DNA from: Phytohabitans rumicis
Lineage (GTDB): Bacteria > Actinomycetota > Actinomycetes > Mycobacteriales > Micromonosporaceae
DNA: 64,000 bases
Reading direction: 5' to 3'
Assembly (NCBI RefSeq): GCF_011764445.1
Contig: NZ_BLPG01000001.1
Span: 4,526,001-4,590,000 of the forward strand
Below, one piece after another: positions 1-64,000 of this stretch. Made by a program: the position numbers and the translations under genes. Below the pieces are notes generated by a model that made no database searches, was not told the DNA's origin, and worked only from the letters and a program-made list of their open reading frames with translations. The stretch's first letter is position 1. The number at the start of each line of letters is the position of its first letter.

Positions 1-480
1 GCTCGGGTCGCTGTCGACGAACGAGGCGGACCAGATGTAGAGCACGCCCTGCAGGCTGCTCGGTACGCCGTTCGACGCGATCAGCGGCACCTTGGCGCCT
101 TCGATGGTGTCGCGCACGGCCCCCAGCGCCGTCGAGTTGGCCACGCCGGTGAGCGCCAGCACGCCCTGCTGCAGCAGCGAGTCGATGGCCGCCTTGGCGG
201 ACTTGTCGTCGCCGCCCTCGTCCGCGGTCACCAACTCGACCGGGTGCCCGCCGAGGCGGTTCTGGTTCAGCGCAAGGTAGAGCTGGAACCCGTTGACGAT
301 GTCGTCGCCGACCACCTTCAGCGACCCGGTCTGCGGGGCCACCAGGCCGATCTTCACGGGCTCGTCGCTGAGCTGCGGATCAGCGTCGGCGTCGTCGTCC
401 GTGGCGCATGCGGCAGCGAACCCCGCCGCACCCAGGGCGGCGAAGAGCTTGAGCGCCTGCCGGCGATCTAATGGCGACAC
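1..480 (-). CDS. ABC transporter substrate-binding lipoprotein, branched-chain amino-acid type (partial)
   Basis: N-terminal 160 residues of a periplasmic-type binding protein; the C-terminus lies left of the window. It starts at a GTG preceded by the ribosome site GGGAGG. The N-terminus has an RR pair (DRRQALK), a hydrophobic stretch and a lipobox-like AAAC with Cys25, so it is probably a Tat-exported lipoprotein. The mature part (VKIGLVAPQTGSLKVVGDDI, then a GGHPVELV segment and ALTGVANSTAL) matches the LivK / periplasmic-binding-protein-6 fold used for branched-chain amino acids, amides or similar solutes. The real ligand cannot be told. Any permease or ATPase genes would lie off the left edge. 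Confidence 0.85.
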   Translation of the reverse strand, partial: MSPLDRRQALKLFAALGAAGFAAACATDDDADADPQLSDEPVKIGLVAPQTGSLKVVGDDIVNGFQLYLALNQNRLGGHPVELVTADEGGDDKSAKAAIDSLLQQGVLALTGVANSTALGAVRDTIEGAKVPLIASNGVPSSLQGVLYIWSASFVDSDPS

Positions 481-569
481 GGTCTTTCCTCCCACGGTTC
501 CCTTGCAGGCCGGATCGCGACCCATCCGGCTGTCTACCCGGTTCGCGACGCTGCGTCAATATCAGGTGA

Positions 570-1348
570 TCAGCGGTGCAGCGATTGCAATGCGCTCGTC
601 ACCACCGGCCAGGCTCCCGATTGCGGGTCGATAAGGGAAAAATGCTCCACGTCGGGCAGCTCAACCAGTGTGACGTCGGCTCCGGCGGCGCGGGCGACCG
701 ACGCGTACCGGCGGCTCAGCTCGACCGGAACCTGTCGATCGATCACACCGTGGATGATCACGCTCCGTGTACCTCGGGGAGTCCGCCCGGAGGGGTCGGC
801 CTCCGCGTACCGGTCCGGCACCTCGCGCGGGCCGCCGCCGAGAAGCGCGGCCACCGCGCCACCATCCAGATCCAGCCGGTACGCCTCGGCGAGGTCGGCG
901 ACCGGGGCCAGCGCCACTACGCCGAGCACCGGCGCCGGACCCGCCATCGAGTACCACAGCGCCAACTGGCCGCCGGCCGAGTGGCCGAGCAGGATCGGCG
1001 GGGTTGAGTCGAGGCTCAGCAGCCGGGGCACGGTCGTGATCCCGGACACGATGTCGGCGAAGGTGCCCGGCCAGCCACCGCCCGGCTGCCCGGTCCGCCG
1101 GTACTCCAACTGGATCACCGGGTAGCCGCTCGCGGCCAGCTCGGCGGCGAGCGGGCCGGTGTGTGACCGATCCCACTCGGATCGCCAGAATCCGCCGTGC
1201 AGCACGATCACCACCGGTCGCGCCGGAGCGTCCGGGGTACGCGCCGGAAACCGTACGTCCGCGACCTGGTCGGGGTGGTCGCCGTAGCGAATGGTGGCGT
1301 CCGGTGGCGGCGCCGGGCGATTCAGGACACCACGGGGTCGGGGGACAT
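570..1348 (-). CDS. alpha/beta hydrolase (esterase/peptidase-like), with apparent 1-base frameshift near the start
   Basis: Alpha/beta hydrolase with oxyanion motif HGGFW, nucleophile elbow GHSAGG, a likely acid in IDRQVP and a His in VEHFS. This resembles the BD-FAE/acetyl-esterase group; the substrate is unknown. The first in-frame conventional start is GTG at 1214, but clearly coding residues (IRYGDHPDQVADVRFP) lie upstream of it. An ATG at 1348 reads into this frame if the G run at 1340-1344 (C run in the gene) had one more base, giving 259 residues starting MSPRPRG. I therefore extend the gene to 1348. Without that correction the start would be GTG 1214 or a CTG at 1325. Confidence 0.75.
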
Positions 1349-1403
1349 GCGAGTGACGCTATCCCGCGTACCGGCGCGCGGGTGGCAGGGGTGCTGAGCG
1401 AAG

Positions 1404-1994
1404 ATGGACGGCATGACCGAAGCACACCGCAACCCGGAAGAGCCCGGCGTCCGTCCGGGCACCGTCGTGGTGGTCGGTCCGGACGGACGTCCGGTCGGCA
1501 CCGTCGAGACCGACCTGCAGATCGACGCCGAAGACCCGTCGCGCCTGGTCGAGCAGCCGGCGAAGGTGATGCGCATCGGCAGCATGATCAAGCAGCTGCT
1601 GGAGGAGGTGCGCGCCGCGCCGCTTGACGAGGCGAGCCGCACCCGGCTCCGCGAGATCCACCAGCGGTCGATCATCGAGCTGGAGGACGGTCTAGCCCCC
1701 GAGCTACGCGACGAGCTGGAGCGGCTGTCGCTGCCGTTCGAGGAGGGCACGACGCCCAGCGAGGGCGAGCTGCGGGTCGCCCAGGCCCAGCTCGTCGGCT
1801 GGCTGGAAGGGCTCTTCCACGGCATCCAGGCGGCGCTGGTGGCCCAGCAGATGGCGGCCCGGATGCAGCTGGAGCAGATGCGCACCGGCCGGCCGGCGCT
1901 GCCGATGGCCCCGGGCGGGGGCCTCGTCCCCGGGATGCAGATCCAGCCCGGACAGGCCACCGAGGGCCAGGGCAAGACCGGCCAGTACCTCTAA
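1404..1994 (+). CDS. bpa: bacterial proteasome activator Bpa
   Basis: 196-residue homologue of Mycobacterium tuberculosis Rv3780 (Bpa/PafE). This is an ATP-independent ring activator that opens the 20S proteasome gate for unfolded proteins. A variable acidic N-terminus is followed by the four-helix core (from about KVMRIGSMIKQLLEEV to LEGLFHGIQAAL). The protein ends exactly in GQYL, the C-terminal motif that docks between proteasome alpha subunits. The start is ATG 1404; an alternative ATG lies at 1413. The gene ends one base before the convergent HAD gene. No proteasome subunit genes are in this window. Confidence 0.95.
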   Translation: MDGMTEAHRNPEEPGVRPGTVVVVGPDGRPVGTVETDLQIDAEDPSRLVEQPAKVMRIGSMIKQLLEEVRAAPLDEASRTRLREIHQRSIIELEDGLAPELRDELERLSLPFEEGTTPSEGELRVAQAQLVGWLEGLFHGIQAALVAQQMAARMQLEQMRTGRPALPMAPGGGLVPGMQIQPGQATEGQGKTGQYL

Positions 1995-2798
1995 TCAGAG
2001 CTCGTAGAGCTTTTCCAGGTACGCGGCGACGCCGTCATCGTCGTTGGACAGCGTGACGTCGTCCGCGATCTCGCGTACGGCCGGGTGCGCGTTGGCCACC
2101 GCCACCGCCCGCCCGGCCCACGTCAGCATGGGTACGTCGTTGGGCATGTCGCCGAACGCCACCACCTCGGCCGGCTCGATCCCGCGTTCCGCGCAGAACC
2201 AGGCCAGCCCCGCCGCCTTGGTCACCCCCGCGGCGGAGATCTCCACCAGCCCGGAGTACGACGAGTGCGTCGCCTCCGCCAACCCGCCGAGCGCCTCCGC
2301 CACCAGCCGGGTGAAGACGTCCGGGTCCCGCTTGCCGGCCCGGATCAGCAGCTTCACCGCCGGCACCGACCCCAGCTCGTCCGGCGACGTGAAGGCCCGG
2401 ATCGACGCGTCACCCGCGTCCCACAGGACCGGCCACTTGACGTCGTGCCGCAGCGCGCGCCCGTCCTCGACCTCGACCGCGAAGACCGCGTCGGGCACGG
2501 TTTCCCGCAGCCGGCGGGCCACCTCGACGAGCAGGTCCGGGGCCAGCGGGTCGGCCCGGAGGACCCGGTCGGCGTGCGGGTCGTACACGACGGCACCGTT
2601 GACGCAGACGGCCGGCAGCGGCGCGCGCAGCTGGTCGTACACCTGACTCAGCCAGCGGACCGGGCGGCCGGTCACCAGGACGACCTCCGCGGGTATCCGG
2701 TGCAGTACGTCGACGGTGCGCGGGCTGAGTGAGCGGTCCTGCCGCACGAGTGTGCCGTCGAGATCGGTGGCGACCAGGCGTGGCAGTGCTGCTCCCAT
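1995..2798 (-). CDS. HAD-superfamily Cof-like phosphatase
   Basis: 267-residue Cof/type-IIB HAD hydrolase. Motif I is DLDGTLV near the N-terminus, a motif II Thr follows in VLVTGRP, and motif IV is GDMPNDVPML near the C-terminus. The family removes phosphate from small molecules such as sugar phosphates or flavin precursors; the substrate is unknown. The chosen ATG overlaps the stop of the upstream HAD paralogue as ATGA, implying translational coupling. The longer reading frame upstream lacks HAD features and lies inside the neighbour, so I rejected it. Confidence 0.9.
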   Translation of the reverse strand: MGAALPRLVATDLDGTLVRQDRSLSPRTVDVLHRIPAEVVLVTGRPVRWLSQVYDQLRAPLPAVCVNGAVVYDPHADRVLRADPLAPDLLVEVARRLRETVPDAVFAVEVEDGRALRHDVKWPVLWDAGDASIRAFTSPDELGSVPAVKLLIRAGKRDPDVFTRLVAEALGGLAEATHSSYSGLVEISAAGVTKAAGLAWFCAERGIEPAEVVAFGDMPNDVPMLTWAGRAVAVANAHPAVREIADDVTLSNDDDGVAAYLEKLYEL

Positions 2799-3619
2799 CA
2801 CCGCGACAGTAGTCGATCGAGGTAGACCGCTACGCCGTCGTCGTCGTTGCGCAAGGTGACCTCGTCGGCGAGCAGCCGCACGGTCGGGTGCGCGTTGGAC
2901 ACCGCGACCCGGCCCCACCCGGCCCACTCGAACATCGGGATGTCGTTCGGCATGTCACCGAAGACCAGCACCTCGGCCGGGTCGACGCCGAGCGCGCCCG
3001 CCACCACGGCGAGCCCGGTGGCCTTGTCCACGCCGGGCGGGCAGATCTCCACGAACCCGAGCCCGGCCTGGGTCACCGACGCCAGGTCCGGCGGCACGAT
3101 CCGGCGCGCGGCGGCCAGCAGCGTGTCCACGTCGTGGTCCGCCGTACGCGCGAACGCCTTGATCACGTCGCCGGTGAGGCAGTCGGCGCGGGGCCGGGCC
3201 TCGAACCGGTCCGGGTAGCGCCAGGCCGGGTCGTGGTCGCCCCACAGCGGCGCGTCCGGCGCGTCCAGCGCCTCCACCATGACGGTCAGCGGCCCGACGT
3301 TCGCCTCCAGGTCGGCCAGCAGCCGGGCCAGCACCTGGCCGGCCAGCCGCTCGTCGCGCAGCACCACCGGCCCGGCCGGGTCGGTCTGGTCGACCACCCG
3401 GCCGCCGCCGGCCATCACGAGGTAGTCGGCCGCCCGGATGTCGTTTCGGGTGAGCTCGACCAGCCGCGGCCCGCGCCCGGTCGCGCCGACGATCGGGATG
3501 CCGGCAGCGCGTACCCGGTCGAGCACCTCATGGGTGAAGTCCGACACGGTGTCGTCGCTGCGTACCAGCGTCCCGTCGAGGTCGGTCGCGATCAGCTTGG
3601 GCAGTCCCGGGCGCGGCAT
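2798..3619 (-). CDS. HAD-superfamily Cof-like phosphatase (second tandem copy)
   Basis: 273-residue paralogue of the following gene, with DLDGTLV, GATGRG and GDMPNDIPMF. The C-terminal parts of the two copies are closely alike (WAGRAVAVANAHP versus WGRVAVSNAHPTV, both then DDDGVA.YL), consistent with a tandem duplication. It is the first gene of a two-gene operon, with its stop overlapping the next start. serS lies upstream on the same strand after a gap of about 110 bp. The substrate is unknown. Confidence 0.9.
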   Translation of the reverse strand: MPRPGLPKLIATDLDGTLVRSDDTVSDFTHEVLDRVRAAGIPIVGATGRGPRLVELTRNDIRAADYLVMAGGGRVVDQTDPAGPVVLRDERLAGQVLARLLADLEANVGPLTVMVEALDAPDAPLWGDHDPAWRYPDRFEARPRADCLTGDVIKAFARTADHDVDTLLAAARRIVPPDLASVTQAGLGFVEICPPGVDKATGLAVVAGALGVDPAEVLVFGDMPNDIPMFEWAGWGRVAVSNAHPTVRLLADEVTLRNDDDGVAVYLDRLLSR

Positions 3620-3731
3620 GGTCCCTCCTCACCCGGCCGCCACGAGGCGGGGCATCCGCCCCGGTGACGGCGGGGGAGCAACCGTACCTCACCGAACGCT
3701 ACGCAACCATGACTTCTGTGCGACGCCTAGG

Positions 3732-4988
3732 TCACGCTGGCTCTAACACGTCCCGGCCGCCCAGGTAGGGCTGGAGCGCCTTGGGCACCCGCACCGAGCC
3801 GTCCGGCTGCTGGTGGTTTTCCAGGATCGGGATCAGCCACCGCGTCGTCGCGAGGGTGCCGTTGAGCGTCGCCGCCGTCTGCGTCTTGCCGTCCGCGTCG
3901 CGGTAGCGGATGCCCAGGCGGCGGGCCTGGAACGTGGTGCAGTTCGAGGTGGAGGTGACCTCGCGGTAGCGGCCCTGCGACGGCACCCACGCCTCGCAGT
4001 CGTACTTGCGGGCCGCGCTCGACCCCAGGTCGCCGGCCGCCGTGTCGATCACCCGGTAGGGCACCTCGACCTTGGCGAGCATCTCCTCCTCCCAGGCCAG
4101 CAGGCGCAGGTGCTCGGCGTGCGCCTCCTCGGGCCGGCAGAACGAGAACATCTCCACCTTGTTGAACTGGTGCACCCGCATGATGCCCCGCACGTCCTTG
4201 CCGTGCGAGCCCGCCTCCCGGCGGAAGCAGGACGACGAACCGGCGTACCGGATCGGCTGGTCCAGGTCGAGGATCTCGCCCGCGTGGTACGCCGCCAGCG
4301 CCGCCTCGCTGGTGCCGACCAGGAAGAGGTCGTCGGCCTCCAGCCGGTAGATCTCGCTGGCGTGCGCGCCCAGGAAGCCGGTGCCCTCCATCGACTCCGG
4401 CTTCAGCAGCACGGGCGGGATGACCGGCGTGAGGCCGTACTCGACCGCCTGCGCGATCGCCAGCTGCAACAGCCCCATCTCCAGCAGCGCACCGACGCCG
4501 GTCAGGAAGTAGAACCGGCTGCCCGACACCTTCGCGCCGCGCTCCATGTCGATCGCCCGCAGCGCCTCACCGATCACCAGGTGGTCGCGCGGCTCGGCCA
4601 GGTCGGGCTTCTGACCGACCTCACGCAGCACCACGAAGTCGTCCTCGCCGCCGGGCGGCGCGCCGGCCTCCACCACGTTGGGCACGGCCAGGTGCGCCTG
4701 GCGCAGGACCTGCTCGGCCTGGGTGGCGGCCGCTTCGGCCGCCTTCACCTCCGCCGACAATTCCTTGGTACGCGCCAGCAGCGCGGCCTTCTCGTCGCCG
4801 GTGGCCTGGGATACCCGCTTGCCGAGCGCCTTCTGCTCGGCCCGCACCGCCTCGAACGCCTGCACCGCGGACCGCCGGCCTTCCTCGGCGCGCAGCAGGT
4901 CGTCGACCAGCGACTCGGACTCGCCACGAGTCCGCTGGCTGGCACGTACGACGTCCGGGTCTTCGCGTAACAGGCGGAGGTCAATCAC
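3732..4988 (-). CDS. serS: serine--tRNA ligase
   Basis: 418-residue class II aminoacyl-tRNA synthetase that charges tRNA-Ser (and tRNA-Sec where present). The N-terminal arm is a long helical coiled coil (about residues 25-100, rich in Arg/Glu/Ala). The catalytic core shows class II motif 2 ([18 protein letters not shown], then HQFNKVEMF) and motif 3 ([20 protein letters not shown]). Length and architecture are normal. It starts at ATG 4988, and a membrane-protein gene ends about 20 bp upstream on the same strand. Confidence 0.97.
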
Positions 4989-5007
4989 GACATAAAGCCT
5001 AGGCGAC

Positions 5008-5777
5008 TCAACTATCGGTTTTTCCGTCGGGCAGCGGCACGAAGGGCGGGGTCGGCGCGACCGTGAGATCGATGGGCGGCGGGAGGTCGGCCTCGGGGTC
5101 GTGGGCCTCCCGCGCCTGGCGCGGTCGCCGCCAGGGCCAGTCCGCCTGCTCGGCCGGCTCCTCGTCGGCCTTCTCCGGCGCCGCTTCCGGGGACGGTTGC
5201 GCCGGCGGGGGCGCCGGCATGAGGCGGCCGGAGATGAACAGGGCCACGCCGAGGAACACCACGCCGATGAACGCCGTCGTGAGCCCGCGGCCGTACTCCA
5301 CCTCGTACGGCACCGCCCCGCCGAAGGTCATCGGGCCGAAGACCACGCTGCGGTCGTCGATGTCGATGGCGATCGCGACGAGGATGGCCGCCAGGACGCC
5401 GGTCGTGGTGAGGCCCAGCACCCGGGCGTGATCGCGCACCGTGGGCCGCCCGAACAGCACCAGCCCGAGGCAGCCGACCAGGCCGAAGATCCCCACGAGG
5501 TACGCCGCCGACCAGGCGCCCAGGTCGGCGACGCCGGTGGCGATGGGCTGGCCGGTCGAGTCGGGCGTGAAGATCCCCTCCTCGGTCATCGTGGTGATCT
5601 GCCACTCGCCGATCATCGAGGCGAAGACGGCGACCGCCCCAGCCCGGCGAGCACCGGCACCAGCCGCTTGTCCCGCCGTACGCCGGCGAGGGCCTGGGTG
5701 AGCACGGCGCGGCGGCTGCGCGGCTCCTTGTCGCCGAACTCGACGACCTCCGCCTCTTCCTCGACGACCTGCGTCAT
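5008..5777 (-). CDS. conserved membrane protein of unknown function, apparent 1-base frameshift
   Basis: Open from ATG 5616 it encodes 202 residues with about three membrane segments and a Pro/Glu-rich cytoplasmic tail. The evidence favours a longer gene. An ATG at 5775-5777 overlaps the stop of the upstream Uma2-like gene as ATGA and opens a charged N-terminus ([20 protein letters not shown], then [14 protein letters not shown]). That frame breaks at the C run 5637-5640. One extra C joins it to the downstream frame through [11 protein letters not shown], giving 256 residues and restoring the first membrane helix. I do not recognise a named family. It sits directly upstream of serS. Confidence 0.7.
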
Positions 5778-6301
5778 GACGCGCCGGCTTCCTTCTCGAG
5801 CGTGCTCAACATGACCACCCGCGTCTCGACATAGCGCCCAGCTCCCGACTCCCGGACCAGCCGGTGCTGATGGACGATCGCCTCTCCGTCGTCGGTCTCC
5901 TCGACACGCCAGAACTCGGGGATGCCACCGGCGGCGTATTGCTGCGGCTTGACGACCCGATCTGCGCGCCGTGAGTCGGGCGAGACGACCTCGATGACCA
6001 GCTCGAACTCGCGCGCCGGGTGGTATGCGACGTTCCCTGCGGGGCGATCGCGGAATACGCCAACGTCGCAGTCGTAGATCTCACCCCGCCCGATCACGAC
6101 GCCGCACTCTGGATATGCCTCCAGTCCGGTGGACCGGAGCAGGTGTGTGATACGAAACTGGGCGTCTCCATGCCATGGGCGCATCGCCGCAGCCGACACG
6201 ATCAGGTTCCCTTCACTCACCTGGTAGCGATAGTCGCGAGGGAGTCTCTCCAGCATCTCCGGTGTCCACTCGACGGTCACCGGCAGCTCGATAACCTGCA
6301 T
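5774..6301 (-). CDS. Uma2-family protein (DUF820, PD-(D/E)XK nuclease fold)
   Basis: 175 residues matching the Uma2/DUF820 family, a restriction-endonuclease-like fold of unproven role. It shows the YQVSEGNLIVSAAA start region, DCDVGVFRD, then the signature ELVIEVVSPDSRRADRVVKP followed by YAAGGIPEFWRVE, which carries the conserved Asp/Glu/Lys set. I chose ATG 6301 because AGGAGGT lies 5-6 bases upstream; the much longer reading frame upstream is not coding. Its stop overlaps the next gene start. Confidence 0.88.
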   Translation of the reverse strand: MQVIELPVTVEWTPEMLERLPRDYRYQVSEGNLIVSAAAMRPWHGDAQFRITHLLRSTGLEAYPECGVVIGRGEIYDCDVGVFRDRPAGNVAYHPAREFELVIEVVSPDSRRADRVVKPQQYAAGGIPEFWRVEETDDGEAIVHQHRLVRESGAGRYVETRVVMLSTLEKEAGAS

Positions 6302-6339
6302 CGCGCACCTCCTGGGCTGCTCCCCACCCAGGATAGGCG

Positions 6340-6816
6340 TCAAAAACGTTGGGTGCGGACTGACAAAAGGGCACCACCCAGGGCCAAAACGATGGGCGCG
6401 GCCACTCCGTACCCGATGCCGGGACCGCGCGTGGCGCGGACGTCGATCATCGCGAGCCCGCTGGTGATGGTGTCGACCGACGCCCCGACGACGTGGTTGC
6501 TGAGGAGGTTGGCGACCAGCATGCCGGTCACGCCGACGGCGAGGCCGGCCACCGCGGCGCCGCGGGCCGCGCCGCCGGTGGCGGTCGCGGCGCCCGCCAC
6601 GAGGCCGAGCAGCGCGAAGAGCGCGAGCACGTACCACCAGCCGCGCTCCAGCTGGAACACCGCGATGCCGCCGGACTCGTCGAGGGCGGCTTCGCCCGCG
6701 GGTACGTCGACGGCCAGCCGGTAGCGCGCCCACGGTATGGCGAGCGCCAGCAAGGCGAGCACGAACCCGGCCGCCACCAGCACGCCGCCGCCCACCGTGG
6801 CCAACCTCCGGGTCAT
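6340..6816 (-). CDS. small integral membrane protein of unknown function
   Basis: 158 residues with four predicted membrane helices (about 8-28, 62-80, 86-106 and 135-152). A short extracytoplasmic loop after the first helix carries the segment WARYRLAVDVPAGEAALDES. It ends in a basic tail (RTQRF). I recognise no family. It is transcribed away from osmC, with about 48 bp between their starts, so the two likely share a divergent promoter region. Confidence 0.75.
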   Translation of the reverse strand: MTRRLATVGGGVLVAAGFVLALLALAIPWARYRLAVDVPAGEAALDESGGIAVFQLERGWWYVLALFALLGLVAGAATATGGAARGAAVAGLAVGVTGMLVANLLSNHVVGASVDTITSGLAMIDVRATRGPGIGYGVAAPIVLALGGALLSVRTQRF

Positions 6817-6863
6817 GACGGGGATCGTCGCATCGCGCTGCGGTTTGGGCTAGCGTCGCGCAT

Positions 6864-7292
6864 ATGGCTATCCGCACCGCGACTGCCCTGTGGCAGGGCA
6901 ACCTCACCGAGGGTTCCGGCACGATCCGCACTGGCAAGGGTGGGCTCGAGGGGAACTACTCGTTCAAGTCCCGTTTCGAAGAGGGCGAGGGCACCAACCC
7001 CGAGGAGCTCATCGGCGCCGCGCACGCCGGCTGCTTCTCGATGTTCCTCTCCAAGGTCATCGCCGACTCCGGCTACACCCCGGAGTCCGTGGACACCACG
7101 GCCAACGTGCACCTGGAGAAGACCGACGCCGGTCAGACCGTGACCCGGATCGACCTTGAGACCGTCGGTTCGGTGCCGGGCGTCGATGAGGCCGAGTTCG
7201 TCAAGATGGCGGAGAACGCCAAGGCGAACTGCCCGATCTCCCGGCTGCTCGCCCCCGGCGCCGAGATCACCCTGACCGCCCGCCTGGCCTGA
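6864..7292 (+). CDS. OsmC-family peroxiredoxin
   Basis: 142-residue OsmC/Ohr-type thiol peroxidase for organic hydroperoxides. The peroxidatic Cys57 lies in IGAAHAGCFSM and the second Cys123 in AKANCPISRLL, with the conserved Glu pair (Glu48/49) before the first Cys, as in OsmC. It begins at ATG 6864. A hairpin repeat lies immediately after the stop and probably terminates transcription. Confidence 0.93.
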   Translation: MAIRTATALWQGNLTEGSGTIRTGKGGLEGNYSFKSRFEEGEGTNPEELIGAAHAGCFSMFLSKVIADSGYTPESVDTTANVHLEKTDAGQTVTRIDLETVGSVPGVDEAEFVKMAENAKANCPISRLLAPGAEITLTARLA

Positions 7293-7298
7293 GGTGCA

Positions 7299-7345
7299 AG
7301 GAAGGGCACCCTGTTCACGCTTTCTGCATAGCAGGGGCCCTTCCT
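7299..7345. repeat. hairpin repeat element, copy 1 (probable terminator)
   Basis: Imperfect inverted repeat with left arm AGGAAGGGCACCCTGTT, a loop around cacgctttctgcat, and right arm AGCAGGGGCCCTTCCT. A closely similar but perfectly paired copy occurs at 57794-57841, including the flanking GAGGTGCA and the loop CGCTTT.TGCATA. It sits directly after osmC and before a metallopeptidase gene on the same strand. Position and structure fit a terminator, and the conservation between copies suggests a dispersed repeat family. Confidence 0.75.
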
Positions 7346-7368
7346 AACCCATCGGGCACAATGGCTGG

Positions 7369-7722
7369 GTGCCCGTTGAGATGAGCCGGGAACGGTTCGA
7401 GGAACTGGTCAGCGAGGCGCTCGACGAGGTGCCCGAAGAGCTGCTCGGCCTCATGAGCAACGTTGTGATCCTGGTCGAGGACGACCCTCCGCGCGGCGAC
7501 CCGCACCTGCTCGGCGTGTACGAGGGGTACGCGCTCACCCGCCGCGGCTGGGACTACGGTGGCGTGCTGCCCGACCGGATCACCATCTTCCGCAATCCCA
7601 CGCTGCGCGTCTGCGATACCGAGGACGACGTGGTGGACGAGGTCGCGATCACGGTCGTCCACGAGATCGCCCACCACTTCGGCATCGACGACGAGCGGCT
7701 GCACGAGCTCGGCTGGGGCTGA
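7369..7722 (+). CDS. metallopeptidase family protein (minimal zincin, DUF1025-like)
   Basis: 117-residue single-domain protein with the zinc-protease signature HEIAH at residues 98-102 followed by HFGIDD. This is the mini-metallopeptidase family widespread in actinobacteria. The N-terminal half (FEELVSEALDEVPEEL, then VEDDPP and LLGVYEGYALT) is typical of it. GTG 7369 is the start. It has no signal peptide, so it is cytoplasmic. The substrate is unknown. Confidence 0.88.
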   Translation: MPVEMSRERFEELVSEALDEVPEELLGLMSNVVILVEDDPPRGDPHLLGVYEGYALTRRGWDYGGVLPDRITIFRNPTLRVCDTEDDVVDEVAITVVHEIAHHFGIDDERLHELGWG

Positions 7723-7751
7723 CCTTGCCTTGCCCTCCTACCCTCCTGGGC

Positions 7752-8474
7752 ATGCGTAGCGCGCTGTTCTCGGCAGAGAACCTCGAGAAGGAGTCCGCCC
7801 AGCCCGGAATGCGGCTGCAGAACTCGAAGATGCTGAAGATAGAGCTCAACGGCGAGTGCATGGCCCGTACCGGCGCCATGGTCGCCTACCAGGGGCAGGT
7901 GCAGTTCCAGGCCCTCGGTTCGGGTGGGATCGGCAAGTTTCTCAAGCAGAAGCTGACCGGCGAGGGCGTACCCCTGATGAAGATGGCGGGCCGCGGCGAT
8001 GTGTTTCTCGCGGACCTCGCCTCGGACGTGCACCTGATCGACCTGGAGCCCGGCGACGCCCTGTCGATCAACGGTTCCAGCGTGCTGGCGTTCGACTCGA
8101 CCCTCCAGTACGACATCAAGATGGTCCAGGGCATGGGGATGCTCTCCTCGGCCGGCCTGTTCAACTGCGTGTTCACGGGCCAGGGGCGGATCGCGGTCAC
8201 CACCAAGGGCACCCCGGTCGTGCTGAACGTCGACCAGCCCACGTTCGTCGACCCGCAGGCGGCGGTCTGCTGGTCGGCCAACCTGCAGACCGGCTACCAC
8301 CGGGCCGAGCAGTTGGGCCTCGGCACGCTGCTCGGGCGGCGTACCGGCGAGGCGTTCACGATGAGCTTCGCGGGGCAGGGCTTCGTGGTGGTCCAGCCCT
8401 CGGAGGAGCCGCCCGTGCAGGGCAGCGGCCAGCAGCAGCAGAGCGGCGGCCTGGGCAGCCTCCTCGGCGGCTGA
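7752..8474 (+). CDS. AIM24 family protein
   Basis: About 240 residues of the AIM24/TIGR00266 (DUF124) beta-barrel family, whose bacterial role is undefined. It shows the family features of repeated glycine-rich beta strands (KIELNGECMARTGAMVAYQG, MKMAGRGDVFLAD, GEAFTMSFAGQGFVVVQPSE). The tail is rich in Gln/Gly/Ser. I chose ATG 7752 over an upstream in-frame start at 7725 that only adds residues unlike the family. It ends two bases from the convergent pheA. Confidence 0.88.
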   Translation: MRSALFSAENLEKESAQPGMRLQNSKMLKIELNGECMARTGAMVAYQGQVQFQALGSGGIGKFLKQKLTGEGVPLMKMAGRGDVFLADLASDVHLIDLEPGDALSINGSSVLAFDSTLQYDIKMVQGMGMLSSAGLFNCVFTGQGRIAVTTKGTPVVLNVDQPTFVDPQAAVCWSANLQTGYHRAEQLGLGTLLGRRTGEAFTMSFAGQGFVVVQPSEEPPVQGSGQQQQSGGLGSLLGG

Positions 8475-8476
8475 GC

Positions 8477-9430
8477 TCAGGCCAGGTCGCCGGCCCGGAG
8501 GCGGGCCAGCCACGCGGCGGCGTCCGCGTAGTCCACATCGGAGAGTCCGGCCGGCGCGGGGACCGGCCGGTCGGACTCCGTCGCCCAGCGGTGCCTCGGG
8601 TACGAGCCGAGGAAGCGCACCTCGGCGCAGACCCGGCGCAGACCCTGGAGCGCCTCGCCGAGCCGGCCGTCGGCCACGTGCCCGGAGCAGTCCAGGAAGA
8701 ACGCGTACCGGCCCAGCTGCTCCCCGGTGGGCCGGGACTCGATGCGGGTGAGGTTGACCCCGCGTACGGCCAGCTCCATGAGGACGGCGAGCAGGGCGCC
8801 GACCCGGTCGTGTGAGATGAAGACCGCCAGCGATGTGACGTCGTCGCCGGTCGGCTCGGGGGGCGGCCCCGGGCGGGTCACCAGTACGAACCGGGTGACC
8901 GCGTCCGAATGGTCGGCGATCTTGTCAGCCAGCACCGACAACTTGTACCGGGTCGCGCCGATGGGGGCGCAGATCGCGGCGTCGTACTCGCCCTCGGCTG
9001 CCGCGATGGCGGCCGTCGAGTTGGAGAGCACGTCGACGACCGTCGCGGCCGGGAGGTGGGCCTGGAGCCAGCCGCGGCACTGGGTGGATGCCTGCGGGTG
9101 GGCCGCCACCGTCTGGATCCGGTCCAGCGAAACCCCGGCGCGGGTGCCGAGCACGAACTCCACCGGGATCACCACCTCGCGGGTGATCACCAGCGGCGCC
9201 CCGTCGATCATCTCGTCGAGCGTGACGCCCACCGCGCCGCCGATCGAGTTCTCCAGGGGTACGAGGGCGGCGTCGGCGTCGCCGCCACGGACCGCGTCGA
9301 GGGCCTCCGGGACGCTCCGCATGGGCGTACGGATGCCGCGCTCGGCTGCGGGGATCGTCCGCAGCGCCTGCTCGGTGAAGGTCGCCTCGGGACCGAGGAA
9401 GACGAAGCGGGTGGGTGGAACTCCGGGCAT
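8477..9430 (-). CDS. pheA: prephenate dehydratase
   Basis: 317 residues converting prephenate to phenylpyruvate in phenylalanine biosynthesis. The N-terminal catalytic domain shows FLGPEATFTEQA, PLENSIGG and the substrate-binding triad TRF at 179-181. The C-terminal ACT regulatory domain (about 200-285) carries the phenylalanine-binding motif ESRP at 231-234, so feedback inhibition is likely. No chorismate mutase is fused. The upstream lipoprotein gene is on the same strand. Confidence 0.95.
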   Translation of the reverse strand: MPGVPPTRFVFLGPEATFTEQALRTIPAAERGIRTPMRSVPEALDAVRGGDADAALVPLENSIGGAVGVTLDEMIDGAPLVITREVVIPVEFVLGTRAGVSLDRIQTVAAHPQASTQCRGWLQAHLPAATVVDVLSNSTAAIAAAEGEYDAAICAPIGATRYKLSVLADKIADHSDAVTRFVLVTRPGPPPEPTGDDVTSLAVFISHDRVGALLAVLMELAVRGVNLTRIESRPTGEQLGRYAFFLDCSGHVADGRLGEALQGLRRVCAEVRFLGSYPRHRWATESDRPVPAPAGLSDVDYADAAAWLARLRAGDLA

Positions 9431-9439
9431 GTGATCAGG

Positions 9440-9969
9440 TTAAACCGTTCCGGGGCGGGGCCGGACTCGCAGGCCACCTCGCGGATGCCGGCGGGCGCGC
9501 TCGTGCGCACCGGGATGTTGCAGACGTTGGTGCCGGCCGTGACGAGGGTCAGCGCGCCGGGGGAGCCCTTCGTCACCACGGCCAACGGATCCCGCCCGTT
9601 CACGGTCACCACGCTGTACTGCCACGTGCCGGCGCACAGTGGCGTGTCGGCGCGCACGGTCGCGGTGGCGCCGGACGGGAGCAGCCCGGAGGTATTGCGC
9701 AGCAGCGAGATCACCTGAGTGCCGCTGGGCGTGCCGTCGCATGCGACCGCCTGCGCCTCGCCGAACGTGCGGCTCGGGGTTGGCCCGAGCGTGGGCGGCA
9801 TGGAGGGGACGACCGCCGGCGGGGCCGTGGACGGGCCACTCTGCGGCGACGGCACCACGCTCCCCGGTGGATCGCGCAGCTCCGGGGGCACGCCACACCC
9901 GGTGGCCAGGGCGGCGCAGGCGAGCACGGCGGCCGCCGTACGCAAAGGGACGCGGGCGTGGGCAGGCAC
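9440..9969 (-). CDS. putative secreted lipoprotein, apparent frameshift at its 3' end
   Basis: Signal peptide with lipobox LATGC (Cys25), then a Pro/Ser-rich linker and a globular part (TWQYSVVTVNGRDPLAVV, with Cys residues in VACDG, TPLCAG, TNVCN and VACES that could pair). As it stands the frame runs about 220 bp into pheA, to 9208. One extra base in the G run 9452-9455 gives ...SGPAPGTV and a TAA at 9440, ten bases before the pheA start. I take that end, making 176 residues. Function unknown. Confidence 0.7.
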
Positions 9970-10050
9970 GCGACTCCTCGGGCATAGGTCAGGGTCGTTA
10001 CGACAGGCGACTCAATCCTAGGCGGACGGAGCCGTCAGTCCACGACCGAC

Positions 10051-10509
10051 TCACACCTCGCAGAAGAAGGTGAGCGAACCCGAGACCGTGCCCTCGTCGG
10101 AGATCGGCGTGGCGATGGCGTCCACCGTGGCCGCCTCGGGCGTGCCGCCCGCGGGCACCCGCAGCAGACCGCGCGCCAGCCGGCCGGAGGAGAGCGCCAG
10201 CAGCGGCGGAATCTTTTCGATCTCGGTCTCGGTCAGCTCGCTGCGGGCCTGGGTGAAGTCGACCAGGCGCAGCACCCCGTCGAGCAGCGACCGGCCGGTC
10301 GCCTCGGCCGGGCTACCGAGCCCGAGCAGCTGGCACGCGGACTCGGAGACCGCCACGATCGCGAAGTCGGCGTCGATCAGCAGGCAGGGCTCCGCGGCCG
10401 CCGCGACGGTGGCGGACCACAGCTCGACGCTGCTGCCGTACTCCGGCTCGATGCTCGTGCGAGCTTGCGGCACGAACGCTTCCGAGAGCGAGAGTTCGAC
10501 GTGCGCCAC
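10051..10509 (-). CDS. PAS-domain protein
   Basis: About 152 residues containing one PAS-like sensor domain: a WSATVAAAAEPCLLIDADFA strand pair, then IVAVSESACQLLGLGSPAEA and GRSLLDGVL. The C-terminus (SGSLTFFCEV) resembles the end of a PAS core. No output domain is attached. I chose GTG 10509 because GGAGG lies a few bases upstream; longer frames to 10728 lack any matching feature. The ligand and partner are unknown. Confidence 0.72.
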   Translation of the reverse strand: MAHVELSLSEAFVPQARTSIEPEYGSSVELWSATVAAAAEPCLLIDADFAIVAVSESACQLLGLGSPAEATGRSLLDGVLRLVDFTQARSELTETEIEKIPPLLALSSGRLARGLLRVPAGGTPEAATVDAIATPISDEGTVSGSLTFFCEV

Positions 10510-10618
10510 CCGCGCCTCCAATACAGTCCGCCGGCCCACCGCTACGCTAACCGGTTTTGGCGCCGATCGCCGACCCCGGTCCATCCGGCGGGTTTGTCCG
10601 GAACGGCTGGCTGGCACG

Positions 10619-11356
10619 CTACCGGCGGGCACTCCGCTTGTCAGCGGCCGTTCGGCCGTCCTCGTACCACCGGTAGTCGGCCGAGGACCGGTACGGAGCG
10701 TTGAGCCAAGTAGCCGGGTGGCGGGCAACCTGGGACAGCTTTTCCGCCGTGGCGGGACTGATGCGCTGGCCGCCGGCCACGAGCAGGCGGTCGAGCTCCC
10801 GGTGGGTGGCGACGAGACAGTCCTTCGGCAGCCCGTACACGCTGATCTGGCCGGATCCGACGAAGGTCAGCACCGGCGTGACCGGCACAGCCATGCCGAC
10901 CGCCGCGGAGAGTGCCTTGCTCGCGCGCTTGGCGTCGCGGCGGGCCTCGGCGAAGTAGCCGGGGCGCTTGCCGTTGATCTGCACGACGTCGCCAGCGATC
11001 ATGACGCGGGCCCGGCCATGGTCGGCGACCGTCACCGCGAAGAGGCCGCTCGGGCCGATCGCCAGGAACCCGGCGCGCTCGTCACGGGCGCGGCCGTCGA
11101 TGTCGAGCCAGGGAGCGGCGGGCACCTCGGTGCGCGGCCAGTCCACCACGTGCCACGCCGGGCCGAGGTGGTCCAGGCGGGTGAGCGCGCGGTTTCCGGC
11201 GGCTTCTACCCGCTTGGCGTCCCGCTCGGCGCGCCGCCGACGGGCCCACTCCAGCGGGGTGGGTCGAACCGCTTCGAGAACGGGGTGATGGTCGACATTG
11301 GGGACGGGGGAGCGCCCGCTGCGGGGGACAGCTCGACGCGCGGGGAAGACGGTCAT
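10619..11356 (-). CDS. nuclease-related domain (NERD) protein
   Basis: 245 residues. An Arg/Ala-rich N-terminal helix is followed by a NERD-like core: GNRALTRLDHLGPAWHVVDW, then LAIGPSGLFAVTV, INGKRPGYFAEA and VTPVLTFVGSGQISV. NERD is a nuclease-like fold usually linked to DNA processing; the catalytic set is only partly evident here. ATG 11356 is preceded by GGAGGT. It is divergent from arcA, with about 165 bp between the starts. Confidence 0.72.
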   Translation of the reverse strand: MTVFPARRAVPRSGRSPVPNVDHHPVLEAVRPTPLEWARRRRAERDAKRVEAAGNRALTRLDHLGPAWHVVDWPRTEVPAAPWLDIDGRARDERAGFLAIGPSGLFAVTVADHGRARVMIAGDVVQINGKRPGYFAEARRDAKRASKALSAAVGMAVPVTPVLTFVGSGQISVYGLPKDCLVATHRELDRLLVAGGQRISPATAEKLSQVARHPATWLNAPYRSSADYRWYEDGRTAADKRSARR

Positions 11357-11521
11357 CGCGGACCTCCGGCAAAAGGTCTCTCGAAGTTGTGGTTCCACTA
11401 CCGTACGTGGTTAGACGGGTACGGAAGAAGGAGTGACGGGGAGTGAGTGGGGATGAATGCCGCATTCACGACCCGCCTCTTTTGTCAGATAGCGCTACCC
11501 GACTGACCTACGCTGCCCATT

Positions 11522-12724
11522 GTGGCCCATTACGTGGATAGCGAGGTTGGCAGACTCGTCACAGTCCTCCTGCACCGCCCGGGTCCCGAGCTGGCCCGGC
11601 TGACGCCGCGCAACAACGATTCGCTGCTCTTCGATGCGATCCCGTGGGTGGGGCGGGCCCAGGAGGAACACGACGCCTTCGCGGGCGCCCTACGCGGGCG
11701 CGGCGTGGAGGTGCTCTACCTCAGCGCCCTGCTCGCCGAGACCCTGGCGATCGACGAGGCGCGCGCCGAGCTGACCGCGCTGGTGCTCGCCGACCTGCGG
11801 CTGGGCGACACGCTGCGCCGTCGGGTGGCCGACCACCTGACGTACCTCGACCCGGTTGGACTGTCCGATGTGCTCACCGCCGGGCTGGCGCACGAGGAGC
11901 TGCGCGGGCGTACCGGAGGGTTGGTCTACGCGCTGATGGACCAGCACGACTTCATCATCGACCCGCTGCCCAACCTGCTGTTCACCCGCGATTCGTCGGT
12001 GTGGGTCCGGGACCGGGCCGTGGTGACCAGTCTCGCGATGCCTGCCCGGCAGCGGGAGACCAGCCTGTTGCACGCGATCTACCGGCATCATCCGCGGTTC
12101 GCCGGCACGGCGCTGGTGTACGAGCCGTCGCTGGAGCCGGTCGAGGGCGGCGACGTCTTGCTGCTGGCGCCCGGCGTGATCGCGGTGGGGGTGGGGGAGC
12201 GGACCACGCCCGCAGGGGCCGAACGCCTGGCGCGGCGAGTGTTCGGCGAAGGGCTTGCGCACACCATCCTGGTGGTCCCGATCGCCCAGGAGCGGGCCAC
12301 GATGCACCTGGACACCATCGTGACGATGGTCGACGTGGACGCCGTCCTGATGTACCCGAACGTGGCGGACGCGCTCGTGGCGTACACGGTGATCGCCGGC
12401 GACGACGGGGAGCCGCAGGTGGACGGTCCGGCGCCGTTCCTGCGGGCGGCGGCGGACGCGATGGACCTGGATTCGCTGCGGGTCATCGACACCGGCCTGG
12501 ACCCGGTCACCGCCGAGCGCGAGCAGTGGGACGACGGCAACAACACGCTCGCCATCGAGCCCAGGCTCTGCGTCGCCTACGAGCGCAACGTCGAGACCAA
12601 CGCCCGGCTGGAACGCTCCGGCATCGAGGTCATCCCGATCCCCGGCTCCGAGCTGGGCTCCGGCCGGGGTGGCCCCAGGTGCATGTCCTGCCCGCTGGTC
12701 CGGGCTCCCCTCAACGCAGCGTGA
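11522..12724 (+). CDS. arcA: arginine deiminase
   Basis: 400-residue enzyme hydrolysing arginine to citrulline and ammonia. Family signatures include [19 protein letters not shown]-like [30 protein letters not shown], and the C-terminal RCMSCPLVR with the nucleophile Cys387. GTG 11522 is the start. No ornithine carbamoyltransferase or carbamate kinase is adjacent, so it is not part of a complete arc operon here. Its 3' end overlaps the convergent DUF5926 gene by 14 bp. Confidence 0.95.
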
Positions 12725-13597
12725 GTTGGCGGCCCAGCAGGCCCTGCTTGGCGCGGCGGGCGGGGCCGTCCAATGGGGACTCGTCGGCGAGGGCGTCGGT
12801 GTAGCGCTTGGCGAAGTCGGCCACGGCGGCCTCCCACTCGGCGGCCTCCGGCTCGCGGGGGATGTCCCACACCGGCACCAGCCGGCCGTGCGCGCGGAAC
12901 ATGCCGGCGAACTTCGTGCCCTCGCCCAGGAGCAGCTCGCCAGCCGCGCCGAGCCGGGACAGCGCGTTCAGGGCGGCGTCCTCGTCGTCCGGCAGCACCC
13001 AGCGCACGTGGCTCTTCTCGGGCACGCGGCACCAGTACGCGGCCCGCGCCGACGCGAGCCGTACGGTCGGGTAGATGGAGGCGTTGGCCCGCTCCAGGGA
13101 CGCCTTCACGTTCGGGTCATCGGCCGCGTCGGCGTCCAGCCAGAACTCGAACGTGTCGTGCATCGTGATGTCGAGCACACCGTCGACCAGGATGTCCTGC
13201 AGCCGCGGGCCCTCGCCGGGCAGCGCCGGCACCGCGACCGTGCCGCCGGGCTCGGTCTGGAGCGCGGAGAGGATCGCCACCGCCAGGTCGCGCGAGACGT
13301 CCCCGGACTGCACGTGCCGCTGAAGTCCGACGAAGATCCGGCCGTCCGGCTTGGTCATCGCCGGCCAGGCCATGGGCAGGACGGTGGCCAGGGTGATCGG
13401 CCGGTCGCCGTGCTTCTCGACCAGCTCGGGGTCAGGTGCAGGGGAGCGGAGGCGGCCGGGACCAGCTCGCGCAGCGCGATCCACTCCGGCTCGTCGGCGA
13501 GACCCTCAAACGGCCGGGGTACGAAGATGTCCCGCAGCTTCTGGCGCTTGGGTGCCGCGTCGGTGGCGGACCGGGTGTGCTTACGACGCTTACTCAC
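12711..13597 (-). CDS. DUF5926 family protein, apparent 1-base frameshift
   Basis: Two overlapping frames form one gene. The first (from ATG 13597) gives [20 protein letters not shown], then [20 protein letters not shown] and SAPLHL. The second continues [20 protein letters not shown] to the end. One extra base in the G run 13428-13431 joins them through [12 protein letters not shown], for 295 residues. The family is common in actinobacteria and of unknown function. It has a basic N-terminus and no membrane segment. The stop overlaps arcA convergently. Confidence 0.8.
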
Positions 13598-13690
13598 GGG
13601 GTCTCCTGGATCACTCGCTGAGGCGCTGCTCCCTCACGGCGGTCCAGAATAGGCGTTATGCGCCCGGCGTGGGGCCAACGGCGCGGTGGA

Positions 13691-14143
13691 TCACGGACTT
13701 TCCCGCCGTTCGAGGTCGAGCGCGCCGGACAACTCCGCCCAGACGCTCTGGCCGAGGCCGTCGCGCTCCACGCCCCACCGGTCGGACAGCGCCGCCACGA
13801 TGCTCAGGCCGCGCCCGTCGAGCGCGTCGGTCGGGATCGTGCGGATCCGGGGCGGGTTGTCCGCTCCACCGTCGGTCACGCGGACCTCGATGACGTCGCC
13901 GTCGGTGCCGGATGAGCCGGGCCGCAGCCGCCACGCCACCCGGATCACGCCCCCGGGGAGTGGCTCGGCGTGCCGTACGGCGTTGCCGACCAGCTCGGCC
14001 AGCACCGCGACCGCGTCAGCGAGCAGCGCCGGATGGACCGTGTCGCCGAGCTCGGAGGTGAGGCGCTGGCGCGCGATCCGGGCACCGCGGGGATGGTGCG
14101 GGATGACTACGCACCACGCTCGTTCGGCTAGTGCCATCGACAC
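13691..14143 (-). CDS. ATP-binding protein, anti-sigma-factor-like (HATPase_c)
   Basis: About 150 residues with a GHKL ATPase fold of the SpoIIAB/RsbW type used as anti-sigma or regulatory kinases. N-box: LAELVGNAVRHA. G1 box: VTDGGADNPP. G2-like: DGRGLSIVAALSDRWGV. I prefer GTG 14143 (AGGAGG seven bases upstream) over ATG 14137. It follows the sensor kinase gene by about 20 bp on the same strand, so the two are probably cotranscribed. The partner sigma factor is not identifiable. Confidence 0.85.
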   Translation of the reverse strand: MSMALAERAWCVVIPHHPRGARIARQRLTSELGDTVHPALLADAVAVLAELVGNAVRHAEPLPGGVIRVAWRLRPGSSGTDGDVIEVRVTDGGADNPPRIRTIPTDALDGRGLSIVAALSDRWGVERDGLGQSVWAELSGALDLERRESP

Positions 14144-14163
14144 GATCGCGCCTCCTGCCTGAG

Positions 14164-15624
14164 CTAGCCGCGCGGGAGTCGCACCTCTGCGACCGTACCG
14201 CCCCCTTCGCGTGGACGAAGGGAAACCCATCCGTTTTGTCGCTCGACGATCCTTCTAACGAGATAGAGGCCCAAACCGGTCCCTGGATACCTCCTCCGAT
14301 CACCTTGCTCGCCCTGCCAAAATCGGTCGAAAGCGCGCTCAACGTGCTCGGGACGTACCCCAATGCCCCGGTCGCTAACCCGAAATACGACAGTTCTCTC
14401 GTCGACCTCAGCCGTCACCTCGACGAAAGAGTCCGGGTTTGAGTACTTTTCGGCATTAGTGGCCAACTCGGTCAGCACCGTCGCCATACTCGCCCGGTCG
14501 CCGAGCGCCTTCGGCAGGTCGTCGGGCAACTGGATGGACAGCCGCCGGCGCAGGTCCGCCGGGAGCGCGGCCACCGCCGACCGCAGCGCCTCCACCAGGT
14601 CAAACGGCATTGGCGGGGCGCCGCCCACCTGACCCCCGTCGTTGGCGGCGGACAGCAGCCGGTCGACCAGCCGGGCGAGCTCACCGGCGCGCAGCCCGAT
14701 GACGCGCGCCGCCTCCCGCCGGTCGGGCTCGGAAAGCGAGTCCCAGTGGTTGCACAGCGTGTCCGCGTACCCCTTGATGACGGTGACCGGCGTGCGGAGC
14801 TCGTGGCTGGTGACCGCGACGAAGAGGTCGCGGTCGTGATCGCGCCGGTACTGGTCGGTCGTGTCGCGGAACGTGACGACCTGCGACTCGAACGCGCCCG
14901 GCAGCTCGCCCGCGGTGATCTTCAGCCAGCGGCCGTCGCGGGTGCGGTGGTCGAGCACCTGGCCGGGCGGGGGCACCGGAAAGGGCAGCGGCTGGCCCAG
15001 CATCTTGGCCGAGGACAGGCCGGTGACCTGCTCGGCGGCCGGGTTCCACAGCCGGACGGCCAGGTCGCGGTCGACGACCGCCAGCCCGTCGGCCAGCGCG
15101 GCGATCACCGGGCCGTCGCCGTGCACGGGCAGGCCCGCCTGGTCGCCGTACATGTGGGCGATGCAGGTCGCCAGGTACGCCATGAGCGCGTGGTGCTCGG
15201 CGTCGGGCTCGTCGCCGGTGTCGGCGAAGTACGCGTGCAGGCTGCCGATCAGCAGCCCGCGGATCTCGGTGCGCGCGTAGAGCATGCCCCGCAGCCCGCG
15301 CCCGCGAAGCTGCTGGGCGAGGCCGATGTCGAGGGCGTCGACCGGGAGAGCCTGGGTGCGCGGGCCGGCGAGCAGCCGCGCGATCGCCGGGTCGGACGTG
15401 TCGACCGGCCGGCCCAGCGCCCAGTCGGTGGCGCCGTTGGCCGCGATGATCCGACCCCCGGCCGGGCCGAACTCGACGAACGCCATCCCGTCGGCCCGCA
15501 GCGCCCGCTGCCCCAGCGCCAGCAGCCGGGTGAGCACCGGCAGGCCGGACTGGCCGGAATTGGTCATCTCGATGACAAGGGCCTGTCCGGCGATGAGAGC
15601 GGCATAGTCGGGACGCTCCGGCAT
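14164..15624 (-). CDS. soluble sensor histidine kinase (GAF-PAS-HisKA-HATPase)
   Basis: 486 residues without membrane helices. An N-terminal GAF-like region (about 15-165) is followed by a PAS domain (about 175-270, with DGLAVVDRDLAVRLWNPAAE). The HisKA dimerisation box holds the phospho-acceptor His in VTSHELRTPVTVIKGY. The HATPase_c part has N-box ELATNAEKYSN, VSDRGIGV and GTGLGLYLVRRIVE. No response regulator is adjacent; the next gene down is a GHKL anti-sigma-like protein. Confidence 0.92.
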   Translation of the reverse strand: MPERPDYAALIAGQALVIEMTNSGQSGLPVLTRLLALGQRALRADGMAFVEFGPAGGRIIAANGATDWALGRPVDTSDPAIARLLAGPRTQALPVDALDIGLAQQLRGRGLRGMLYARTEIRGLLIGSLHAYFADTGDEPDAEHHALMAYLATCIAHMYGDQAGLPVHGDGPVIAALADGLAVVDRDLAVRLWNPAAEQVTGLSSAKMLGQPLPFPVPPPGQVLDHRTRDGRWLKITAGELPGAFESQVVTFRDTTDQYRRDHDRDLFVAVTSHELRTPVTVIKGYADTLCNHWDSLSEPDRREAARVIGLRAGELARLVDRLLSAANDGGQVGGAPPMPFDLVEALRSAVAALPADLRRRLSIQLPDDLPKALGDRASMATVLTELATNAEKYSNPDSFVEVTAEVDERTVVFRVSDRGIGVRPEHVERAFDRFWQGEQGDRRRYPGTGLGLYLVRRIVERQNGWVSLRPREGGGTVAEVRLPRG

Positions 15625-15694
15625 GCCCAGAGTCTGCCCTGTGGGACTCCCACTTCGCTATTGGTGCGCTTCCACGCTGTCGCGTGGATTCGTC

Positions 15695-16483
15695 CTACCG
15701 GCCCAGGTGGTCCAGGACCATCCGGGGTCGGTCGGTGATGATGCCCTCCACGCCGTACGCCTCGATCAGGTCCAGGTCGGCGGTCTCGTTGACGGTCCAG
15801 ACGTACACGGGGTGGCCGGCCTCGCGCAGGTGCGGCACGAGCTGCGGGCGGGCCCGGACCAGGTCGATCCCCGGCCCCGCGACGTGCGCGCCGAACGGCA
15901 GCCGCCCGCGCCGGAGCAGGCCGGGCGGCAGCACCTCCAGCAGCAGCACGGTGGGCAGCTCGGGGGCCAGCGCGCGCACCCGCCGGACCGCGAGCGCGGA
16001 GAAGGACATGACGGTCACGCGTACCCGCTGGTCGGGCGAGGGTGTGGCGAGCCCGTGCTGGCGCAGCAGCGCGACCAGCCGGCGCTCAACCTCCGGGCCC
16101 TGCTTGGCGGGGTGCTTCGTCTCGATCAGCAGCCGTACGTCGCGGTCCGCCGCCCGGACGGCGGTGAGCAGGCGGTCGAGCGTGAGCAGCCGGGTGCGGT
16201 CGGGGTCGGGCGGGTCGTCGCCGTTCACGCTCTCGTGCCAGGAGCCGAAGTCCAGCCGCTCCAGCTCGGCGAGGGTGTACGCGCTGACCAGCCCGCGGCC
16301 GTTGCTGGTGCGCTCCAGCCGCCGGTCGTGGACGCAGACCAGGTGGCCGTCGCGGGTCAGCCGGACGTCGCACTCCAGCCCGTCGACGCCTTCGTCGAGG
16401 GCCCGGAGGTACGCCGCGAGGGTGTGCTCCGGCAGCGCGGCGGACGAGCCCCGGTGCGCGAAGACGAGGGTGTGGGCGCCCAC
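15695..16483 (-). CDS. glycerophosphodiester phosphodiesterase
   Basis: 262-residue GDPD-family TIM barrel hydrolysing glycerophosphodiesters to glycerol-3-phosphate and an alcohol. Catalytic signatures are FAHRGSSAALPEHTL near the N-terminus, LECDVRLTRDGHLVCVHD, and ETKHP later. There is no signal peptide, so it is cytoplasmic (UgpQ-like). The GTG start at 16483 directly abuts the stop of the upstream rhodanese gene, suggesting cotranscription. Confidence 0.93.
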   Translation of the reverse strand: MGAHTLVFAHRGSSAALPEHTLAAYLRALDEGVDGLECDVRLTRDGHLVCVHDRRLERTSNGRGLVSAYTLAELERLDFGSWHESVNGDDPPDPDRTRLLTLDRLLTAVRAADRDVRLLIETKHPAKQGPEVERRLVALLRQHGLATPSPDQRVRVTVMSFSALAVRRVRALAPELPTVLLLEVLPPGLLRRGRLPFGAHVAGPGIDLVRARPQLVPHLREAGHPVYVWTVNETADLDLIEAYGVEGIITDRPRMVLDHLGR

Positions 16484-16819
16484 CTACAGGACGCGGGCCG
16501 GCTGCCCGTCCTCACTGACCAGTTCGCGGCCGGACGCCGCCCAGTCCTGCATGCCGCCGTCGAGGTTGCTGACGTTGTCCCACCCGTTGCCGAGCAAATA
16601 GGCCACGACCTGGCCGGAGCGTCCGCCGGAGCGGCACACCACGACGATGTCGCCCTCGGAGGGCACCTCGGAGAGGCGGGCCGGAACGTCCATCATCGGC
16701 ACGTGGTGGGCGCCGGGCGCGTGGCCGGCGGACCATTCGTCCGGCTCACGGACGTCGAGCAGGAAAGCACCGTCGGGAATCTCGGTGGTGGTCACCGTAG
16801 GAATGTGAGGTCCGAACAC
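16484..16819 (-). CDS. rhodanese-like domain protein
   Basis: Single rhodanese domain of about 110 residues with the active-site loop VVVCRSGGRSGQV (catalytic Cys) and LLDVREPDEWSAGH early on. The family transfers sulfur or acts as a persulfide carrier. I chose GTG 16819 (starting FGPHIPTVTTTEIP) because it begins just downstream of the LCP stop at 16834. The alternative GTG 16852 would overlap that gene. Confidence 0.88.
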   Translation of the reverse strand: MFGPHIPTVTTTEIPDGAFLLDVREPDEWSAGHAPGAHHVPMMDVPARLSEVPSEGDIVVVCRSGGRSGQVVAYLLGNGWDNVSNLDGGMQDWAASGRELVSEDGQPARVL

Positions 16820-16833
16820 GTTGGTAACTGTAA

Positions 16834-17757
16834 CTAGAGATTGTTGATCCACCGCGGGTTGGCGGCGGCCCAGCCCGCGAGGTCCGCGCGCGAGATCGCC
16901 GCGAAGAGCCCATCGGCCGGATCGTCCAGCACCGCGTACGAGGTGCCGTTGATCATGTCGGGATGCGAGGGGATCTGGACCCCCACCAGGCCGTCGGCCC
17001 GCAGGCCGCGCAGCGCGAAGATCAGATCTTCCAGGGGTACGTCGTTGGTGTCGACGGTCAGCGAGGATCCGACTGCGCGGATGAGTCCGTCCAGCTTGAG
17101 GGGGTTGGTCACCATCCCGGCGTCCGTCGCCTTGGTCATGATCGCCTTGAGGATCTGCTGATGGTGGCGCTGCCGGTCGTAGTCGCCGGCCGGCAGGTCG
17201 TAGCGCTGCCGGGCGTAGTCGAGCGCCATGGCCCCGGACATCGTCTGGCAGCCCACGGTGAAGAGCCGCCCGGTGTGGATCGAGCGGGTCTGGTGGTCCA
17301 CGCAGATCGTCACCCCGCCGAGCAGGTCGATGACGTGCCGAAACCCGGAAAAGTCGATGATCGCGGCGCCGTCGAACGGCACGCCGATGAGCCTGGTCAA
17401 CGTGGCGGAGAGCAACTGGGCCCGGCCGAACTGGTAGGCCGCATTGATCTTGTCGGTGCCGTAGCCGGGGATCTCCACCTGGAGGTCGCGCGGCACCGAG
17501 ATCAGGTACGCCTGGTCCAGCCCGGCCGGGATGTGGGCGATCACGATGGTGTCCGCCCGCTGGCCGCCCGCGGGGTTGGCCGCCCGCAGGTCCGAGCCGA
17601 TGATCAGATAGTTGAGCGGCCCGCTCACCGTGCTCCGGTTGCGCCGGGCCGCCTCGTCCAGCAGCCGTTCCTGGGAGACCGCCCGCTGGTACCGCTCGAC
17701 GATCACCTGGAGGCCGACCCCGCCCGCCCCGGCCAACAGCAGGAGCACCAAGCCCAC
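16834..17757 (-). CDS. LCP (LytR-CpsA-Psr) family protein 1
   Basis: LCP phosphotransferase attaching undecaprenyl-linked glycopolymers to peptidoglycan outside the membrane. One N-terminal membrane anchor is followed by the LCP core with GSDLR, ADTIVIAHI, SVPRDLQVEIPGYGTDKINA and ALDYARQRYDLPAGDYDRQR, which hold the conserved Arg/Asp residues. GTG 17757 starts inside the anchor and lacks a ribosome site. The same frame is open up to the stop of the upstream gene and would add a basic cytoplasmic segment (RRPAPRWAKLAIG) if a CTG at 17880 is used, so the true start is uncertain. Confidence 0.88.
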   Translation of the reverse strand: MGLVLLLLAGAGGVGLQVIVERYQRAVSQERLLDEAARRNRSTVSGPLNYLIIGSDLRAANPAGGQRADTIVIAHIPAGLDQAYLISVPRDLQVEIPGYGTDKINAAYQFGRAQLLSATLTRLIGVPFDGAAIIDFSGFRHVIDLLGGVTICVDHQTRSIHTGRLFTVGCQTMSGAMALDYARQRYDLPAGDYDRQRHHQQILKAIMTKATDAGMVTNPLKLDGLIRAVGSSLTVDTNDVPLEDLIFALRGLRADGLVGVQIPSHPDMINGTSYAVLDDPADGLFAAISRADLAGWAAANPRWINNL

Positions 17758-17901
17758 GCCGATGGCGAGCTTCGCCCAGCGCGGGGCGGGACGCCGTTCC
17801 TGAGCAGGTGGCGACGTGGCTGGCTGCGGTGGTGTGTCCGTCTCGCCTCCCGGACCGGCTGGGCTGCTACTTTCCGCCAGCGTACGGTCCGAATTGCGGC
17901 T

Positions 17902-19097
17902 TTATTTCTCGTTCGCGAGAATGGTCGGGTTGTCCAGCACGAACTGACCCAGGGTGTCCTTCTTGACCGCCTGGAACATGTCGACGCTGACCGGGTTCAG
18001 CACCTCTTTGCCCGCGCTGTTGCTGCTGAACGTGCCGTTGTTGGTGCGCAGCAGCACGAGGTCGTTGGCGGCCACCCCGCGCATGGTGAAGAGGAAGTCG
18101 GCCACGCTCGCCCCGCCGGTGTCGAGGATGAACGCCTTGCCGGCCGCCTTGACGAGTGCCTTGATCTTCAGCGGGTTGGTCATCCCGCTGTCCACCGCCT
18201 TCTTCGCCATGGCCTTGATGAGCTGCTGCTGGTGGCGCTGGCGGTCGTAGTCGCCGTTCTTCAAGCCGTACCGCTGGCGGGAGTAGTCGAGCGCCTCCCA
18301 GCCCTTCATCTCGCGGCAGCCGGGCTTGTAGACGATCGGCTCCTTCTTGCCGCTCATCTTCTTGGCGATCGCGTTCCACTCGGGCTTGCCGTCGACGTAC
18401 ATCATGTGGTGCGACTTGACCTCTTGGTCCACGCACATGCGGACCGTGCCGAGGGCGTCGATCACGTCCCGGAAGCCGTAGAAGTTGATGATCGCGGCGC
18501 CGTCGAAGCTGATCCCGGTGAGGTTTCGGATCGTCTGCGCCATGAGCTGCGCGCCGCCGGCGAGACCGCCGCCGTTTTGCACGCCGTGGAAGAACGCCTC
18601 GGTGGCCTTGGCCGTGCCGCCCGGGTACCTGCTCTTCGGGAACGCCGGCACCTGCACCTCGGTGTCCCGCGGGATCGAGATCAGGTACGCCTGGTCGTGG
18701 CTGGCCGGGATGTGCAGGATGATGATCGTGTCGGCCCGGGTGTCGGTGACGTCCTTGCCGACCCGGGTATCCACGCCGAGCAGCAGCAGGTCGATGGGCC
18801 CGTCCAGGCTCTTGCCGCCCTCGGCGTCGGTCTTGCCGGCACCGCCGACCAGGTTGTCGGTCTCGATGTTGCCGGTGACCTGCCCGATCAGGGCCTTGCT
18901 GCCGACGATGGCCCCACCGCTCGCCATCATGACCACCGCACCGAAGACGATCATCAGCCGCGCCCAGAGCGGATCCTTGCGCCTGCCCCTGGGGGTGGGT
19001 GCGGCGGCCGAGGAGGACTTCTTGGTGGGGGCTTGACGGGAGTGGATGCGGCGGCCTGACTCAGCGACGACGGGCGTCGGGGGGTCTGTACCGGCAT
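17902..19097 (-). CDS. LCP family protein 2, apparent 1-base frameshift near the N-terminus
   Basis: LCP core with LLLLGVDTRVG, RADTIIILHIPASHDQAYLI, SIPRDTEVQVP, INFYGFRDVIDALG and ALDYSRQRYGLKNGDYDRQR. An internal ATG at 18954 gives 350 residues but truncates the basic stretch before the anchor. The upstream ATG 19097 (MPVQTPRRPSSLSQ) reads into the core if the G run 19027-19031 had one more base, producing VKPPTKKSSSAAAPTPRGRR before DPLWARLM. This matches the start of the next paralogue (RRRRDPLWARI). Corrected length is 398 residues. Confidence 0.85.
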
Positions 19098-19225
19098 GCT
19101 CGACTCCAGGCAGGCAACAGGGGGCTAGCCCACTGTACGGACACCGTCCCGTTCCCGCGAGTTCTCCTTGGTTTCAGATTCGTGTCTTCCGATGGATGGT
19201 TCGCCGCAAATCGGGGCGTACTCGG

Positions 19226-20377
19226 CTACGCCTTGGCGACGTACTGCGGATGGCTGAGCAGGAAGTCGCTCAGCGTGCCGTCCCGTACGGCGGCCAGCAT
19301 CTGGATCGACTCGGCATTGAGCTGCTGGTACTCCACCCCGCCCAGGGTCACCGTGTTGAAGTCGCCGGCATTGGTCTTGATCAACACCAGGTCGTTGGCG
19401 GCCACGCCACGCAGCGTGAAGATGAAGTCCTCGACCGGTATGCCCTGGGTGTCCAGGATGAACGCTTTGCCCGCCGCCTTGATCACGTTGTTCAGCTTGA
19501 GCGGGTTGGTGATCACGCCCTTGCTGGTCGCCTCCTTGGCGATCGCCTTGATCAGCTGCTGCTGGTGGCGCTGCCGGCCGTAGTCGCCGTCCGACAGGCT
19601 CTTGCGGATCCGGGCGTAGTCGAGCGCGAGCTGGGCGGACATCCGGCGGCAGCCCTTCTCGTGGACCACCGGCTTCGCGCCGGCCGGCAGGTCCTGGATG
19701 CCCACGCCCTCCTTGTACCAGAGCTTGTAGATCTTGCCCTTCTTGTCGATGCCCAGGTGGATCGACTCGGCCCGTTCGTCGACGCACATGTTCACGCCGC
19801 CGAGCTCCTTGACGACCGCCTCGAAGCCGCCGAAGTCGATGATCGCGGCGCCGTTGAACGTGATCCCGGTCAACTTGTTGATCGTGTGGGCGAGCAGGCT
19901 GAAGCCCCGAGCACGCTTCTCCAGTTCGGTACCGCCACCCTGATAGCCGTACGAGAAGGCGGCGTTGATCTTATCGGTGGCGCCGGAGAAGCCGATCTTG
20001 TCGTACGCCGGGATGTCCACCCGCCAGTCCCGCGGGATGGAGACCAGGTACGCCTGGTCGTGGCTGGCCGGGATGTGCAGCACGATGATCGTGTCGGCCA
20101 GCACGCTGGTCTCGGAACTGCCCCTGGGTCGGGCGTCGATGCCGACCAGCAGCAGGTTGACCGCGCCCTTGATGTTGTTGCCGCCGGGCCGCTGGGCGGC
20201 CGCCGCCTCGCCGCCGAGGAGGTTGGTGGTCTCGATGTTCGACGTGGCGCTGCCGATCACCACCCGGACGCCGACGATCGCGGTGCCGCTCAACATCATC
20301 AGCACGGCTCCGGCGACGACGGTGATACGGGCCCAGAGGGGATCCCTGCGGCGCCGTTGGCCGCGCTCCACCTGCAT
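19226..20377 (-). CDS. LCP family protein 3
   Basis: 383 residues. A short basic cytoplasmic N-terminus (MQVERGQRRRRDPLWAR) precedes one membrane helix (ITVVAGAVLMMLSGTAIVGV) and then the extracytoplasmic LCP domain with LLLVGIDARP, ADTIIVLHIPASHDQAYLV, SIPRDWRVDIPAYD, IDFGGFEAVVKELGG and ALDYARIRKSLSDGDYGRQR. It is the third of four consecutive LCP genes on this strand and closely resembles copy 2. Likely function is attachment of a wall polymer to peptidoglycan. Confidence 0.93.
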   Translation of the reverse strand: MQVERGQRRRRDPLWARITVVAGAVLMMLSGTAIVGVRVVIGSATSNIETTNLLGGEAAAAQRPGGNNIKGAVNLLLVGIDARPRGSSETSVLADTIIVLHIPASHDQAYLVSIPRDWRVDIPAYDKIGFSGATDKINAAFSYGYQGGGTELEKRARGFSLLAHTINKLTGITFNGAAIIDFGGFEAVVKELGGVNMCVDERAESIHLGIDKKGKIYKLWYKEGVGIQDLPAGAKPVVHEKGCRRMSAQLALDYARIRKSLSDGDYGRQRHQQQLIKAIAKEATSKGVITNPLKLNNVIKAAGKAFILDTQGIPVEDFIFTLRGVAANDLVLIKTNAGDFNTVTLGGVEYQQLNAESIQMLAAVRDGTLSDFLLSHPQYVAKA

Positions 20378-20490
20378 GCGTTGGGTCCGATCGCCGGATG
20401 GTCAGGTCCAGCGCGGAAGCTACCGCCACCCCCGATACGCCAGGTGAAACGCAGGTAGCGCCCCGAAGAACGCTGCCCCACACCGTCGCG

Positions 20491-20562
20491 CCTCCGCGCG
20501 GCCCTCGCGCGGCCGTCGCCCCTCCGCGCGGCCCTCGCGCGGTCCTCGCGCCCTCCGCGCGG
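20491..20562. repeat. GC-rich tandem repeat, 30-bp period
   Basis: An exact 22-bp unit (CCTCCGCGCGGCCCTCGCGC followed by GG) occurs at 20491-20512 and again at 20521-20542. A third partial copy (CCTCCGCGCGG) begins at 20552. It lies in the 324-bp gene-free gap 20378-20701 between LCP3 and LCP4 and abuts the 95-bp palindromic repeat on its right. Apart from these two elements I see nothing recognisable in that gap. Confidence 0.8.
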
Positions 20563-20656
20563 ATCAAGGACTTCCGCGTCGATCAAGGGCAAACGGCCGT
20601 GGATTGGAGATCAAACCACGACCGTTCGGCCTTGATCGACGCGAAAGTCCTTGATC
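20562..20656. repeat. 95-bp palindromic repeat, copy 1
   Basis: Long inverted repeat with 41-bp arms: left begins GATCAAGGACTTCCGCGTCG, right ends GACGCGAAAGTCCTTGATC. The arms differ at only about four positions and surround the core ATTGGAGATCAAA. A second copy of the same 95-bp length lies at 26898-26992. This copy is about 45 bp past the stop of LCP4, so it may act as a transcription terminator for that gene. Confidence 0.88.
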
Positions 20657-20701
20657 GACGCCGCGAAAGCAGCGTCGGCGGCGCAAGCGGCGCGGGTGCG
20701 G

Positions 20702-21934
20702 TCAGCCGCCGGGCTTGGGGGATGGGGAGGCGTTCGTGGTGACCCACTCCTCCATCTTGTCGGCCGCCATCGCCTGGTACATGGCCAGCGCCTTCTCCTT
20801 GTCCGACACCACCACGGACTCGCCGTTGATCGTGTCGCTGCCCTTGTGCGGGCTGGTGACGAACTTCAGGTTCTCGCCGCGCAGGCTGCGGAACTGCAGC
20901 GCCATGTCGACCAGGCCGAAGTCCTCGTCCACGGTGACGGCCTTGGTGGTCGCCTTGAGGAAGTCGTTGAGCTTCTTCGGGTTGGTCAGCGTGCCGGAGC
21001 TGGCCGCCTTGTCCATCAGCGCCCGCAGGAACTCCTGCTGGTGCCGCATCCGGGCGAAGTCGCCGTCCGGGAACTGCTTGCGCTGGCGGATGTAGTCCAG
21101 GGCCTGCGCGCCGTCCATGTGGTTGACGCCCTTCTTGAACGTCCGGTACGGCTTGTGGATCGAGGTGATGGTGCGCTCGACGTTCAGGTCGACGCCGCCG
21201 AGCGCGTCGGTGACCTCCTTGAAGCCGCCGAAGTCGATCGCCATCACGTGGTCGATGCGGACGTCGGTGAAGCACTCCACGGTGCGTACCGCGAGCGGGA
21301 GCCCGCCGAACGCGAAGGCCGCGTTGATCTTCGCGCGCTGGCCGCTGCCGCAGTCGGCGCTGGCGTTCTCCGGGATGGGCACGTAGAGGTCGCGCGGGAT
21401 GGAGACCAGGTACGCCTTGTCGTGGCTGGCCGGGATGTGCATCACGATGATCGTGTCGGCCCGCCACTGGCTGCTCTTGTCCACCGGGGCGTCGGGGTCG
21501 CGGGAGTCGCTGCCGACCATCAGGATGTTGAGCGTGCCGTCGACGGTCTTCGCCGGGCGTCCGCCGGTGATCTCCGAGAACGGGTCGGTGCGAGCGAGGT
21601 CGTCGTCGAGCCCGTTGACGTACGCCCAGACCCCGCCGGCGCCCGCGAGGCCCAGCACGACGAGCGCGATAACGGCCACCAGGGCGATCCGGCCCCACTT
21701 GGGACGCAGGCGCCTGCCGCGGCCACCGGGGTAGACCGGCCCACCGGGGCCGCCCGGTCCACCAGGTCCGCCCGGCCCGCGCCCGCCGGATCCGGAACGC
21801 ACCGGCGAGCGGCCCCGGTCGTAGGTGTCGGGGATCGCTGCGCGGCCGGAGATACGCCCGCCGTTGGGCGGGTTCGTACCGGGCACCGCGGCCCGACCGG
21901 ACGAGGCGCCGTAGGAAGACCTGGTCGCTGACAT
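20702..21934 (-). CDS. LCP family protein 4
   Basis: About 410 residues. A long disordered cytoplasmic N-terminus includes a Gly-Pro repeat (GGPGGPGGPGGPVYPGG), followed by a basic stretch (RGRRLRPKWGR), a membrane helix (IALVAVIALVVLGLAGAGGV) and the LCP domain (LMVGSDSRDP, RADTIIVMHIPASHDKAYLV, SIPRDLYVPIPENAS, ALDYIRQRKQFPDGDFARMR). It is more divergent than copies 1-3. ATG 21934 is taken; the in-frame ATG at 21961 adds only nine residues. It is probably the first LCP gene transcribed in the cluster. Confidence 0.93.
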   Translation of the reverse strand: MSATRSSYGASSGRAAVPGTNPPNGGRISGRAAIPDTYDRGRSPVRSGSGGRGPGGPGGPGGPGGPVYPGGRGRRLRPKWGRIALVAVIALVVLGLAGAGGVWAYVNGLDDDLARTDPFSEITGGRPAKTVDGTLNILMVGSDSRDPDAPVDKSSQWRADTIIVMHIPASHDKAYLVSIPRDLYVPIPENASADCGSGQRAKINAAFAFGGLPLAVRTVECFTDVRIDHVMAIDFGGFKEVTDALGGVDLNVERTITSIHKPYRTFKKGVNHMDGAQALDYIRQRKQFPDGDFARMRHQQEFLRALMDKAASSGTLTNPKKLNDFLKATTKAVTVDEDFGLVDMALQFRSLRGENLKFVTSPHKGSDTINGESVVVSDKEKALAMYQAMAADKMEEWVTTNASPSPKPGG

Positions 21935-22011
21935 GTAACTCAGGGTAGGTCGAAAATCCAAGGCTGCCTTTCAGCCAACGCCGAGGCGGCACAAAGTGGG
22001 GACTCCCCAAG

Positions 22012-22989
22012 TCAGCCGATACGCAGCCTGAAGTGCTCAATTGTGCGGCGCAGCCCCTCTTCGACACCGACTTTCGGAGCGAAGCCGAGCCGGGTGCGGG
22101 CGAGGGTCAGGTCGGGCCGGCGCATCTCCGGGTCGTCTGCCGTACGCGGCAGGTAGGTGACCTCCGACGAGCTGTCCGTGAGCCGGACGATCAGCTCGGC
22201 CAGCTCCCGCATCGAGAACTCGTCTTCGGTGCCGCAGTTGATCGGCCCGGTCTCGGTCGAGTCGAGCAGCAGCAGGATGCCGCGCACCAGGTCGTCGACG
22301 TAGCAGATGGAGCGGGTCTGGGTGCCGGCACCGTGCAGGGTGAGCGGCTCGCCGCGCAGCGCCTGGGTGATGAACGTCGGCACCGCCCGGCCGTCGTCCG
22401 GCCGCATCCGTGGCCCGTACGTGTTGAAGATGCGAACGATGCCCACGTCCAGGCCGTGGTGGCGGTGGTACGCCATCGTGGCGGCCTCGGCGAAGCGCTT
22501 GGACTCGTCGTAGACGCTGCGCACCCCGATCGGGTTGACGTTGCCCCAGTACGACTCGGGCTGCGGGTGCGTCTTGGGGTCGCCGTACGCCTCCGACGTG
22601 GAGGCCATCAGAAACCGGGCGCCGTCCTTCACCGCGCGGTCGAGCAGGTGCAGGGTGGCCTGCGAGCCCACCCGCAGGATCTCGATCGGCAGCGTGGCGA
22701 AGTCGGTGGGGCTCGCCGGCGATGCCATGTGCAGGATCGCGTCGAAGCGCTGGGCGATCGCCGGGTGGTGGTCCGGCAGCCCGTCGGACACGTCGGCCTC
22801 GACCAGGGTGAACCGAGGGTGGTCGCCGAGGTGGGCCACGTTGTCCTTCGAGCCGGTCACGAAGTTGTCCACCGCGACCACCGCGCAGCCGCGGGCGAGC
22901 AGGGCGTCGACCAGGTGCGATGGCACGAATCCCGCACCCCCGGTAACGAGGACGCGATGACCTGTTCCATAACGCTGGGCTACCACCAT
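22012..22989 (-). CDS. NAD-dependent epimerase/dehydratase, UDP-glucuronate decarboxylase-like
   Basis: 325-residue extended short-chain dehydrogenase. Signatures are RVLVTGGAGFVPSHLVDAL, VDNFVTGSKDNVAHL, MASTSEAYGDP, and catalytic YxxxK in VYDESKR, followed by FNTYGPRMRPDDGR. The pattern SYWGNVNPIGVRS is typical of UDP-xylose synthase, which turns UDP-glucuronate into UDP-xylose. The third glycine of GxxGxxG is Pro (GFVPSH). It lies beside four LCP genes, consistent with supplying a nucleotide sugar for a wall polymer. Confidence 0.88.
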   Translation of the reverse strand: MVVAQRYGTGHRVLVTGGAGFVPSHLVDALLARGCAVVAVDNFVTGSKDNVAHLGDHPRFTLVEADVSDGLPDHHPAIAQRFDAILHMASPASPTDFATLPIEILRVGSQATLHLLDRAVKDGARFLMASTSEAYGDPKTHPQPESYWGNVNPIGVRSVYDESKRFAEAATMAYHRHHGLDVGIVRIFNTYGPRMRPDDGRAVPTFITQALRGEPLTLHGAGTQTRSICYVDDLVRGILLLLDSTETGPINCGTEDEFSMRELAELIVRLTDSSSEVTYLPRTADDPEMRRPDLTLARTRLGFAPKVGVEEGLRRTIEHFRLRIG

Positions 22990-23048
22990 GAAAGTAAGCC
23001 TACCGATTGATCCTTAGACCCACGTTCCCACGTACCCAGGTATGACGG

Positions 23049-23089
23049 GACGAACCCGCGCGGCTGTGGGCAGGCCGCGCGGGTTCGTC
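23049..23089. terminator. strong hairpin terminator after the actP operon
   Basis: Perfect 16-bp inverted repeat, GACGAACCCGCGCGGC / GCCGCGCGGGTTCGTC, with a 9-base loop. It is located about 20 bp beyond the stop of the acetate symporter and just upstream of the epimerase gene on the same strand. No U tract is evident, as is common for actinobacterial terminators. Confidence 0.8.
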
Positions 23090-23107
23090 AGGGGTTACGC
23101 CGGTTGC

Positions 23108-24778
23108 TTAGTGCGCGCCCGCGCCAGTGAGGGAGCGCACCTCCAGTTCGGCGTACTTTGCCTCGTCGCTCTCCTTGGAGAGCATGGTGCCGATCCAGCC
23201 GCACAGGAAGCCGAACGGGATCGAGATGATGCCGGGGTTGTTCAGTGGGAACCACTGCCAGTCCGAGCCCTTGAACATCGACGTCGGCGTCCCCGACACG
23301 ACCGGCGAGAAGAACACCAGCACGACCGCGGCGATCAGGCCGCCGTAGATAGCCCAGGTGGCGCCGGAGGTGTTGAAGCGCTTCCAGAAGAGGCTGTAGA
23401 GGATCGCCGGCAGGTTGCCCGACGCGGCGACCGCGAAGGCCAGCGCGACCAGGAACGCCACGTTCAGGCTCTGGGCGAAGAGCGCCAACACGATGGCCAC
23501 CGCGCCGATGCCGAACGCCGAGATCCGCGCCACCCGTACCTCTTGGCCCTCGGACGTCTGGCCCTTCTTGATGACATTGGCGTAGAAGTCGTGCGCGAGG
23601 CTCGACGACGACGCCAATGTCAGCCCGGCGACCACGGCCAGGATCGTGGCGAACGCGACCGCGGCGATGACCGCGAGCAGCACCGCCCCGCCGGTGTCAC
23701 CGCCGAGGAATTCCACGCCGAGCGCCTCGGCAAGCTGCGGAGCCGCCGTGTTGCCGGCCGCGTTCTGGGCCCGGATGGCCTCGCCGCCGACCAGCGCCGC
23801 CGCGCCGAAGCCCAGCGCCAGGGTGAAGAGGTAGAACGTGCCGATGATGCCGATCGCCCAGAGCACGCTCTTGCGGGCCGCCCGTGCGGTCGGGACGGTG
23901 TAGAAGCGGATCAGGATGTGCGGCAGGCCGGCCGTGCCCAGCACCAGCGCGATGCCGAGGGAGAAGAGGTCGATCTTGTTGTAGAAGGTCTGCGTGGCGT
24001 CGCCGGCGACCTCCTTGCCGTAGTACAGGCCGGGTTGGAGGAACGACTCGCCCTTGCCGGATGCGTCGGACGCGGCGCCGAGCAGGGAGGAGAGGTTGAA
24101 GTTGAACTTGGCCAGCACCAGCACGGTCATCAGCGCCGCGCCGCTCATCAGCAGGAACGCCTTGACGATCTGGACGTAGGTGGTGCCCTTCATGCCGCCG
24201 ACCGTCACGTAAATGATCATCAGGGCGCCGACCAGGATGATCGTGGCGATCTTCGCGGAGTCCGCGTCCATGCCGAGGAACGTCGTGCCGGGCTTGATGC
24301 CCAGCAGCAGCGCGACGAGGGCGCCCGCGCCCACCATCTGGGCGATCAGGTAGAAGATCGACACGGTGATGGTGGAGACCGAGGCCGCCGTCCGCACCGG
24401 ACGCTGCCGCATCCGGAACGCCAGCACGTCGGCCATCGTGTACTTGCCGGAGTTGCGCAGCAGCTCGGCGACCAGGAGCAGGGCCACCAGCCACGCCACC
24501 AGGAAGCCGATCGAGTACAGGAAGCCGTCGTAGCCGTACAGCGCGATCAGGCCGGCGATGCCGAGGAACGACGCGGCCGACATGTAGTCGCCGCCGATCG
24601 CCATGCCGTTCTGGAAGCCGGAGAACGAGCGACCACCGGCGTAGAAGTCGGTGGCCGTCTTGGTCTGCCGGCTCGCCCAGACCGTGATGGCGAGCGTGGC
24701 CGCCACGAAGACCAGGAAGAGTGTGATGGTCAGCGTGCGAGCGGTGGTGTCACCGGCCTCGGCGGCGAGAAAGCTCAT
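23108..24778 (-). CDS. actP: cation/acetate symporter
   Basis: 556-residue sodium:solute symporter of the ActP type, with about 13 membrane helices. It carries up acetate and related short monocarboxylates. Family signatures are ATDFYAGGRSFSGFQNGMAI, GGDYMSAASFLGIAGLIALY, GKYTMADVLAFR and GTAGLPHILIRFYTVP. It starts as ATGA overlapping the stop of the upstream DUF485 gene, the usual yjcH-actP arrangement. A strong hairpin follows the stop. Confidence 0.95.
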   Translation of the reverse strand: MSFLAAEAGDTTARTLTITLFLVFVAATLAITVWASRQTKTATDFYAGGRSFSGFQNGMAIGGDYMSAASFLGIAGLIALYGYDGFLYSIGFLVAWLVALLLVAELLRNSGKYTMADVLAFRMRQRPVRTAASVSTITVSIFYLIAQMVGAGALVALLLGIKPGTTFLGMDADSAKIATIILVGALMIIYVTVGGMKGTTYVQIVKAFLLMSGAALMTVLVLAKFNFNLSSLLGAASDASGKGESFLQPGLYYGKEVAGDATQTFYNKIDLFSLGIALVLGTAGLPHILIRFYTVPTARAARKSVLWAIGIIGTFYLFTLALGFGAAALVGGEAIRAQNAAGNTAAPQLAEALGVEFLGGDTGGAVLLAVIAAVAFATILAVVAGLTLASSSSLAHDFYANVIKKGQTSEGQEVRVARISAFGIGAVAIVLALFAQSLNVAFLVALAFAVAASGNLPAILYSLFWKRFNTSGATWAIYGGLIAAVVLVFFSPVVSGTPTSMFKGSDWQWFPLNNPGIISIPFGFLCGWIGTMLSKESDEAKYAELEVRSLTGAGAH

Positions 24779-25122
24779 GCCTGGTCTCCGTTCTCAAGAT
24801 CGGCACGGATCTTGTCGGCGATCGGGTCGACCTTGCGGTCGGCGTACCGCGAGTAAAGCCAGGCGATCAGGAACGTGGACACGAACTGCAGCAGCCCGAA
24901 GACCAGTGCCACGTTGATGTGGCCGACCACCTTCGTGTCCATGAATCCGCGGGCGTACGCGGACAGGATCACGTAGAGCGCGTACCAGGAAAAGAACGCC
25001 GCGGTCATCGGAAAGATGAAGCCTCGCAGGGCTTTGCGCAGCCCAGCGAACTCGTCCGACCGCTGTACGTCGACGTACCGTTCCGACGCCGTGGGGGCGG
25101 GAGCGGGGGCATCCGTCGTCAT
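24775..25122 (-). CDS. DUF485 membrane protein (YjcH-like)
   Basis: 115 residues with two membrane helices (about 38-58 and 72-95), preceded by a disordered Pro/Ala N-terminus and the DUF485 motif FAGLRKALRGFIFPMTAAFF. The family is nearly always coupled to an acetate symporter, and here the stop overlaps the actP start by four bases. Two CRP-like palindromes lie upstream, at 25197-25214 and 25252-25265. Confidence 0.93.
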   Translation of the reverse strand: MTTDAPAPAPTASERYVDVQRSDEFAGLRKALRGFIFPMTAAFFSWYALYVILSAYARGFMDTKVVGHINVALVFGLLQFVSTFLIAWLYSRYADRKVDPIADKIRADLENGDQA

Positions 25123-25196
25123 GCGGGTTCACCACCTTCACAGGCGTGGGCGGGTGTCGGCACGCACCGTAAGGAGGCGGTACGTGGCGCGGGAAC

Positions 25197-25214
25197 CCGT
25201 GATCGCGGTCACGG
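25197..25214. promoter_or_regulatory. candidate CRP/GlxR-type operator, site 1
   Basis: CCGTGATCGCGGTCACGG has perfect outer hexamers in the classic GTGA-N6-TCAC layout. It is located 75 bp upstream of the DUF485-actP operon start. CRP-family regulators (GlxR/CRP in actinobacteria) bind TGTGA-N6-TCACA-like sites. Assignment is from motif and position only. Confidence 0.5.
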
Positions 25215-25251
25215 TCGTCGATTGCGCCGAACGGTTACCTGCCTGCGCCGA

Positions 25252-25265
25252 GTGACCTGGATCAC
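25252..25265. promoter_or_regulatory. candidate CRP/GlxR-type operator, site 2
   Basis: A second GTGA-N6-TCAC site, GTGACCTGGATCAC. Its centre is 53 bp from that of site 1, about five helical turns, so both would face the same side of the DNA. It is close to the 3' end of the flavin reductase gene but upstream of the actP operon. Confidence 0.45.
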
Positions 25266-25281
25266 GCCGGTAACCGGTGTG
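25263..25281. terminator. possible hairpin after the flavin reductase gene
   Basis: CACGCCGGTAACCGGTGTG can fold, on the minus strand, into an 8-bp stem with a TTA loop and one G-U type mismatch. It lies three bases past the stop of the flavin reductase-like gene. It overlaps the edge of CRP-like site 2. Confidence 0.35.
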
Positions 25282-25283
25282 AC

Positions 25284-25820
25284 TCAGTCGCGCAACTCCC
25301 GGTAACGCCCGCGAAAATGGAGCAGCGGCGCCGTGTCCGGGCCCAGTTCGACCGCCTCGATCGTCGCCTCCACCAGCAGCGCCCAGCCGAACTCGCGGGC
25401 GCCGTCCAACCGGCAGCCCGCCCAGGTCGCCGCGTCCGCGGGCACCGGTCCATAGGGGGTGCTCGTCCAGTCGTACCCCCGGAAGAGGCCGCCCGGCGCG
25501 GGCATCAGCCCGGCGAAACGGTCGGCGAGCTGCCGGTGCGCCGGCCCCAGCGGGACGACGGCGAAGACCCCGGCGGCGCTCGCCGCGGCCCAGAATTCGG
25601 ACTCGTCGTCGACGAGGCCGATCATCCGGCCCGGCTCACCGTCCGCGACCAGCGTGGACGAGACGGTCAGGCCCGCCGGCCCCGGCGTGGTCCACAGCGT
25701 TACGGCCGCCGCCAGTCGGCCACGCAGCCGGCGTACGGGGGAGCGTGCCTCGGCCGGTGTGGCGAACGGGTCGGTCCCGTGGATCTGCGCGCCGGGTTCC
25801 GGAGGATTCACGTGGAACAT
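25284..25820 (-). CDS. flavin reductase family protein
   Basis: 178-residue FMN-binding split-barrel protein. Signatures are the early VRRLRGRLAAAVTLWTT, TVSSTLVADGEP, a strand FAVVPLGPAHRQLADRFAG and the late AATWAGCRLDGAREFGWALL. Such proteins reduce FMN with NAD(P)H for a partner oxygenase or act as flavoproteins. No oxygenase is adjacent. ATG 25820 is 55 bp from the divergent binding-protein gene. Confidence 0.82.
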   Translation of the reverse strand: MFHVNPPEPGAQIHGTDPFATPAEARSPVRRLRGRLAAAVTLWTTPGPAGLTVSSTLVADGEPGRMIGLVDDESEFWAAASAAGVFAVVPLGPAHRQLADRFAGLMPAPGGLFRGYDWTSTPYGPVPADAATWAGCRLDGAREFGWALLVEATIEAVELGPDTAPLLHFRGRYRELRD

Positions 25821-25875
25821 TGTCGTTCACCCGCCGTTACGACTCGCGTTAACCCCTTCTTTCTACCGTGCGGGC

Positions 25876-26823
25876 ATGTTGCCAAGGATCGGAGCGTTCG
25901 TGCTGGTCACGGCGCTTCTCGCCGGATGCGGGTCGGGTGCCGCACCGGCGCCGCCGGGCGCGCCGCTGCCGCCGCCGCGGCCGGTCGGCGTGCAGGACCC
26001 GGCGCCGTCACCGACCACCCAGCCCGAGACCGAGAGCTGTGACCCGCGGGCCAGCTACCGCCCGGGCGGTGGCCTGCCCGCCCCGACCGTCGCGAAGATC
26101 CTTGCCCGCGGCCGTCTGATCGTCGGCGTCAGCCAGACCACATATATGTTCGGCTACCGCGAGCCCGACTCGGGCCAGATCGTCGGCGTCGACATCGACA
26201 TCGCCCGGGAGATCTCGAAGGCGCTGTTCGGCGCGCCGGACCGGGTCGTGCTGCGCTCGATGGCGGCGGCGGACCGCATCCCCGCCACCAAGGCCGGCGA
26301 CGTCGACATGATCATCCGGACCACGTCGATGAACTGCCAGCGGTGGCGCGAGGTGGCGTTCTCCACGTCGTACTACGAGGCGCGGCAGCGGGTGCTCGTG
26401 CGGCGCGACTCCACCGTGCGCGGCCTCGGGGACCTGGGCGGGAAGAAGGTGTGCGCGGCCGCCGGCAGCTCCGACCTGGCGAACATCGCCGAGTCGGCGC
26501 AGCGGCCCATCCCGGTCGCCGCGGTGGAGGTGCTCGACTGCCTGGTGCTGCTCCAACAGGGACAGGTCGAAGCCATCTCGAACGACGACGCGCAGCTCGC
26601 CGGGTTCGTCGCGCAGGACCCCACGACGAAGGTGGTCGGCCCGCCGATCCGGGTCGAGCCCTACGGGATCATGATCAACCAGTCCGCGGTGGACCTGGTC
26701 CGGTTCGTCAACGGCGTACTGGCCCGGATGCGGGCCGACGGGACGCTGGCCAGGATCTACCAGCGGTGGCTGACCCCGCTCGGCGACGTGCCGACACCCC
26801 CGCCCGCCATCTACCGCGACTAG
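25876..26823 (+). CDS. polar amino-acid-type ABC substrate-binding lipoprotein
   Basis: 315 residues with a signal peptide and lipobox LLAGC (Cys18), then a Pro-rich linker and a family-3 solute-binding domain: LIVGVSQTTYMFGYREPDSG, VGVDIDIAREISKALFG, DMIIRTTSMNCQRWREVAFS and LARIYQRWL near the end. The family binds glutamate, glutamine and similar ligands. ATG 25876 is taken because it begins the signal peptide. No permease or ATPase gene is adjacent, so it may be an orphan receptor. Confidence 0.88.
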   Translation: MLPRIGAFVLVTALLAGCGSGAAPAPPGAPLPPPRPVGVQDPAPSPTTQPETESCDPRASYRPGGGLPAPTVAKILARGRLIVGVSQTTYMFGYREPDSGQIVGVDIDIAREISKALFGAPDRVVLRSMAAADRIPATKAGDVDMIIRTTSMNCQRWREVAFSTSYYEARQRVLVRRDSTVRGLGDLGGKKVCAAAGSSDLANIAESAQRPIPVAAVEVLDCLVLLQQGQVEAISNDDAQLAGFVAQDPTTKVVGPPIRVEPYGIMINQSAVDLVRFVNGVLARMRADGTLARIYQRWLTPLGDVPTPPPAIYRD

Positions 26824-26897
26824 CGCGCCCCTTCGCCCTTGCGGCGCTCGTCCTGCCAGCGCGCGTAGCGGCGGCGCTCGCCTCGGCGGCGCCCGCC

Positions 26898-26992
26898 GAT
26901 CAAGGACTCTTGCGTCGATCAAGGGCAAACGGTCGTGGTTTGGAGATCAAAGCACGACCATTCGCCCTTGATCGACGGAAGAGTCCTTGATC
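26898..26992. repeat. 95-bp palindromic repeat, copy 2
   Basis: Same length and design as copy 1 at 20562-20656: left arm GATCAAGGACTCTTGCGTCG, core TTTGGAGATCAAA, right arm ending GACGGAAGAGTCCTTGATC. The two copies differ at roughly a dozen positions, several of them paired changes that keep the stem. It lies between the convergent ends of the binding-protein gene and the ABC-2 permease gene, where it may work as a bidirectional terminator. Confidence 0.88.
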
Positions 26993-27014
26993 GGCGCGGC
27001 CCGTGCGGCCGGGG

Positions 27015-28640
27015 CTAGCGGCGCGGGGTCACGGCCGCCAGCAGTTCCGGCATCTGGCGGTCGAGCAGGTCGCCGGCCAGGTACGTGCCCAGCCAGGCGG
27101 CGCCCACGCCGTACGCGACGCCGACCGGGGCGGCCAGCCACAGCCAGAGCGGTGCGTCGCCGAGCAGCGCGGACGCCACCACCATCGGTACGGCGATCGC
27201 CACCGAGCCGACCATCCCGACGAGGCTGAGCAGGCTCTTCGCGATGCCGGAGCCGGTGTTGACGGCGAACGGGTTGGATGTCTCCGGCAGGGCGTACGCG
27301 CCGACGATCGAGACGAAGAGGTTGACCGCGAGGCCGGCGCCGTACGCCGCGCACAGCGAGCCCAGCATCACTCCGATCCAGCTCGGCTCGCGCAGCACGG
27401 ACGCCACCACCACGGCGATGACCAGCAACAGTGGACCGATGTACGTCGAGTACGCGGTCACCCGGGCGCGCAGCTCCACCGCGCCGGGCACGGCGGCGAC
27501 CACGTTCGCGGCGTACGCGGTGCCGTCGTAGCCGAACTGGTTGGCGAGCGTGGTGGCACCGAGCACCCCGACGAAGGTCATCGACAGGCCGACCACCGTC
27601 GGTGAGGCCGCGTCCCCGAGCCCGCCCGTCCCAACATTGATCATGACGGGCATGAACACGCCGATCACCGCGAACGTGATCAGCCCGGCACGCCGGCGCG
27701 CGTCCCGCCACCAGTAGCGCGCCTCGCGGGCGACCAGCGCGCCGTACCGGTTGCGCGGCAGCCACGGCATGCTGCGCGGAAAGAGCTCGGCGACGGCCGT
27801 GCCCTGTGCCGCTCGGCCCACTTTCCCGCCGCCCTCGGTGCCGACCATCGCCGCCTCCAGGGACCGCGCCCACCACCAGAGCAGGGCCGCGATCGCAGCC
27901 GCGGTGATCAGCAGCTTGACCGGCACTGCCCAGGCGCGCCCCTCGGCCACGTCGACGCCGAGCGTGTACGGCGCGGCCAGCGGCGTCCACCCCAGCACCC
28001 GGGCCGGCCCGACCAGCCGTTCCCAGTCGGTGTTCTCGGTCGCGGCGATGACCCCGACCTGCAGCGGACCCAGCACCGCGGCGAGCACGGCGAGCAGGAT
28101 CGCGGCCAGGTCACGCATCCGCCGCGAGCGCAGCATGGTGGCGAACGCGCTGGTGATCGCCCGGCTGGCCGCCACGCACAGGAGCAGTCCGGCGGCGATC
28201 CCCGCGGCCTGGGCCAGCGCGGCGCCCCACCCGCCGAGCGCGCCGGCGCCGAGCACCAGGCCGCCGGTCGCGATCAGCGTGGCCAGCGCCGGCACGCCGA
28301 CCAGCGCGGCGGCGAACAGACCGGTGACGAGGGTACGGCGGGGCAGCGGCAGCAGGGCGAACCGCGCCGGGTCGAGGGTCTCGTCGACGCCGAAGAAGAC
28401 CAGCGGCAGCAGCAGCCAGCCGACCACCAGCAGCCCCCCGCCGGCGGCGGACACCAGCATGGCGACGTCCGGGTCGTCCGCCAGGCCGGGCGCCGCGAAG
28501 AGGAAGAACCCGCCGAACGCCCACCACAGTCCGAAGAGGAGCCCGAGGATGAAGAGCACCACCCGGCCGCGCCGCCCGCGCATGCCGTTGCCCAGCACCC
28601 GCAGCTTGAGCCGGACGAAGAGCAGTGGACCTATAGCCAT
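27015..28640 (-). CDS. ABC-2 type transporter permease
   Basis: 541-residue integral membrane protein with about 12 hydrophobic segments, beginning with the amphipathic MAIGPLLFVRLKLRVLGNGM and a basic RGRRGR before the first helix. It overlaps the upstream ATP-binding gene by 10 bp, so the two form an exporter. The substrate is unknown. A palindromic repeat follows the stop. Confidence 0.88.
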   Translation of the reverse strand: MAIGPLLFVRLKLRVLGNGMRGRRGRVVLFILGLLFGLWWAFGGFFLFAAPGLADDPDVAMLVSAAGGGLLVVGWLLLPLVFFGVDETLDPARFALLPLPRRTLVTGLFAAALVGVPALATLIATGGLVLGAGALGGWGAALAQAAGIAAGLLLCVAASRAITSAFATMLRSRRMRDLAAILLAVLAAVLGPLQVGVIAATENTDWERLVGPARVLGWTPLAAPYTLGVDVAEGRAWAVPVKLLITAAAIAALLWWWARSLEAAMVGTEGGGKVGRAAQGTAVAELFPRSMPWLPRNRYGALVAREARYWWRDARRRAGLITFAVIGVFMPVMINVGTGGLGDAASPTVVGLSMTFVGVLGATTLANQFGYDGTAYAANVVAAVPGAVELRARVTAYSTYIGPLLLVIAVVVASVLREPSWIGVMLGSLCAAYGAGLAVNLFVSIVGAYALPETSNPFAVNTGSGIAKSLLSLVGMVGSVAIAVPMVVASALLGDAPLWLWLAAPVGVAYGVGAAWLGTYLAGDLLDRQMPELLAAVTPRR

Positions 28641-29380
28641 GCCAGCTCCTCGCCGGTCGCGGTGCGACCGCCGACCACCTCGACGAACACGTCTTCCAGC
28701 GACCGTTCGCCACGCACGTCGGCCAGCGTGCCCACCCGCTTGATCGCGCCCTCGGCGAGGATCGCGACGTGCGTGCAGAGCCGCTCCACCACCTCCATCA
28801 CGTGGCTGGAGAAGATCACCGTGCCGCCACCGGCGACGTACCGGTGCAGGATGTCGCGGATCAACGCGGCGGAGACCGGGTCGACCGCCTCGAACGGCTC
28901 GTCCAGCACGAGCAGGCGAGGGGCGTGCAACAGGGCGCAGGCCAGCCCGATCTTCTTCTTCATGCCGGCCGAGTAGTCGACGACGAGGGTACGGCCGGCG
29001 TCGGCGAGGGCCAGCACGTCGAGCAGTTCCTTGGCACGCTGCTCGACGACCGCCTGGTCCATGCCGCGCAGCAAACCGTGGTACGCGAGCAACTCGGCCC
29101 CGCTGAGCCGGTCGAAGAGCCGTACGCCATCAGGCAGGACGCCCAGCAGTGCCTTGGCCCGCACCGGGTCGGCCCACACGTCGTGCCCCAGGACCCAGGC
29201 TGCGCCCGCGTCCGGGCGCAGCAGCCCGACGGCCATCGAGAGGGTGGTGGTCTTGCCGGCGCCGTTCGGGCCGAGCAGGCCGTAGAAGGAGCCGGCCGGT
29301 ACGTCCAGGTCGACGCCGGCCACGGCCACCTTCGTGTCGAACCGCTTGACCAGCCCCCGCAACGCCAGTGCGTCCGTCAT
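28631..29380 (-). CDS. ABC transporter ATP-binding protein
   Basis: 249 residues. Walker A is GLLGPNGAGKTTTLSM. The signature region is atypical (DYSAGMKKKIGLACALLHAP, with YSAGMKKK in place of LSGGQ). Walker B is LLVLDEPFEAVDP, and the switch His is in VIFSSHVMEVVE. The ATG at 29380 begins the conserved domain (ALALRGLVKRFD). It pairs with the overlapping ABC-2 permease. The group includes antibiotic and polymer exporters. Confidence 0.93.
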   Translation of the reverse strand: MTDALALRGLVKRFDTKVAVAGVDLDVPAGSFYGLLGPNGAGKTTTLSMAVGLLRPDAGAAWVLGHDVWADPVRAKALLGVLPDGVRLFDRLSGAELLAYHGLLRGMDQAVVEQRAKELLDVLALADAGRTLVVDYSAGMKKKIGLACALLHAPRLLVLDEPFEAVDPVSAALIRDILHRYVAGGGTVIFSSHVMEVVERLCTHVAILAEGAIKRVGTLADVRGERSLEDVFVEVVGGRTATGEELAWL

Positions 29381-29394
29381 GACCTCGACGGTAC

Positions 29395-30900
29395 CTACCA
29401 GTAATAGCGGGCCGGGCCGCACGCCTCCGGCCACGGGTAGGACTCCGCGGGCAGATCCTCCAGCACCGCGCGGGCGCGGCTGCGGGCCAGGTTCCACTGG
29501 CGCCAGTCGTGATCTTCGGCGAGGTCGTCGGACACGTTGCCGAGGGCGCAGCCGCGCAGCGGGGCCGGCAGCCGATCCAGCGCCGGCGCCGCGTCCGCCG
29601 ACAGCCCGGACAGGTACGCGACGTCGATCTTCTCGGTCTGCTCGTACCGGGTCACGTTGCGGTCGGCGATGAAGTGGTCCGGGTTGAGCGCGGCCAGCCC
29701 GATCAGCGCCGCGACCGCACTGCCGACCACCGCCTGCGGCAGCCAACTGGCGCGCAGCCGTACGACGGCGACCAGCACCATCACGAGGATCGCGCCCAGC
29801 CACAGCTCACACACGCTCACCAGCACACGCAGCCGGGTGAAGCCGTACGCCTCCTCGTACGTGTGCATCCGGTAGAGCGCCGACGCCACGATCACCAGGC
29901 ACAGCCCGGCCAGGGTGCCCAGCAGCGCCCGGACCAGGATCCGGTCGGCGCGCCGTTCCTGAGGAGCCCACCGGGCGCCCAGCGCCAGCACCCCGAGCGT
30001 CAGCGCGGTCACCACCAGGAGCTGCCAGAAGCCGCGCCGGGCGTACTCGGCGAACGTCAGGCCGGCCGTGCTCAGCACGTGCTTGGCGCCGCCGAAGAGC
30101 ACCGTGAGCTGCACGGCCACGAAGACGGCGAAGACGGCGTTGAGCACGGTCAGCGGCAGCGTCCACTCCAGACGGTGCACGCGCGCCTTGGCCGGCCGTT
30201 CCAGCCCGGCGAGGTCCGGCGGCGCCGCGAGCAGGTAGGCGGCGCCGAGCAGGCCGGCCGCCGTACCGCCGAAGACGAAGACCCACCGGAAGATGGTCGG
30301 GACGGCCAGGTCCGGCAGCACCCGCCCGGCCAGCTCGGCGAAGGCCGCGTCCGCCGAGGCGAACAGGCCGCCGAACACCACCAGCAGCAGCGCCGACACG
30401 CCGACCGCCGCGCCGGTCCGGACCGACGAGCTGCCTTGCCGCGCACGGGCCAGCGCGGCGACGCCACCCGCCGTCCACGGCAGCGCCCGAAGAGCCGCCA
30501 CGGGTACGGCGTGCGCCGCCGCCAGCAGCGCGGGCACACTGCGTCCCCGCACCACGGCGAGTGACGCGGTAACGAGGGCGGTGAGCAGGCACAGGGCAAA
30601 GAGCCAGCCGGCCGCCCGGAACGTACCGACGCCCAGCAGCGCCACCGTCGCGGCCGTCCACAGTGGCCTAAGGCGCCGGGAGACGGTGAGTAGCGCCGCG
30701 GTACCGGCCAACCCGGTGACCATCCAGCCGACGCCCGGCCGGTCCAGCGGGACGCTCGCGGCGGCCACCACGCCGGTCACCGCGGCGGCGCCGAGCACGA
30801 CCGGGCGGGCCGGTCTCTGTGGGCCGGGCCATCGGCGTTCGAAGGCGGTGGGCGGGCGCGGGCCGTGCATGGGCCGCAGCGGAGGTGCTTGTACAGCCAT
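29395..30900 (-). CDS. DUF4173/DUF4153 multi-helix membrane protein
   Basis: 501 residues with about 12 membrane helices and a C-terminal soluble tail (DVAYLSGLSADAAPALDRLP, then WNLARSRARAVLEDLP). This matches the DUF4173 family, in which the late helices carry ALNPDHFIADRNVTRYEQT. Function is unknown. ATG 30900 follows GGAGAAGCG. The long frame upstream, into the kinase region, is not coding. It sits 92 bp from a two-component kinase on the same strand. Confidence 0.87.
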   Translation of the reverse strand: MAVQAPPLRPMHGPRPPTAFERRWPGPQRPARPVVLGAAAVTGVVAAASVPLDRPGVGWMVTGLAGTAALLTVSRRLRPLWTAATVALLGVGTFRAAGWLFALCLLTALVTASLAVVRGRSVPALLAAAHAVPVAALRALPWTAGGVAALARARQGSSSVRTGAAVGVSALLLVVFGGLFASADAAFAELAGRVLPDLAVPTIFRWVFVFGGTAAGLLGAAYLLAAPPDLAGLERPAKARVHRLEWTLPLTVLNAVFAVFVAVQLTVLFGGAKHVLSTAGLTFAEYARRGFWQLLVVTALTLGVLALGARWAPQERRADRILVRALLGTLAGLCLVIVASALYRMHTYEEAYGFTRLRVLVSVCELWLGAILVMVLVAVVRLRASWLPQAVVGSAVAALIGLAALNPDHFIADRNVTRYEQTEKIDVAYLSGLSADAAPALDRLPAPLRGCALGNVSDDLAEDHDWRQWNLARSRARAVLEDLPAESYPWPEACGPARYYW

Positions 30901-30992
30901 CGCTTCTCCAAGCTTGGGTCTCTTGACAACCAATGGGCAGGCTTCATCGGCCCGAGAGTGCATCGGGCTCAATCTCGATCGGAAGGGGTGCT

Positions 30993-32024
30993 TTACGAAA
31001 TAGTCGGGATCGTGACCCTGATGCGGCAGCCGGACCGCTGCCGCTCCGGGTCCAGCACCGCGATGGTGCCGCCGTGCATCTCCACCGCCCAGCGGGCGAT
31101 CGCGAGCCCGAGGCCGGTGCCGCCGTCGCGGTTGCCGGTCCGGTTGCCGCGGGTGAACCGCTCGAACACCGAGGCCCGCTGGTCCGGCGGTATGCCGTCG
31201 CCCTCGTCGACCACCTCGAAGTGGCACCGGTCGGCGATCGGCCGCGCGGTGACCAGCACCGTGCCGCCCGGCGGGCTGTGCCGCGCCGCGTTGTCCAGCA
31301 GGTTGGCGAACACCTGCTGCAACCGGTCCGGATCCGCCCTGACCGAGCCGGCCGCGGCGGGCACCCGTACCCGGAAATCGACCAAGCGTCCGGCGCCGGT
31401 CGCGGTCACCGCGGCCTCCTGGACGACGGCGTCCAGGAACTTCGCGATGTCGATGTCGACCATTTCGAGCGGCACCACGCCGGCGTCCAGCCGCGACAGG
31501 TCGAGCAGCTCGGTGACGAGCCGGCCCAGGCGCTCGGACTGGGCGAGCGCGGTGCGCAACGCGGCCGCGTCCGGCTGGGCGACGCCGTCCACGAGGTTCT
31601 CCAGCAGGCCCTGCAGGGCCGTGATGGGGGTACGCAGCTCGTGCGAAACGTTCGCGATCAGCTCGCGCCGCTGCTGGTCGGCGGCGGCGAGGTCGGCGGC
31701 CATCTGGTTGAACGCGTGGGCCAGCTCGCCGACCTCGTCCTGGGAGGTCGCGCGCACCCGCCGCGTGTAGTCGCCGCGGGCCATCGCCCGGGCCGCCGTG
31801 GTCATCTCCCGCAGCGGCGACGTCATGCCGTGCGCCAGAAACTGCGAGGTGACCAGCGCGACGGCGATGGCGGTGGCCGACGTCAGGTACGGCACCCAGC
31901 CGATGCCCTGCCAGAAGACGGCCAGCCCGGCGGCGCCCGAGCAAACCAGCAGGATGCCGAGCTTGAGCTTGATCGAGCGGACCGGATCGAGGGGCCGGGG
32001 AAGCAGGTCCATCAGCGCGGTCAC
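30993..32024 (-). CDS. membrane sensor histidine kinase
   Basis: 343 residues. Two membrane helices (about 20-40 and 45-65) with almost no external loop are followed by a HAMP linker (SPLREMTTAARAMARGDYT), HisKA with the His in NVSHELRTPITALQGLLEN, and HATPase_c (LLDNAARHSP, VVDEGDGIPP, GGTGLGLAIARW). The small sensor loop suggests intramembrane sensing. Its GTG overlaps the stop of the response regulator (GTGA), forming a two-gene operon. Confidence 0.94.
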   Translation of the reverse strand: MTALMDLLPRPLDPVRSIKLKLGILLVCSGAAGLAVFWQGIGWVPYLTSATAIAVALVTSQFLAHGMTSPLREMTTAARAMARGDYTRRVRATSQDEVGELAHAFNQMAADLAAADQQRRELIANVSHELRTPITALQGLLENLVDGVAQPDAAALRTALAQSERLGRLVTELLDLSRLDAGVVPLEMVDIDIAKFLDAVVQEAAVTATGAGRLVDFRVRVPAAAGSVRADPDRLQQVFANLLDNAARHSPPGGTVLVTARPIADRCHFEVVDEGDGIPPDQRASVFERFTRGNRTGNRDGGTGLGLAIARWAVEMHGGTIAVLDPERQRSGCRIRVTIPTIS

Positions 32025-32707
32025 GACTTGACCTCCAACGCGTAGCCGACCCCATGCACGGTACGAATGAGGTCAACGCCCAGCTTGCGGCGCAGCGCCT
32101 TGACGTGGCTGTCGACCGTACGGGTGCCGCCGCCGGCCGCCCAGCCCCACACGTCGGCCAGCAGTTGGGCCCGCGGCAGGACCGTGCGCGGCCGGCCGGC
32201 CAGGTGCACCAGCAGGTCAAACTCGGTCGGGGTCAGGTGCGCCTCGACCCCGCCCCGCCGTACCCGCCGCTCGGCCTGGTTGATCTCCAGATCGCCGAGC
32301 CGGATGGTGGGCGCGTCCGCTCGGGCGGCATCCTGGGCCCGCTCGAACCGGCGCAGCAAGGCATGCACGCGCGCCGCCAGTTCGCGCAGGGAGAACGGCT
32401 TGGTCAGGTAGTCGTCGGCGCCGACCGCGAGGCCGACCAGCAGGTCGTTCTCGTCGTCGCGGGCGGTGAGCATCAGGACCGGCACCGTCCGCTCCGCCTG
32501 GATGCGGCGGCACACCTCCAGCCCGTCGAAGCCGGGCAGCATCACGTCGAGCACCACCAGATCGGGCCGGATCTGCCGGGCCGCCTCGACAGCACCCGGC
32601 CCGTCGCCCGCGATCTGCACGACGAAGCCCTCCGCCCGCAGCCGCGCGGCCACCGAGTCGGCGATGGTCCGTTCGTCCTCCACCACCAGCACACGACGCT
32701 CGCTCAT
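32021..32707 (-). CDS. OmpR/PhoB-type response regulator
   Basis: 228 residues. A receiver domain (LVVEDERTIADS, phospho-acceptor Asp in VLDVMLPGFDG, switch Lys in YLTKPFS) is followed by a winged-helix DNA-binding domain (LTPTEFDLLVHLAG, TVDSHVKALRRKLG, VHGVGYALE). ATG 32707 begins the receiver fold; a start at 32725 would add six residues. It is coupled to the downstream kinase. Confidence 0.94.
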   Translation of the reverse strand: MSERRVLVVEDERTIADSVAARLRAEGFVVQIAGDGPGAVEAARQIRPDLVVLDVMLPGFDGLEVCRRIQAERTVPVLMLTARDDENDLLVGLAVGADDYLTKPFSLRELAARVHALLRRFERAQDAARADAPTIRLGDLEINQAERRVRRGGVEAHLTPTEFDLLVHLAGRPRTVLPRAQLLADVWGWAAGGGTRTVDSHVKALRRKLGVDLIRTVHGVGYALEVKS

Positions 32708-32894
32708 GTCCGGCACTCTATGCACCGCCTATGGAGGGCTGCGGTGCGTGTTGTGAACGACCTGTGGAGATCAGGGCGCGATGTTGCCCCCTTGGCGTGG
32801 GCGTTCTTCAGATGGTGCACGGATGCGCGATGTGCCGCTTGATCGGTTGAAATACGGGGTGGAAGCGCTGTAGTCCCCTTCCTACTATGAGCCC

Positions 32895-33095
32895 ATGACC
32901 ACGAATGTGGAGTACGACGACGGCCTGGATGTCGAGTCGTTCCGGTTCACGCGCGAGACCCAGATGCAGTTCATCGAGGACGAGCTTCGCGAGTTGGGCA
33001 TCACCAAAGAGGAGCTTCGCGCGCAGGCCGCAGAAGGGTATTTCACCAACGCTCGTGTTCGTTACGTGTGGATGATGGGTCGTGAGCTTATCTGA
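32895..33095 (+). CDS. small hypothetical protein, first of an unrecognised pair
   Basis: 66 residues, acidic and mostly helical (TQMQFIEDELRELGITKEEL, then AAEGYFTNARVRYVWMMGRE). It has no signal or membrane segment. I do not recognise the family. The last 14 bp overlap the start of the next gene, implying translational coupling. Codon use is visibly less GC-biased than in flanking genes, and the pair lies beside a toxin-antitoxin module, so it looks like accessory DNA. Confidence 0.6.
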   Translation: MTTNVEYDDGLDVESFRFTRETQMQFIEDELRELGITKEELRAQAAEGYFTNARVRYVWMMGRELI

Positions 33096-33750
33096 CGTGG
33101 AGCGGCAGGCCCGCGAGTTTGCGTCGAGCCTTCAGAGGGTTCTCAACGCCACCGTGTGCCGCACCGCTCGGGTGGGGACGGCGTTGTCAAACGCTCCCGC
33201 CGGCCATGTCACTATCGGGACTGGCGTCACCGCACGAAGCGCAAAGCCCATTCCGGTGGGCTTGACGATCGACGGCACTCAGCCGCGCTGCTGGCTGCGG
33301 GTGGAGTACATCGCCTGGCTCAAGGAGGGATACCTGACAGTGCGCGAGTCGGTGTTCACGCTGAGCGCCGACCCGTACGGTCGGGAGGAGGTCTTCCACT
33401 ACGACTACGAGCGAGATAAGCACGAGCGGGATGGTTACACCGAGGCACATCTGCAAATAGTTGGCGAATCGCCGCCAATGAAAACGCTTCTCACTACTGC
33501 GGGTCGCTCGAAGGACCCCATGGCGAAGCTGCATTTCCCGGTCGGTGGGCGGCGGTATCGTCCGTCGCTGGAGGACGTCATCGAGTTTCTTGTCAACGAG
33601 CGGCTCGTCCGGGCCCGCGACGGCTGGCAAAAGGTGCTCGACGCCAGCCGAGAAGAGTTTCGTGACCGGCAACTGTGCGCCGCCATCGGGTTCCGACCGG
33701 ATGTCGCAATCGGAGAGCTGCAACGGCTGGGCCACCTCGCGACAAGATAG
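33082..33750 (+). CDS. hypothetical protein, second of an unrecognised pair
   Basis: 222 residues. Basic/acidic mixed, no membrane segment. Notable stretches are RCWLRVEYIAWLKEGYLTVR, the acidic-aromatic EEVFHYDYERDKHERDGYTE and the C-terminal RPSLEDVIEFLVNERLVRA. The GTG start lies inside the 3' end of the 66-residue gene. I cannot assign a family or function. Its 3' end is 12 bp from the convergent toxin gene of the VapBC45-like module. Confidence 0.65.
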   Translation: MSLSDVERQAREFASSLQRVLNATVCRTARVGTALSNAPAGHVTIGTGVTARSAKPIPVGLTIDGTQPRCWLRVEYIAWLKEGYLTVRESVFTLSADPYGREEVFHYDYERDKHERDGYTEAHLQIVGESPPMKTLLTTAGRSKDPMAKLHFPVGGRRYRPSLEDVIEFLVNERLVRARDGWQKVLDASREEFRDRQLCAAIGFRPDVAIGELQRLGHLATR

Positions 33751-33762
33751 CTACTGTCCCCG

Positions 33763-34272
33763 TCAGGCGCCGTCTCGGCTTCGTGGCACGCGGCGCCTGC
33801 TTACGGTCCGGCGGCCGGGCCAGTACTGCGTGGGCGGATCCTTCTCGGGATCGGTGATCGTGAACTGTGTCTCTTTGCACCGGACCAGCTTGAGCACGAC
33901 CAACCGTTGCGCCGGCTCGGCGTCCAGGCGCGGGATCACCAGCGGCAGCCCGGCGATCACCGTCGCGACGGCGCTGGCCGTCATCGCGGTGCCGCTTCCC
34001 GACCGGTCGAACCGGACGTGGTGGGTGCCGGCCTTCTTGATCGCGCGGCACTCCTCATGATCTTCGAGTTGGTCAACGTCAGCCGTTACGAGCACGGCGT
34101 ATCCGCGGCGCTTCATGTCGGGGATGAGGTTGACGTCTTGCTTTCCTTTCCAGCCAATCTTTTGCACATGGTCAATCCTATGACCGGACAGAAGGGAACG
34201 GAGTGGAGCGAGGACCAACTCAGGCACCTGCTCGTCGAGAAGAATGTCCACGGCGCTAAGCGGCTCGGCCAT
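33763..34272 (-). CDS. VapC45-like toxin (DUF5615/COG4634 PIN-like)
   Basis: 169 residues. The N-terminal part matches the DUF5615 PIN-like fold, a predicted ribonuclease toxin: VDILLDEQVPELVLAPLRSL (first acidic site), then GYAVLVTADVDQLED with further Asp residues, and HHVRFDRSG. The C-terminal tail is basic. ATG 34272 overlaps the end of the DUF433 antitoxin gene by 17 bp, the usual antitoxin-first order. The longer upstream frame is the antitoxin shadow. Confidence 0.82.
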   Translation of the reverse strand: MAEPLSAVDILLDEQVPELVLAPLRSLLSGHRIDHVQKIGWKGKQDVNLIPDMKRRGYAVLVTADVDQLEDHEECRAIKKAGTHHVRFDRSGSGTAMTASAVATVIAGLPLVIPRLDAEPAQRLVVLKLVRCKETQFTITDPEKDPPTQYWPGRRTVSRRRVPRSRDGA

Positions 34273-34872
34273 ACTCGCGCACGTACTGGTCGAATGCGAC
34301 GGCTCCGGCCACGCCGACGTCACTGACCGAGGGATAGAACTGGCGTATGCCTTCGCCGTCGAAACCTTCGGCGGCGAGCGAGGCGACGGTGTCGTACGGC
34401 ACGCGACTCTCATCGATTACCGGATATCCGCGCAGGACCAGGGAGTCTATTCGCAGCCCAGGCTTGGGATGGGCGAGGGGACCACGGTGGCCCCGGTCCA
34501 CCCAACGAACTCTCCCAGTACGTCGCGCATGGTCACTAGCACCTGCTGGCCCGGACGCCTGAGGATGTCGACTGCCTGGTCTCCGACCCACACGATGGTG
34601 TCGTTGTCGGCGACAAGCTGGTAATTAGATAGGTGGTCGAAATCGTCGAAGTGTTTGAGATTGGTGACCGCCTTGCGGATCTTTTGCAGCGAGACCTCGG
34701 CGCGCAGATTAGCGACGGTGCGAACGGCGAGCAGGTCCCGGAAGCTGTACCGGATCTTTCCGGGACCGGCATGCTCGGGAATCAGCAGGGGATTTGGTCG
34801 GCGGCGCCAATGCGCAAGCTGCGCCTCGGTTACTCCGCCGAGGGCCGCGGTCAGCGTGGCGGTGTACGTCAT
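34256..34872 (-). CDS. VapB45-like antitoxin (HTH + DUF433), apparent 1-base frameshift
   Basis: As sequenced, the frame from ATG 34872 (MTYTATLTAALGGVTEAQLA, then the MerR-like IRYSFRDLLAVRTVANLRAE) stops at 34447 after VVPSPIPSLGCE. A second frame holds the missing DUF433 part: RIDSLVLRGYPVIDESRVPY, then VASLAAEGFDGEGIRQFYPS. One extra base in the G run 34477-34480 fuses them through VVPLAHPKPGLRID, for 205 residues. It would repress its own operon and neutralise the toxin. If the frameshift were real, the toxin would lack a complete antitoxin. Confidence 0.8.
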
Positions 34873-34898
34873 ATCGCCTTGCCTCCCTGCCTAATGTG

Positions 34899-34957
34899 AT
34901 GTCGCGGCCGAGAATACCCGGCGAGGCGTTGCTGCGCTGACCCGATATTCGCGACAT
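34899..34957. promoter_or_regulatory. possible toxin-antitoxin operator region
   Basis: An 8-bp inverted pair ATGTCGCG (34899-34906) and CGCGACAT (34950-34957), each accompanied by an AATA/TATT block, lies just upstream of the antitoxin start. This is where an autoregulatory operator is expected. Short and widely spaced, so tentative. Confidence 0.3.
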
Positions 34958-34968
34958 TCCCAATGGGA

Positions 34969-36630
34969 TCAGAGTCGAAGGCTTTCCGGGGCGTGTAGGC
35001 GGAGCATTGTGGTGCCGACGTCCGCGGGCGTACGGCGCCGGGTGGCCAGCGACACGGTCACCATCACCGCGAATGCCAACGGCACGGTCCAGGCCGCCGG
35101 CTGGCCGACGAGTGCGGCCGTCCAGCCGTGCAGGGGCGGTCCCAGCACGGTGACCAGGACGGCGCCGGCAGCCGCCCCGCCGCCCGCCAGGATGCCCGCG
35201 GCCGCGCCCAGGTCGGTGAGACCGCGCCACCAGATGCCCAGCACGAGCAGCGGGCAGAAGCTGGAGGCCGCCACGGCGAACGCCAGCCCGACGACCTGCG
35301 ACACGTCGAGGCTGGCCACGTTGAGCGCGAGCACCACCGGGACCAGCCCGGCGACCAGCGCGGCGACGCGGAAGTCCCGCACCGAGCCGCGCTGCCCCGG
35401 GCCGCGGTCGCTGGCGTGCGCCAGGACGTCCGTGGAGATCACGCCCGCGACGCTGGTCAGCAGGCCGGAGCTCGACGACAGGAAGGCGGCGAACGCCCCC
35501 GCTGCCACCAGCGCCGCCAGCAATTGCCCCAGCACGCCGGAGCCGACCACCGCGCTCGGCAGGAGCAGCACGACAGCGTCGGTCCGGCCGGTCAGCAGGA
35601 GTTGGGGGGTATAGACGCGGCCGAGGACGCCGTACAGCGTCGGCGCGAGGTAGAAGAGGCCCACGAGGCCCAGTACGACCAGCGTTGTCCGGCGCGCTGC
35701 GGCGCCATCCGAGTTGGTGTAGAAGCGCACGAGGACGTGCGGCAGGCCCATTGTGCCCAGGAAGGTCGCCAGGATCAGGCTGTACGTGCCGAAGAGCCCA
35801 CCCGGTTCGTTGCCGGGCAGCAGCCAGTCCAGCCCTCCGGCGGTCTCCACACCGGACACCTTCGGCACCGGGTCGCCCGTTTGGAAGGACAGCTCTTCGC
35901 CGGGGCGTACCTCCTGTGTGGACCCATCGGGAAGGGTGAGGGTCGCGCGGTCCTGGACCACGACGGTGGTGTTCTGCTGAAACGTCAGGCCGTCCGCGGG
36001 GGTGATCGGCGGGCGCCCGTCGGCCTGCCAGTGCAGGACCAGGAATATGGCGGGTACGGCGAGCGCGGTGAGCTTCAGCCAGTACTGGAACGCCTGCACG
36101 AACGTGATCGCGCGCATCCCGCCGAGCGCCACGTTGATGGTCACCACCGCGCCGACCAGGAGGGCGCCCAACTCGTAAGGGCCGCCGGTGACCGTCGTGA
36201 GGGTAAGGCCCGCGCCCTGGAGTTGCGGGACCAGGTAGAGCCAGCCGATGAAGACGACGAACGCGGTCGCGAGCTTGCGTAGGCGGCGCGAGTGCAGCCG
36301 GACCTCGCAGAAGTCGGGCAGGGTGAAGGCGCCGGACCGGCGCAGCGGGGCGGCGACGAAGAGCAGCAGCGCCAGGTAGCCCGCGGCGAAGCCGACCGGG
36401 TACCACAGGACGTCGACGCCGTACTTGAGGATCAGGCCCGCCACGCCCAGGAACGACGCGGCGGACAGGTACTCCCCGCCGATCGCGGCGGCGTTCCAGG
36501 TCGGGCTGACCATGCGGGACGCGACCAGGAAGTCGGACGTCGTGCGGGCCAGCTTGAGCCCGTAGAAGCCGATGGCGACGGTGGCCAGCGTGACCGCGAC
36601 GATCGCCGGGACGATGTACGGGTTGCCCAT
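34969..36630 (-). CDS. sodium:solute symporter (ActP-like, second copy)
   Basis: 553 residues with about 13 membrane helices and the same landmarks as ActP (TTSDFLVASRMVSPTWNAAA, GGEYLSAASFLGVAGLILKY, GTMGLPHVLVRFYTN). It differs from the other copy by an extracytoplasmic insert of about 70 residues (PADGLTFQQNTTVVVQDRAT, then VRPGEELSFQTGDPVPKVSG). A monocarboxylate substrate is likely but unproven. The start overlaps the upstream small-protein stop by one base (TGATG). Confidence 0.92.
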   Translation of the reverse strand: MGNPYIVPAIVAVTLATVAIGFYGLKLARTTSDFLVASRMVSPTWNAAAIGGEYLSAASFLGVAGLILKYGVDVLWYPVGFAAGYLALLLFVAAPLRRSGAFTLPDFCEVRLHSRRLRKLATAFVVFIGWLYLVPQLQGAGLTLTTVTGGPYELGALLVGAVVTINVALGGMRAITFVQAFQYWLKLTALAVPAIFLVLHWQADGRPPITPADGLTFQQNTTVVVQDRATLTLPDGSTQEVRPGEELSFQTGDPVPKVSGVETAGGLDWLLPGNEPGGLFGTYSLILATFLGTMGLPHVLVRFYTNSDGAAARRTTLVVLGLVGLFYLAPTLYGVLGRVYTPQLLLTGRTDAVVLLLPSAVVGSGVLGQLLAALVAAGAFAAFLSSSSGLLTSVAGVISTDVLAHASDRGPGQRGSVRDFRVAALVAGLVPVVLALNVASLDVSQVVGLAFAVAASSFCPLLVLGIWWRGLTDLGAAAGILAGGGAAAGAVLVTVLGPPLHGWTAALVGQPAAWTVPLAFAVMVTVSLATRRRTPADVGTTMLRLHAPESLRL

Positions 36631-37025
36631 CACCGCTCCGGGCGGTGGACCACGGCGGTGAAGTCCTGCTCGTTGCGCTCGGCGAGGTGCACGTATGCCC
36701 AGCCGGTGACCAGGAGGAACGGGAAGGAGCCGACGCCCAGCAGCAGCCACGGCAGGCTGATGCCGACGATCTTTACCGTGCTGGTGGTGGGCGCCACCGC
36801 GAAGAGCAGCGGCAGCGCGCCCAGCCCGATGCCGACCACGACGGAGAGTCGCAGCGCGAGTGCGAGCTGGGCCCGGACCAGCCCGCGGACGAGCGCCTCG
36901 CCGACCCGGGTCTGCTCGGCCAGTTCGGCGCGGGTGCGGTCGTGGTCGCGCTTGCGCACCACGTCGGCCAGCACGATCCTGGTTCGCTGCGGCGGCACGC
37001 CGGCCACGGTGGTGGGCTCGTCCAT
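36630..37025 (-). CDS. small membrane partner of the symporter (DUF485-like)
   Basis: 131 residues with a charged N-terminus (VVRKRDHDRTRAELAEQTRV) and two membrane helices (about 58-78 and 88-110). It occupies the DUF485/YjcH position next to an ActP-like symporter but lacks the typical FRGFIFP motif, so I call it DUF485-like by position and topology. It is translationally coupled to the symporter. Confidence 0.78.
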   Translation of the reverse strand: MDEPTTVAGVPPQRTRIVLADVVRKRDHDRTRAELAEQTRVGEALVRGLVRAQLALALRLSVVVGIGLGALPLLFAVAPTTSTVKIVGISLPWLLLGVGSFPFLLVTGWAYVHLAERNEQDFTAVVHRPER

Positions 37026-37066
37026 GACCGGCAGTCTCGCCCACCACCGCCCGATGTCAAGGTCCG

Positions 37067-38380
37067 CTAGTGGATTGCGGCAAGATCAAGTACGTAGGAC
37101 CCGCCTCGACCGTCCGACCACTGGACCGTCGAGTTCTCGAAACCGAACACGGTCATGCCTTCCAGGCTTTCCGAACGCGATCCGGGCTTGTTCCCGGTGT
37201 GGAACACGGCGGCCGTGCCCGTGTACCGGTCCCAGATGAACTCGGCCCGCCCGTCCGAACGCGCGATGGAGCCCACGCCGAAGCGTCCCTCGCGCGCCGG
37301 TTGCATGGCGAACCTGAGGTCGCCGTACGGCAGCACCTGGTATTCGGTGCCGTCGAGCTGCTGCAGGACCGGCTTGCCGTCGCTTGCCTGGCCCGCACAC
37401 AGCACCGGGTCACAGCTCAGGTGCCGGGCATCCGGGTGCACGGTCCACGGCCGCCGCTCGCCGGTGGCCAGGTTCCACAGCGTTCCCTTGCTGGGGGCGG
37501 GCTTCTGGCCCGGCAGCGCCGCCTCTTCGGCGTTGGTCACCCAGGGCGACACACCGAACCACGTGTACCCCTCGCTGCCGGCGATCCGTTCGGCCGCTCC
37601 GCCGGAGACCGGCTGGCGGTACACGCCGGCCGACCCCTGGCCGTTAGCGTTCGTCTGTTGCCAGTAGACGGCGTCGCCGACGACGCTGATGTGCGGCACG
37701 GTCCGGTCGCCGGTCACCACGGCGAGCCGGCGGGGACCGCCCACCCCGTCGACGCCGGACGACCACAGCTCGAAGCTGCCGCCGCTGCGGCGGTTGACGG
37801 CGATCAGCCACACTGCCCGATCACCGACCAGGGCGGCCCCATCGGCCGAGTACCAGACCACGTCCGCGCCGATCTTGCTGTCCGGGTCGAAGAGTGGCCG
37901 GACCGTGTTCGCCTTGACGTCGAACACCGACGGTCCCGTCGGTCGCGGATCCGGCTTCTGGGCGACTATCCCGTCGGCCGTCAGCACGTACTCGTGGGTG
38001 GTTATCAGGTAGCGGTGCTCGTCGATCACGGCGACGACCTGGTACTGGCGGCCGTCCGGAAGGTTCTGCGGCAAGCGGCGTACGGCCTCGGGCCAGACCT
38101 CTTGCGGTGCCTTGGCGGCCGCGAAGTCCGGAACGACCCCGGACCACCACGACATGGCGACCGGCTCGGGCGGTGGAGCCGGTCTGCTCGGGCTGATCGC
38201 GGTCACCGTGCCGACGGTCGTGAGTACGACGGCGCACGCGGCCACGGCGGCGACCCGCCGGTTTCGGCGCTGCCGTTGCCGGTGCCGGACCCCCGATACG
38301 AAGTCATCGCCGGGCTGCGGCGTGCCGTCCGCGGCTGCGGTCAGGGCACGGGTCAGCGCCTCTTCGAGTTGGTCGATCAT
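37067..38380 (-). CDS. single-pass membrane protein with WD/TolB-like repeats, sigma-factor partner
   Basis: 437 residues. A cytoplasmic N-terminus (MIDQLEEALTRALTAAADGT, then HRQRQRRNRR) precedes one membrane helix (VAAVAACAVVLTTVGTVTAI). The large extracytoplasmic domain has repeating strands (WYSADGAALVGDRAVWLIAV; HISVVGDAVYWQQTNANGQG), suggestive of a beta-propeller. Its start overlaps the stop of the SigE-type sigma gene as ATGA, the layout of an anti-sigma or sensor partner. No zinc-binding HxxxCxxC motif is visible. Confidence 0.8.
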   Translation of the reverse strand: MIDQLEEALTRALTAAADGTPQPGDDFVSGVRHRQRQRRNRRVAAVAACAVVLTTVGTVTAISPSRPAPPPEPVAMSWWSGVVPDFAAAKAPQEVWPEAVRRLPQNLPDGRQYQVVAVIDEHRYLITTHEYVLTADGIVAQKPDPRPTGPSVFDVKANTVRPLFDPDSKIGADVVWYSADGAALVGDRAVWLIAVNRRSGGSFELWSSGVDGVGGPRRLAVVTGDRTVPHISVVGDAVYWQQTNANGQGSAGVYRQPVSGGAAERIAGSEGYTWFGVSPWVTNAEEAALPGQKPAPSKGTLWNLATGERRPWTVHPDARHLSCDPVLCAGQASDGKPVLQQLDGTEYQVLPYGDLRFAMQPAREGRFGVGSIARSDGRAEFIWDRYTGTAAVFHTGNKPGSRSESLEGMTVFGFENSTVQWSDGRGGSYVLDLAAIH

Positions 38381-38892
38381 CGAGCCCTCCCACTGGTGAC
38401 GCGCGGATGGGCGGGTGCCCACTTGGCGCGCAGCTTGTCGAGTCCGCGGGCGGCCTGGCTGCGTACGGTGCCGCGGGAGATGCCCAGCAGGGCGGCGATC
38501 TCGTCGTCGCCGCGCTGCTCGTAGTAGCGCAGGACCAGCACGGCGCGCTGGCGGCGCGGCAGTGCGCCGAGCGCCTGCCACAGTCCGGCGTCGGCCTCCG
38601 CGTTGGCGAGCCCCGGGTCGGCGTACCCCCGATCCGGTACCTCGCCGACCAGGCGCTCCCGGCGTAGCCGCCGCCACCGGCTGATGTGCAGCCGGGCCAT
38701 GGTGGTGCGGACGTACCCCTCGGGGTCATCCCGACGCCGCACCCGCGACCAGCTCGAACCGAGCCGGGCCAGCGCCTCCTGCGCCAGGTCGGCCGCGTCG
38801 TGCGCGTTGCCGGTCAGTACATAGCCGTAGCGCACGAGCGCCGCCGAGCGAGACCGTACGAACTCCTCGAAGGCGATATCGGTGCCGTCCAT
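38377..38892 (-). CDS. SigE-family ECF RNA polymerase sigma factor
   Basis: 171 residues with sigma region 2 (FEEFVRSRSAALVRYGYVLT, DAADLAQEALARLGSSW) and region 4 (LPRRQRAVLVLRYYEQRGDD, EIAALLGISRGTVRSQAARG). This is the Streptomyces SigE-type subfamily abundant in Micromonosporaceae. It is followed by an overlapping membrane-protein gene that probably controls it. ATG 38892 begins the domain; longer frames are unlikely. Confidence 0.93.
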   Translation of the reverse strand: MDGTDIAFEEFVRSRSAALVRYGYVLTGNAHDAADLAQEALARLGSSWSRVRRRDDPEGYVRTTMARLHISRWRRLRRERLVGEVPDRGYADPGLANAEADAGLWQALGALPRRQRAVLVLRYYEQRGDDEIAALLGISRGTVRSQAARGLDKLRAKWAPAHPRVTSGRAR

Positions 38893-38941
38893 GCCCACCC
38901 CTCGCACCCGGGACGCGGTCGGCCGGCGATCTGTTGCAGCG

Positions 38942-39697
38942 CTAGCGGTTCCAGTCCTGTTTGGCGGCGCGGACCAGCTTGTCCTTGAGCTCGCGGGTGT
39001 GCCGGCGGGAGACCGGGAGTTCGGTGTCGTCGACCACGACGACGTACCCGGAGTTGGCGAGGCGCAGCTCGGCGATGAGGCGCAGCTGCACCAGGTACGA
39101 CCGGTGGATCCGGACGAATCCGGCGTCGGCCCAGCGCTCGGCGAGCGTCGCCAGTGGTACGCGTACGAGGTGGGAGCCGTCGGCCGTGTGTAGCCGGGCG
39201 TAGTCACCCTGGGCCTCCACCCAGCGCACCGCCGAGCGGGGGAGCATCCGGGTGGTGCCGGCCAGCTCGACCGGGATCGTGGGGTCTTCCTCGGCTCGGG
39301 TCGCGGCGGCGGGGTGGGCGGACACCATGCGCGAGCTGACCACCCGGCGCAGCGATTCGGCGATCCGCTCGGACTGCACCGGCTTGCGGACGTAGTCGGT
39401 CACGCCAAGGTCGAAGGCGTCCACCGCCGCGTCGTCGTACGCGGTGACGAAGACGATCGCGGGCGGCCGGGCGAAGCGCCGCAGCACCCGGGCCAGCTCC
39501 ATCCCGTCGAGTCCGGGCATCCGGATGTCCAGGAAGACGACGTCGACATCGGTGTCGCGCAGCACCCGCAGCGCCTCGGTGGCGTCGCCGGCGGTGTGCA
39601 GGCGGCCGACCCGCGGATCAGTGCGCAGCAGGTACGCCAGCTCGTCCAGGGCGGGGGGTTCGTCGTCGACCGCGAGCACCCGGAGGAAGGCGGTCAT
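38942..39697 (-). CDS. LytTR-family response regulator
   Basis: 251 residues. A receiver domain has the acidic pair (AVDDEPPALDELAYLL), phospho-acceptor Asp57 in VFLDIRMPG and Lys in YVRKPVQ. The C-terminal LytTR DNA-binding domain includes RWVEAQGDYARLHTADG, FVRIHRSYLVQL and LPVSRRHTRELKDKL. It overlaps the kinase gene by four bases. In actinobacteria such pairs often control nearby ActP-like symporters, and one lies about 2.3 kb downstream. Confidence 0.94.
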   Translation of the reverse strand: MTAFLRVLAVDDEPPALDELAYLLRTDPRVGRLHTAGDATEALRVLRDTDVDVVFLDIRMPGLDGMELARVLRRFARPPAIVFVTAYDDAAVDAFDLGVTDYVRKPVQSERIAESLRRVVSSRMVSAHPAAATRAEEDPTIPVELAGTTRMLPRSAVRWVEAQGDYARLHTADGSHLVRVPLATLAERWADAGFVRIHRSYLVQLRLIAELRLANSGYVVVVDDTELPVSRRHTRELKDKLVRAAKQDWNR

Positions 39698-40905
39698 AGC
39701 CCGGTCCTGACCGCCGGATGGAACTTCGGCACCCGCATGCTCACCTTCGTACCCGCTCCCAGACCGGTTTCCACCACGAGCCCGAACTGGTCACCGAACA
39801 CCGACCGCATCCGTTCGTCCACGTTGGACAGACCGACGTGGCCCGACTCGGCGCCGTCGGCCGCCTCGGCGACGCCGGCGACAAGTACGGCCGGGTCCAT
39901 GCCCACACCATCGTCTTCGACGGTGATGTGGCATTCCGCCCCGGCGTCCCGAGCCTCGATGCTCACCATACCCATGCCCGGTTTGCGGGACAGGCCGTGC
40001 CGGACCGCGTTCTCCACCAGCGGTTGCAGGCACAGGAACGGCAGGCCGACGGGCAGTACCTCGGGCGCGATCTGCAGCCGTACCTGGAGGCGGTCGCCGA
40101 AGCGGGCGCGCTCGATGGTCAGGTATCGGTCGATGGACCGTAGTTCCTCCGCGAGCGTGGTGAATTCACCGTGGGCGCGAAACGAGTACCGGGTGAACTC
40201 GGCGAACTCGAGGATCAGCTCGCGGGCGCGTTCCGGATCCGTCCGGACAAAGGACGCGATAGCCGACAGCGCGTTGTAGACGAAGTGCGGGCTGATCTGG
40301 GCCCGCAGTGCCCGGACCTCCGCTCGGGCGAGCAGCTCCCGCGACGAGTCCAGCTCGGCGAGCGCGAGCTGGGCGCCGGCCCACCGGGCCGTCTCCAGCG
40401 TCGCCTGTACGAGGCCCGGCGCCGGCTGGTCGTCCGCGATCGCGACCAACGCGCCCGGTGCCGTTTCGTCGGGGCGGGTCAGCGGGGCGACGACCGCGCC
40501 CCGGATCGGGCAATCCACCCGGTCGCAGGGCAGCTCCGCGTGGCCGAGCACGGTGGAGCGGTTGGCCTCGACGGCCCGCTTCGCGGCGGCCACGAGCTGT
40601 GCCGAGTGGTGCATGCCCCGGCCGTCGAGGGCCAGCACGCTGTCCGAGTTGACCAGGGCCAGCCCGGCCGCCCCGACGAGCGCGCGCAGGTGCCGGATCG
40701 CCTTCGCGGCACTGGCCTGGCTCAGGCCGGTACGCAGCGGATCGGCGGCGAGCCCGGCGGTGTGCAGCACGTCGTACGTCGCGCGCTGGGTGGCGGTGGC
40801 GATCGCGCGCCGGGCGCGCAGGCGGGCGACCGCCCAGACCGCCGCGGCCAGCGCGCTGATCAGAGCGAGGACCGCGAGCGCTGCCGAAACGTTAGCTGGG
40901 CTCAC
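39694..40905 (-). CDS. LytS-type sensor histidine kinase
   Basis: 403 residues. One N-terminal membrane helix (AALAVLALISALAAAVWAVA) is followed by a GAF-like sensor region (about 45-210). The His-kinase domain of the LytS/YesM type has its His in QISPHFVYNALSAIASFVRT, and the HATPase is marked by PLVENAVRHGL and EDDGVGMDP. It starts at GTG 40905. It is an operon with the LytTR regulator, overlapping by four bases. Confidence 0.92.
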   Translation of the reverse strand: MSPANVSAALAVLALISALAAAVWAVARLRARRAIATATQRATYDVLHTAGLAADPLRTGLSQASAAKAIRHLRALVGAAGLALVNSDSVLALDGRGMHHSAQLVAAAKRAVEANRSTVLGHAELPCDRVDCPIRGAVVAPLTRPDETAPGALVAIADDQPAPGLVQATLETARWAGAQLALAELDSSRELLARAEVRALRAQISPHFVYNALSAIASFVRTDPERARELILEFAEFTRYSFRAHGEFTTLAEELRSIDRYLTIERARFGDRLQVRLQIAPEVLPVGLPFLCLQPLVENAVRHGLSRKPGMGMVSIEARDAGAECHITVEDDGVGMDPAVLVAGVAEAADGAESGHVGLSNVDERMRSVFGDQFGLVVETGLGAGTKVSMRVPKFHPAVRTGL

Positions 40906-40923
40906 GCCCGAATCATGGCACCT

Positions 40924-42543
40924 TTAGTAGGCACCCTTGCGGGCGAGAACCACGCCGACCGTGCGCCACAGGATGTTCAGGTCGTAGGCGAGCGACCAGT
41001 TGTCCACGTAGTACAGGTCGAGCCGGACGGCCTCGTCCCAGGACAGGTCGGAGCGGCCGGACACCTGCCACAGGCCGGTGATGCCGGGGCGGACCAGCAG
41101 CCGGCGCCGGACGTCGCCGAGGAAGTCACCGTCGTCGGCCGGCAACGGTCGCGGTCCGACGAGCGACATCTCGCCCCGGAGCACGTTGATGAGCTGCGGC
41201 AGCTCGTCGAGGGAACTGGCCCGCAGGAACCGCCCGACCGGGAAGACCCGCGGGTCCTCCTTGATCTTGAAGAGCATGCCGTCGGACTCGTTCTGGTCGA
41301 CCAGGGTCGCGAGCCGGTCCTCCGCGTCGACGTACATGGTCCGGAACTTCCAGACCCGGAACGTCCGGCCCTCGTGACCCACCCGGGGCTGCCGGAAGAA
41401 GACGGGGCCGCGGTCGGACATCTTGATGGCCACCGCGATGACGGTGAGGAGCGGCGCCAGCAGCAGCAGGCCGAGCCCGGCGGCCACCCGGTCGAGCAGA
41501 TTCTTCGCCAGCCAGCCGATCCCGGACAGGGTCGGCTCCTCGACGTGCAGCAGGGGCAGGCCCTCGATCGGCCGGATGTGCACGCGTGGCCCGGCGATGT
41601 CGGTCAGCTGCGGCGCGACCACCAGGTCGACACCGGTGCCTTCGAGCTGCCAGGCCAGGCGGCGCAGCTCGCCGGGCTCGGCACTGGCCGAGCCGCACAC
41701 CGCGATCGTGTCGGCCCCGACCTCGCGCACGAGGGTGAGCACGTCGCGCCCGGCGTACACCGGGACCGGCGTATCGATTCCGCGCGCGGCGGCGTACCCG
41801 TCGGTGATGTGGATGGCGACCGGGATCAGGCCGGCGGACGGGCTGCGGGTGACCGCCGTGTAGACCTCCAGGGTCTCCGGCAGCGTGCCGACCAGGAGCA
41901 TCCGGTGGGCCGCCTGCCCGGACCGCTTGCGGACCTGGTGCAGTACGAAGCGGGCGGAGTACCTGGCGATGAGGATGGCCAGGGTGGCGCCGACCAGGGC
42001 GGTGGCCACGGTGAGTCGGGACAGGTCGGTCTTGGTGGCGAACGCGAGGAACGACACGCTCGCCATGACCGTCACCGAGGCGCGTACGACGCGTTTGAAC
42101 TCATCGGTGCCGAGGCCGAGATAGCGGCGGTCGTAGGCGCCGTTGCCCCACAGCATGATGAGCCAGCCGACGGGCAGCAGGACGTACGCCACGGTCTTGA
42201 ACCACGCCTCGTCGGCGTCCTGGAAACCGGAGACCGCCTGGTCGTACGCGGAGATGGAGATGAAGCTCGCCAGCGCGGCCGCGCCGTAGTCGAGGAACAG
42301 GAGCGCCACGGTGTAGGGACGGTGCCAGCGCGACGCCCGGCGGTGCGCGCGCGCCCAAGCGGACCGCGGCACGCCGTTGTGCGGCGGTGGCGTCGGAGCC
42401 TGAATCTCGAAGCTGTCGACGTGACGCACGGTGCTGCTCCGGCCTGTGTTTGCTACCGGGCGTTGGAGGCTTGTCGTCACCTCACCTACGTCCTCCCGCT
42501 TTGCACGTGCCGCCCATGTGCCGTCAGGCTCGGGACTGACCAC
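40924..42543 (-). CDS. undecaprenyl-phosphate sugar phosphotransferase (polyprenyl glycosylphosphotransferase)
   Basis: Up to 539 residues. Five membrane helices and a central CoA-binding-like domain precede the C-terminal bacterial sugar transferase domain: DRGPVFFRQPRVGHEGRTFR, KFRTMYVDAEDR, SLVGPRPLPADDG and RPGITGLWQVSGRSDLSWDE. It adds the first sugar-1-phosphate to undecaprenyl phosphate for an exopolysaccharide or wall glycan (WbaP/WcaJ type). The exact start among several is uncertain; GTG 42543 is the longest. Confidence 0.92.
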   Translation of the reverse strand: MVSPEPDGTWAARAKREDVGEVTTSLQRPVANTGRSSTVRHVDSFEIQAPTPPPHNGVPRSAWARAHRRASRWHRPYTVALLFLDYGAAALASFISISAYDQAVSGFQDADEAWFKTVAYVLLPVGWLIMLWGNGAYDRRYLGLGTDEFKRVVRASVTVMASVSFLAFATKTDLSRLTVATALVGATLAILIARYSARFVLHQVRKRSGQAAHRMLLVGTLPETLEVYTAVTRSPSAGLIPVAIHITDGYAAARGIDTPVPVYAGRDVLTLVREVGADTIAVCGSASAEPGELRRLAWQLEGTGVDLVVAPQLTDIAGPRVHIRPIEGLPLLHVEEPTLSGIGWLAKNLLDRVAAGLGLLLLAPLLTVIAVAIKMSDRGPVFFRQPRVGHEGRTFRVWKFRTMYVDAEDRLATLVDQNESDGMLFKIKEDPRVFPVGRFLRASSLDELPQLINVLRGEMSLVGPRPLPADDGDFLGDVRRRLLVRPGITGLWQVSGRSDLSWDEAVRLDLYYVDNWSLAYDLNILWRTVGVVLARKGAY

Positions 42544-42717
42544 CGCACCAGTCTCCCACGGCTACCGCGGCAGATCGGCGACCCGAGAGACAATACGCCC
42601 CACGGTGATCGAATGGGACCAGCGACCGAGTCACTATACCGATGGATGCCCGAAATGAAGGCGCCCATCGGGCCCGGTTTACGGATCCGAACGGCATTGT
42701 TTACCTCGCGGATCCGG

Positions 42718-43578
42718 TTAGCGCACGAGCCGTGACAGTCTGCGATCGGCAAGTGGCTTTCCGCCCGTCTGGCATGTCGGGCAATACTGCAGGCTGGAGT
42801 CGGCAAAGGACACTTCCCGCACCGTGTCGCCACACACCGGGCAAGGCAGGCCGGTCCGGGCATGCACCTGAAGTCCGGACCGCTTTTCGCCCTTGAGCTC
42901 CGCGGCCCGCTGGCCGACCGAACGGGCCACCGCGTCATTGAGTACGTCCCGCAATGCGCTGTGTAGTCCCGCCATCTGCTCGTCGGTCAGCCGGGTGGTG
43001 ATGGCGAACGGCGACAGCTTCGCGGCGTGCAGGATCTCGTCCGAGTACGCGTTGCCGACGCCGGCCAGCACCTCCTGCTCGGTGAGGACGCCCTTGACCT
43101 GGCCGCGCCGGCCGCGTAGGCGCTCGGCGAACGTCGGCAGGTCGGCGGCCAGGGCGTCCGGGCCGAGCTTGGCGACGCCGGGCACCTGCATCGGGTCCTT
43201 CACCAGGTAGGCGGAGAGCTTCTTCTGCGTACCGGCCTCGGTGAGGTCGAAGCCGGAGCCGTCGTCGAGGCGTACGCGCACGGCGATCGGGCCCTTGCCG
43301 GGCTTGAGCGGTGCGGTGCCGGGGAACGCGTCGCGGTAGTGCAGCCAGCCGGCCCGGGCCAGGTGCACCACGAGGTGCAGATCGGCACCAAGATGGATGT
43401 CGAGGAACTTGCCGTGCCGGGACGCGCCCGTCAGCTCCAGTCCGGCCGCGGCCGACGGCGGCGGGTCGTACGTCTTCAGGGCGCTGATCGCGGAGATTTC
43501 GATCCGGTCGACGCGCCGTCCGGCGGCCCGCTCGCGAAGATACGCGGCGAGCGCCTCCACCTCGGGCAACTCGGGCAT
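42718..43578 (-). CDS. Fpg/Nei-family DNA glycosylase
   Basis: 286 residues for excision of oxidised bases with AP-lyase activity. The mature N-terminus PELPEVEAL carries the catalytic Pro2 and Glu3. A conserved Lys is in SRHGKFLDI, the helix-two-turn-helix includes VLAGVGNAYSDEIL, and the C-terminal zinc finger is CPVCGDTVREVS...YCPTCQTGG (four Cys). I chose ATG 43578 because Pro2 must follow the Met. Oriented back-to-back with the GT4 gene. Confidence 0.94.
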   Translation of the reverse strand: MPELPEVEALAAYLRERAAGRRVDRIEISAISALKTYDPPPSAAAGLELTGASRHGKFLDIHLGADLHLVVHLARAGWLHYRDAFPGTAPLKPGKGPIAVRVRLDDGSGFDLTEAGTQKKLSAYLVKDPMQVPGVAKLGPDALAADLPTFAERLRGRRGQVKGVLTEQEVLAGVGNAYSDEILHAAKLSPFAITTRLTDEQMAGLHSALRDVLNDAVARSVGQRAAELKGEKRSGLQVHARTGLPCPVCGDTVREVSFADSSLQYCPTCQTGGKPLADRRLSRLVR

Positions 43579-43603
43579 GTGACAAACGGTAGCTTCTAAA
43601 GCC

Positions 43604-44769
43604 GTGAAGGTGGTCGTCGCGCACAACCGCTACCGGGCCGCCCAGCCGTCCGGCGAAAACACGATCGTCGACCTGGAGATCGCCCAGCTGGCGGCGGCCG
43701 GGGTCACGGTGCTGCCGTTCCTGCGCAGCTCCGATGAGATCGCCGACCTGCCCAAGGCGAGCAAGGCGCTGCTGCCGCTGGCGCCGATCTACGCCCCGGG
43801 CGCCCAGCGCGACCTCGCCGCGCTCATCCAGGAGCATCGCCCGGACGTGCTGCACCTGCACAACCCGTACCCGTTGCTGTCGCCCTGGGTGGTGCGGACC
43901 GCGCACCGGCACGGCGTGCCGGTCGTGCAGACGGTCCACAACTACCGCCAGGTGTGCGCGTCTGGCCTGTATTTCCGGGACGGGGGCATCTGCCAGGACT
44001 GTCGCGGGCGTTTTGTAGGGGTTCCGGCTGTGGTGCACCGGTGCTACCGGGGCTCCCGGGCGCAGAGCGCGCTGATGGCGACCGCCCTCGCGGTGCACCG
44101 GCCGACCTGGCGCTCGGTCGACAGGTACATCGCGCTCACCGAGGCGATCGCCGAGCACCTGCGCGACTACGGCATCCCGGACGACCGGATCGTGGTCAAG
44201 CCGAACTCGGTGCCCGACCCGGGGGCGCCCGCCCCGCTCGGCGACGGGTTTCTCTTCCTCGGCCGGCTCTCCCCGGAGAAGGGCGTCGGCCTGCTGCTCG
44301 ACGCCTGGCGCCGGCATCCGGACGGGGCGGTTGGGCGGCTGCGGATAGCCGGCGACGGCGAGCTGCGCGGGCTGGTCGAGGAGGCGGCCGCGAGCCGCGA
44401 CGACGTCGAGTTCCTCGGCGTGCTGGACCGGGACGGGGTACGCGCCGCCGTGCGCGACGCCGCCGTCGTGCTCGCCACGTCGACCTGGCACGACGTCCTG
44501 CCCACGGTGGTCATCGAGGCGCTCGCCGCCGGCCGGCCGGTGCTGGGTACGGCGCTGGGCGGCATCCCGTACCTGGTGGGCGAGGCCGGCTGGATCGTGC
44601 CCCCGACCCCGAGGCCCTGGCCGCCGCCCTGCCGGCCGTCCTTGCCGGGGCCGCGCCGCTGTCCCAGGTGGCCCGCTCCCGCTACGAGCACACCTTCCAC
44701 CCCGACGTGGTCACCAAGCGCCTCATCGAGGTGTACGCGGAAATGTCTAGCGGGCCGCGCGGGCGCTGA
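43604..44769 (+). CDS. glycosyltransferase family 4, apparent 1-base frameshift near the C-terminus
   Basis: 388 residues when corrected. N-terminal acceptor half: MKVVVAHNRYRAAQPSGENT, VLHLHNPYPLLSPWVV. Donor half: LFLGRLSPEKGVGLLLDAWR, EVIEALAAGRPVLGT-like VVIEALAAGRPVLGTALGG. Near 44600 the frame turns into PTPRPWPPPC. One more C in the run 44600-44604 restores IVPPDPEALAAALPAVLAG and the normal end at 44769. The Cys-rich GICQDCRG segment is unusual. It lies beside the CDP-alcohol transferase cluster and overlaps it convergently by 23 bp. Confidence 0.88.
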
Positions 44770-45457
44770 AGGCGATGCTGGCCAGCAGGAAGCCGCCGTT
44801 GACGACGGTGAAGGCGGCGATGAACCAGACCGACCAGGATGGGGCCACGAGCAGCACCGCGGCGGCCACGAAGATCACCGCGCCGTAGTCGCGGATCAGC
44901 TTGACCACGCGTACGGGCAGCGACGTCGAGGGGACCATGCTCGCGGCGTTCGGGCCGGACTGCATCACCGAGGTGACCAGGTTGACCATCCAGGTCCCGG
45001 CGAACGCGGACACCAGCCACGCGGGCGTCGACGGGCGCTGCGCCACGGCGGTCGCCCCGAGCGCGGTGACCAGGGCGATCTGGGCGGCCACGTCGCACAG
45101 GATGTCGACCCGGGCGCCGGCCGGGCTGGTTCGCCCGGTCACCCGGGCGAGCTGGCCGTCCGCGCAGTCCAGGCCGTACGCCAGCTGCCAGCCCACCAGG
45201 GCGAGCAGGCCGACCGGCCAGGCGGGCACGCGCCCGTCCGCGACCGGCTCGGCCAGCGCCACGACGGCGACCGAGGTGGCGAGCCCGAGCACCAGGTTGG
45301 CGACCGTCAGCGTGGTCGGGGACAGGCCGAGGCGGTTGCCGGCCGCCGCCAGGATCGCGCCCAGGCGCTGGCTGACCGCCTCGCTGAAGAGCCCACCGCC
45401 GCGGTTGACGCGGTAGAACTCGGCCGGTCCGGGCCTACTTATCGTCGCCGACTGCAT
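44747..45457 (-). CDS. CDP-alcohol phosphatidyltransferase family protein
   Basis: 236-residue membrane enzyme with about six helices and the full catalytic motif D-x2-D-G-x2-A-R-x8-G-x3-D-x3-D in DCADGQLARVTGRTSPAGAR then VDILCD. It would transfer a phospho-alcohol from a CDP donor to an acceptor. Upstream on the same strand are a glycerol-1-phosphate dehydrogenase-like gene and a cytidylyltransferase, which could supply the CDP-linked donor. The substrate is unproven. Confidence 0.92.
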   Translation of the reverse strand: MQSATISRPGPAEFYRVNRGGGLFSEAVSQRLGAILAAAGNRLGLSPTTLTVANLVLGLATSVAVVALAEPVADGRVPAWPVGLLALVGWQLAYGLDCADGQLARVTGRTSPAGARVDILCDVAAQIALVTALGATAVAQRPSTPAWLVSAFAGTWMVNLVTSVMQSGPNAASMVPSTSLPVRVVKLIRDYGAVIFVAAAVLLVAPSWSVWFIAAFTVVNGGFLLASIAFSARAAR

Positions 45458-46499
45458 CGACGTAGTCTGCCAGCCGCGCCCGGATCTGCTCCGGCTCCAT
45501 CGCGAGGTGTTCCAAGATCGTGTACCGGTCGGGGCGGGTCGCCGGCGCGTGCGCGACGACCTTGACGAAGTCGTCGTCGGTCAGGCCGAGGTCGCTCGGG
45601 CGGGTCGCCAGGCCGTGCCGGCGCAGGGCGGTCCTGAGCTGGTCAAAACCGGCCGTGTCGCCGCGCAGGTACGTGCAGAAGAGCGCACCCAGGCCGACCT
45701 GCTCGCCGTGCGACGCGGTGCCCGGCAGGAGCAGGTCGATGGCGTGCGAGACCTCGTGGCAGCTGCCGCTGGCCGGTCGGCTCGACCCGCAGATCGCCAT
45801 CGCCAGCCCACCCATGATCAACGCTTCGGCGAGCGTGGTGAGAAACGCGTCGTCGGTGATCGTGCCGGGGTGGTTGAGCAGGGCGACGGCGCTGGTCCGG
45901 GCGAGCGCCACGGCGAGGCCGTCGATCGGCTCCCCGCGTACCCGGTGGGACAGCTCCCAGTCGGCGACCGCGTTGATGTTGCTGAGGGCGTCGCCGATGC
46001 CGGCCTGGGTCTGCCGGTCCGGCCCGTTCTCCACGAAGTCGAGGTCGACGACGACCGCGATCGGGATGTGTACGCCGTACGAGCCGCGCCCGCCGTCGTG
46101 GTCCAGGGAGGCGACCGGCGAGGCGATCCCGTCGTTGGCGAGGCTGGTCGCCACGGTCACCATCGGGATGGCGTAGCGGGACGCGGCGTACTTGGCGGTG
46201 TCGATGGTCTTGCCGCCGCCGATGCCCACCACCGCGTCGTACGACCGCTGGCGCAGCCGGTTGCCGAGCTCCAGCGCGGAGTCCAGGGTGCCGCCGGTGA
46301 CCGTGAAGAGATCGGCGCGGCCCAGCCCCGGGCGGATCAGCTCGGCGATCCGCTCACCCTGGCCCGGCCCGATCACCACGGCCACGTCGCCGCCGCCGGA
46401 GATCCGCCGGTCGGCGAGGAGGCGGCCGAGCTCGGCCACCGCGCCCCGGCGTACCTCGATGGCGAGCGGCGTGTTGACCGTGCGGGCTAGTAGTGGCAT
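45435..46499 (-). CDS. sn-glycerol-1-phosphate dehydrogenase-like (iron/zinc alcohol dehydrogenase superfamily)
   Basis: 354 residues. Resembles AraM/EgsA glycerol-1-phosphate dehydrogenases: VVIGPGQGERIAEL, nucleotide-binding GIGGGKTIDTAKYAA, VTVATSLANDGIASPVASL, metal site SSRPASGSCHEVSHAIDLL and HGEQVGLG. The usual SGSEH is SGSCH here, which changes a residue next to the metal ligands. It would reduce dihydroxyacetone phosphate with NAD(P)H. ATG 46499 lies inside the 3' end of the cytidylyltransferase gene, and the stop is inside the start of the CDP-alcohol transferase gene, a tightly coupled operon. Confidence 0.85.
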   Translation of the reverse strand: MPLLARTVNTPLAIEVRRGAVAELGRLLADRRISGGGDVAVVIGPGQGERIAELIRPGLGRADLFTVTGGTLDSALELGNRLRQRSYDAVVGIGGGKTIDTAKYAASRYAIPMVTVATSLANDGIASPVASLDHDGGRGSYGVHIPIAVVVDLDFVENGPDRQTQAGIGDALSNINAVADWELSHRVRGEPIDGLAVALARTSAVALLNHPGTITDDAFLTTLAEALIMGGLAMAICGSSRPASGSCHEVSHAIDLLLPGTASHGEQVGLGALFCTYLRGDTAGFDQLRTALRRHGLATRPSDLGLTDDDFVKVVAHAPATRPDRYTILEHLAMEPEQIRARLADYVDAVGDDK

Positions 46500-47218
46500 G
46501 CGATCTCCCGGGCGCGGGCGAGATCGGCGTGGTTGTCCACCTCGACCCACTCCACCGCGCCGATCGTGGCCGCCCGCACCTCGCCGCCGCGGTCGGCGTA
46601 CTCCTGGTAGCCGTCCTCGTAGTAGAGGTTGGGATCCCGGCGCCAGGTGGCCTCCAGCGCGTCGGCCAGGGCGGCGGCCGCGTGCGGCTCGATGAGCGTG
46701 GCGCCGATGTACTCCCCGAACGCCTCCGCCGGGTCCATCAGCTTGGTGATCCGGGTGAGCTGCCCGCCGGCGTCGAAGGTCGTCTTCATCTCCTCGTCGG
46801 CGAGCGACTTCACGTCGTCGACGGCGAGCAGGATGCCCGGTCCGCGGGCGGCCAGCAGGGTCTTCTCGATGCTCACCGGGTGCACCGTATCGCCGTTGAC
46901 CAGCAGCGCGCCGTCCGCGAAGTGGTCCCGTGCCAGCCACAGCGAGTACGCGTTGTTCCACTCCTCGGCCTTGTCGTTGGGCACGAGGGTGAGCCGTACG
47001 CCGTACCGGTCCTGCAGCGCGGCCTGCCGGGCCTCGACGGCTCCGGCGGCGTACCCGACGACCACGGCGATGTCCCCCAGACCCACCTCGGCGAGGTTCC
47101 GCAGGGCGATGTCGAGGATCGTGGTCTCCCCGTCCACCGGGACCAGCGCCTTCGGAAGTGTGTCGGTGTACGGCCGCAGCCGCCGGCCCGCGCCGGCCGC
47201 GAGTACTAAGCCGATCAT
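46487..47218 (-). CDS. nucleotidyltransferase, phospho-alcohol cytidylyltransferase-like
   Basis: 243 residues of the NTP-transferase fold. It has the signature LVLAAGAGRRLRPYTDTLPK, then PVDGETTILDIALRNL, and a LicC-like middle NNAYSLWLARDHF and LLVNGDTVHP. The end WVEVDNHADLARAREI also resembles choline-phosphate/inositol-phosphate cytidylyltransferases rather than sugar-nucleotide enzymes. In this operon the likely product is a CDP-polyol for the CDP-alcohol transferase. It is the first gene of a three-gene coupled operon. Confidence 0.85.
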   Translation of the reverse strand: MIGLVLAAGAGRRLRPYTDTLPKALVPVDGETTILDIALRNLAEVGLGDIAVVVGYAAGAVEARQAALQDRYGVRLTLVPNDKAEEWNNAYSLWLARDHFADGALLVNGDTVHPVSIEKTLLAARGPGILLAVDDVKSLADEEMKTTFDAGGQLTRITKLMDPAEAFGEYIGATLIEPHAAAALADALEATWRRDPNLYYEDGYQEYADRGGEVRAATIGAVEWVEVDNHADLARAREIACHY

Positions 47219-47275
47219 GACGACGTTCCTTCCCCGGCGGTTAACCTGCCCGACGCCGTGAGGATAGCGCCGTGT

Positions 47276-47728
47276 TCAGAGGCCGAGTATGTGGAGCGCG
47301 GCGAAGCCGTCCTCGGTGATCTTCCGGATCAGGCCGTGGTTGACGTCGCGGTGCTCGTCGAATACGTCGAGCTCACTCTCGGTGATCCAACGGAACTCGG
47401 TGTGCTTGCCCGCCTCCAGTCGAGGGTGGTCCAGGTCGCCATCAACTCGTACCAGAAAATCGGCTTCTGTCCGGTCTATTCCGTCGTTGCCGGTGTATGT
47501 GTACTCGCCGACCGGGCCGAGCACCACCGAGATCGTCCAGCCGGTCTCCTCCCGCACCTCCCGGCGCAGGGCCTCCTCGACGCTCTCTTCGGGTTCCAAA
47601 TGGCCACCGACGATGTCCCAAATATTGGGAAACAGGCGCCGATCGGGTGACCGGCGCTGGATGAAAATGCGCCCGTCGTCGTCGACGATCAAGGCGCCGG
47701 CGCAGCGTAATGGCTCCGTGGGCACCAC
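47276..47728 (-). CDS. NUDIX hydrolase
   Basis: 150 residues with a complete Nudix box, GGHLEPEESVEEALRREVRE then ETGW, that binds Mg for pyrophosphate hydrolysis of a nucleoside-diphosphate derivative. N-terminal strands include CAGALIVDDDGRIFIQRRSP. It starts at GTG 47728, divergent from the CBS gene. The substrate cannot be told. Confidence 0.92.
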   Translation of the reverse strand: MVPTEPLRCAGALIVDDDGRIFIQRRSPDRRLFPNIWDIVGGHLEPEESVEEALRREVREETGWTISVVLGPVGEYTYTGNDGIDRTEADFLVRVDGDLDHPRLEAGKHTEFRWITESELDVFDEHRDVNHGLIRKITEDGFAALHILGL

Positions 47729-47757
47729 CCGAATCTATCTACTTGAGTGCTCCGGGG

Positions 47758-47783
47758 ACAGAACACAAGTCTTGTAGTTCTGT
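47758..47783. promoter_or_regulatory. palindrome in a divergent promoter region
   Basis: Near-perfect inverted repeat with arms ACAGAACACAAG and CTTGTAGTTCTGT (one bulged base) in the 104-bp gap between the NUDIX and CBS genes. Such a site could be a repressor operator or an RNA hairpin in the 5' leader. No known regulator is assigned. Confidence 0.4.
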
Positions 47784-47832
47784 CTTCATGCGGGCGACCA
47801 TGTTCGTACGGTGCCTTCAGGGGTGATGTGCG

Positions 47833-48225
47833 ATGCGTGTACGCGATGCCATGTCCAGCCAGGTTCTCGTCGTCGGTCCCGAGCACACGCTCCGGCAGGC
47901 TGCGCGGATGATGGCGACCCGCCGGATCGGGTCCGCCGTCGTGATCGACCCGGACTCCGAAGGAGTCGGGATTATGACCGAGCGTGACGTGCTCAGTGCC
48001 ATCGGTGCCGGGCTCGACCCGGACGTGGAGCGCACCTCCGCCCACCTCACCTGGGACGTGGTGTACGCCACCCCGGAGTGGACTCTCGAAGAGGCGGCCG
48101 CGGCCATGGCCCGGGGCGGCTTCCGGCACCTCGTCGTCCTGGAGGAGAGCGAGGTGCTGGGCGTGATCTCGGTGCGCGACATCATGCGCGTGTGGGCCCA
48201 GCAGCGGAGTGCCGCCAGCGTGTGA
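47833..48225 (+). CDS. CBS-domain protein
   Basis: 130 residues made of two CBS motifs: MRVRDAMSSQVLVVGPEHTL to GIMTERDVLSAI, and TPEWTLEEAAAAMARGGFRH to VISVRDIMRVW. Paired CBS motifs form one Bateman module that binds adenosyl ligands. No catalytic domain is attached. The stop is 19 bp from the aminotransferase start, so the two may be cotranscribed. Confidence 0.92.
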   Translation: MRVRDAMSSQVLVVGPEHTLRQAARMMATRRIGSAVVIDPDSEGVGIMTERDVLSAIGAGLDPDVERTSAHLTWDVVYATPEWTLEEAAAAMARGGFRHLVVLEESEVLGVISVRDIMRVWAQQRSAASV

Positions 48226-48244
48226 CCCCGTACGCTGGACAACC

Positions 48245-49339
48245 ATGACCGCCGAGCAGTTGATCTCTTTCGCCCGTGGTGCGCCCTCGCTGGACATCGT
48301 CGACGTCGAGGGCCTCAAGGCCGCTGCCGTCCGCGCCTTCGACGCCGATCCCGGTGGGATCACGGCGTACGGCACCTCCGTCGGCTACCCGCCCCTGCGG
48401 AAGTGGATCGCGAAGAAGCACGGCGTCTCCGTCGACCAGGTCCTCGTCACCAACGGCTCGCTGCAGGCCGACGCGTTCCTGTTCGACTACCTGGTCGGAG
48501 CCGGCGACGCGGTGGTGGTGGAGCGGCCGACGTACGACCGCACCCTGCTCAACCTGCGCTCCAAGGGTGGCGAGATCCACGCGGTCACCATCCAGCCGGA
48601 CGGCGTCGACACCGACGAGCTGCGCAAGCTGCTGGAGTCCGGGGTACGCCCCAAGCTGGCGCACATCATCCCGAACTACCAGAACCCGGCCGGCGTCACG
48701 CTGTCGCTCGCGAAACGGCGGGCGCTGCTCGACCTCGCCACCGAGTACGGCTTCACGATCTTCGAGGACGACCCGTACGCGGACATCCGCTTCCGCGGCG
48801 AGGCCCTGCCCTCGATGCTCTCGCTGGACGACAAGGGCGTGGTCGTGCATGCCTCCAGCTTCACCAAGACGGTCTGCCCTGGTGTACGGGTCGGCTACCT
48901 CGTCGGGCCGGCGCCGCTGATCGCCGACATCGCCAAGCGGGCCACCAACCTCTACATCTCGCCCGGCATGGTGGCGCAGGCGATCGTGCACCAGTTCTGC
49001 GCGTCCGGCGACATCGACCGGTCGATCCAGACCGTGTGCACCGCGCTCGGCGAGCGGGCGAAGGTCCTGGCCACCTCCCTGCGCGAGCACATCCCGGGGG
49101 TCCGGTTCACCGAGCCGGACGGCGGCTACTTCCTCTGGATCGAGCTGCCCGACGACGTACGCGCCGACGACGTCTTCGCGGCGGCCGCCGAGCGGGGCGT
49201 CGCGGTGGTCAAGGGGAGCGATTTCCTGCTGGAAGGCGGCGAGCACGCGCTGCGCCTGGCGTACTCCGCGGTGACCGTCGACCAGGTCGACGAGGGCGTG
49301 CGCCGGTTGGCCGCCGCGGTCGAGGCGGTCCGCGCGTAA
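48245..49339 (+). CDS. PLP-dependent aminotransferase (class I/II, LysN/2-aminoadipate-type)
   Basis: 364 residues of fold-type I aminotransferase. Landmarks are GTSVGYPPLRKWIAKKHGVS, LVTNGSLQADAFLFDYL, IIPNYQNPAGVTLSLAKRRA, FEDDPYADIRF and the PLP Lys in ASSFTKTVCPGVRVGYLVG. The closest characterised relatives are MocR-less aromatic/2-aminoadipate aminotransferases. I start at ATG 48245; the frame to 48209 is unlike the family. Confidence 0.92.
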   Translation: MTAEQLISFARGAPSLDIVDVEGLKAAAVRAFDADPGGITAYGTSVGYPPLRKWIAKKHGVSVDQVLVTNGSLQADAFLFDYLVGAGDAVVVERPTYDRTLLNLRSKGGEIHAVTIQPDGVDTDELRKLLESGVRPKLAHIIPNYQNPAGVTLSLAKRRALLDLATEYGFTIFEDDPYADIRFRGEALPSMLSLDDKGVVVHASSFTKTVCPGVRVGYLVGPAPLIADIAKRATNLYISPGMVAQAIVHQFCASGDIDRSIQTVCTALGERAKVLATSLREHIPGVRFTEPDGGYFLWIELPDDVRADDVFAAAAERGVAVVKGSDFLLEGGEHALRLAYSAVTVDQVDEGVRRLAAAVEAVRA

Positions 49340-49350
49340 CAAGTTTCCGG

Positions 49351-49366
49351 TGTCGGATTTCCGACA
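49351..49366. promoter_or_regulatory. short perfect palindrome
   Basis: TGTCGGATTTCCGACA, 7-bp arms around TT, lies 12 bp after the aminotransferase stop. It may be part of the termination region or a binding site for a downstream promoter. No assignment. Confidence 0.3.
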
Positions 49367-49377
49367 ATGAGTGATCT

Positions 49378-49409
49378 TCGCCGGCCCAGGGTTCCCCTCG
49401 GGCCGGCGA
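49378..49409. terminator. hairpin terminator after the aminotransferase gene
   Basis: TCGCCGGCCC pairs perfectly with GGGCCGGCGA across a 12-base loop. It is located in the 239-bp gap between the aminotransferase and corA. No other gene is evident in that gap, which includes a very C-rich tract. Confidence 0.65.
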
Positions 49410-49578
49410 TCGGCTCACAATGCTGCGAGCGCCAATCGCTAGCTATGCGGTTGACCCCATAAGCACAACCCCCCGCCCCCACCGGCGCCGGGTGGGCCGC
49501 TCGCACCCCCCACCCCCGACGCGGCCGGTCCACCCGGCGCCCTGTTTCGGGGGTAACCCGTCAGAGCAGAATTGCGCC

Positions 49579-50724
49579 ATGGCGGATGACGGTGTGACGC
49601 GTGCGGATGGGGGACGGCCGCTGTCGCGTACCTGGACCGATCCCGTGCGGCGGGTGATGACCAGGATGTTGAGCCCGGCGGACGCGGCCAACCGGCGGCC
49701 ACTCGCGCCCTCGTCGGAGCACAGCGGGATCGTCGACTGCGCGGTCTACATCGAGGGCGAACGCCAGCCGGGCGAGTGGCACTACGCCGAGGCGCTGGCC
49801 GCCGCCCGCCGCGAACGCCAGCGGCACGCCTTCGTCTGGCTGGGCCTGCACGAGCCGAGCGAGGCGGAGATGGCCGACATCGCCGAGACGTACGGGTTGC
49901 ACGAGTTGGCCGTCGAAGACGCGGTCAAGGGCGAGCAGCGCCCCAAGCTGGAGCAGTTCGGCGAGGTGAGCTCGCTGGTGCTGCGTACCGCCCGGTATGT
50001 GGGGCACGGCGAGCTCACGGAGACCTCCGAGGTGGTCGAGACCGGCCAGGTGATGCTCTTCATCGGGCCGGCGTTCGTCATCACCGTGCGGCACGGCGAC
50101 GCGTCCAAGCTGTCGCCGGTCCGCGCCGACCTGGAGTCGAAGCGGGAACTGCTGGAGCAGGGCCCGTGGGCGGTGGCGTACGCGGTGACCGACCGGGTGG
50201 TCGACCTGTACGTCGAGGTCGCCGACCACGTCGAGGGCGATCTCGACGCGCTGGAGGCCGAGGTGTTCGCGCGCAACTCGCACGGCCGGATCCAGCGGAT
50301 CTACCAGATGAAGCGCGAACTGGTCGAGTTCAAGCGCGCGGTGCTGCCCCTGCAACGGCCGCTGCAGACGCTGACCGCCCAGGTCAACCGGGAGGTGCCG
50401 AAGGAGATCCGGCGCTACTTCCGGGACGTCCAGGACCACCTGACCCGTACCGTCGAACAGATCAACTCGTACGACGACCTGCTCAACTCCGTGCTCCAGG
50501 CGCGTCTCGCGCAGGTCACCGTCGATCAGAACAACGACATGCGCAAGATCGCTGCCTGGGCGGGTATCGCGGCGGTGTGGACCGCGATCGCCGGCATCTA
50601 CGGCATGAACTTCAAACACATGCCGGAGCTCGACTGGACCTACGGCTACCCGGTCGTGCTAGCGGTAATGCTGACCATCTCCCTGGCCCTGTACCGCCTC
50701 TTCCGCCGCAGCGGTTGGTTGTAG
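49579..50724 (+). CDS. corA: CorA-family magnesium/cobalt transporter
   Basis: 381 residues. A large cytoplasmic N-terminal domain (HAFVWLGLHEPSEAEMADIA, LHELAVEDAVKGEQRPKLEQ) and long helices lead to two C-terminal membrane helices separated by the signature GMN (AGIYGMNFKHMPELDW). The basic tail RLFRRSGWL follows. The start is ATG 49579; upstream frame is not coding. Normal for the family. Confidence 0.94.
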   Translation: MADDGVTRADGGRPLSRTWTDPVRRVMTRMLSPADAANRRPLAPSSEHSGIVDCAVYIEGERQPGEWHYAEALAAARRERQRHAFVWLGLHEPSEAEMADIAETYGLHELAVEDAVKGEQRPKLEQFGEVSSLVLRTARYVGHGELTETSEVVETGQVMLFIGPAFVITVRHGDASKLSPVRADLESKRELLEQGPWAVAYAVTDRVVDLYVEVADHVEGDLDALEAEVFARNSHGRIQRIYQMKRELVEFKRAVLPLQRPLQTLTAQVNREVPKEIRRYFRDVQDHLTRTVEQINSYDDLLNSVLQARLAQVTVDQNNDMRKIAAWAGIAAVWTAIAGIYGMNFKHMPELDWTYGYPVVLAVMLTISLALYRLFRRSGWL

Positions 50725-50768
50725 CTGTCCCCGGCTCCACCGTGGTGAAGCCGGGGACACGTTCATGA

Positions 50769-51257
50769 TCACCGAACAGAGTCGGGCGCTGGCGCGGGTT
50801 CCTCCAGGGGGGCCGTGGGGTCGATGGCCTTGTTGGGGTCGTACTCCTGCCACTGCTGCTGCTTGCGGCGGCGCATCACCAGCGCACCGGCCGCCCCCAC
50901 AGCAGCACCGGCGGCCAGTAGACCGGCCAGCATCGGCCAACGATTCCGCGACATGCGCGACTCCTTCTTGGTCGTGACGGACCGTGCCTTGCTGCCGGCC
51001 TTGCGCGTCGTACGGCCGGCCTCGCGGGCCCCGTCCAAAGCCGCGACGGCCAACGGTGCGAGCGCCGCCATGGTGGACTCCCACCCCTGTGACGCCGCGC
51101 TCTTGACGCGGTCGACTCCGTCGGCTGTCCGTGGACCCATGGTCGCCCCGACCCCACCCGCGGCATGCGTCGCCGCCTGCATGAAGTGATCGAAACTCTC
51201 GCCCAGTTCAGCCTTGACCAACTGGCTGCGGGTCTTGCGCCGCCCAATCCCGAGCAC
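50769..51257 (-). CDS. conserved actinobacterial small protein with one membrane segment
   Basis: 162 residues. The basic N-terminus (VLGIGRRKTRSQLVKAELGE) is followed by a helical stretch (FDHFMQAATHAAGGVGATMG), a lysine-rich linker and a membrane helix (WPMLAGLLAAGAAVGAAGAL). The tail is charged and Pro-rich. GTG 51257 is favoured because AGGAGGT lies seven bases upstream; longer frames exist. Function unknown. Confidence 0.75.
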   Translation of the reverse strand: MLGIGRRKTRSQLVKAELGESFDHFMQAATHAAGGVGATMGPRTADGVDRVKSAASQGWESTMAALAPLAVAALDGAREAGRTTRKAGSKARSVTTKKESRMSRNRWPMLAGLLAAGAAVGAAGALVMRRRKQQQWQEYDPNKAIDPTAPLEEPAPAPDSVR

Positions 51258-51374
51258 CGGTCTCACCTCCTGACCCTTTCTCCTCGTCATCCTGCACCTT
51301 TGGATGCCTCCGACGGGCCGGAACGGGCACATGGGAGGATCCGCATGGAACTAACCAACAACTGAGGAGTACCC

Positions 51375-51920
51375 GTGGCTGACGCTCTCTACGCCACCCT
51401 GCACACCAACCACGGCCCGATCCGGTTGGAACTCTTCCCCAACCACGCGCCGAAGACGGTCCGCAACTTCGTGGAGCTCGCCCAGGGCACGCGGCCGTAC
51501 ACCAACCCGAACACCGGGCAGCCGGGCTCCGGGCCGTACTACGACGGCACGATCTCGCACCGCGTGATCAGCGGCTTCATGGTGCAGATGGGCGACCCGA
51601 CCGGCACCGGGCGCGGTGGACCGGGCTACACCTTCGAGGACGAGATCCACCCCGAGCTGAGCTTCGACCGCCCGTACCTGCTGGCCATGGCCAACGCCGG
51701 GCCCGGCTACAACAACCAGGGCACCAACGGGTCGCAGTTCTTCATCACGGTCAGCCCGACGCCGCACCTGAACCGCAAGCACACGATCTTCGGTCAGGTC
51801 GCCGACGAGACCTCCGCGAAGACGGTCGACTCGATCGCCAACGCGCCGACCTCGGCGGGCGACCGTCCGGTCGAAGACGTTGTCATCGAGCGCGTGGAGA
51901 TCCACGGCGCCGGTGCCTGA
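51375..51920 (+). CDS. peptidyl-prolyl cis-trans isomerase (cyclophilin type)
   Basis: 181-residue cyclophilin: LELFPNHAPKTVRNFVELAQ, catalytic Arg in TISHRVISGFMVQMGDPTGT, LAMANAGPGYNNQGTNGSQF then FITV, and LNRKHTIFGQV. No signal peptide, so cytoplasmic. The start is GTG 51375. The rhomboid gene follows 42 bp downstream. Confidence 0.95.
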   Translation: MADALYATLHTNHGPIRLELFPNHAPKTVRNFVELAQGTRPYTNPNTGQPGSGPYYDGTISHRVISGFMVQMGDPTGTGRGGPGYTFEDEIHPELSFDRPYLLAMANAGPGYNNQGTNGSQFFITVSPTPHLNRKHTIFGQVADETSAKTVDSIANAPTSAGDRPVEDVVIERVEIHGAGA

Positions 51921-51962
51921 CAGGTACCGTCCCGCGCGCGTCTGACAGGTACCTTTGCCTGC

Positions 51963-52892
51963 ATGAGTGAGTCACCCGTGACCGTGCCGGTCTGTTACCG
52001 CCACCCGTCGCGGGAGACATACGTCCGGTGTGTCCGGTGTGACCGCCCGATCTGCCCGGACTGCATGCGAGCGGCCTCCGTCGGGCACCAGTGCCCCGAG
52101 TGTGTGGCCGAAGGACGGCGTACCCAGCGGCCGGCGCGCACCGCCTTCGGGGGCAGTGCCGCCGGCCGTGAGGGGTACGTCACCAAGGCCCTCATCGGCC
52201 TCAACGTGATCGTCGCGCTGATCGGCCTCGCCCTCTCCGGCGCGGACTCGCTCCTCGGGGGTGGACTGTTCACCGACGCCGGCCAACTCCAGCAGATCGG
52301 CGGGGTGATCGGCCCGTCGATCACCGACGTCAACGGCCGGACCTTCATCGGCGCGTTCCCGCAGTCCGGCGACGTCTACACGGGGATCACCGACGGCGCG
52401 TACTACCGGCTGATCACCGCGATGTTCATCCACTACGGCCTGATCCACCTGCTGCTGAACATGTGGGCGCTGTGGGTGCTGGGCCGCAACCTGGAGGCCG
52501 TGCTCGGGCCGGTCCGGTTTCTCTCGCTCTACCTGCTGGCCGGGCTGGGCGGCAACGTCGCCTGCTACCTGTTCAGCCCCGACAGCCTCTCCGCGGGCGC
52601 GTCGACCTCGATCTTCGGCCTGTTCGCGGCGTTCTTCATCATCCTGCGCAAGCTCAAGCGGGACACGTCCGCCGTCATCGGCATCCTGGTGGTCAACCTG
52701 GTCCTGACGTTCGCGGTGTCCAGCATCTCGATCGCCGGGCACCTGGGCGGCCTGGTCACGGGCGCGATCGTCGGGGTGATCCTGGCGTACGCGCCGCAGG
52801 CCAAGCGGGCGTTGATCCAGGCGGCCGGCTGCGGTGCGGTCCTGCTCGCGCTGGCGGCGGCCACCGCGCTACAGGTAGCCGCGCTCAGTTAG
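51963..52892 (+). CDS. rhomboid-family intramembrane serine protease with N-terminal zinc finger
   Basis: 309 residues. An N-terminal B-box-like Cys cluster (CYRHPSRETYVRCVRCDRPI, CPDCMRAASVGHQCPEC) precedes six or seven membrane helices with the catalytic Ser in GASTSIFGLFA and His in IAGHLGGLVTG; HLLLNMWALWVLG is the helix-2 motif. It cleaves membrane-embedded substrates. Its 3' end overlaps a convergent PH-domain gene by 24 bp. Confidence 0.94.
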   Translation: MSESPVTVPVCYRHPSRETYVRCVRCDRPICPDCMRAASVGHQCPECVAEGRRTQRPARTAFGGSAAGREGYVTKALIGLNVIVALIGLALSGADSLLGGGLFTDAGQLQQIGGVIGPSITDVNGRTFIGAFPQSGDVYTGITDGAYYRLITAMFIHYGLIHLLLNMWALWVLGRNLEAVLGPVRFLSLYLLAGLGGNVACYLFSPDSLSAGASTSIFGLFAAFFIILRKLKRDTSAVIGILVVNLVLTFAVSSISIAGHLGGLVTGAIVGVILAYAPQAKRALIQAAGCGAVLLALAAATALQVAALS

Positions 52893-53282
52893 CGCCTGGG
52901 CCACCTCGCCGGGTGGCACGCCGAGGTCGTAGACGGTGAAGAGGTGCAACGAGTCGCCCGCGTCGATCTCCAGCATCTCGGTGCGCATGCCCATGCGGGG
53001 TCGCGTGTCGACGCGTACCCCCTCGATCTGCGACCAGGCCAGGTGGCGGCGGCCGGCGAATCCCGCGACCACGGTGACCCCCGACGGGTCCGCTTCGAGC
53101 CGGACCGGCGCGAGCAGGTCGCGCGCCGCCCACAGGGCGAGGGCCGCCGCCGCGACAGCGGCGAGCCCCAGCCGGACCACGTCCCCGTCGGCGAAGAGCA
53201 GGCCGACCGCGAGCAGCGCGCCGGCTCCGACGAGCTTCACGAGCGGCAGCTTCCGCGGTACGCGCCACCTAAGGGAATCCAT
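52869..53282 (-). CDS. PH-domain membrane protein
   Basis: 137 residues. Two N-terminal helices (LVKLVGAGALLAVGLLFADG, VVRLGLAAVAAAALALWAAR) are followed by a bacterial PH-like domain (PSGVTVVAGFAGRRHLAWSQ, IEGVRVDTRPRMGMRTEMLE). The family is common in actinobacteria and of unknown role. It is divergent from the thiolase, with 24 bp between the starts. Confidence 0.85.
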   Translation of the reverse strand: MDSLRWRVPRKLPLVKLVGAGALLAVGLLFADGDVVRLGLAAVAAAALALWAARDLLAPVRLEADPSGVTVVAGFAGRRHLAWSQIEGVRVDTRPRMGMRTEMLEIDAGDSLHLFTVYDLGVPPGEVAQALTERGYL

Positions 53283-53306
53283 TTACCAGAGGGTAACGTC
53301 GGACCT

Positions 53307-54452
53307 ATGAGGGACGCTGTCATCGTCGGCGCGGTGCGTACTCCCGTCGGAAAGCGCAAGGGCGGCCTAGCCGCCGTCCATCCGGTCGACCTGTCGGCGC
53401 ACGTGCTGCGGGCCCTGGCCGAGCGCACCGGGCTCGACCCGGCCGACGTCGAGGACGTCGTGTGGGGCTGCGTGTCCCAGGTCGGCGAGCAGTCGTGGAA
53501 CGTCGGCCGCAACGCCGTACTCGGCGCGGGCTGGCCGGAGTCGGTGCCCGGCACCACGCTCGACCGGCAGTGCGGCTCCAGCCAGCAGGCGGTGCACTTC
53601 GCCGCCGCGACCGTGCTGTCCGGGCAGGCCGACCTGGTGGTGGCCGGCGGGGTCGAGTCGATGACGCGGGTGCCGATGGGGTCGAGCGCGGCCGGCCAGT
53701 GGCCGTTCGGCGACGGGATCCGCGAGCGCTACGGCGACGATGGCTTCAGCCAGGGCGTCGGCGCGGAGATGGTCGCGGCGCGGTGGGGCTTCACCCGCGG
53801 GCAGCTCGACGAGTACTCGCTGGCCAGCCACCAGAAGGCGGCGGCCGCGCAGGACGCCGGCGCGTTCAAGCGGGAGATCGCCGCGGTTGGCAGCCAGCAG
53901 GGTGGCCCGGTCGACGCCGACGAGGGCATCCGCCGCGACACCTCGCTGGAAAAGCTGGGCGAGCTCGCCACGCCGTTCAAGACGGACGGGGTGGTCACCG
54001 CGGGGTCCGCGTCGCAGATCTCCGACGGCGCCGCGGCGCTCGCGATCACGACGTCCGACTGGGCACGCGAGCACGGCCTGCGGCCGCTCGCGCGCATCCA
54101 CACCGCCGTGGTCGCGGCCGACGATCCGGTGATCATGCTGACCGCGCCCATCCCGGCCACCGCGAAGGCGCTGCGCCGTGCGGGGCTGGGCATCGAGGAG
54201 ATCGGCGTGTACGAGGTGAACGAGGCGTTCGCCCCGGTACCGCTCGCCTGGTTGGCGGAGACCGAGGCCGACCCGGAGCGGCTCAACCCGCGTGGTGGCG
54301 CGATCGCGCTGGGGCACCCGCTCGGCGGCTCCGGCGCCCGGATCATGACCACGATGCTGCATCACATGCGGGACAACGACATCCGGTACGGGTTGCAGAC
54401 CATGTGTGAGGGCGGCGGGATGGCCAATGCCACCATCCTGGAATTGCTGTAG
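53307..54452 (+). CDS. thiolase (acetyl-CoA C-acyltransferase)
   Basis: 381 residues. The acyl-accepting Cys89 is in TTLDRQCGSSQQAVHFAAA. Other landmarks are VAGGVESMTRVPMGS, the His of ALGHPLGGSGAR, and the second Cys in TMCEGGGMANATILEL. It catalyses thiolytic cleavage or condensation of acyl-CoA. ATG 53307 is the clear domain start. No other beta-oxidation gene is adjacent. Confidence 0.94.
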   Translation: MRDAVIVGAVRTPVGKRKGGLAAVHPVDLSAHVLRALAERTGLDPADVEDVVWGCVSQVGEQSWNVGRNAVLGAGWPESVPGTTLDRQCGSSQQAVHFAAATVLSGQADLVVAGGVESMTRVPMGSSAAGQWPFGDGIRERYGDDGFSQGVGAEMVAARWGFTRGQLDEYSLASHQKAAAAQDAGAFKREIAAVGSQQGGPVDADEGIRRDTSLEKLGELATPFKTDGVVTAGSASQISDGAAALAITTSDWAREHGLRPLARIHTAVVAADDPVIMLTAPIPATAKALRRAGLGIEEIGVYEVNEAFAPVPLAWLAETEADPERLNPRGGAIALGHPLGGSGARIMTTMLHHMRDNDIRYGLQTMCEGGGMANATILELL

Positions 54453-54511
54453 ATCAGTGGAACTTCCGGTTTAACCCGCGACAAAATTCATTAGCACATC
54501 GTTAACGGAGC

Positions 54512-54994
54512 ATGGACGTCTTCTCCCGAACGTTCTTGCCCGCCGCCGCCGAAGCCGGCGTGGCCATCCCGACCGTGAGCCGCCACATGCCCGTTTTCCG
54601 GCGCTGTGTGGAGTCCGACGACGCGACCGTGCTGGTGACCCGCTGCCTGCGTCCGGACCGGCCCATGCAGGGTGAGTTCATGCTCCTGCTGACGTACCGC
54701 CGGCTCGTGGTGACGCAAGAGACCCGCGTGTTGCACCGGCTGCGGCTGCACCTCAACACCGAGCTCCGGCACCTCAGCAACGTCACGTGGAACCCCGACC
54801 CTCGGCTGTCCGCGGTCGAACTGGCCGCCACCGCCATCGACGGGGTTCGTGAGCGGTTCTGGATCAGGACCGGTCACTCGAAGCAGGTCTGGCACCTGGA
54901 CGCGCTACTCAGCCACGCATTCCGTCCCCGTCTGGTGGCCCAGCGCGCCCAGCAGGCATCCCGCGTTCAAACGCCCGTGCCGGCTGCCGCCTGA
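54512..54994 (+). CDS. conserved hypothetical protein, possibly PH-like
   Basis: 160 residues without membrane segments. The middle looks like a beta sandwich (FMLLLTYRRLVVTQETRVLH, LHLNTELRHLSNVTWNPDPR) and the end is Ala/Gln-rich. A PH-like domain is possible but I cannot confirm a family. A nested inverted repeat follows the stop. Confidence 0.65.
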   Translation: MDVFSRTFLPAAAEAGVAIPTVSRHMPVFRRCVESDDATVLVTRCLRPDRPMQGEFMLLLTYRRLVVTQETRVLHRLRLHLNTELRHLSNVTWNPDPRLSAVELAATAIDGVRERFWIRTGHSKQVWHLDALLSHAFRPRLVAQRAQQASRVQTPVPAAA

Positions 54995-55084
54995 TGAACC
55001 TTTTTCAACCGGACAGCGCGGCACTTGCGCCCCGATCCTCCCCTGCGGCCACGACGGACCGCAGGGGAGGTTGAAAAAGGTTCA
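54995..55084. terminator. nested inverted repeats downstream of the hypothetical gene
   Basis: Outer pair TGAACCTTTTTCAACC (54995-55010) and GGTTGAAAAAGGTTCA (55069-55084) is perfect over 16 bp. It encloses an inner 12-bp stem CCTCCCCTGCGG / CCGCAGGGGAGG (55037-55070) with a 10-base loop. The two stems share the GG at 55069-55070. Either structure could terminate transcription before the two-component operon at 55167. Confidence 0.6.
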
Positions 55085-55166
55085 CTAGTTGGGGCGTCCC
55101 ACTCTCCCCGTATGGGGCGCCCCGACCCTTACCTCCCTCGAACACTGTGTTGCCGCCCAGTCCTAG

Positions 55167-55856
55167 ATGATGGTCGGCGTGAGCCAAAACGGCCTGGTCC
55201 TCGTCGTGGAAGACGAGCGCTCGATCGCCGACCTGGTCAGGATGTACCTGACCCGGGACGGCTTCGGCGTGCACGTCGAGCACGACGGCACGGCGGGTCT
55301 CGCGGCCGCCCGGCGCCTTCGACCGGTCGCCTGCGTCCTCGACATCGCCCTGCCCGGCATGGACGGGACGGAGATCTGCCGGCGGATGCGGGACGGCGGC
55401 GACTGGACGCCGGTCATCTTCCTGACCGCCCGCGACGACGAGGTCGACCGCATCGTGGGCCTCGAACTGGGCGCCGACGACTACGTGACCAAGCCGTTCA
55501 GCCCGCGCGAACTGGTCGCCCGGGTCCGCGCGGTGCTCCGCCGCACGGCCGGTACGCCGGCGGGCCGGCCACTTTCCGTCGGTCCCATCACGCTCGACCC
55601 GGAACGCCGTACGGTGACCGTCGAGGGCGCGCCGGTGCTGCTCACTTCCACCGAGTTCGACCTGCTGGCGCACCTGATGGGCCGGCCCGGCCGGGTGTTC
55701 ACGCGGGAGGAACTGCTGGCCAGCGTCTGGGGGTACGCCGCGCACACCGGCACCCGTACCGTCGACGTGCACGTGGCTCAGGTGCGGGGCAAGCTGGGCG
55801 CCGGCGCGGCCGTACTGCGGACCCACCGGGGCGTCGGGTACGCGGCCGATGGCTGA
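55167..55856 (+). CDS. OmpR/PhoB-type response regulator
   Basis: 229 residues. Receiver: LVVEDERSIADLVRMYLTRD, Asp in LDIALPGMDG, Lys in YVTKPFSPRELVARV. DNA-binding winged helix: STEFDLLAHLMGRPGRVFTR, TVDVHVAQVRGKLG and VGYAADG. It overlaps the following kinase gene by eight bases. Confidence 0.94.
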   Translation: MMVGVSQNGLVLVVEDERSIADLVRMYLTRDGFGVHVEHDGTAGLAAARRLRPVACVLDIALPGMDGTEICRRMRDGGDWTPVIFLTARDDEVDRIVGLELGADDYVTKPFSPRELVARVRAVLRRTAGTPAGRPLSVGPITLDPERRTVTVEGAPVLLTSTEFDLLAHLMGRPGRVFTREELLASVWGYAAHTGTRTVDVHVAQVRGKLGAGAAVLRTHRGVGYAADG

Positions 55857-57263
55857 CCGCCGTGACCTGACCGTCCTGCTGCCCGTGGTGCCGCGGCAAC
55901 GGCTCGGCCGTACCCTGACCGCCCGCGCGGTCCTGTCCGGATGTGCGGTGGCTGTGGTGTCGGTGCTGGTCACCGCACTGATCGGGCTCCCGATCGCGGC
56001 GCGTGCCGTGGAACGGGAGGCGCGCGAGTCGCTCACCGCGCAGGCCCAGTTGGCCGCCAACCTGCTCCGCCCGCGCCTCGACCGGGGGCGCACGGCCGAC
56101 GAGGAGCGGATCATCCGGCAGATGCAGACGCGGGAGGTCACCGCGTACCTGATCCGGCACGGCGAGGCGGACCGCCCGGGGCTGCCGGCACAGGTGATCC
56201 GCCGGATCGCCGCCGGGCAGGACTTCGCCGGCCGCCGCCTCGTGTCCGGTCGACCGTCCATTGTGGTCGGCCGCGCGCTCCCGGACGGGAACGGCGTCGT
56301 GCTGGCCACCCCGGCCACTTCGGGGCTGTGGCGGCAGGTCCTGCGTACCCTCTGGCTGCCGCTGCTGGCCGGCCTCGCCGCCGGGGTCGGCGCGGGCGCC
56401 CTGCTGGCCCGGCGGCTGGCCCGGCCGATCCGCAACGCGGCGACCGCGGCCGCCCGGCTGCGCGCCGGCGACCGCAAGGTCCGCGTGCCGGTCGAATCAC
56501 CGCAGGAGGCCGCCGACCTCGCGTACGCGCTGAACGACCTGGCCGCCGCCCTGGCCACCAGCGAGGGCCGGCAGCGGGAGTTCCTGCTGTCCGTCTCGCA
56601 CGAGTTGCGCACCCCGCTGACGGCCATCCGCGGGTACGCCGAAGCGCTCGCCGACGGGGTGGTGGCCGCCGGGGGTGCGCAGCGGGCCGGCCAGACCATG
56701 CTGGCCGAGGCCGAACACCTCGACCGGCTGGTCAGCGACCTGCTCGCGCTGGCCCGGCTCGAGGCGGCCGACTTCCCCTCGTACCGGCCCGGATCGACCT
56801 CGCCACGCTGGTCCGGGACGCCGCCGAGGCGTGGGGCGGCCGGTGCGCCACCGCCGGCGTGGTGCTGCGGGTCTCGCTGCCCGCCGAGGGGCAGATCCCC
56901 GCGTTCACCGATCCCGGGCGCATCCGGCAGGTGGTCGACGGCCTCCTGGAGAACGCCCTGCGGATCCTGCCGTCGGGCGCGCCGCTGGTGCTCGCGGCGT
57001 GGGCACAGCCCGACGCCGCCGTGCTCGAGGTCCGCGACGGCGGACCCGGCCTCACCGACGAGGACCTGGCCGTCGCGTTCGAGCGCGGCGCGCTCCGGCA
57101 GCGCTACGAGGGGGTACGCAAGGTGGGCAGCGGCCTCGGCCTGGCGCTCGCCGCCGGGCTGGTACGCCGGCTGGGCGGCACGATCGAGGCCGGCCACGCA
57201 CCCGAGGGCGGCGCCCGATTCACGGTCACGTTGCCTTCTTACGAGACCCGTACATCGGCTTGA
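55849..57263 (+). CDS. membrane sensor histidine kinase, apparent 1-base frameshift
   Basis: 471 residues when corrected. Two membrane helices flank an external sensor of about 120 residues; then HAMP (PIRNAATAAARLRAGDRKVR), HisKA with His in SVSHELRTPLTAIRGYAE, and HATPase (VDGLLENALRILPSG, VRDGGPGLTDEDL, GSGLGLALAAGLVRRLG). At the C run 56775-56778 the sequenced frame leaves the HATPase coding frame. One more C restores DFPLVPARIDLATLVRDAAE. Without it the protein would lose the whole ATP-binding domain. Confidence 0.88.
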
Positions 57264-57298
57264 CCGATTCCTCGCCCGCATGGCCGAGCCTGAGACGC

Positions 57299-57787
57299 AT
57301 GAGACGCATCGGAGTTGTCGTAGGTATCGCGGTACTGGGCCTGGCGCTCGCCGGCTGCGGGGGCGTACCGGCACCCTTGGACCTGGGTGTGGACGGGCAG
57401 GCGCTGGCCGTCGCGGGTTTCGAGCAGGCGGACCCGGCGCCGTCGTCTTCTCCCTCCGTCAACGAGCGGCGGGAGCGCCGCAAGGACAGGGCCCTGCTGC
57501 GCAAGAACGTCCTGCACGGCGAGGTGGTCGTGCAGACCAAGGACGGCGGCACGACGACGGTGGCCGTCCAGCGCGGCGAGGTGACCGCGATCGACGACTC
57601 CTCGGTGACCGTGAAGTCCACCGACGGCTACACCGCGACGTGGACGTTCGGCGACAAGCTGCGGGTGGTCGAGCGCCGCAATACGGTCCAGCCGAGCGAC
57701 ATCACGCCCGGCACGCAGGTCGGCGTCGCGGGCGCCAAGGACGGCGACAAGTACGTCGCCCGCCTGATCCTCGTCCCGCTCCGCTGA
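57299..57787 (+). CDS. putative secreted lipoprotein
   Basis: 162 residues. Signal peptide with lipobox LALAGC, a Pro/Ser/charged linker, then strands (GEVVVQTKDGGTTTVAVQRG, EVTAIDDSSVTVKSTDG, WTFGDKLRVVERR). This resembles small extracellular beta-barrel domains of the DUF5666 type, though I am not sure. It follows the kinase by 35 bp and may be cotranscribed with it. A perfect hairpin follows. Confidence 0.8.
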   Translation: MRRIGVVVGIAVLGLALAGCGGVPAPLDLGVDGQALAVAGFEQADPAPSSSPSVNERRERRKDRALLRKNVLHGEVVVQTKDGGTTTVAVQRGEVTAIDDSSVTVKSTDGYTATWTFGDKLRVVERRNTVQPSDITPGTQVGVAGAKDGDKYVARLILVPLR

Positions 57788-57793
57788 GGTGCA

Positions 57794-57841
57794 AGGAAGG
57801 GCACCTTGTTATCGCTTTTTGCATAACAAGGTGCCCTTCCT
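57794..57841. repeat. hairpin repeat element, copy 2 (terminator)
   Basis: Perfect 19-bp inverted repeat, AGGAAGGGCACCTTGTTAT / ATAACAAGGTGCCCTTCCT, with loop CGCTTTTTGC. Sister copy at 7299-7345. It lies between convergent genes (lipoprotein and GT39-like), as expected for a bidirectional terminator. Confidence 0.85.
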
Positions 57842-57852
57842 AACAGCTCAGC

Positions 57853-59745
57853 TCAGGGCAGCGCGTAGCCCGCGTAGCCGTTCCACTCCAGGCGCCAGCC
57901 GTCGGGGACCAGGCGGTCGCAGGCCGCGCGGTCGCCGGTGCACACGATCGCGTCCACGGAGGCCGGGTCCGCGGGCGGGTGCTTGGGCAGGACGGATTGC
58001 AGCGCCACGAGGTCCCGGTCGCCCAGGAGCAGCCACCACGGGTACTCCCAGTTGTCGTTCTGCTCCACGATCCCGATCCGCTGGGCGCCGGCCGCCGTCA
58101 CCTTGTCGGCCGCCCAGCGGAACTCGTCCGCCCAGGCCGGCCGGCGCAGGAACCGGGTGTCCCAGCCGTCCGTGGTCAGCAGCGAGCCGGTGCCGACCAG
58201 CCGCCGCGGAAAGCCGTACGACACGGCGAGCAGCCCGGCCAACGCCGACGTGGCGAGCACGGCCACCACGGCGAGCGTGGCGAGCGAGCGCGCACGAGAG
58301 CGGGACAGCACCCGCTCCAGCCACAGTCCGGCCAGCGGGGCGGCCAGGACCAGCGCGTACACCAGGAGCCGGTTGCCCCACGGCTGCCACTTGATCATGG
58401 CGGAGTGCAGGATCACGCACGCGGCGCACGCGGCGGCGTACGCCCGTACGCGGGGCTTGGGTGGCCTCGCCAAGGCGAGCACCCCGCCGATCAGCACCAG
58501 CGCCCCGGCCAGCGGAAACGAGACCCGGTCCTCGTCCGGGTACCAGGCCCGCACCGGAAACTCCGTACGTCCGAAGGTGGTCGCCCGGTCCTGCGGGTCC
58601 ACACCGATCAGGTCCGCGAACCCGGTGATCGCGGCGGCGCTGGCGGATCGCAGCGGGGCGATCGGGGTGTCCAGCGCGGTCTGTCCGATCCGCAGGCCGT
58701 TGACGAGCACCGAGCCCGGGTCGTGGCGCTGCATGGGGACCGAGTCCCGCAGCCGCGGCGGGCCGAGCGGGTGCCCGAACTCGTCGTACACCCGGAGCAG
58801 GAACGGACCCGCGAACGCCGCCGCGACGAGGACGACGCCCAGTGAGGCCGCGACCGTACGCCAGCGCGCCAGCCGGAGCTGTGCGACGCCCCACAGCACC
58901 AGCATCGGCCCGGCGCCGATGAGGCCGCTCGTCTTGGTGATCGCGGTGAGGCCGGTGGCGGCGCCCAGGGCCAGCACCGACGCCGGCGTGGCCCGGCGGG
59001 AGAGCCCGTCCAGGGCCAGCGTGGCCACGCATCCGGCCCATGCCGCCACGACCAGGTCGGTCTGGGTGCTGGTCGCCTGGAGCGCGACCATCGGCGTGGT
59101 GCCGACCACGAACGCGGTCACGAGCTGCGCCCGCCGGCCCCCGCCCAGCTGCGCGGCGATCCGGGTCGCCACCACCAGGCAGCCGACCCCGGCCGCCCAT
59201 TGGACCAGGTTGTACAGGCCGTCCCCGCCGGTCAGCAGGCGCAGGTGCAGCAGCAGGTACTCGGCGCCGGGCGGGATCGTCACCTGCCGGTGGATCGCCG
59301 TCGGCCAGAAGTCCAGCGAGCCCTGGGCGGCCCAGTGCTCCACCTTCGGCAGGTGGTACGTCTGCGAGTCGAAATTGTTGGGCTCGGCGAGCAGCGCGAT
59401 GACCAGGTCGACCAGCACGAGCCCGCCGACGGTGCCGGCCAGTGCCCACTCCGCGCGGGTCAGGGCTGGCCGCCCGAACGCCAGCGGAGCACGCCGCCGC
59501 CACGCCAGCACCACCGCCGCCAGCAGCCCGACCAGCCACGCCAGCGCCAGGGCCGGCGCGGTGAGCGCGTCGAACGCGCCCAGGACCTCCACGCTGAGCA
59601 CCGCGTACCCGCCGACCACCAGGGCCGCCCGGACCGCGGCCAGCCGCCGCGGCGCCACCACCTCGGCACTCGGACGGAGGGCGTACGCGATCGCGGCGAA
59701 CGCGAGGGGCGGCGCCGCCACGAGCGGCGCCCAAGCTGCCGGCAT
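57853..59745 (-). CDS. GT39-like polytopic membrane glycosyltransferase
   Basis: 630 residues with about 12 membrane helices. An early external loop carries an acidic motif (PNNFDSQTYHLPKVEHW) similar to the metal-binding DD/DE of GT-C enzymes, and FWPTAIHRQVTIPPGAEYLL follows. The C-terminal soluble part ends WRLEWNGYAGYALP. Such proteins use polyprenyl-phosphate sugars. A GT2 gene (dolichol-P-mannose-synthase-like) lies just upstream and divergent, a sensible partner. Confidence 0.85.
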   Translation of the reverse strand: MPAAWAPLVAAPPLAFAAIAYALRPSAEVVAPRRLAAVRAALVVGGYAVLSVEVLGAFDALTAPALALAWLVGLLAAVVLAWRRRAPLAFGRPALTRAEWALAGTVGGLVLVDLVIALLAEPNNFDSQTYHLPKVEHWAAQGSLDFWPTAIHRQVTIPPGAEYLLLHLRLLTGGDGLYNLVQWAAGVGCLVVATRIAAQLGGGRRAQLVTAFVVGTTPMVALQATSTQTDLVVAAWAGCVATLALDGLSRRATPASVLALGAATGLTAITKTSGLIGAGPMLVLWGVAQLRLARWRTVAASLGVVLVAAAFAGPFLLRVYDEFGHPLGPPRLRDSVPMQRHDPGSVLVNGLRIGQTALDTPIAPLRSASAAAITGFADLIGVDPQDRATTFGRTEFPVRAWYPDEDRVSFPLAGALVLIGGVLALARPPKPRVRAYAAACAACVILHSAMIKWQPWGNRLLVYALVLAAPLAGLWLERVLSRSRARSLATLAVVAVLATSALAGLLAVSYGFPRRLVGTGSLLTTDGWDTRFLRRPAWADEFRWAADKVTAAGAQRIGIVEQNDNWEYPWWLLLGDRDLVALQSVLPKHPPADPASVDAIVCTGDRAACDRLVPDGWRLEWNGYAGYALP

Positions 59746-59831
59746 GCGCCGAAGTAAACATCATGAAAACTGTCGCTTGCCGGCAGCCCGGCCGCCGCGC
59801 CGGGCGGCGCGGCCGATTAGGCTGACTTCCC

Positions 59832-60533
59832 GTGAAGCTTTCGATCCTTATGCCGGTCTACAACGAGGAGGAACGCATCGCGGACGCCTTGAAGCAGGCG
59901 CTCGCGGTCGACTACCCCTGCGAGATCGAGATGGTCGTCGTCGACGACGGTAGCCGGGACGGCACGGCGGAGGTGCTGGGCCGGCTCGACGATGCGCGGG
60001 TGCGGGTGATCACGCACAAGCGCAACGCCGGCAAGGGCGCGGCCATCAAGACGGCCGTCGACAACGCCGAGGGCGAGTACATGGTGATCCTCGACGCCGA
60101 CCTGGAGTACGACCCGCAGGACATCCCGAAGCTGCTCGCCCCCGTGCTCGACGGCCGGGCCCAGGTGGTCTACGGCAACCGCACGTTCGGCAGCCACAGC
60201 GCCTACAGCTTCTGGTACGTGATGGGTAACCGGGCCGTCACCACCGCCGCCAACGTGCTCTTCAACTCGTACATCGGCGACCTGGAGACCTGCTTCAAGC
60301 TGCTGCCGGTGGCCCTCTACCGCTCGCTCGACGTGCGCTCCCGCGGGTTCGGCATGGAGGCCGAGGTCACCGGCAAGCTGCTGCGCCGCCGCATCCGGCC
60401 GTACGAGGTGCCGATCAGCTACCGCGCCCGCGGCCGGGAAGAGGGCAAGAAGATCACCTGGAAGGACGGTGTCGAGGCCCTCTGGATCCTCGGCCGCGAG
60501 CGTGCCCGCCGGCCTACCCCAGGAAAGCGCTGA
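59832..60533 (+). CDS. glycosyltransferase family 2
   Basis: 233 residues. GT-A fold: KLSILMPVYNEEERIADALK, VVVDDGSRDGTAEVL, KRNAGKGAAIKTAVDNAEGE, DxD-like VILDADLEYDPQDIPK, and RGFGMEAEVTGKLLRR. Resembles polyprenyl-phosphate glucosyl/mannosyl synthases. No membrane segment. GTG 59832 start. It ends inside the 3' end of the convergent transketolase gene (20 bp overlap). Confidence 0.92.
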   Translation: MKLSILMPVYNEEERIADALKQALAVDYPCEIEMVVVDDGSRDGTAEVLGRLDDARVRVITHKRNAGKGAAIKTAVDNAEGEYMVILDADLEYDPQDIPKLLAPVLDGRAQVVYGNRTFGSHSAYSFWYVMGNRAVTTAANVLFNSYIGDLETCFKLLPVALYRSLDVRSRGFGMEAEVTGKLLRRRIRPYEVPISYRARGREEGKKITWKDGVEALWILGRERARRPTPGKR

Positions 60534-61383
60534 TCGACTCGCGCACCCCCGCCGCGTCCAGCCCGTGCCACCGCGCGTGGTCCTTCGGGCTCCCGTAGCG
60601 GTGCAGGTCCGTCCGGCCGACCCCCAGGCTCAGCAGCCGATGCGGGACGTCCCGCAGCGCGTCCGACACCACCGCGCTCGACGTGCCGGCCAGGTAGGGC
60701 TCCACCAGGACGACGTCCGCGTGCCCCAGCGCCCGCAGCCCCTTGGAGTCGAACGGCCGCGGCGTGTTCGTGTACGCCACCGTCACGTCGAGCCCTTCGG
60801 TCGCCGCCAGCGCGGTGTCCAGCATCGGCCCGACCGCCACGACCGCGGCCCGGCCACCCCGGCGCACCGTCTGCAGCCCGGCGGCGGGCCGCGCGGCCGC
60901 GTTTCGCTGGGTGGACAGCCGGATATACACGTTCTCGTCGTGCGCGGCCGCCGCCGTCAGCAACGGCCCGACCTCACCAGCATGACCGGGTACGTGAACG
61001 GTCCAGTTGCCCAGCGTGTCGAAGAGCGCCACGTCTCCGGGTGACATGTGGGTGCGGCCCGCGGTGGACCCGTCGTACGAGGCGCCGACGCTGACCAGCA
61101 CCGCGCCCACGCCCTGATGGTCCAGGTCCAGCTTGATCTGCTCGTACGCCCGGTCCACCACGAACGTCGCGTACGAGTGCACGATCGGCCGCAGCCCGGT
61201 CAGCGCGAGCCCGCCCGCCACGCCCAGCATGAGCTGCTCGCGGATGCCCACGTTGATGACCCGGTCGGGGTGCAGGCGCGCCGCCGGCTCGAACGCGGTG
61301 GCCGAGATGTCCGCCAGCACGACCGCCGTACGCGGGTCGTCGTCGAGCAGCGCCGTGGCGGCGTTCACGAAGGTGTCGCGCAT
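60514..61383 (-). CDS. transketolase, C-terminal half (split gene)
   Basis: 289 residues. Pyrimidine-binding and C-terminal domains: VINVGIREQLMLGVAGGLAL, VVLADISATAF, IRLSTQRNAAARP and VEPYLAGTSSAVV. It pairs with the separate N-terminal half encoded two bases upstream; ATG 61383 is the start. Together they form one transketolase-like (TPP) enzyme. The acceptor substrate may differ from the pentose-phosphate enzyme. Confidence 0.9.
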   Translation of the reverse strand: MRDTFVNAATALLDDDPRTAVVLADISATAFEPAARLHPDRVINVGIREQLMLGVAGGLALTGLRPIVHSYATFVVDRAYEQIKLDLDHQGVGAVLVSVGASYDGSTAGRTHMSPGDVALFDTLGNWTVHVPGHAGEVGPLLTAAAAHDENVYIRLSTQRNAAARPAAGLQTVRRGGRAAVVAVGPMLDTALAATEGLDVTVAYTNTPRPFDSKGLRALGHADVVLVEPYLAGTSSAVVSDALRDVPHRLLSLGVGRTDLHRYGSPKDHARWHGLDAAGVRESISAFLG

Positions 61384-61385
61384 CG

Positions 61386-62063
61386 TCACTCCTTGGTCTC
61401 GACTTCGGCGACGACCACGTGCGGTGCCGCGCCGGTGTGCGCCCGCAGCGCCGACTCGATGGCGTCGTGGTCGCGTCCGTCTACTGTGGATGCCGTCCAG
61501 CCGTGGAACCGGCCCGCGATCCCGCCGGGCCACCCGTGCGTGGACGACCGGTTGTCGATGACGACCGCGGTGAGACTGCCCAGCCCGGTCGCGCCGGCGT
61601 ACGCGATCGCCTCGTGGTTGGAGCCCTCGTCCAACTCGGCGTCGCCCGTCATGACGTACACGCGAGGGGTGGATAGGCCCTGGGCCCGCAGCCCCAGCGC
61701 GGTGCCCACGCCCAATCCCAGGCCGTGGCCCAGCGAGCCGGAGCCGATCTCGACGCCGGGGACGAGCAGGCGATCGGGGTGGTGGCCGAGCCGGCTGTCC
61801 GGCCCGGCGAGGTCGTCCAGCCACTCCTCGGGGAGGAAACCCTTGGCCGCCAGCACGGCGTAGTAGGCGGCCGGCCCGTGGCCCTTGGAAAGGAGGAAGC
61901 GGTCGCGGTCCGGGTCGTCCACGCGGTCGGGCGAAACCCGCAACACCCGGTCGTAAAGCACCCACAGCACATCCAGCGTCGAGTGCGCGCTCGGTGCGTG
62001 TTTCTCGTCGCCGGTGAGCCGCCGGAGCAGCTCACCCAGGTGCGTGGTCGTTGGCGCGGTCAT
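61386..62063 (-). CDS. transketolase, N-terminal half (split gene)
   Basis: 225 residues of the TPP-binding domain: DRFLLSKGHGPAAYYAVLAA, GSGSLGHGLGLGVGTALGL, and the TPP motif GDAELDEGSNHEAIAYAG. Stop is two bases before the partner start. ATG 62063 is used; 62078 would add five residues. A 20-bp palindrome lies just upstream, shared with soxR. Confidence 0.9.
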   Translation of the reverse strand: MTAPTTTHLGELLRRLTGDEKHAPSAHSTLDVLWVLYDRVLRVSPDRVDDPDRDRFLLSKGHGPAAYYAVLAAKGFLPEEWLDDLAGPDSRLGHHPDRLLVPGVEIGSGSLGHGLGLGVGTALGLRAQGLSTPRVYVMTGDAELDEGSNHEAIAYAGATGLGSLTAVVIDNRSSTHGWPGGIAGRFHGWTASTVDGRDHDAIESALRAHTGAAPHVVVAEVETKE

Positions 62064-62077
62064 ATGACTAGCCTGCA

Positions 62078-62097
62078 AGTTGAAGTGGACTTCAACT
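62078..62097. promoter_or_regulatory. candidate SoxR/MerR-type operator
   Basis: AGTTGAAGTGGACTTCAACT, two perfect 9-bp arms around a GG centre, sits in the 44-bp gap between the divergent transketolase and soxR starts. The dyad is the kind of symmetric site used by MerR-family regulators. It does not exactly match the classical CCTCAAG..CTTGAGG box, so assignment to SoxR is an inference. Confidence 0.55.
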
Positions 62098-62107
62098 CAA
62101 GGCAGAT

Positions 62108-62551
62108 ATGACAGACAACTCATTGACCATTGGCGAACTGTCCCGGCGCTCCGGCGTCGCGGCATCCGCGCTGCGGTACTACGAGCGGCTGGGGCTCATC
62201 CGATCCGGGCGCACCGGCGGCAACCAGCGCCGGTACGACCGGGCCGAACTGCGCCGGGTGGCGTTCATCCGGATCGCCCAGCAGGTCGGCGTGTCGCTCG
62301 AAGAGATCCGGGTGGCGCTCGCCGCACTACCCGAGTCGCGCACCCCCACCCGGGCCGACTGGGCCCGCCTCTCCGCACACTGGCGGGCCCGCCTCAACGA
62401 GCGCATCGCGTTCATGGAGCGCCTGCGCGACGAGCTGACCGGCTGCATCGGATGCGGCTGCCTGTCGTTGCAGCGCTGCCGGCTCTACAACCCCGGTGAC
62501 GAACTGGCCGCCTCGGGTGCGGGCCCTCGGTTGCTGCTACCGCCCGAGTAG
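62108..62551 (+). CDS. soxR: redox-sensitive transcriptional activator SoxR
   Basis: 147-residue MerR-family regulator. The N-terminal HTH (LTIGELSRRSGVAASALRYY) is followed by a dimerisation helix and the [2Fe-2S]-binding motif C-x2-C-x-C-x5-C in CIGCGCLSLQRC near the C-terminus. It senses redox-active compounds. ATG 62108 start. The last 15 bp overlap the convergent oxidoreductase gene, a plausible but unproven target. Confidence 0.94.
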   Translation: MTDNSLTIGELSRRSGVAASALRYYERLGLIRSGRTGGNQRRYDRAELRRVAFIRIAQQVGVSLEEIRVALAALPESRTPTRADWARLSAHWRARLNERIAFMERLRDELTGCIGCGCLSLQRCRLYNPGDELAASGAGPRLLLPPE

Positions 62552-63477
62552 CAGGACCTTGCCAAGGTGGTCGCTCGCCTCGACGATCCGGTGCGCCTCC
62601 GCCGCCTGCGCCATCGGCAGCCGGCGATCGATGACCGGCCGGATCGCCCCTGACTCGATCAGCGGCCAGACATCGTCACGCACCCCTCGTACGATGGCGG
62701 CCTTTTCATCGTGGCCGCGGGCCCGCAGCGTGGTCACGATGATCGACCCCCGCTTGGCCATCAGCGCCCGCAGGTCGAGCTCCGCCTTCGCGCCGCCCTG
62801 CATGCCGATGATGGCGAGCCGGCCATTGGTGGCCAGTGCGTCCACGTTCTTGGCCAGGTACTTCGCGCCGACGATGTCCAGAATGACGTCGGCCCCGCCG
62901 TGCTTGCGCACCTCCGCGACGAAGTCCTCGTCCGTGTAGTCGATCGTGTGCTGCGCGCCCAGTGCCCGCAGCGCGTCGTGCTTGGCCCGCCGCGCGGTCG
63001 TGATGACCGTGGCGCCCAGCGCCGCCCCCAACTGGATCGCGAACGTCCCGATCCCGCTCCCACCCCGTGCACCAGGAGCGTCTCGCCCTTCCGCAGGCCG
63101 GCCAGGTCGATCAGGTTCGACCAGACGGTGCACGCCACCTCGGGCAGCGCGGCCGCCTCCTCGACCGTCAGGTTGCGCGGGATCGGCAGGGTGTACGCCT
63201 CCGGCACGGCCACCAACTCCGCGTAGCCGCCGCCGGCCAGCAGCGCACACACCGGGGCGCCGGTTGCGGTGATCACGCCGCTGCACTCCAGCCCCGGGTA
63301 CGGCGAAGTGCCCGGCGGCGGATCGTAGTAGCCCTGCCGTTGCAGCAGATCGGCCCGGTTGACGGCCGACGCCGCGGTGCGAATGAGGACCTCACCCGGG
63401 CCGGGCTCCGCGTCGGGCACCTCGGCCCACACGAGCTTGTCCGGTCCACCGGGCTCGGAGATCGTGATCGCGTACAT
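62537..63477 (-). CDS. NAD(P)H-quinone oxidoreductase (zinc-free MDR family), apparent 1-base frameshift
   Basis: 313 residues when corrected. N-terminal MDR part: MYAITISEPGGPDKLVWAEV, NRADLLQRQGYYDPPPG, AALPEVACTVWSNLIDLAGL. Rossmann part: GIGTFAIQLGAALGATVITT, VDALATNGRLAIIGMQGG. It belongs to the TIGR02824 quinone-reductase group. The frames meet at the C run 63063-63066; one more base gives LLVHGGGSGIGTF, the normal nucleotide-binding loop. Otherwise the protein is truncated before NADPH binding. Confidence 0.88.
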
Positions 63478-64000
63478 CTACACCTCCCCTTCGAGCCAGG
63501 CTCTCATGAGGATCTCGTCCACCGTCTCCTCGGGTGACTGCTCGGACGTGTCCAACCACAGCCCGATCCGCGGCGTCGTCTCGCGCAACCCGGCGTCCAG
63601 CTGCTCCACCGTCCACTCGCCGTACCCGGTCTTGGACCGGGCACGCTCCCGGGCGGCGATGGCCTCGGCCCGCGGCGCCAACACGACCACCAGCAGCGGC
63701 CGGCTGTGGATCATCCCGATCACCCTGGGCAGATCCGGGCCCAGGATGACGTCCTGGACGACCACCGTGAACCCGGCCTTGAAATACTCGTCGGCGGCGT
63801 GCGCGGCCAGCCGGTAGCGCAGATCGAGCTGCCGCCTGGCCTCGTCCTCCTCGCCGGGCGCCATCTCCACCCGCCCGTTCACCACCATCCGCCGGAAGAC
63901 GTCGCCACGAACATGCGCCGTACGAGGCAGCCGCTCGGCCAGCGCCTGCGCGACGGTCGACTTGCCGGCGGCCATGACGCCGGTGATCAGGATGACGGCT
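63478..64000 (-). CDS. AAA/P-loop kinase-like protein (partial)
   Basis: Start lies beyond the right edge. The visible part begins AVILITGVMAAGKSTVAQAL, a Walker A for a small-molecule or nucleotide kinase of the zeta-toxin/shikimate-kinase type fold. Then VRGDVFRRMVVNGR and VVVQDVILGPDLPRVIGMI, with a late SPEETVDEILMRA. The stop abuts the oxidoreductase start. The substrate is unknown. Confidence 0.82.
   Translation of the reverse strand, partial: AVILITGVMAAGKSTVAQALAERLPRTAHVRGDVFRRMVVNGRVEMAPGEEDEARRQLDLRYRLAAHAADEYFKAGFTVVVQDVILGPDLPRVIGMIHSRPLLVVVLAPRAEAIAARERARSKTGYGEWTVEQLDAGLRETTPRIGLWLDTSEQSPEETVDEILMRAWLEGEV

Follow-up and report, generated by a model that had tools for sequence, protein, structure and literature searches.

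The question raised by this locus of Phytohabitans rumicis is what three overlapping genes, for a LicC-like cytidylyltransferase, an EgsA/AraM-family dehydrogenase and a CDP-alcohol phosphotransferase, make together and what the product is used for. Judging by gene content, gene order, co-inheritance and active-site conservation, which were observed directly, and by predicted folds, the operon probably supplies and uses CDP-1-glycerol, its predicted donor, for a teichoic-acid-like envelope polymer. The window, i.e., the whole analysed stretch of 64,000 nucleotides, contains the features collected in Table 1. Coordinates and Pfam families bear out the preliminary description with respect to both the three overlapping genes and the adjoining convergent GT4 gene. 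The cytidylyltransferase and dehydrogenase genes overlap by 13 bases, the dehydrogenase and phosphotransferase genes by 23 bases; the likely start of the dehydrogenase is the ATG at 46499, internal to a longer mechanical ORF (45435-46961).

Table 1. Genes of the operon and its surroundings in the window, with supporting matches
Feature	Coordinates	Strand	Length (aa)	Matches
LicC/IMPCT-type (COG1213-like) cytidylyltransferase	46487..47218	minus	243	PF00483/PF12804
EgsA/AraM-family dehydrogenase	45435..46499	minus		PF13685 at 1e-30
Membrane CDP-alcohol phosphotransferase	44747..45457	minus	236	PF01066 at 4e-8, motif
GT4 glycosyltransferase	43604..44770	plus, convergent		PF13692/PF13439
Polyprenyl-phosphate sugar-1-phosphate transferase (EPS_sugtrans)	40924..42543	minus		PF02397 5.6e-68, TIGR03025
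Fpg/Nei-type DNA glycosylase	42718..43626	minus		PF01149, PF06831
NUDIX hydrolase, upstream	47276..47728	minus		PF00293

Conservation of the gene set, suggested as a check in the preliminary description, was assessed on 134 distinct loci selected by similarity to the dehydrogenase. The cytidylyltransferase and dehydrogenase genes are adjacent in 130 of them, which indicates that the gene order is not due to chance, and all three genes stand in order in 110. Within the family, the cytidylyltransferase (E<=1e-60) and the dehydrogenase (E<=1e-100) occur in the identical 23 of 37 genomes; in G028 the dehydrogenase is retained though located elsewhere (loci L112 and L236). The set is not special to this window: it recurs in named members of the Micromonosporaceae, Streptomyces and Streptosporangiaceae and in further actinobacteria. 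Outside the family, members of the class frequently have a GT2, a Wzm/Wzt-type exporter and an additional CDP-alcohol phosphotransferase at the locus, and a TagG/Wzm-like gene lies inside the fetched stretch in 32 of the 134 loci. In the one exporter locus scanned, galactan Wzm and TagH come out as the top NCBIfam models, neither of them reaching its cut-off. In some family loci (L140, L143, L151, L153, and L172), an ATPase encoded approximately 10 kb downstream is picked up by the TagH profile; it was not counted as an exporter, because the one ATPase scanned, that of L140, matches simply as ABC_tran and the corresponding region of the window holds a sodium symporter gene. DUF5941 was rejected as a marker of the system, as it does not follow the pair within the family; a DUF5941+CDP-AP protein is kept in G002-G005, which are without TagF. 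A role in anti-phage defence was also discarded, the three proteins having no PADLOC match.

The strongest clue to the use of the operon comes from the rest of the genome, which encodes a TagF-type polymerase but in which TagD was not detected. The single TagF of the host (PF04464, E 2e-120) is encoded 0.7 Mb from the operon, and neither a polymerase nor an exporter is adjacent to the operon in the window. The best NCBIfam model for this protein is TarF, though its 193 bits are below the cut-off of 550; the ribitol polymerase TarL gives 70. As for TagD (TIGR01518), zero matches were found in the host genome (assembly 96% complete), and the cut-off is reached in 0 of the 61 relatives searched, a set without Streptomyces, with weaker matches in 40. 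Within the family, the pair of cytidylyltransferase and dehydrogenase is carried by 16 of the 18 genomes with TagF (E<=1e-40) versus 7 of the 19 others (p 0.0019, relatedness ignored). None of these 16 genomes meets the TagD cut-off, and only one, G023, exceeds 60 bits. In the host's genus, G000 and G001 have the dehydrogenase, cytidylyltransferase, phosphotransferase and TagF, and G002-G005 have none of them at the thresholds used. Across the class sample, a TagF homologue accompanies the dehydrogenase in 69 of 72 genomes, versus 71 of the 224 genomes that lack the dehydrogenase, with relatedness again ignored. The pair occurs without a strong TagF in 7 of 23 family genomes (in G011 and G035 TagF gave no match of any kind), and a strong TagF occurs in G017 and G022, which lack both the dehydrogenase and the cytidylyltransferase. 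In 5 of 141 loci TagF is no more than 10 kb from the pair, too rare an arrangement to weigh much. What is new here is the presence in the host genome of a TarF/TagF-type polymerase alongside undetected TagD, with the pair tracking TagF.

According to its family and residues, the dehydrogenase is proposed to be an sn-glycerol-1-phosphate dehydrogenase, which would convert DHAP to glycerol-1-phosphate (G1P). It scores 107 bits against a gathering score of 28 for PF13685 (Fe-ADH_2). The best NCBIfam model is the G1PDH equivalog NF002022, with the next family at 67 bits; its score of 259 bits is below the cut-off of 413, and the protein is therefore placed only in the wider EgsA/AraM family. Its SRPxSG stretch aligns with the archaeal G1PDH structures 4rgq, 4rfl and 5fb3, and the best PDB match, 3ce9 ("glycerol dehydrogenase"), is without the Arg of this stretch. 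Residues D168, H246, and H262 (P0002 numbering), the presumed Asp/His/His metal ligands, are invariant among 11 sequences.

The second enzyme is a proposed CTP:sn-glycerol-1-phosphate cytidylyltransferase, both the substrate and the CTP specificity being predictions. Residues R13, K23, and D110 are invariant among 31 sequences and were equated by motif with the catalytic Arg, Lys and Asp named in the available text of PMC12275187, which also reports that CpgD gives no product with glycerol-1-phosphate. LicC, PntC, Tm IMPCT, and CpgD resemble the host enzyme in fold, R/K/D catalytic set and CTP-type activation of a non-sugar phosphate; the difference from LicC and its COG1213-like relatives is that the predicted substrate here is G1P. 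By sequence, the best PDB match is LicC (1jyk), and LicC, PntC, and Tm IMPCT occupy Foldseek ranks 1-4 for the predicted model (pLDDT 95.9). PntC also has the top VIA-align Z (29.6); several uridylyl- and thymidylyltransferases, however, reach 26-27 and are tied with LicC and IMPCT. Since VIA-align separates the host enzyme poorly from sugar nucleotidyltransferases, CTP use rests on the Foldseek order, sequence and context.

It is unlikely that the pair acts on another polyol phosphate, a pentitol or other, and yields a donor different from CDP-glycerol. The model for such a reading is TarI/TarJ, a neighbouring cytidylyltransferase and dehydrogenase that make CDP-ribitol for TarF/L-type enzymes; the likeness lies in neighbouring genes leading to a CDP-polyol, the difference in the folds and the predicted polyol. 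The dehydrogenase score below the G1PDH equivalog cut-off would suit this reading, as would the replacement of the pair by a different nucleotidyltransferase in 5 genomes and, according to the accessible part of PMC12275187, the variety of phosphates used by COG1213-like enzymes. However, G1PDH is far ahead of other NCBIfam models (259 vs 67 bits), the protein has SRPxSG in common with archaeal G1PDHs, and the host TagF is closer to the glycerol enzyme TarF than to TarL.

The phosphotransferase, which retains 8 of 8 residues of the motif DxxDGxxARx8Gx3Dx3D, is proposed to hand glycerol-1-phosphate to a lipid-linked acceptor, its substrate being a prediction. It also occurs without the pair in 8 further genomes, in 5 of which a different nucleotidyltransferase stands in front, and it may therefore take a donor other than CDP-glycerol in some cases. 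The nearest folds to its model (pLDDT 85.1) are AF2299 and IPCT-DIPPS, both of Archaeoglobus; the available text of PMC8262930 gives CDP-1-glycerol a role in archaeal glycerophosphoinositol synthesis. The archaeal pathway shares the G1P-derived donor, the nucleotidyltransferase fold and the CDP-alcohol phosphotransferase; the operon differs in having separate genes, a bacterial host and an envelope polymer export context. Identity with the IPCT-DIPPS fusion (NF041135) was rejected, the separate proteins scoring 24.5 and 44.5 bits against a cut-off of 580. These folds, together with a PIP synthase in the host genome that suggests inositol phosphate on hand, would fit a phosphotransferase that uses CDP-1-glycerol to form a lipid head group or small molecule, for instance the glycerophospho-inositol of the archaeal solute pathway, with TagF taking another donor. 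We consider this improbable, given that the relatives' genes sit with a polymer exporter and a GT2, gene presence follows TagF, and TagD is undetected in the host genome.

At E<=0.001, the sequence of the phosphotransferase matches eukaryotic choline/ethanolamine phosphotransferases alone among PDB entries, as a Kennedy-type reaction of CDP-1-glycerol with diacylglycerol, giving phosphatidylglycerol directly and with the natural head-group stereochemistry, might lead one to expect; the host genome, however, has PgsA, ClsA cardiolipin synthase and PIP synthase, each over cut-off, which makes this reaction quite doubtful. Least probable is a flow of G1P into archaeal-type ether lipids via GGGPS, as with Bacillus AraM/PcrB: G1PDH, GGGPS and DGGGPS co-occur in some Streptomyces according to the survey in PMC6431249, as far as its available text goes, but PcrB/GGGPS (PF01884) has no match in the 96% complete host genome, the same search succeeding in 7 of 14 control genomes, and the dehydrogenase adjoins the cytidylyltransferase in 130 of 134 loci. 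Bacillus subtilis AraM is likewise a bacterial EgsA-family glycerol-1-phosphate dehydrogenase (PMC5059525, available text); its G1P goes to archaeal-type ether lipid, whereas the partner of the host dehydrogenase is the cytidylyltransferase.

Returning to the envelope polymer, the order proposed in the preliminary description (DHAP to G1P to CDP-polyol, then transfer) is consistent with the protein families and folds, the active-site residues, the operon structure and the co-inheritance, with predicted substrates throughout. The dehydrogenase would reduce DHAP to sn-glycerol-1-phosphate, from which the LicC-like enzyme and CTP would form CDP-1-glycerol, the mirror image of TagD's CDP-3-glycerol. 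In the most tentative step, a TagB-like priming, the phosphotransferase may place glycerol-1-phosphate on a lipid-linked acceptor, plausibly a polyprenol-linked sugar whose synthesis GT4 and the adjacent sugar-phosphate transferase would begin. Co-occurrence and the relatives' operons suggest that the TarF/TagF-type polymerase would then use this donor for chain extension and that a Wzm/Wzt (TagGH)-type exporter would move the polymer out.

Among the 13 loci that have the phosphotransferase without the cytidylyltransferase and dehydrogenase, GT4 is nearby in 8 and EPS_sugtrans in 7. Because it stays near the phosphotransferase and the polyprenyl-phosphate sugar transferase, GT4 is a possible builder of the acceptor and may act before phosphotransfer rather than after it. 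The sugar transferase, which is over the TIGR03025 cut-off with 405 bits, is a conserved neighbour and a possible primer of the acceptor. The GT4 gene frame shifts near 44600 in the host genome, a point missed in the preliminary description; its C-terminal homology goes on in another frame, and it is a single open frame in all 4 aligned relatives. The Fpg/Nei glycosylase, absent between GT4 and the sugar transferase in L231, L233, and L234, is probably a syntenic neighbour outside the system, and the NUDIX hydrolase is variably conserved, occurring in some Micromonosporaceae loci only.

In Bacillus, TagD with TagB/TagF similarly provides cytoplasmic CDP-glycerol for the TagF polymerase, with export of the polymer by an ABC transporter. 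In contrast, the cytidylyltransferase fold of the host is unrelated, the predicted substrate is the mirror image and is supplied by a dehydrogenase of its own, and the operon includes a CDP-alcohol phosphotransferase. Among actinobacteria, a 2026 synteny paper (PMC13118837) links a Streptomyces region with araM, CDP-AP, GT2, tagG, tagH and a sugar-phosphate nucleotidyltransferase to teichoic acid biosynthesis. This is the gene set of the host's relatives; its available text, however, mentions neither the pathway nor CDP-1-glycerol nor the absence of TagD, and the host phosphotransferase is of a different subtype. The tag cluster of Bifidobacterium bifidum (PMC12286996) likewise combines tagB, tagG and tagH with a cytidylyltransferase gene, but the latter is annotated ispD, and the portion of the paper at hand mentions no G1P dehydrogenase. 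The pathway had been called undescribed, and the literature searched, within the text available, holds no description of it.

With slightly more doubt than confidence, we extend this reading to many actinobacteria (Streptomyces, Streptosporangiaceae, and Micromonosporaceae relatives), whose glycerol teichoic acids, and perhaps also lipoteichoic acids, may be assembled from G1P donated by CDP-1-glycerol; such a polymer would mirror that of Bacillus, would be primed by a CDP-alcohol phosphotransferase of its own, and would explain synthesis without TagD or LtaS. According to the accessible text of PMC8262930 (2021), CDP-1-glycerol is likely absent from bacteria, whose glycerol-1-phosphate groups come from other donors. 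A widespread bacterial CDP-1-glycerol route, if true, would overturn this reasoning and bear on the bacterial G1PDH debate, as presented in the available parts of PMC6431249 and PMC5059525. The "archaeal" enantiomer would gain a bacterial envelope use beyond ether lipids. As for actinobacteria without clear LtaS, their glycerol-phosphate lipoteichoic acid is very like their wall teichoic acid, and a common pathway for the two has been put forward (PMC3196553, text available in part); the route would offer an answer to how lipoteichoic acid is synthesized in these LtaS-less organisms.

Cytidylyltransferase, dehydrogenase, and CDP-alcohol phosphotransferase genes overlap, as the preliminary description stated, each gene's end being covered by the start of the next one (by 13 and 23 bases). 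The GT4 gene likewise proved to be convergent with this operon. In the genome containing the window (10.7 Mb), the GT4 frame is shifted, whereas all 4 aligned relatives have a single open frame; the shift is either a sequencing error or decay (a pseudogene). Among the matches listed, the closest named match of the dehydrogenase belongs to Micromonospora sp. CPCC 205371 (91% identical).

Positions of the genes discussed (in the window or in the compared loci, L)
Feature	Location	Strand	Remark
Cytidylyltransferase (nucleotidyltransferase), 243 aa	window 46487-47218	minus	
Dehydrogenase, 354 aa	window 45435-46499	minus	
CDP-alcohol phosphotransferase, 236 aa	window 44747-45457	minus	
GT4	window 43604-44770	plus	frame shifted near 44600
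DUF5941 + CDP-alcohol phosphotransferase domain protein, 619 aa	L221:14684-16543		beside own-genome TagF
Replacement nucleotidyltransferase	L222:10038-10715, L223:8895-9569, L224:10233-10907, L225:8408-9085, L229:10128-10802		
Phosphotransferases with altered last Asp	L073:10332-11117, L074:10040-10810, L075:10331-11086, others		Streptomyces/Streptosporangiaceae type
GlfT2-like galactofuranosyltransferase	L080:6742-8856		between pair and Wzm-like gene
Stealth-domain protein (PF11380, PF17102, PF17103)	L081:6600-7334		near operon
Second cytidylyltransferase-dehydrogenase pair	L071:8302-10103		

The cytidylyltransferase and the dehydrogenase (below, the pair) are inherited together. Within the family, which such named matches indicate to be Micromonosporaceae, the identical 23 of 37 genomes hold the dehydrogenase (E ≤ 1e-100) and the cytidylyltransferase (E ≤ 1e-60). 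The dehydrogenase matches of genomes G003 and G007 are weak (3e-4 and 2e-18, respectively), and G028 retains the dehydrogenase, though apart from the cytidylyltransferase and phosphotransferase. Gene order was compared in 141 neighbourhoods (61 hand-chosen, window included, and the best 80 of at least 589 matches), 134 of them distinct. Conservation of the gene set, suggested earlier as a check, is borne out: of 134 distinct loci, 130 have the cytidylyltransferase immediately upstream of the dehydrogenase, 111 have a CDP-alcohol phosphotransferase downstream, and 110 have both, in a set skewed to close relatives (the window subtype accounts for 70 of those 111 phosphotransferases).

As for the glycerol teichoic-acid polymerase TagF, a single PF04464 polymerase is encoded in the window's genome (E 2e-120); it is fused to a GT2 and adjoins the DUF5941 protein (L221). 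Its best NCBIfam model is TarF with 193 bits (cut-off 550, not reached), with TarL at 70. No mention of DUF5941 was found in the open full-text literature searched; its match is kept in all 6 genomes of the genus. TagD (TIGR01518), the usual CDP-glycerol maker, has zero matches in the window's genome and exceeds the cut-off in none of 61 genomes, with weaker matches in 40, while 2 of 14 control genomes do exceed it. At E ≤ 1e-40, TagF is found in 18 family genomes, and the pair is present in 16 of these versus 7 of the 19 others (Fisher p 0.0019). For TagD, all of the 16 stay below the cut-off, with G023 alone scoring above 60 bits. Within the genus, G000 and G001 hold dehydrogenase, cytidylyltransferase, phosphotransferase, and TagF, and at the thresholds used G002-G005 hold none of the four. 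In a sample of 296 genomes of the class, kinship being ignored, TagF (E ≤ 1e-3) occurs in 69 of 72 genomes with the dehydrogenase (E ≤ 1e-40; the exceptions are G155, G217, and G300) versus 71 of 224 without it; as these 71 show, TagF can be present where the pair is missing. In 5 of 141 loci, TagF and the dehydrogenase are no more than 10 kb apart.

A TagG/Wzm-like exporter gene falls inside the compared stretch in 32 of the 134 distinct loci. The Streptomyces-type order (for example L073; named L216 and L218) is a CDP-alcohol phosphotransferase-domain protein (DUF5941 confirmed by Pfam in L073 only), cytidylyltransferase, dehydrogenase, second-subtype CDP-alcohol phosphotransferase, GT2, TagG, and TagH. 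The L073 permease and ATPase have galactan Wzm and TagH as best models, both below cut-off. In loci of the Streptosporangium, Microbispora, and Nonomuraea types, the gene content is the same except that the compared stretch has no transporter, and in Nocardiopsis and some other loci the transporter is upstream. Some Streptomyces-type genomes carry a second pair (L071, L129) and L139 a lone dehydrogenase; two of these three loci are near TagF genes. The Stealth-domain protein of L081 comes from an incomplete (60%) actinobacterial assembly of 1.0 Mb. In L080, the pair adjoins a GlfT2-like gene and a Wzm/TagH-type transporter; the GlfT2-like gene separates the pair from the Wzm-like gene, a hint that this lineage has a galactan bearing glycerol phosphate.

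The phosphotransferase (E ≤ 1e-30) is present in all 23 pair genomes, 7 other family genomes, and 1 outside the family. In 5 of these additional 8 (G017, G026, G027, G029, and G048), a different nucleotidyltransferase precedes it and the dehydrogenase is absent; in 4 of the 5, the neighbourhood is otherwise as in the window. The donor module thus seems exchangeable, since another nucleotidyltransferase replaces the pair before the same phosphotransferase. Among 13 loci that have the phosphotransferase and lack the pair (L222-L234, the pair being at another site in some of the genomes), GT4 is near in 8 and a polyprenyl-phosphate sugar transferase in 7, and this persisting nearness suggests that the three may act together. 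Residue 8 of the phosphotransferase motif, the last Asp, is kept in 25 of 25 window-type sequences; in the Streptomyces/Streptosporangiaceae type it is His (14 of 16) or Ala (2 of 16).

Judging by family, residues, and gene coupling, the dehydrogenase probably converts dihydroxyacetone phosphate to sn-glycerol-1-phosphate (G1P), from which the cytidylyltransferase would make CDP-1-glycerol. Against this assignment, the dehydrogenase scores below the equivalog cut-off. Moreover, no product was obtained from glycerol-1-phosphate with CpgD, a protein of this cytidylyltransferase fold (PMC12275187), and therefore the fold as such is no proof of a G1P substrate. On balance, and with less assurance, co-occurrence and operon context favor the use of CDP-1-glycerol in a teichoic-acid-like polymer, in which the phosphotransferase would be the primase, on what we guess is a lipid-linked acceptor, and TagF the polymerase. 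This is opposed by 7 family genomes with the pair and without strong TagF, 2 of which have no TagF match, and by G017 and G022, which have TagF but no pair.

The earlier statement that no described pathway of this kind is known in actinobacteria stands for the available portions of the open full-text literature. As excerpted there, a paper from 2026 on synteny in Streptomyces links these genes with teichoic acid biosynthesis and offers no mechanism (PMC13118837). G1P dehydrogenases of actinobacteria or of bacteria are treated, with regard to lipids, in two phylogenetic papers (PMC6431249, PMC5059525). The accessible part of a 2021 paper considers CDP-1-glycerol likely absent in bacteria, its use being in archaeal glycerophosphoinositol (PMC8262930). 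Other excerpts report that the tag cluster of some bifidobacteria includes a cytidylyltransferase annotated ispD (PMC12286996), and that the lipoteichoic acid of S. hygroscopicus, a polyglycerolphosphate, closely resembles its wall teichoic acid, with clear LtaS absent from the genomes (PMC3196553). With substrates predicted, the system is best called a CDP-glycerol-dependent envelope polymer pathway, which would differ from the known ones in its mirror-image donor supply.
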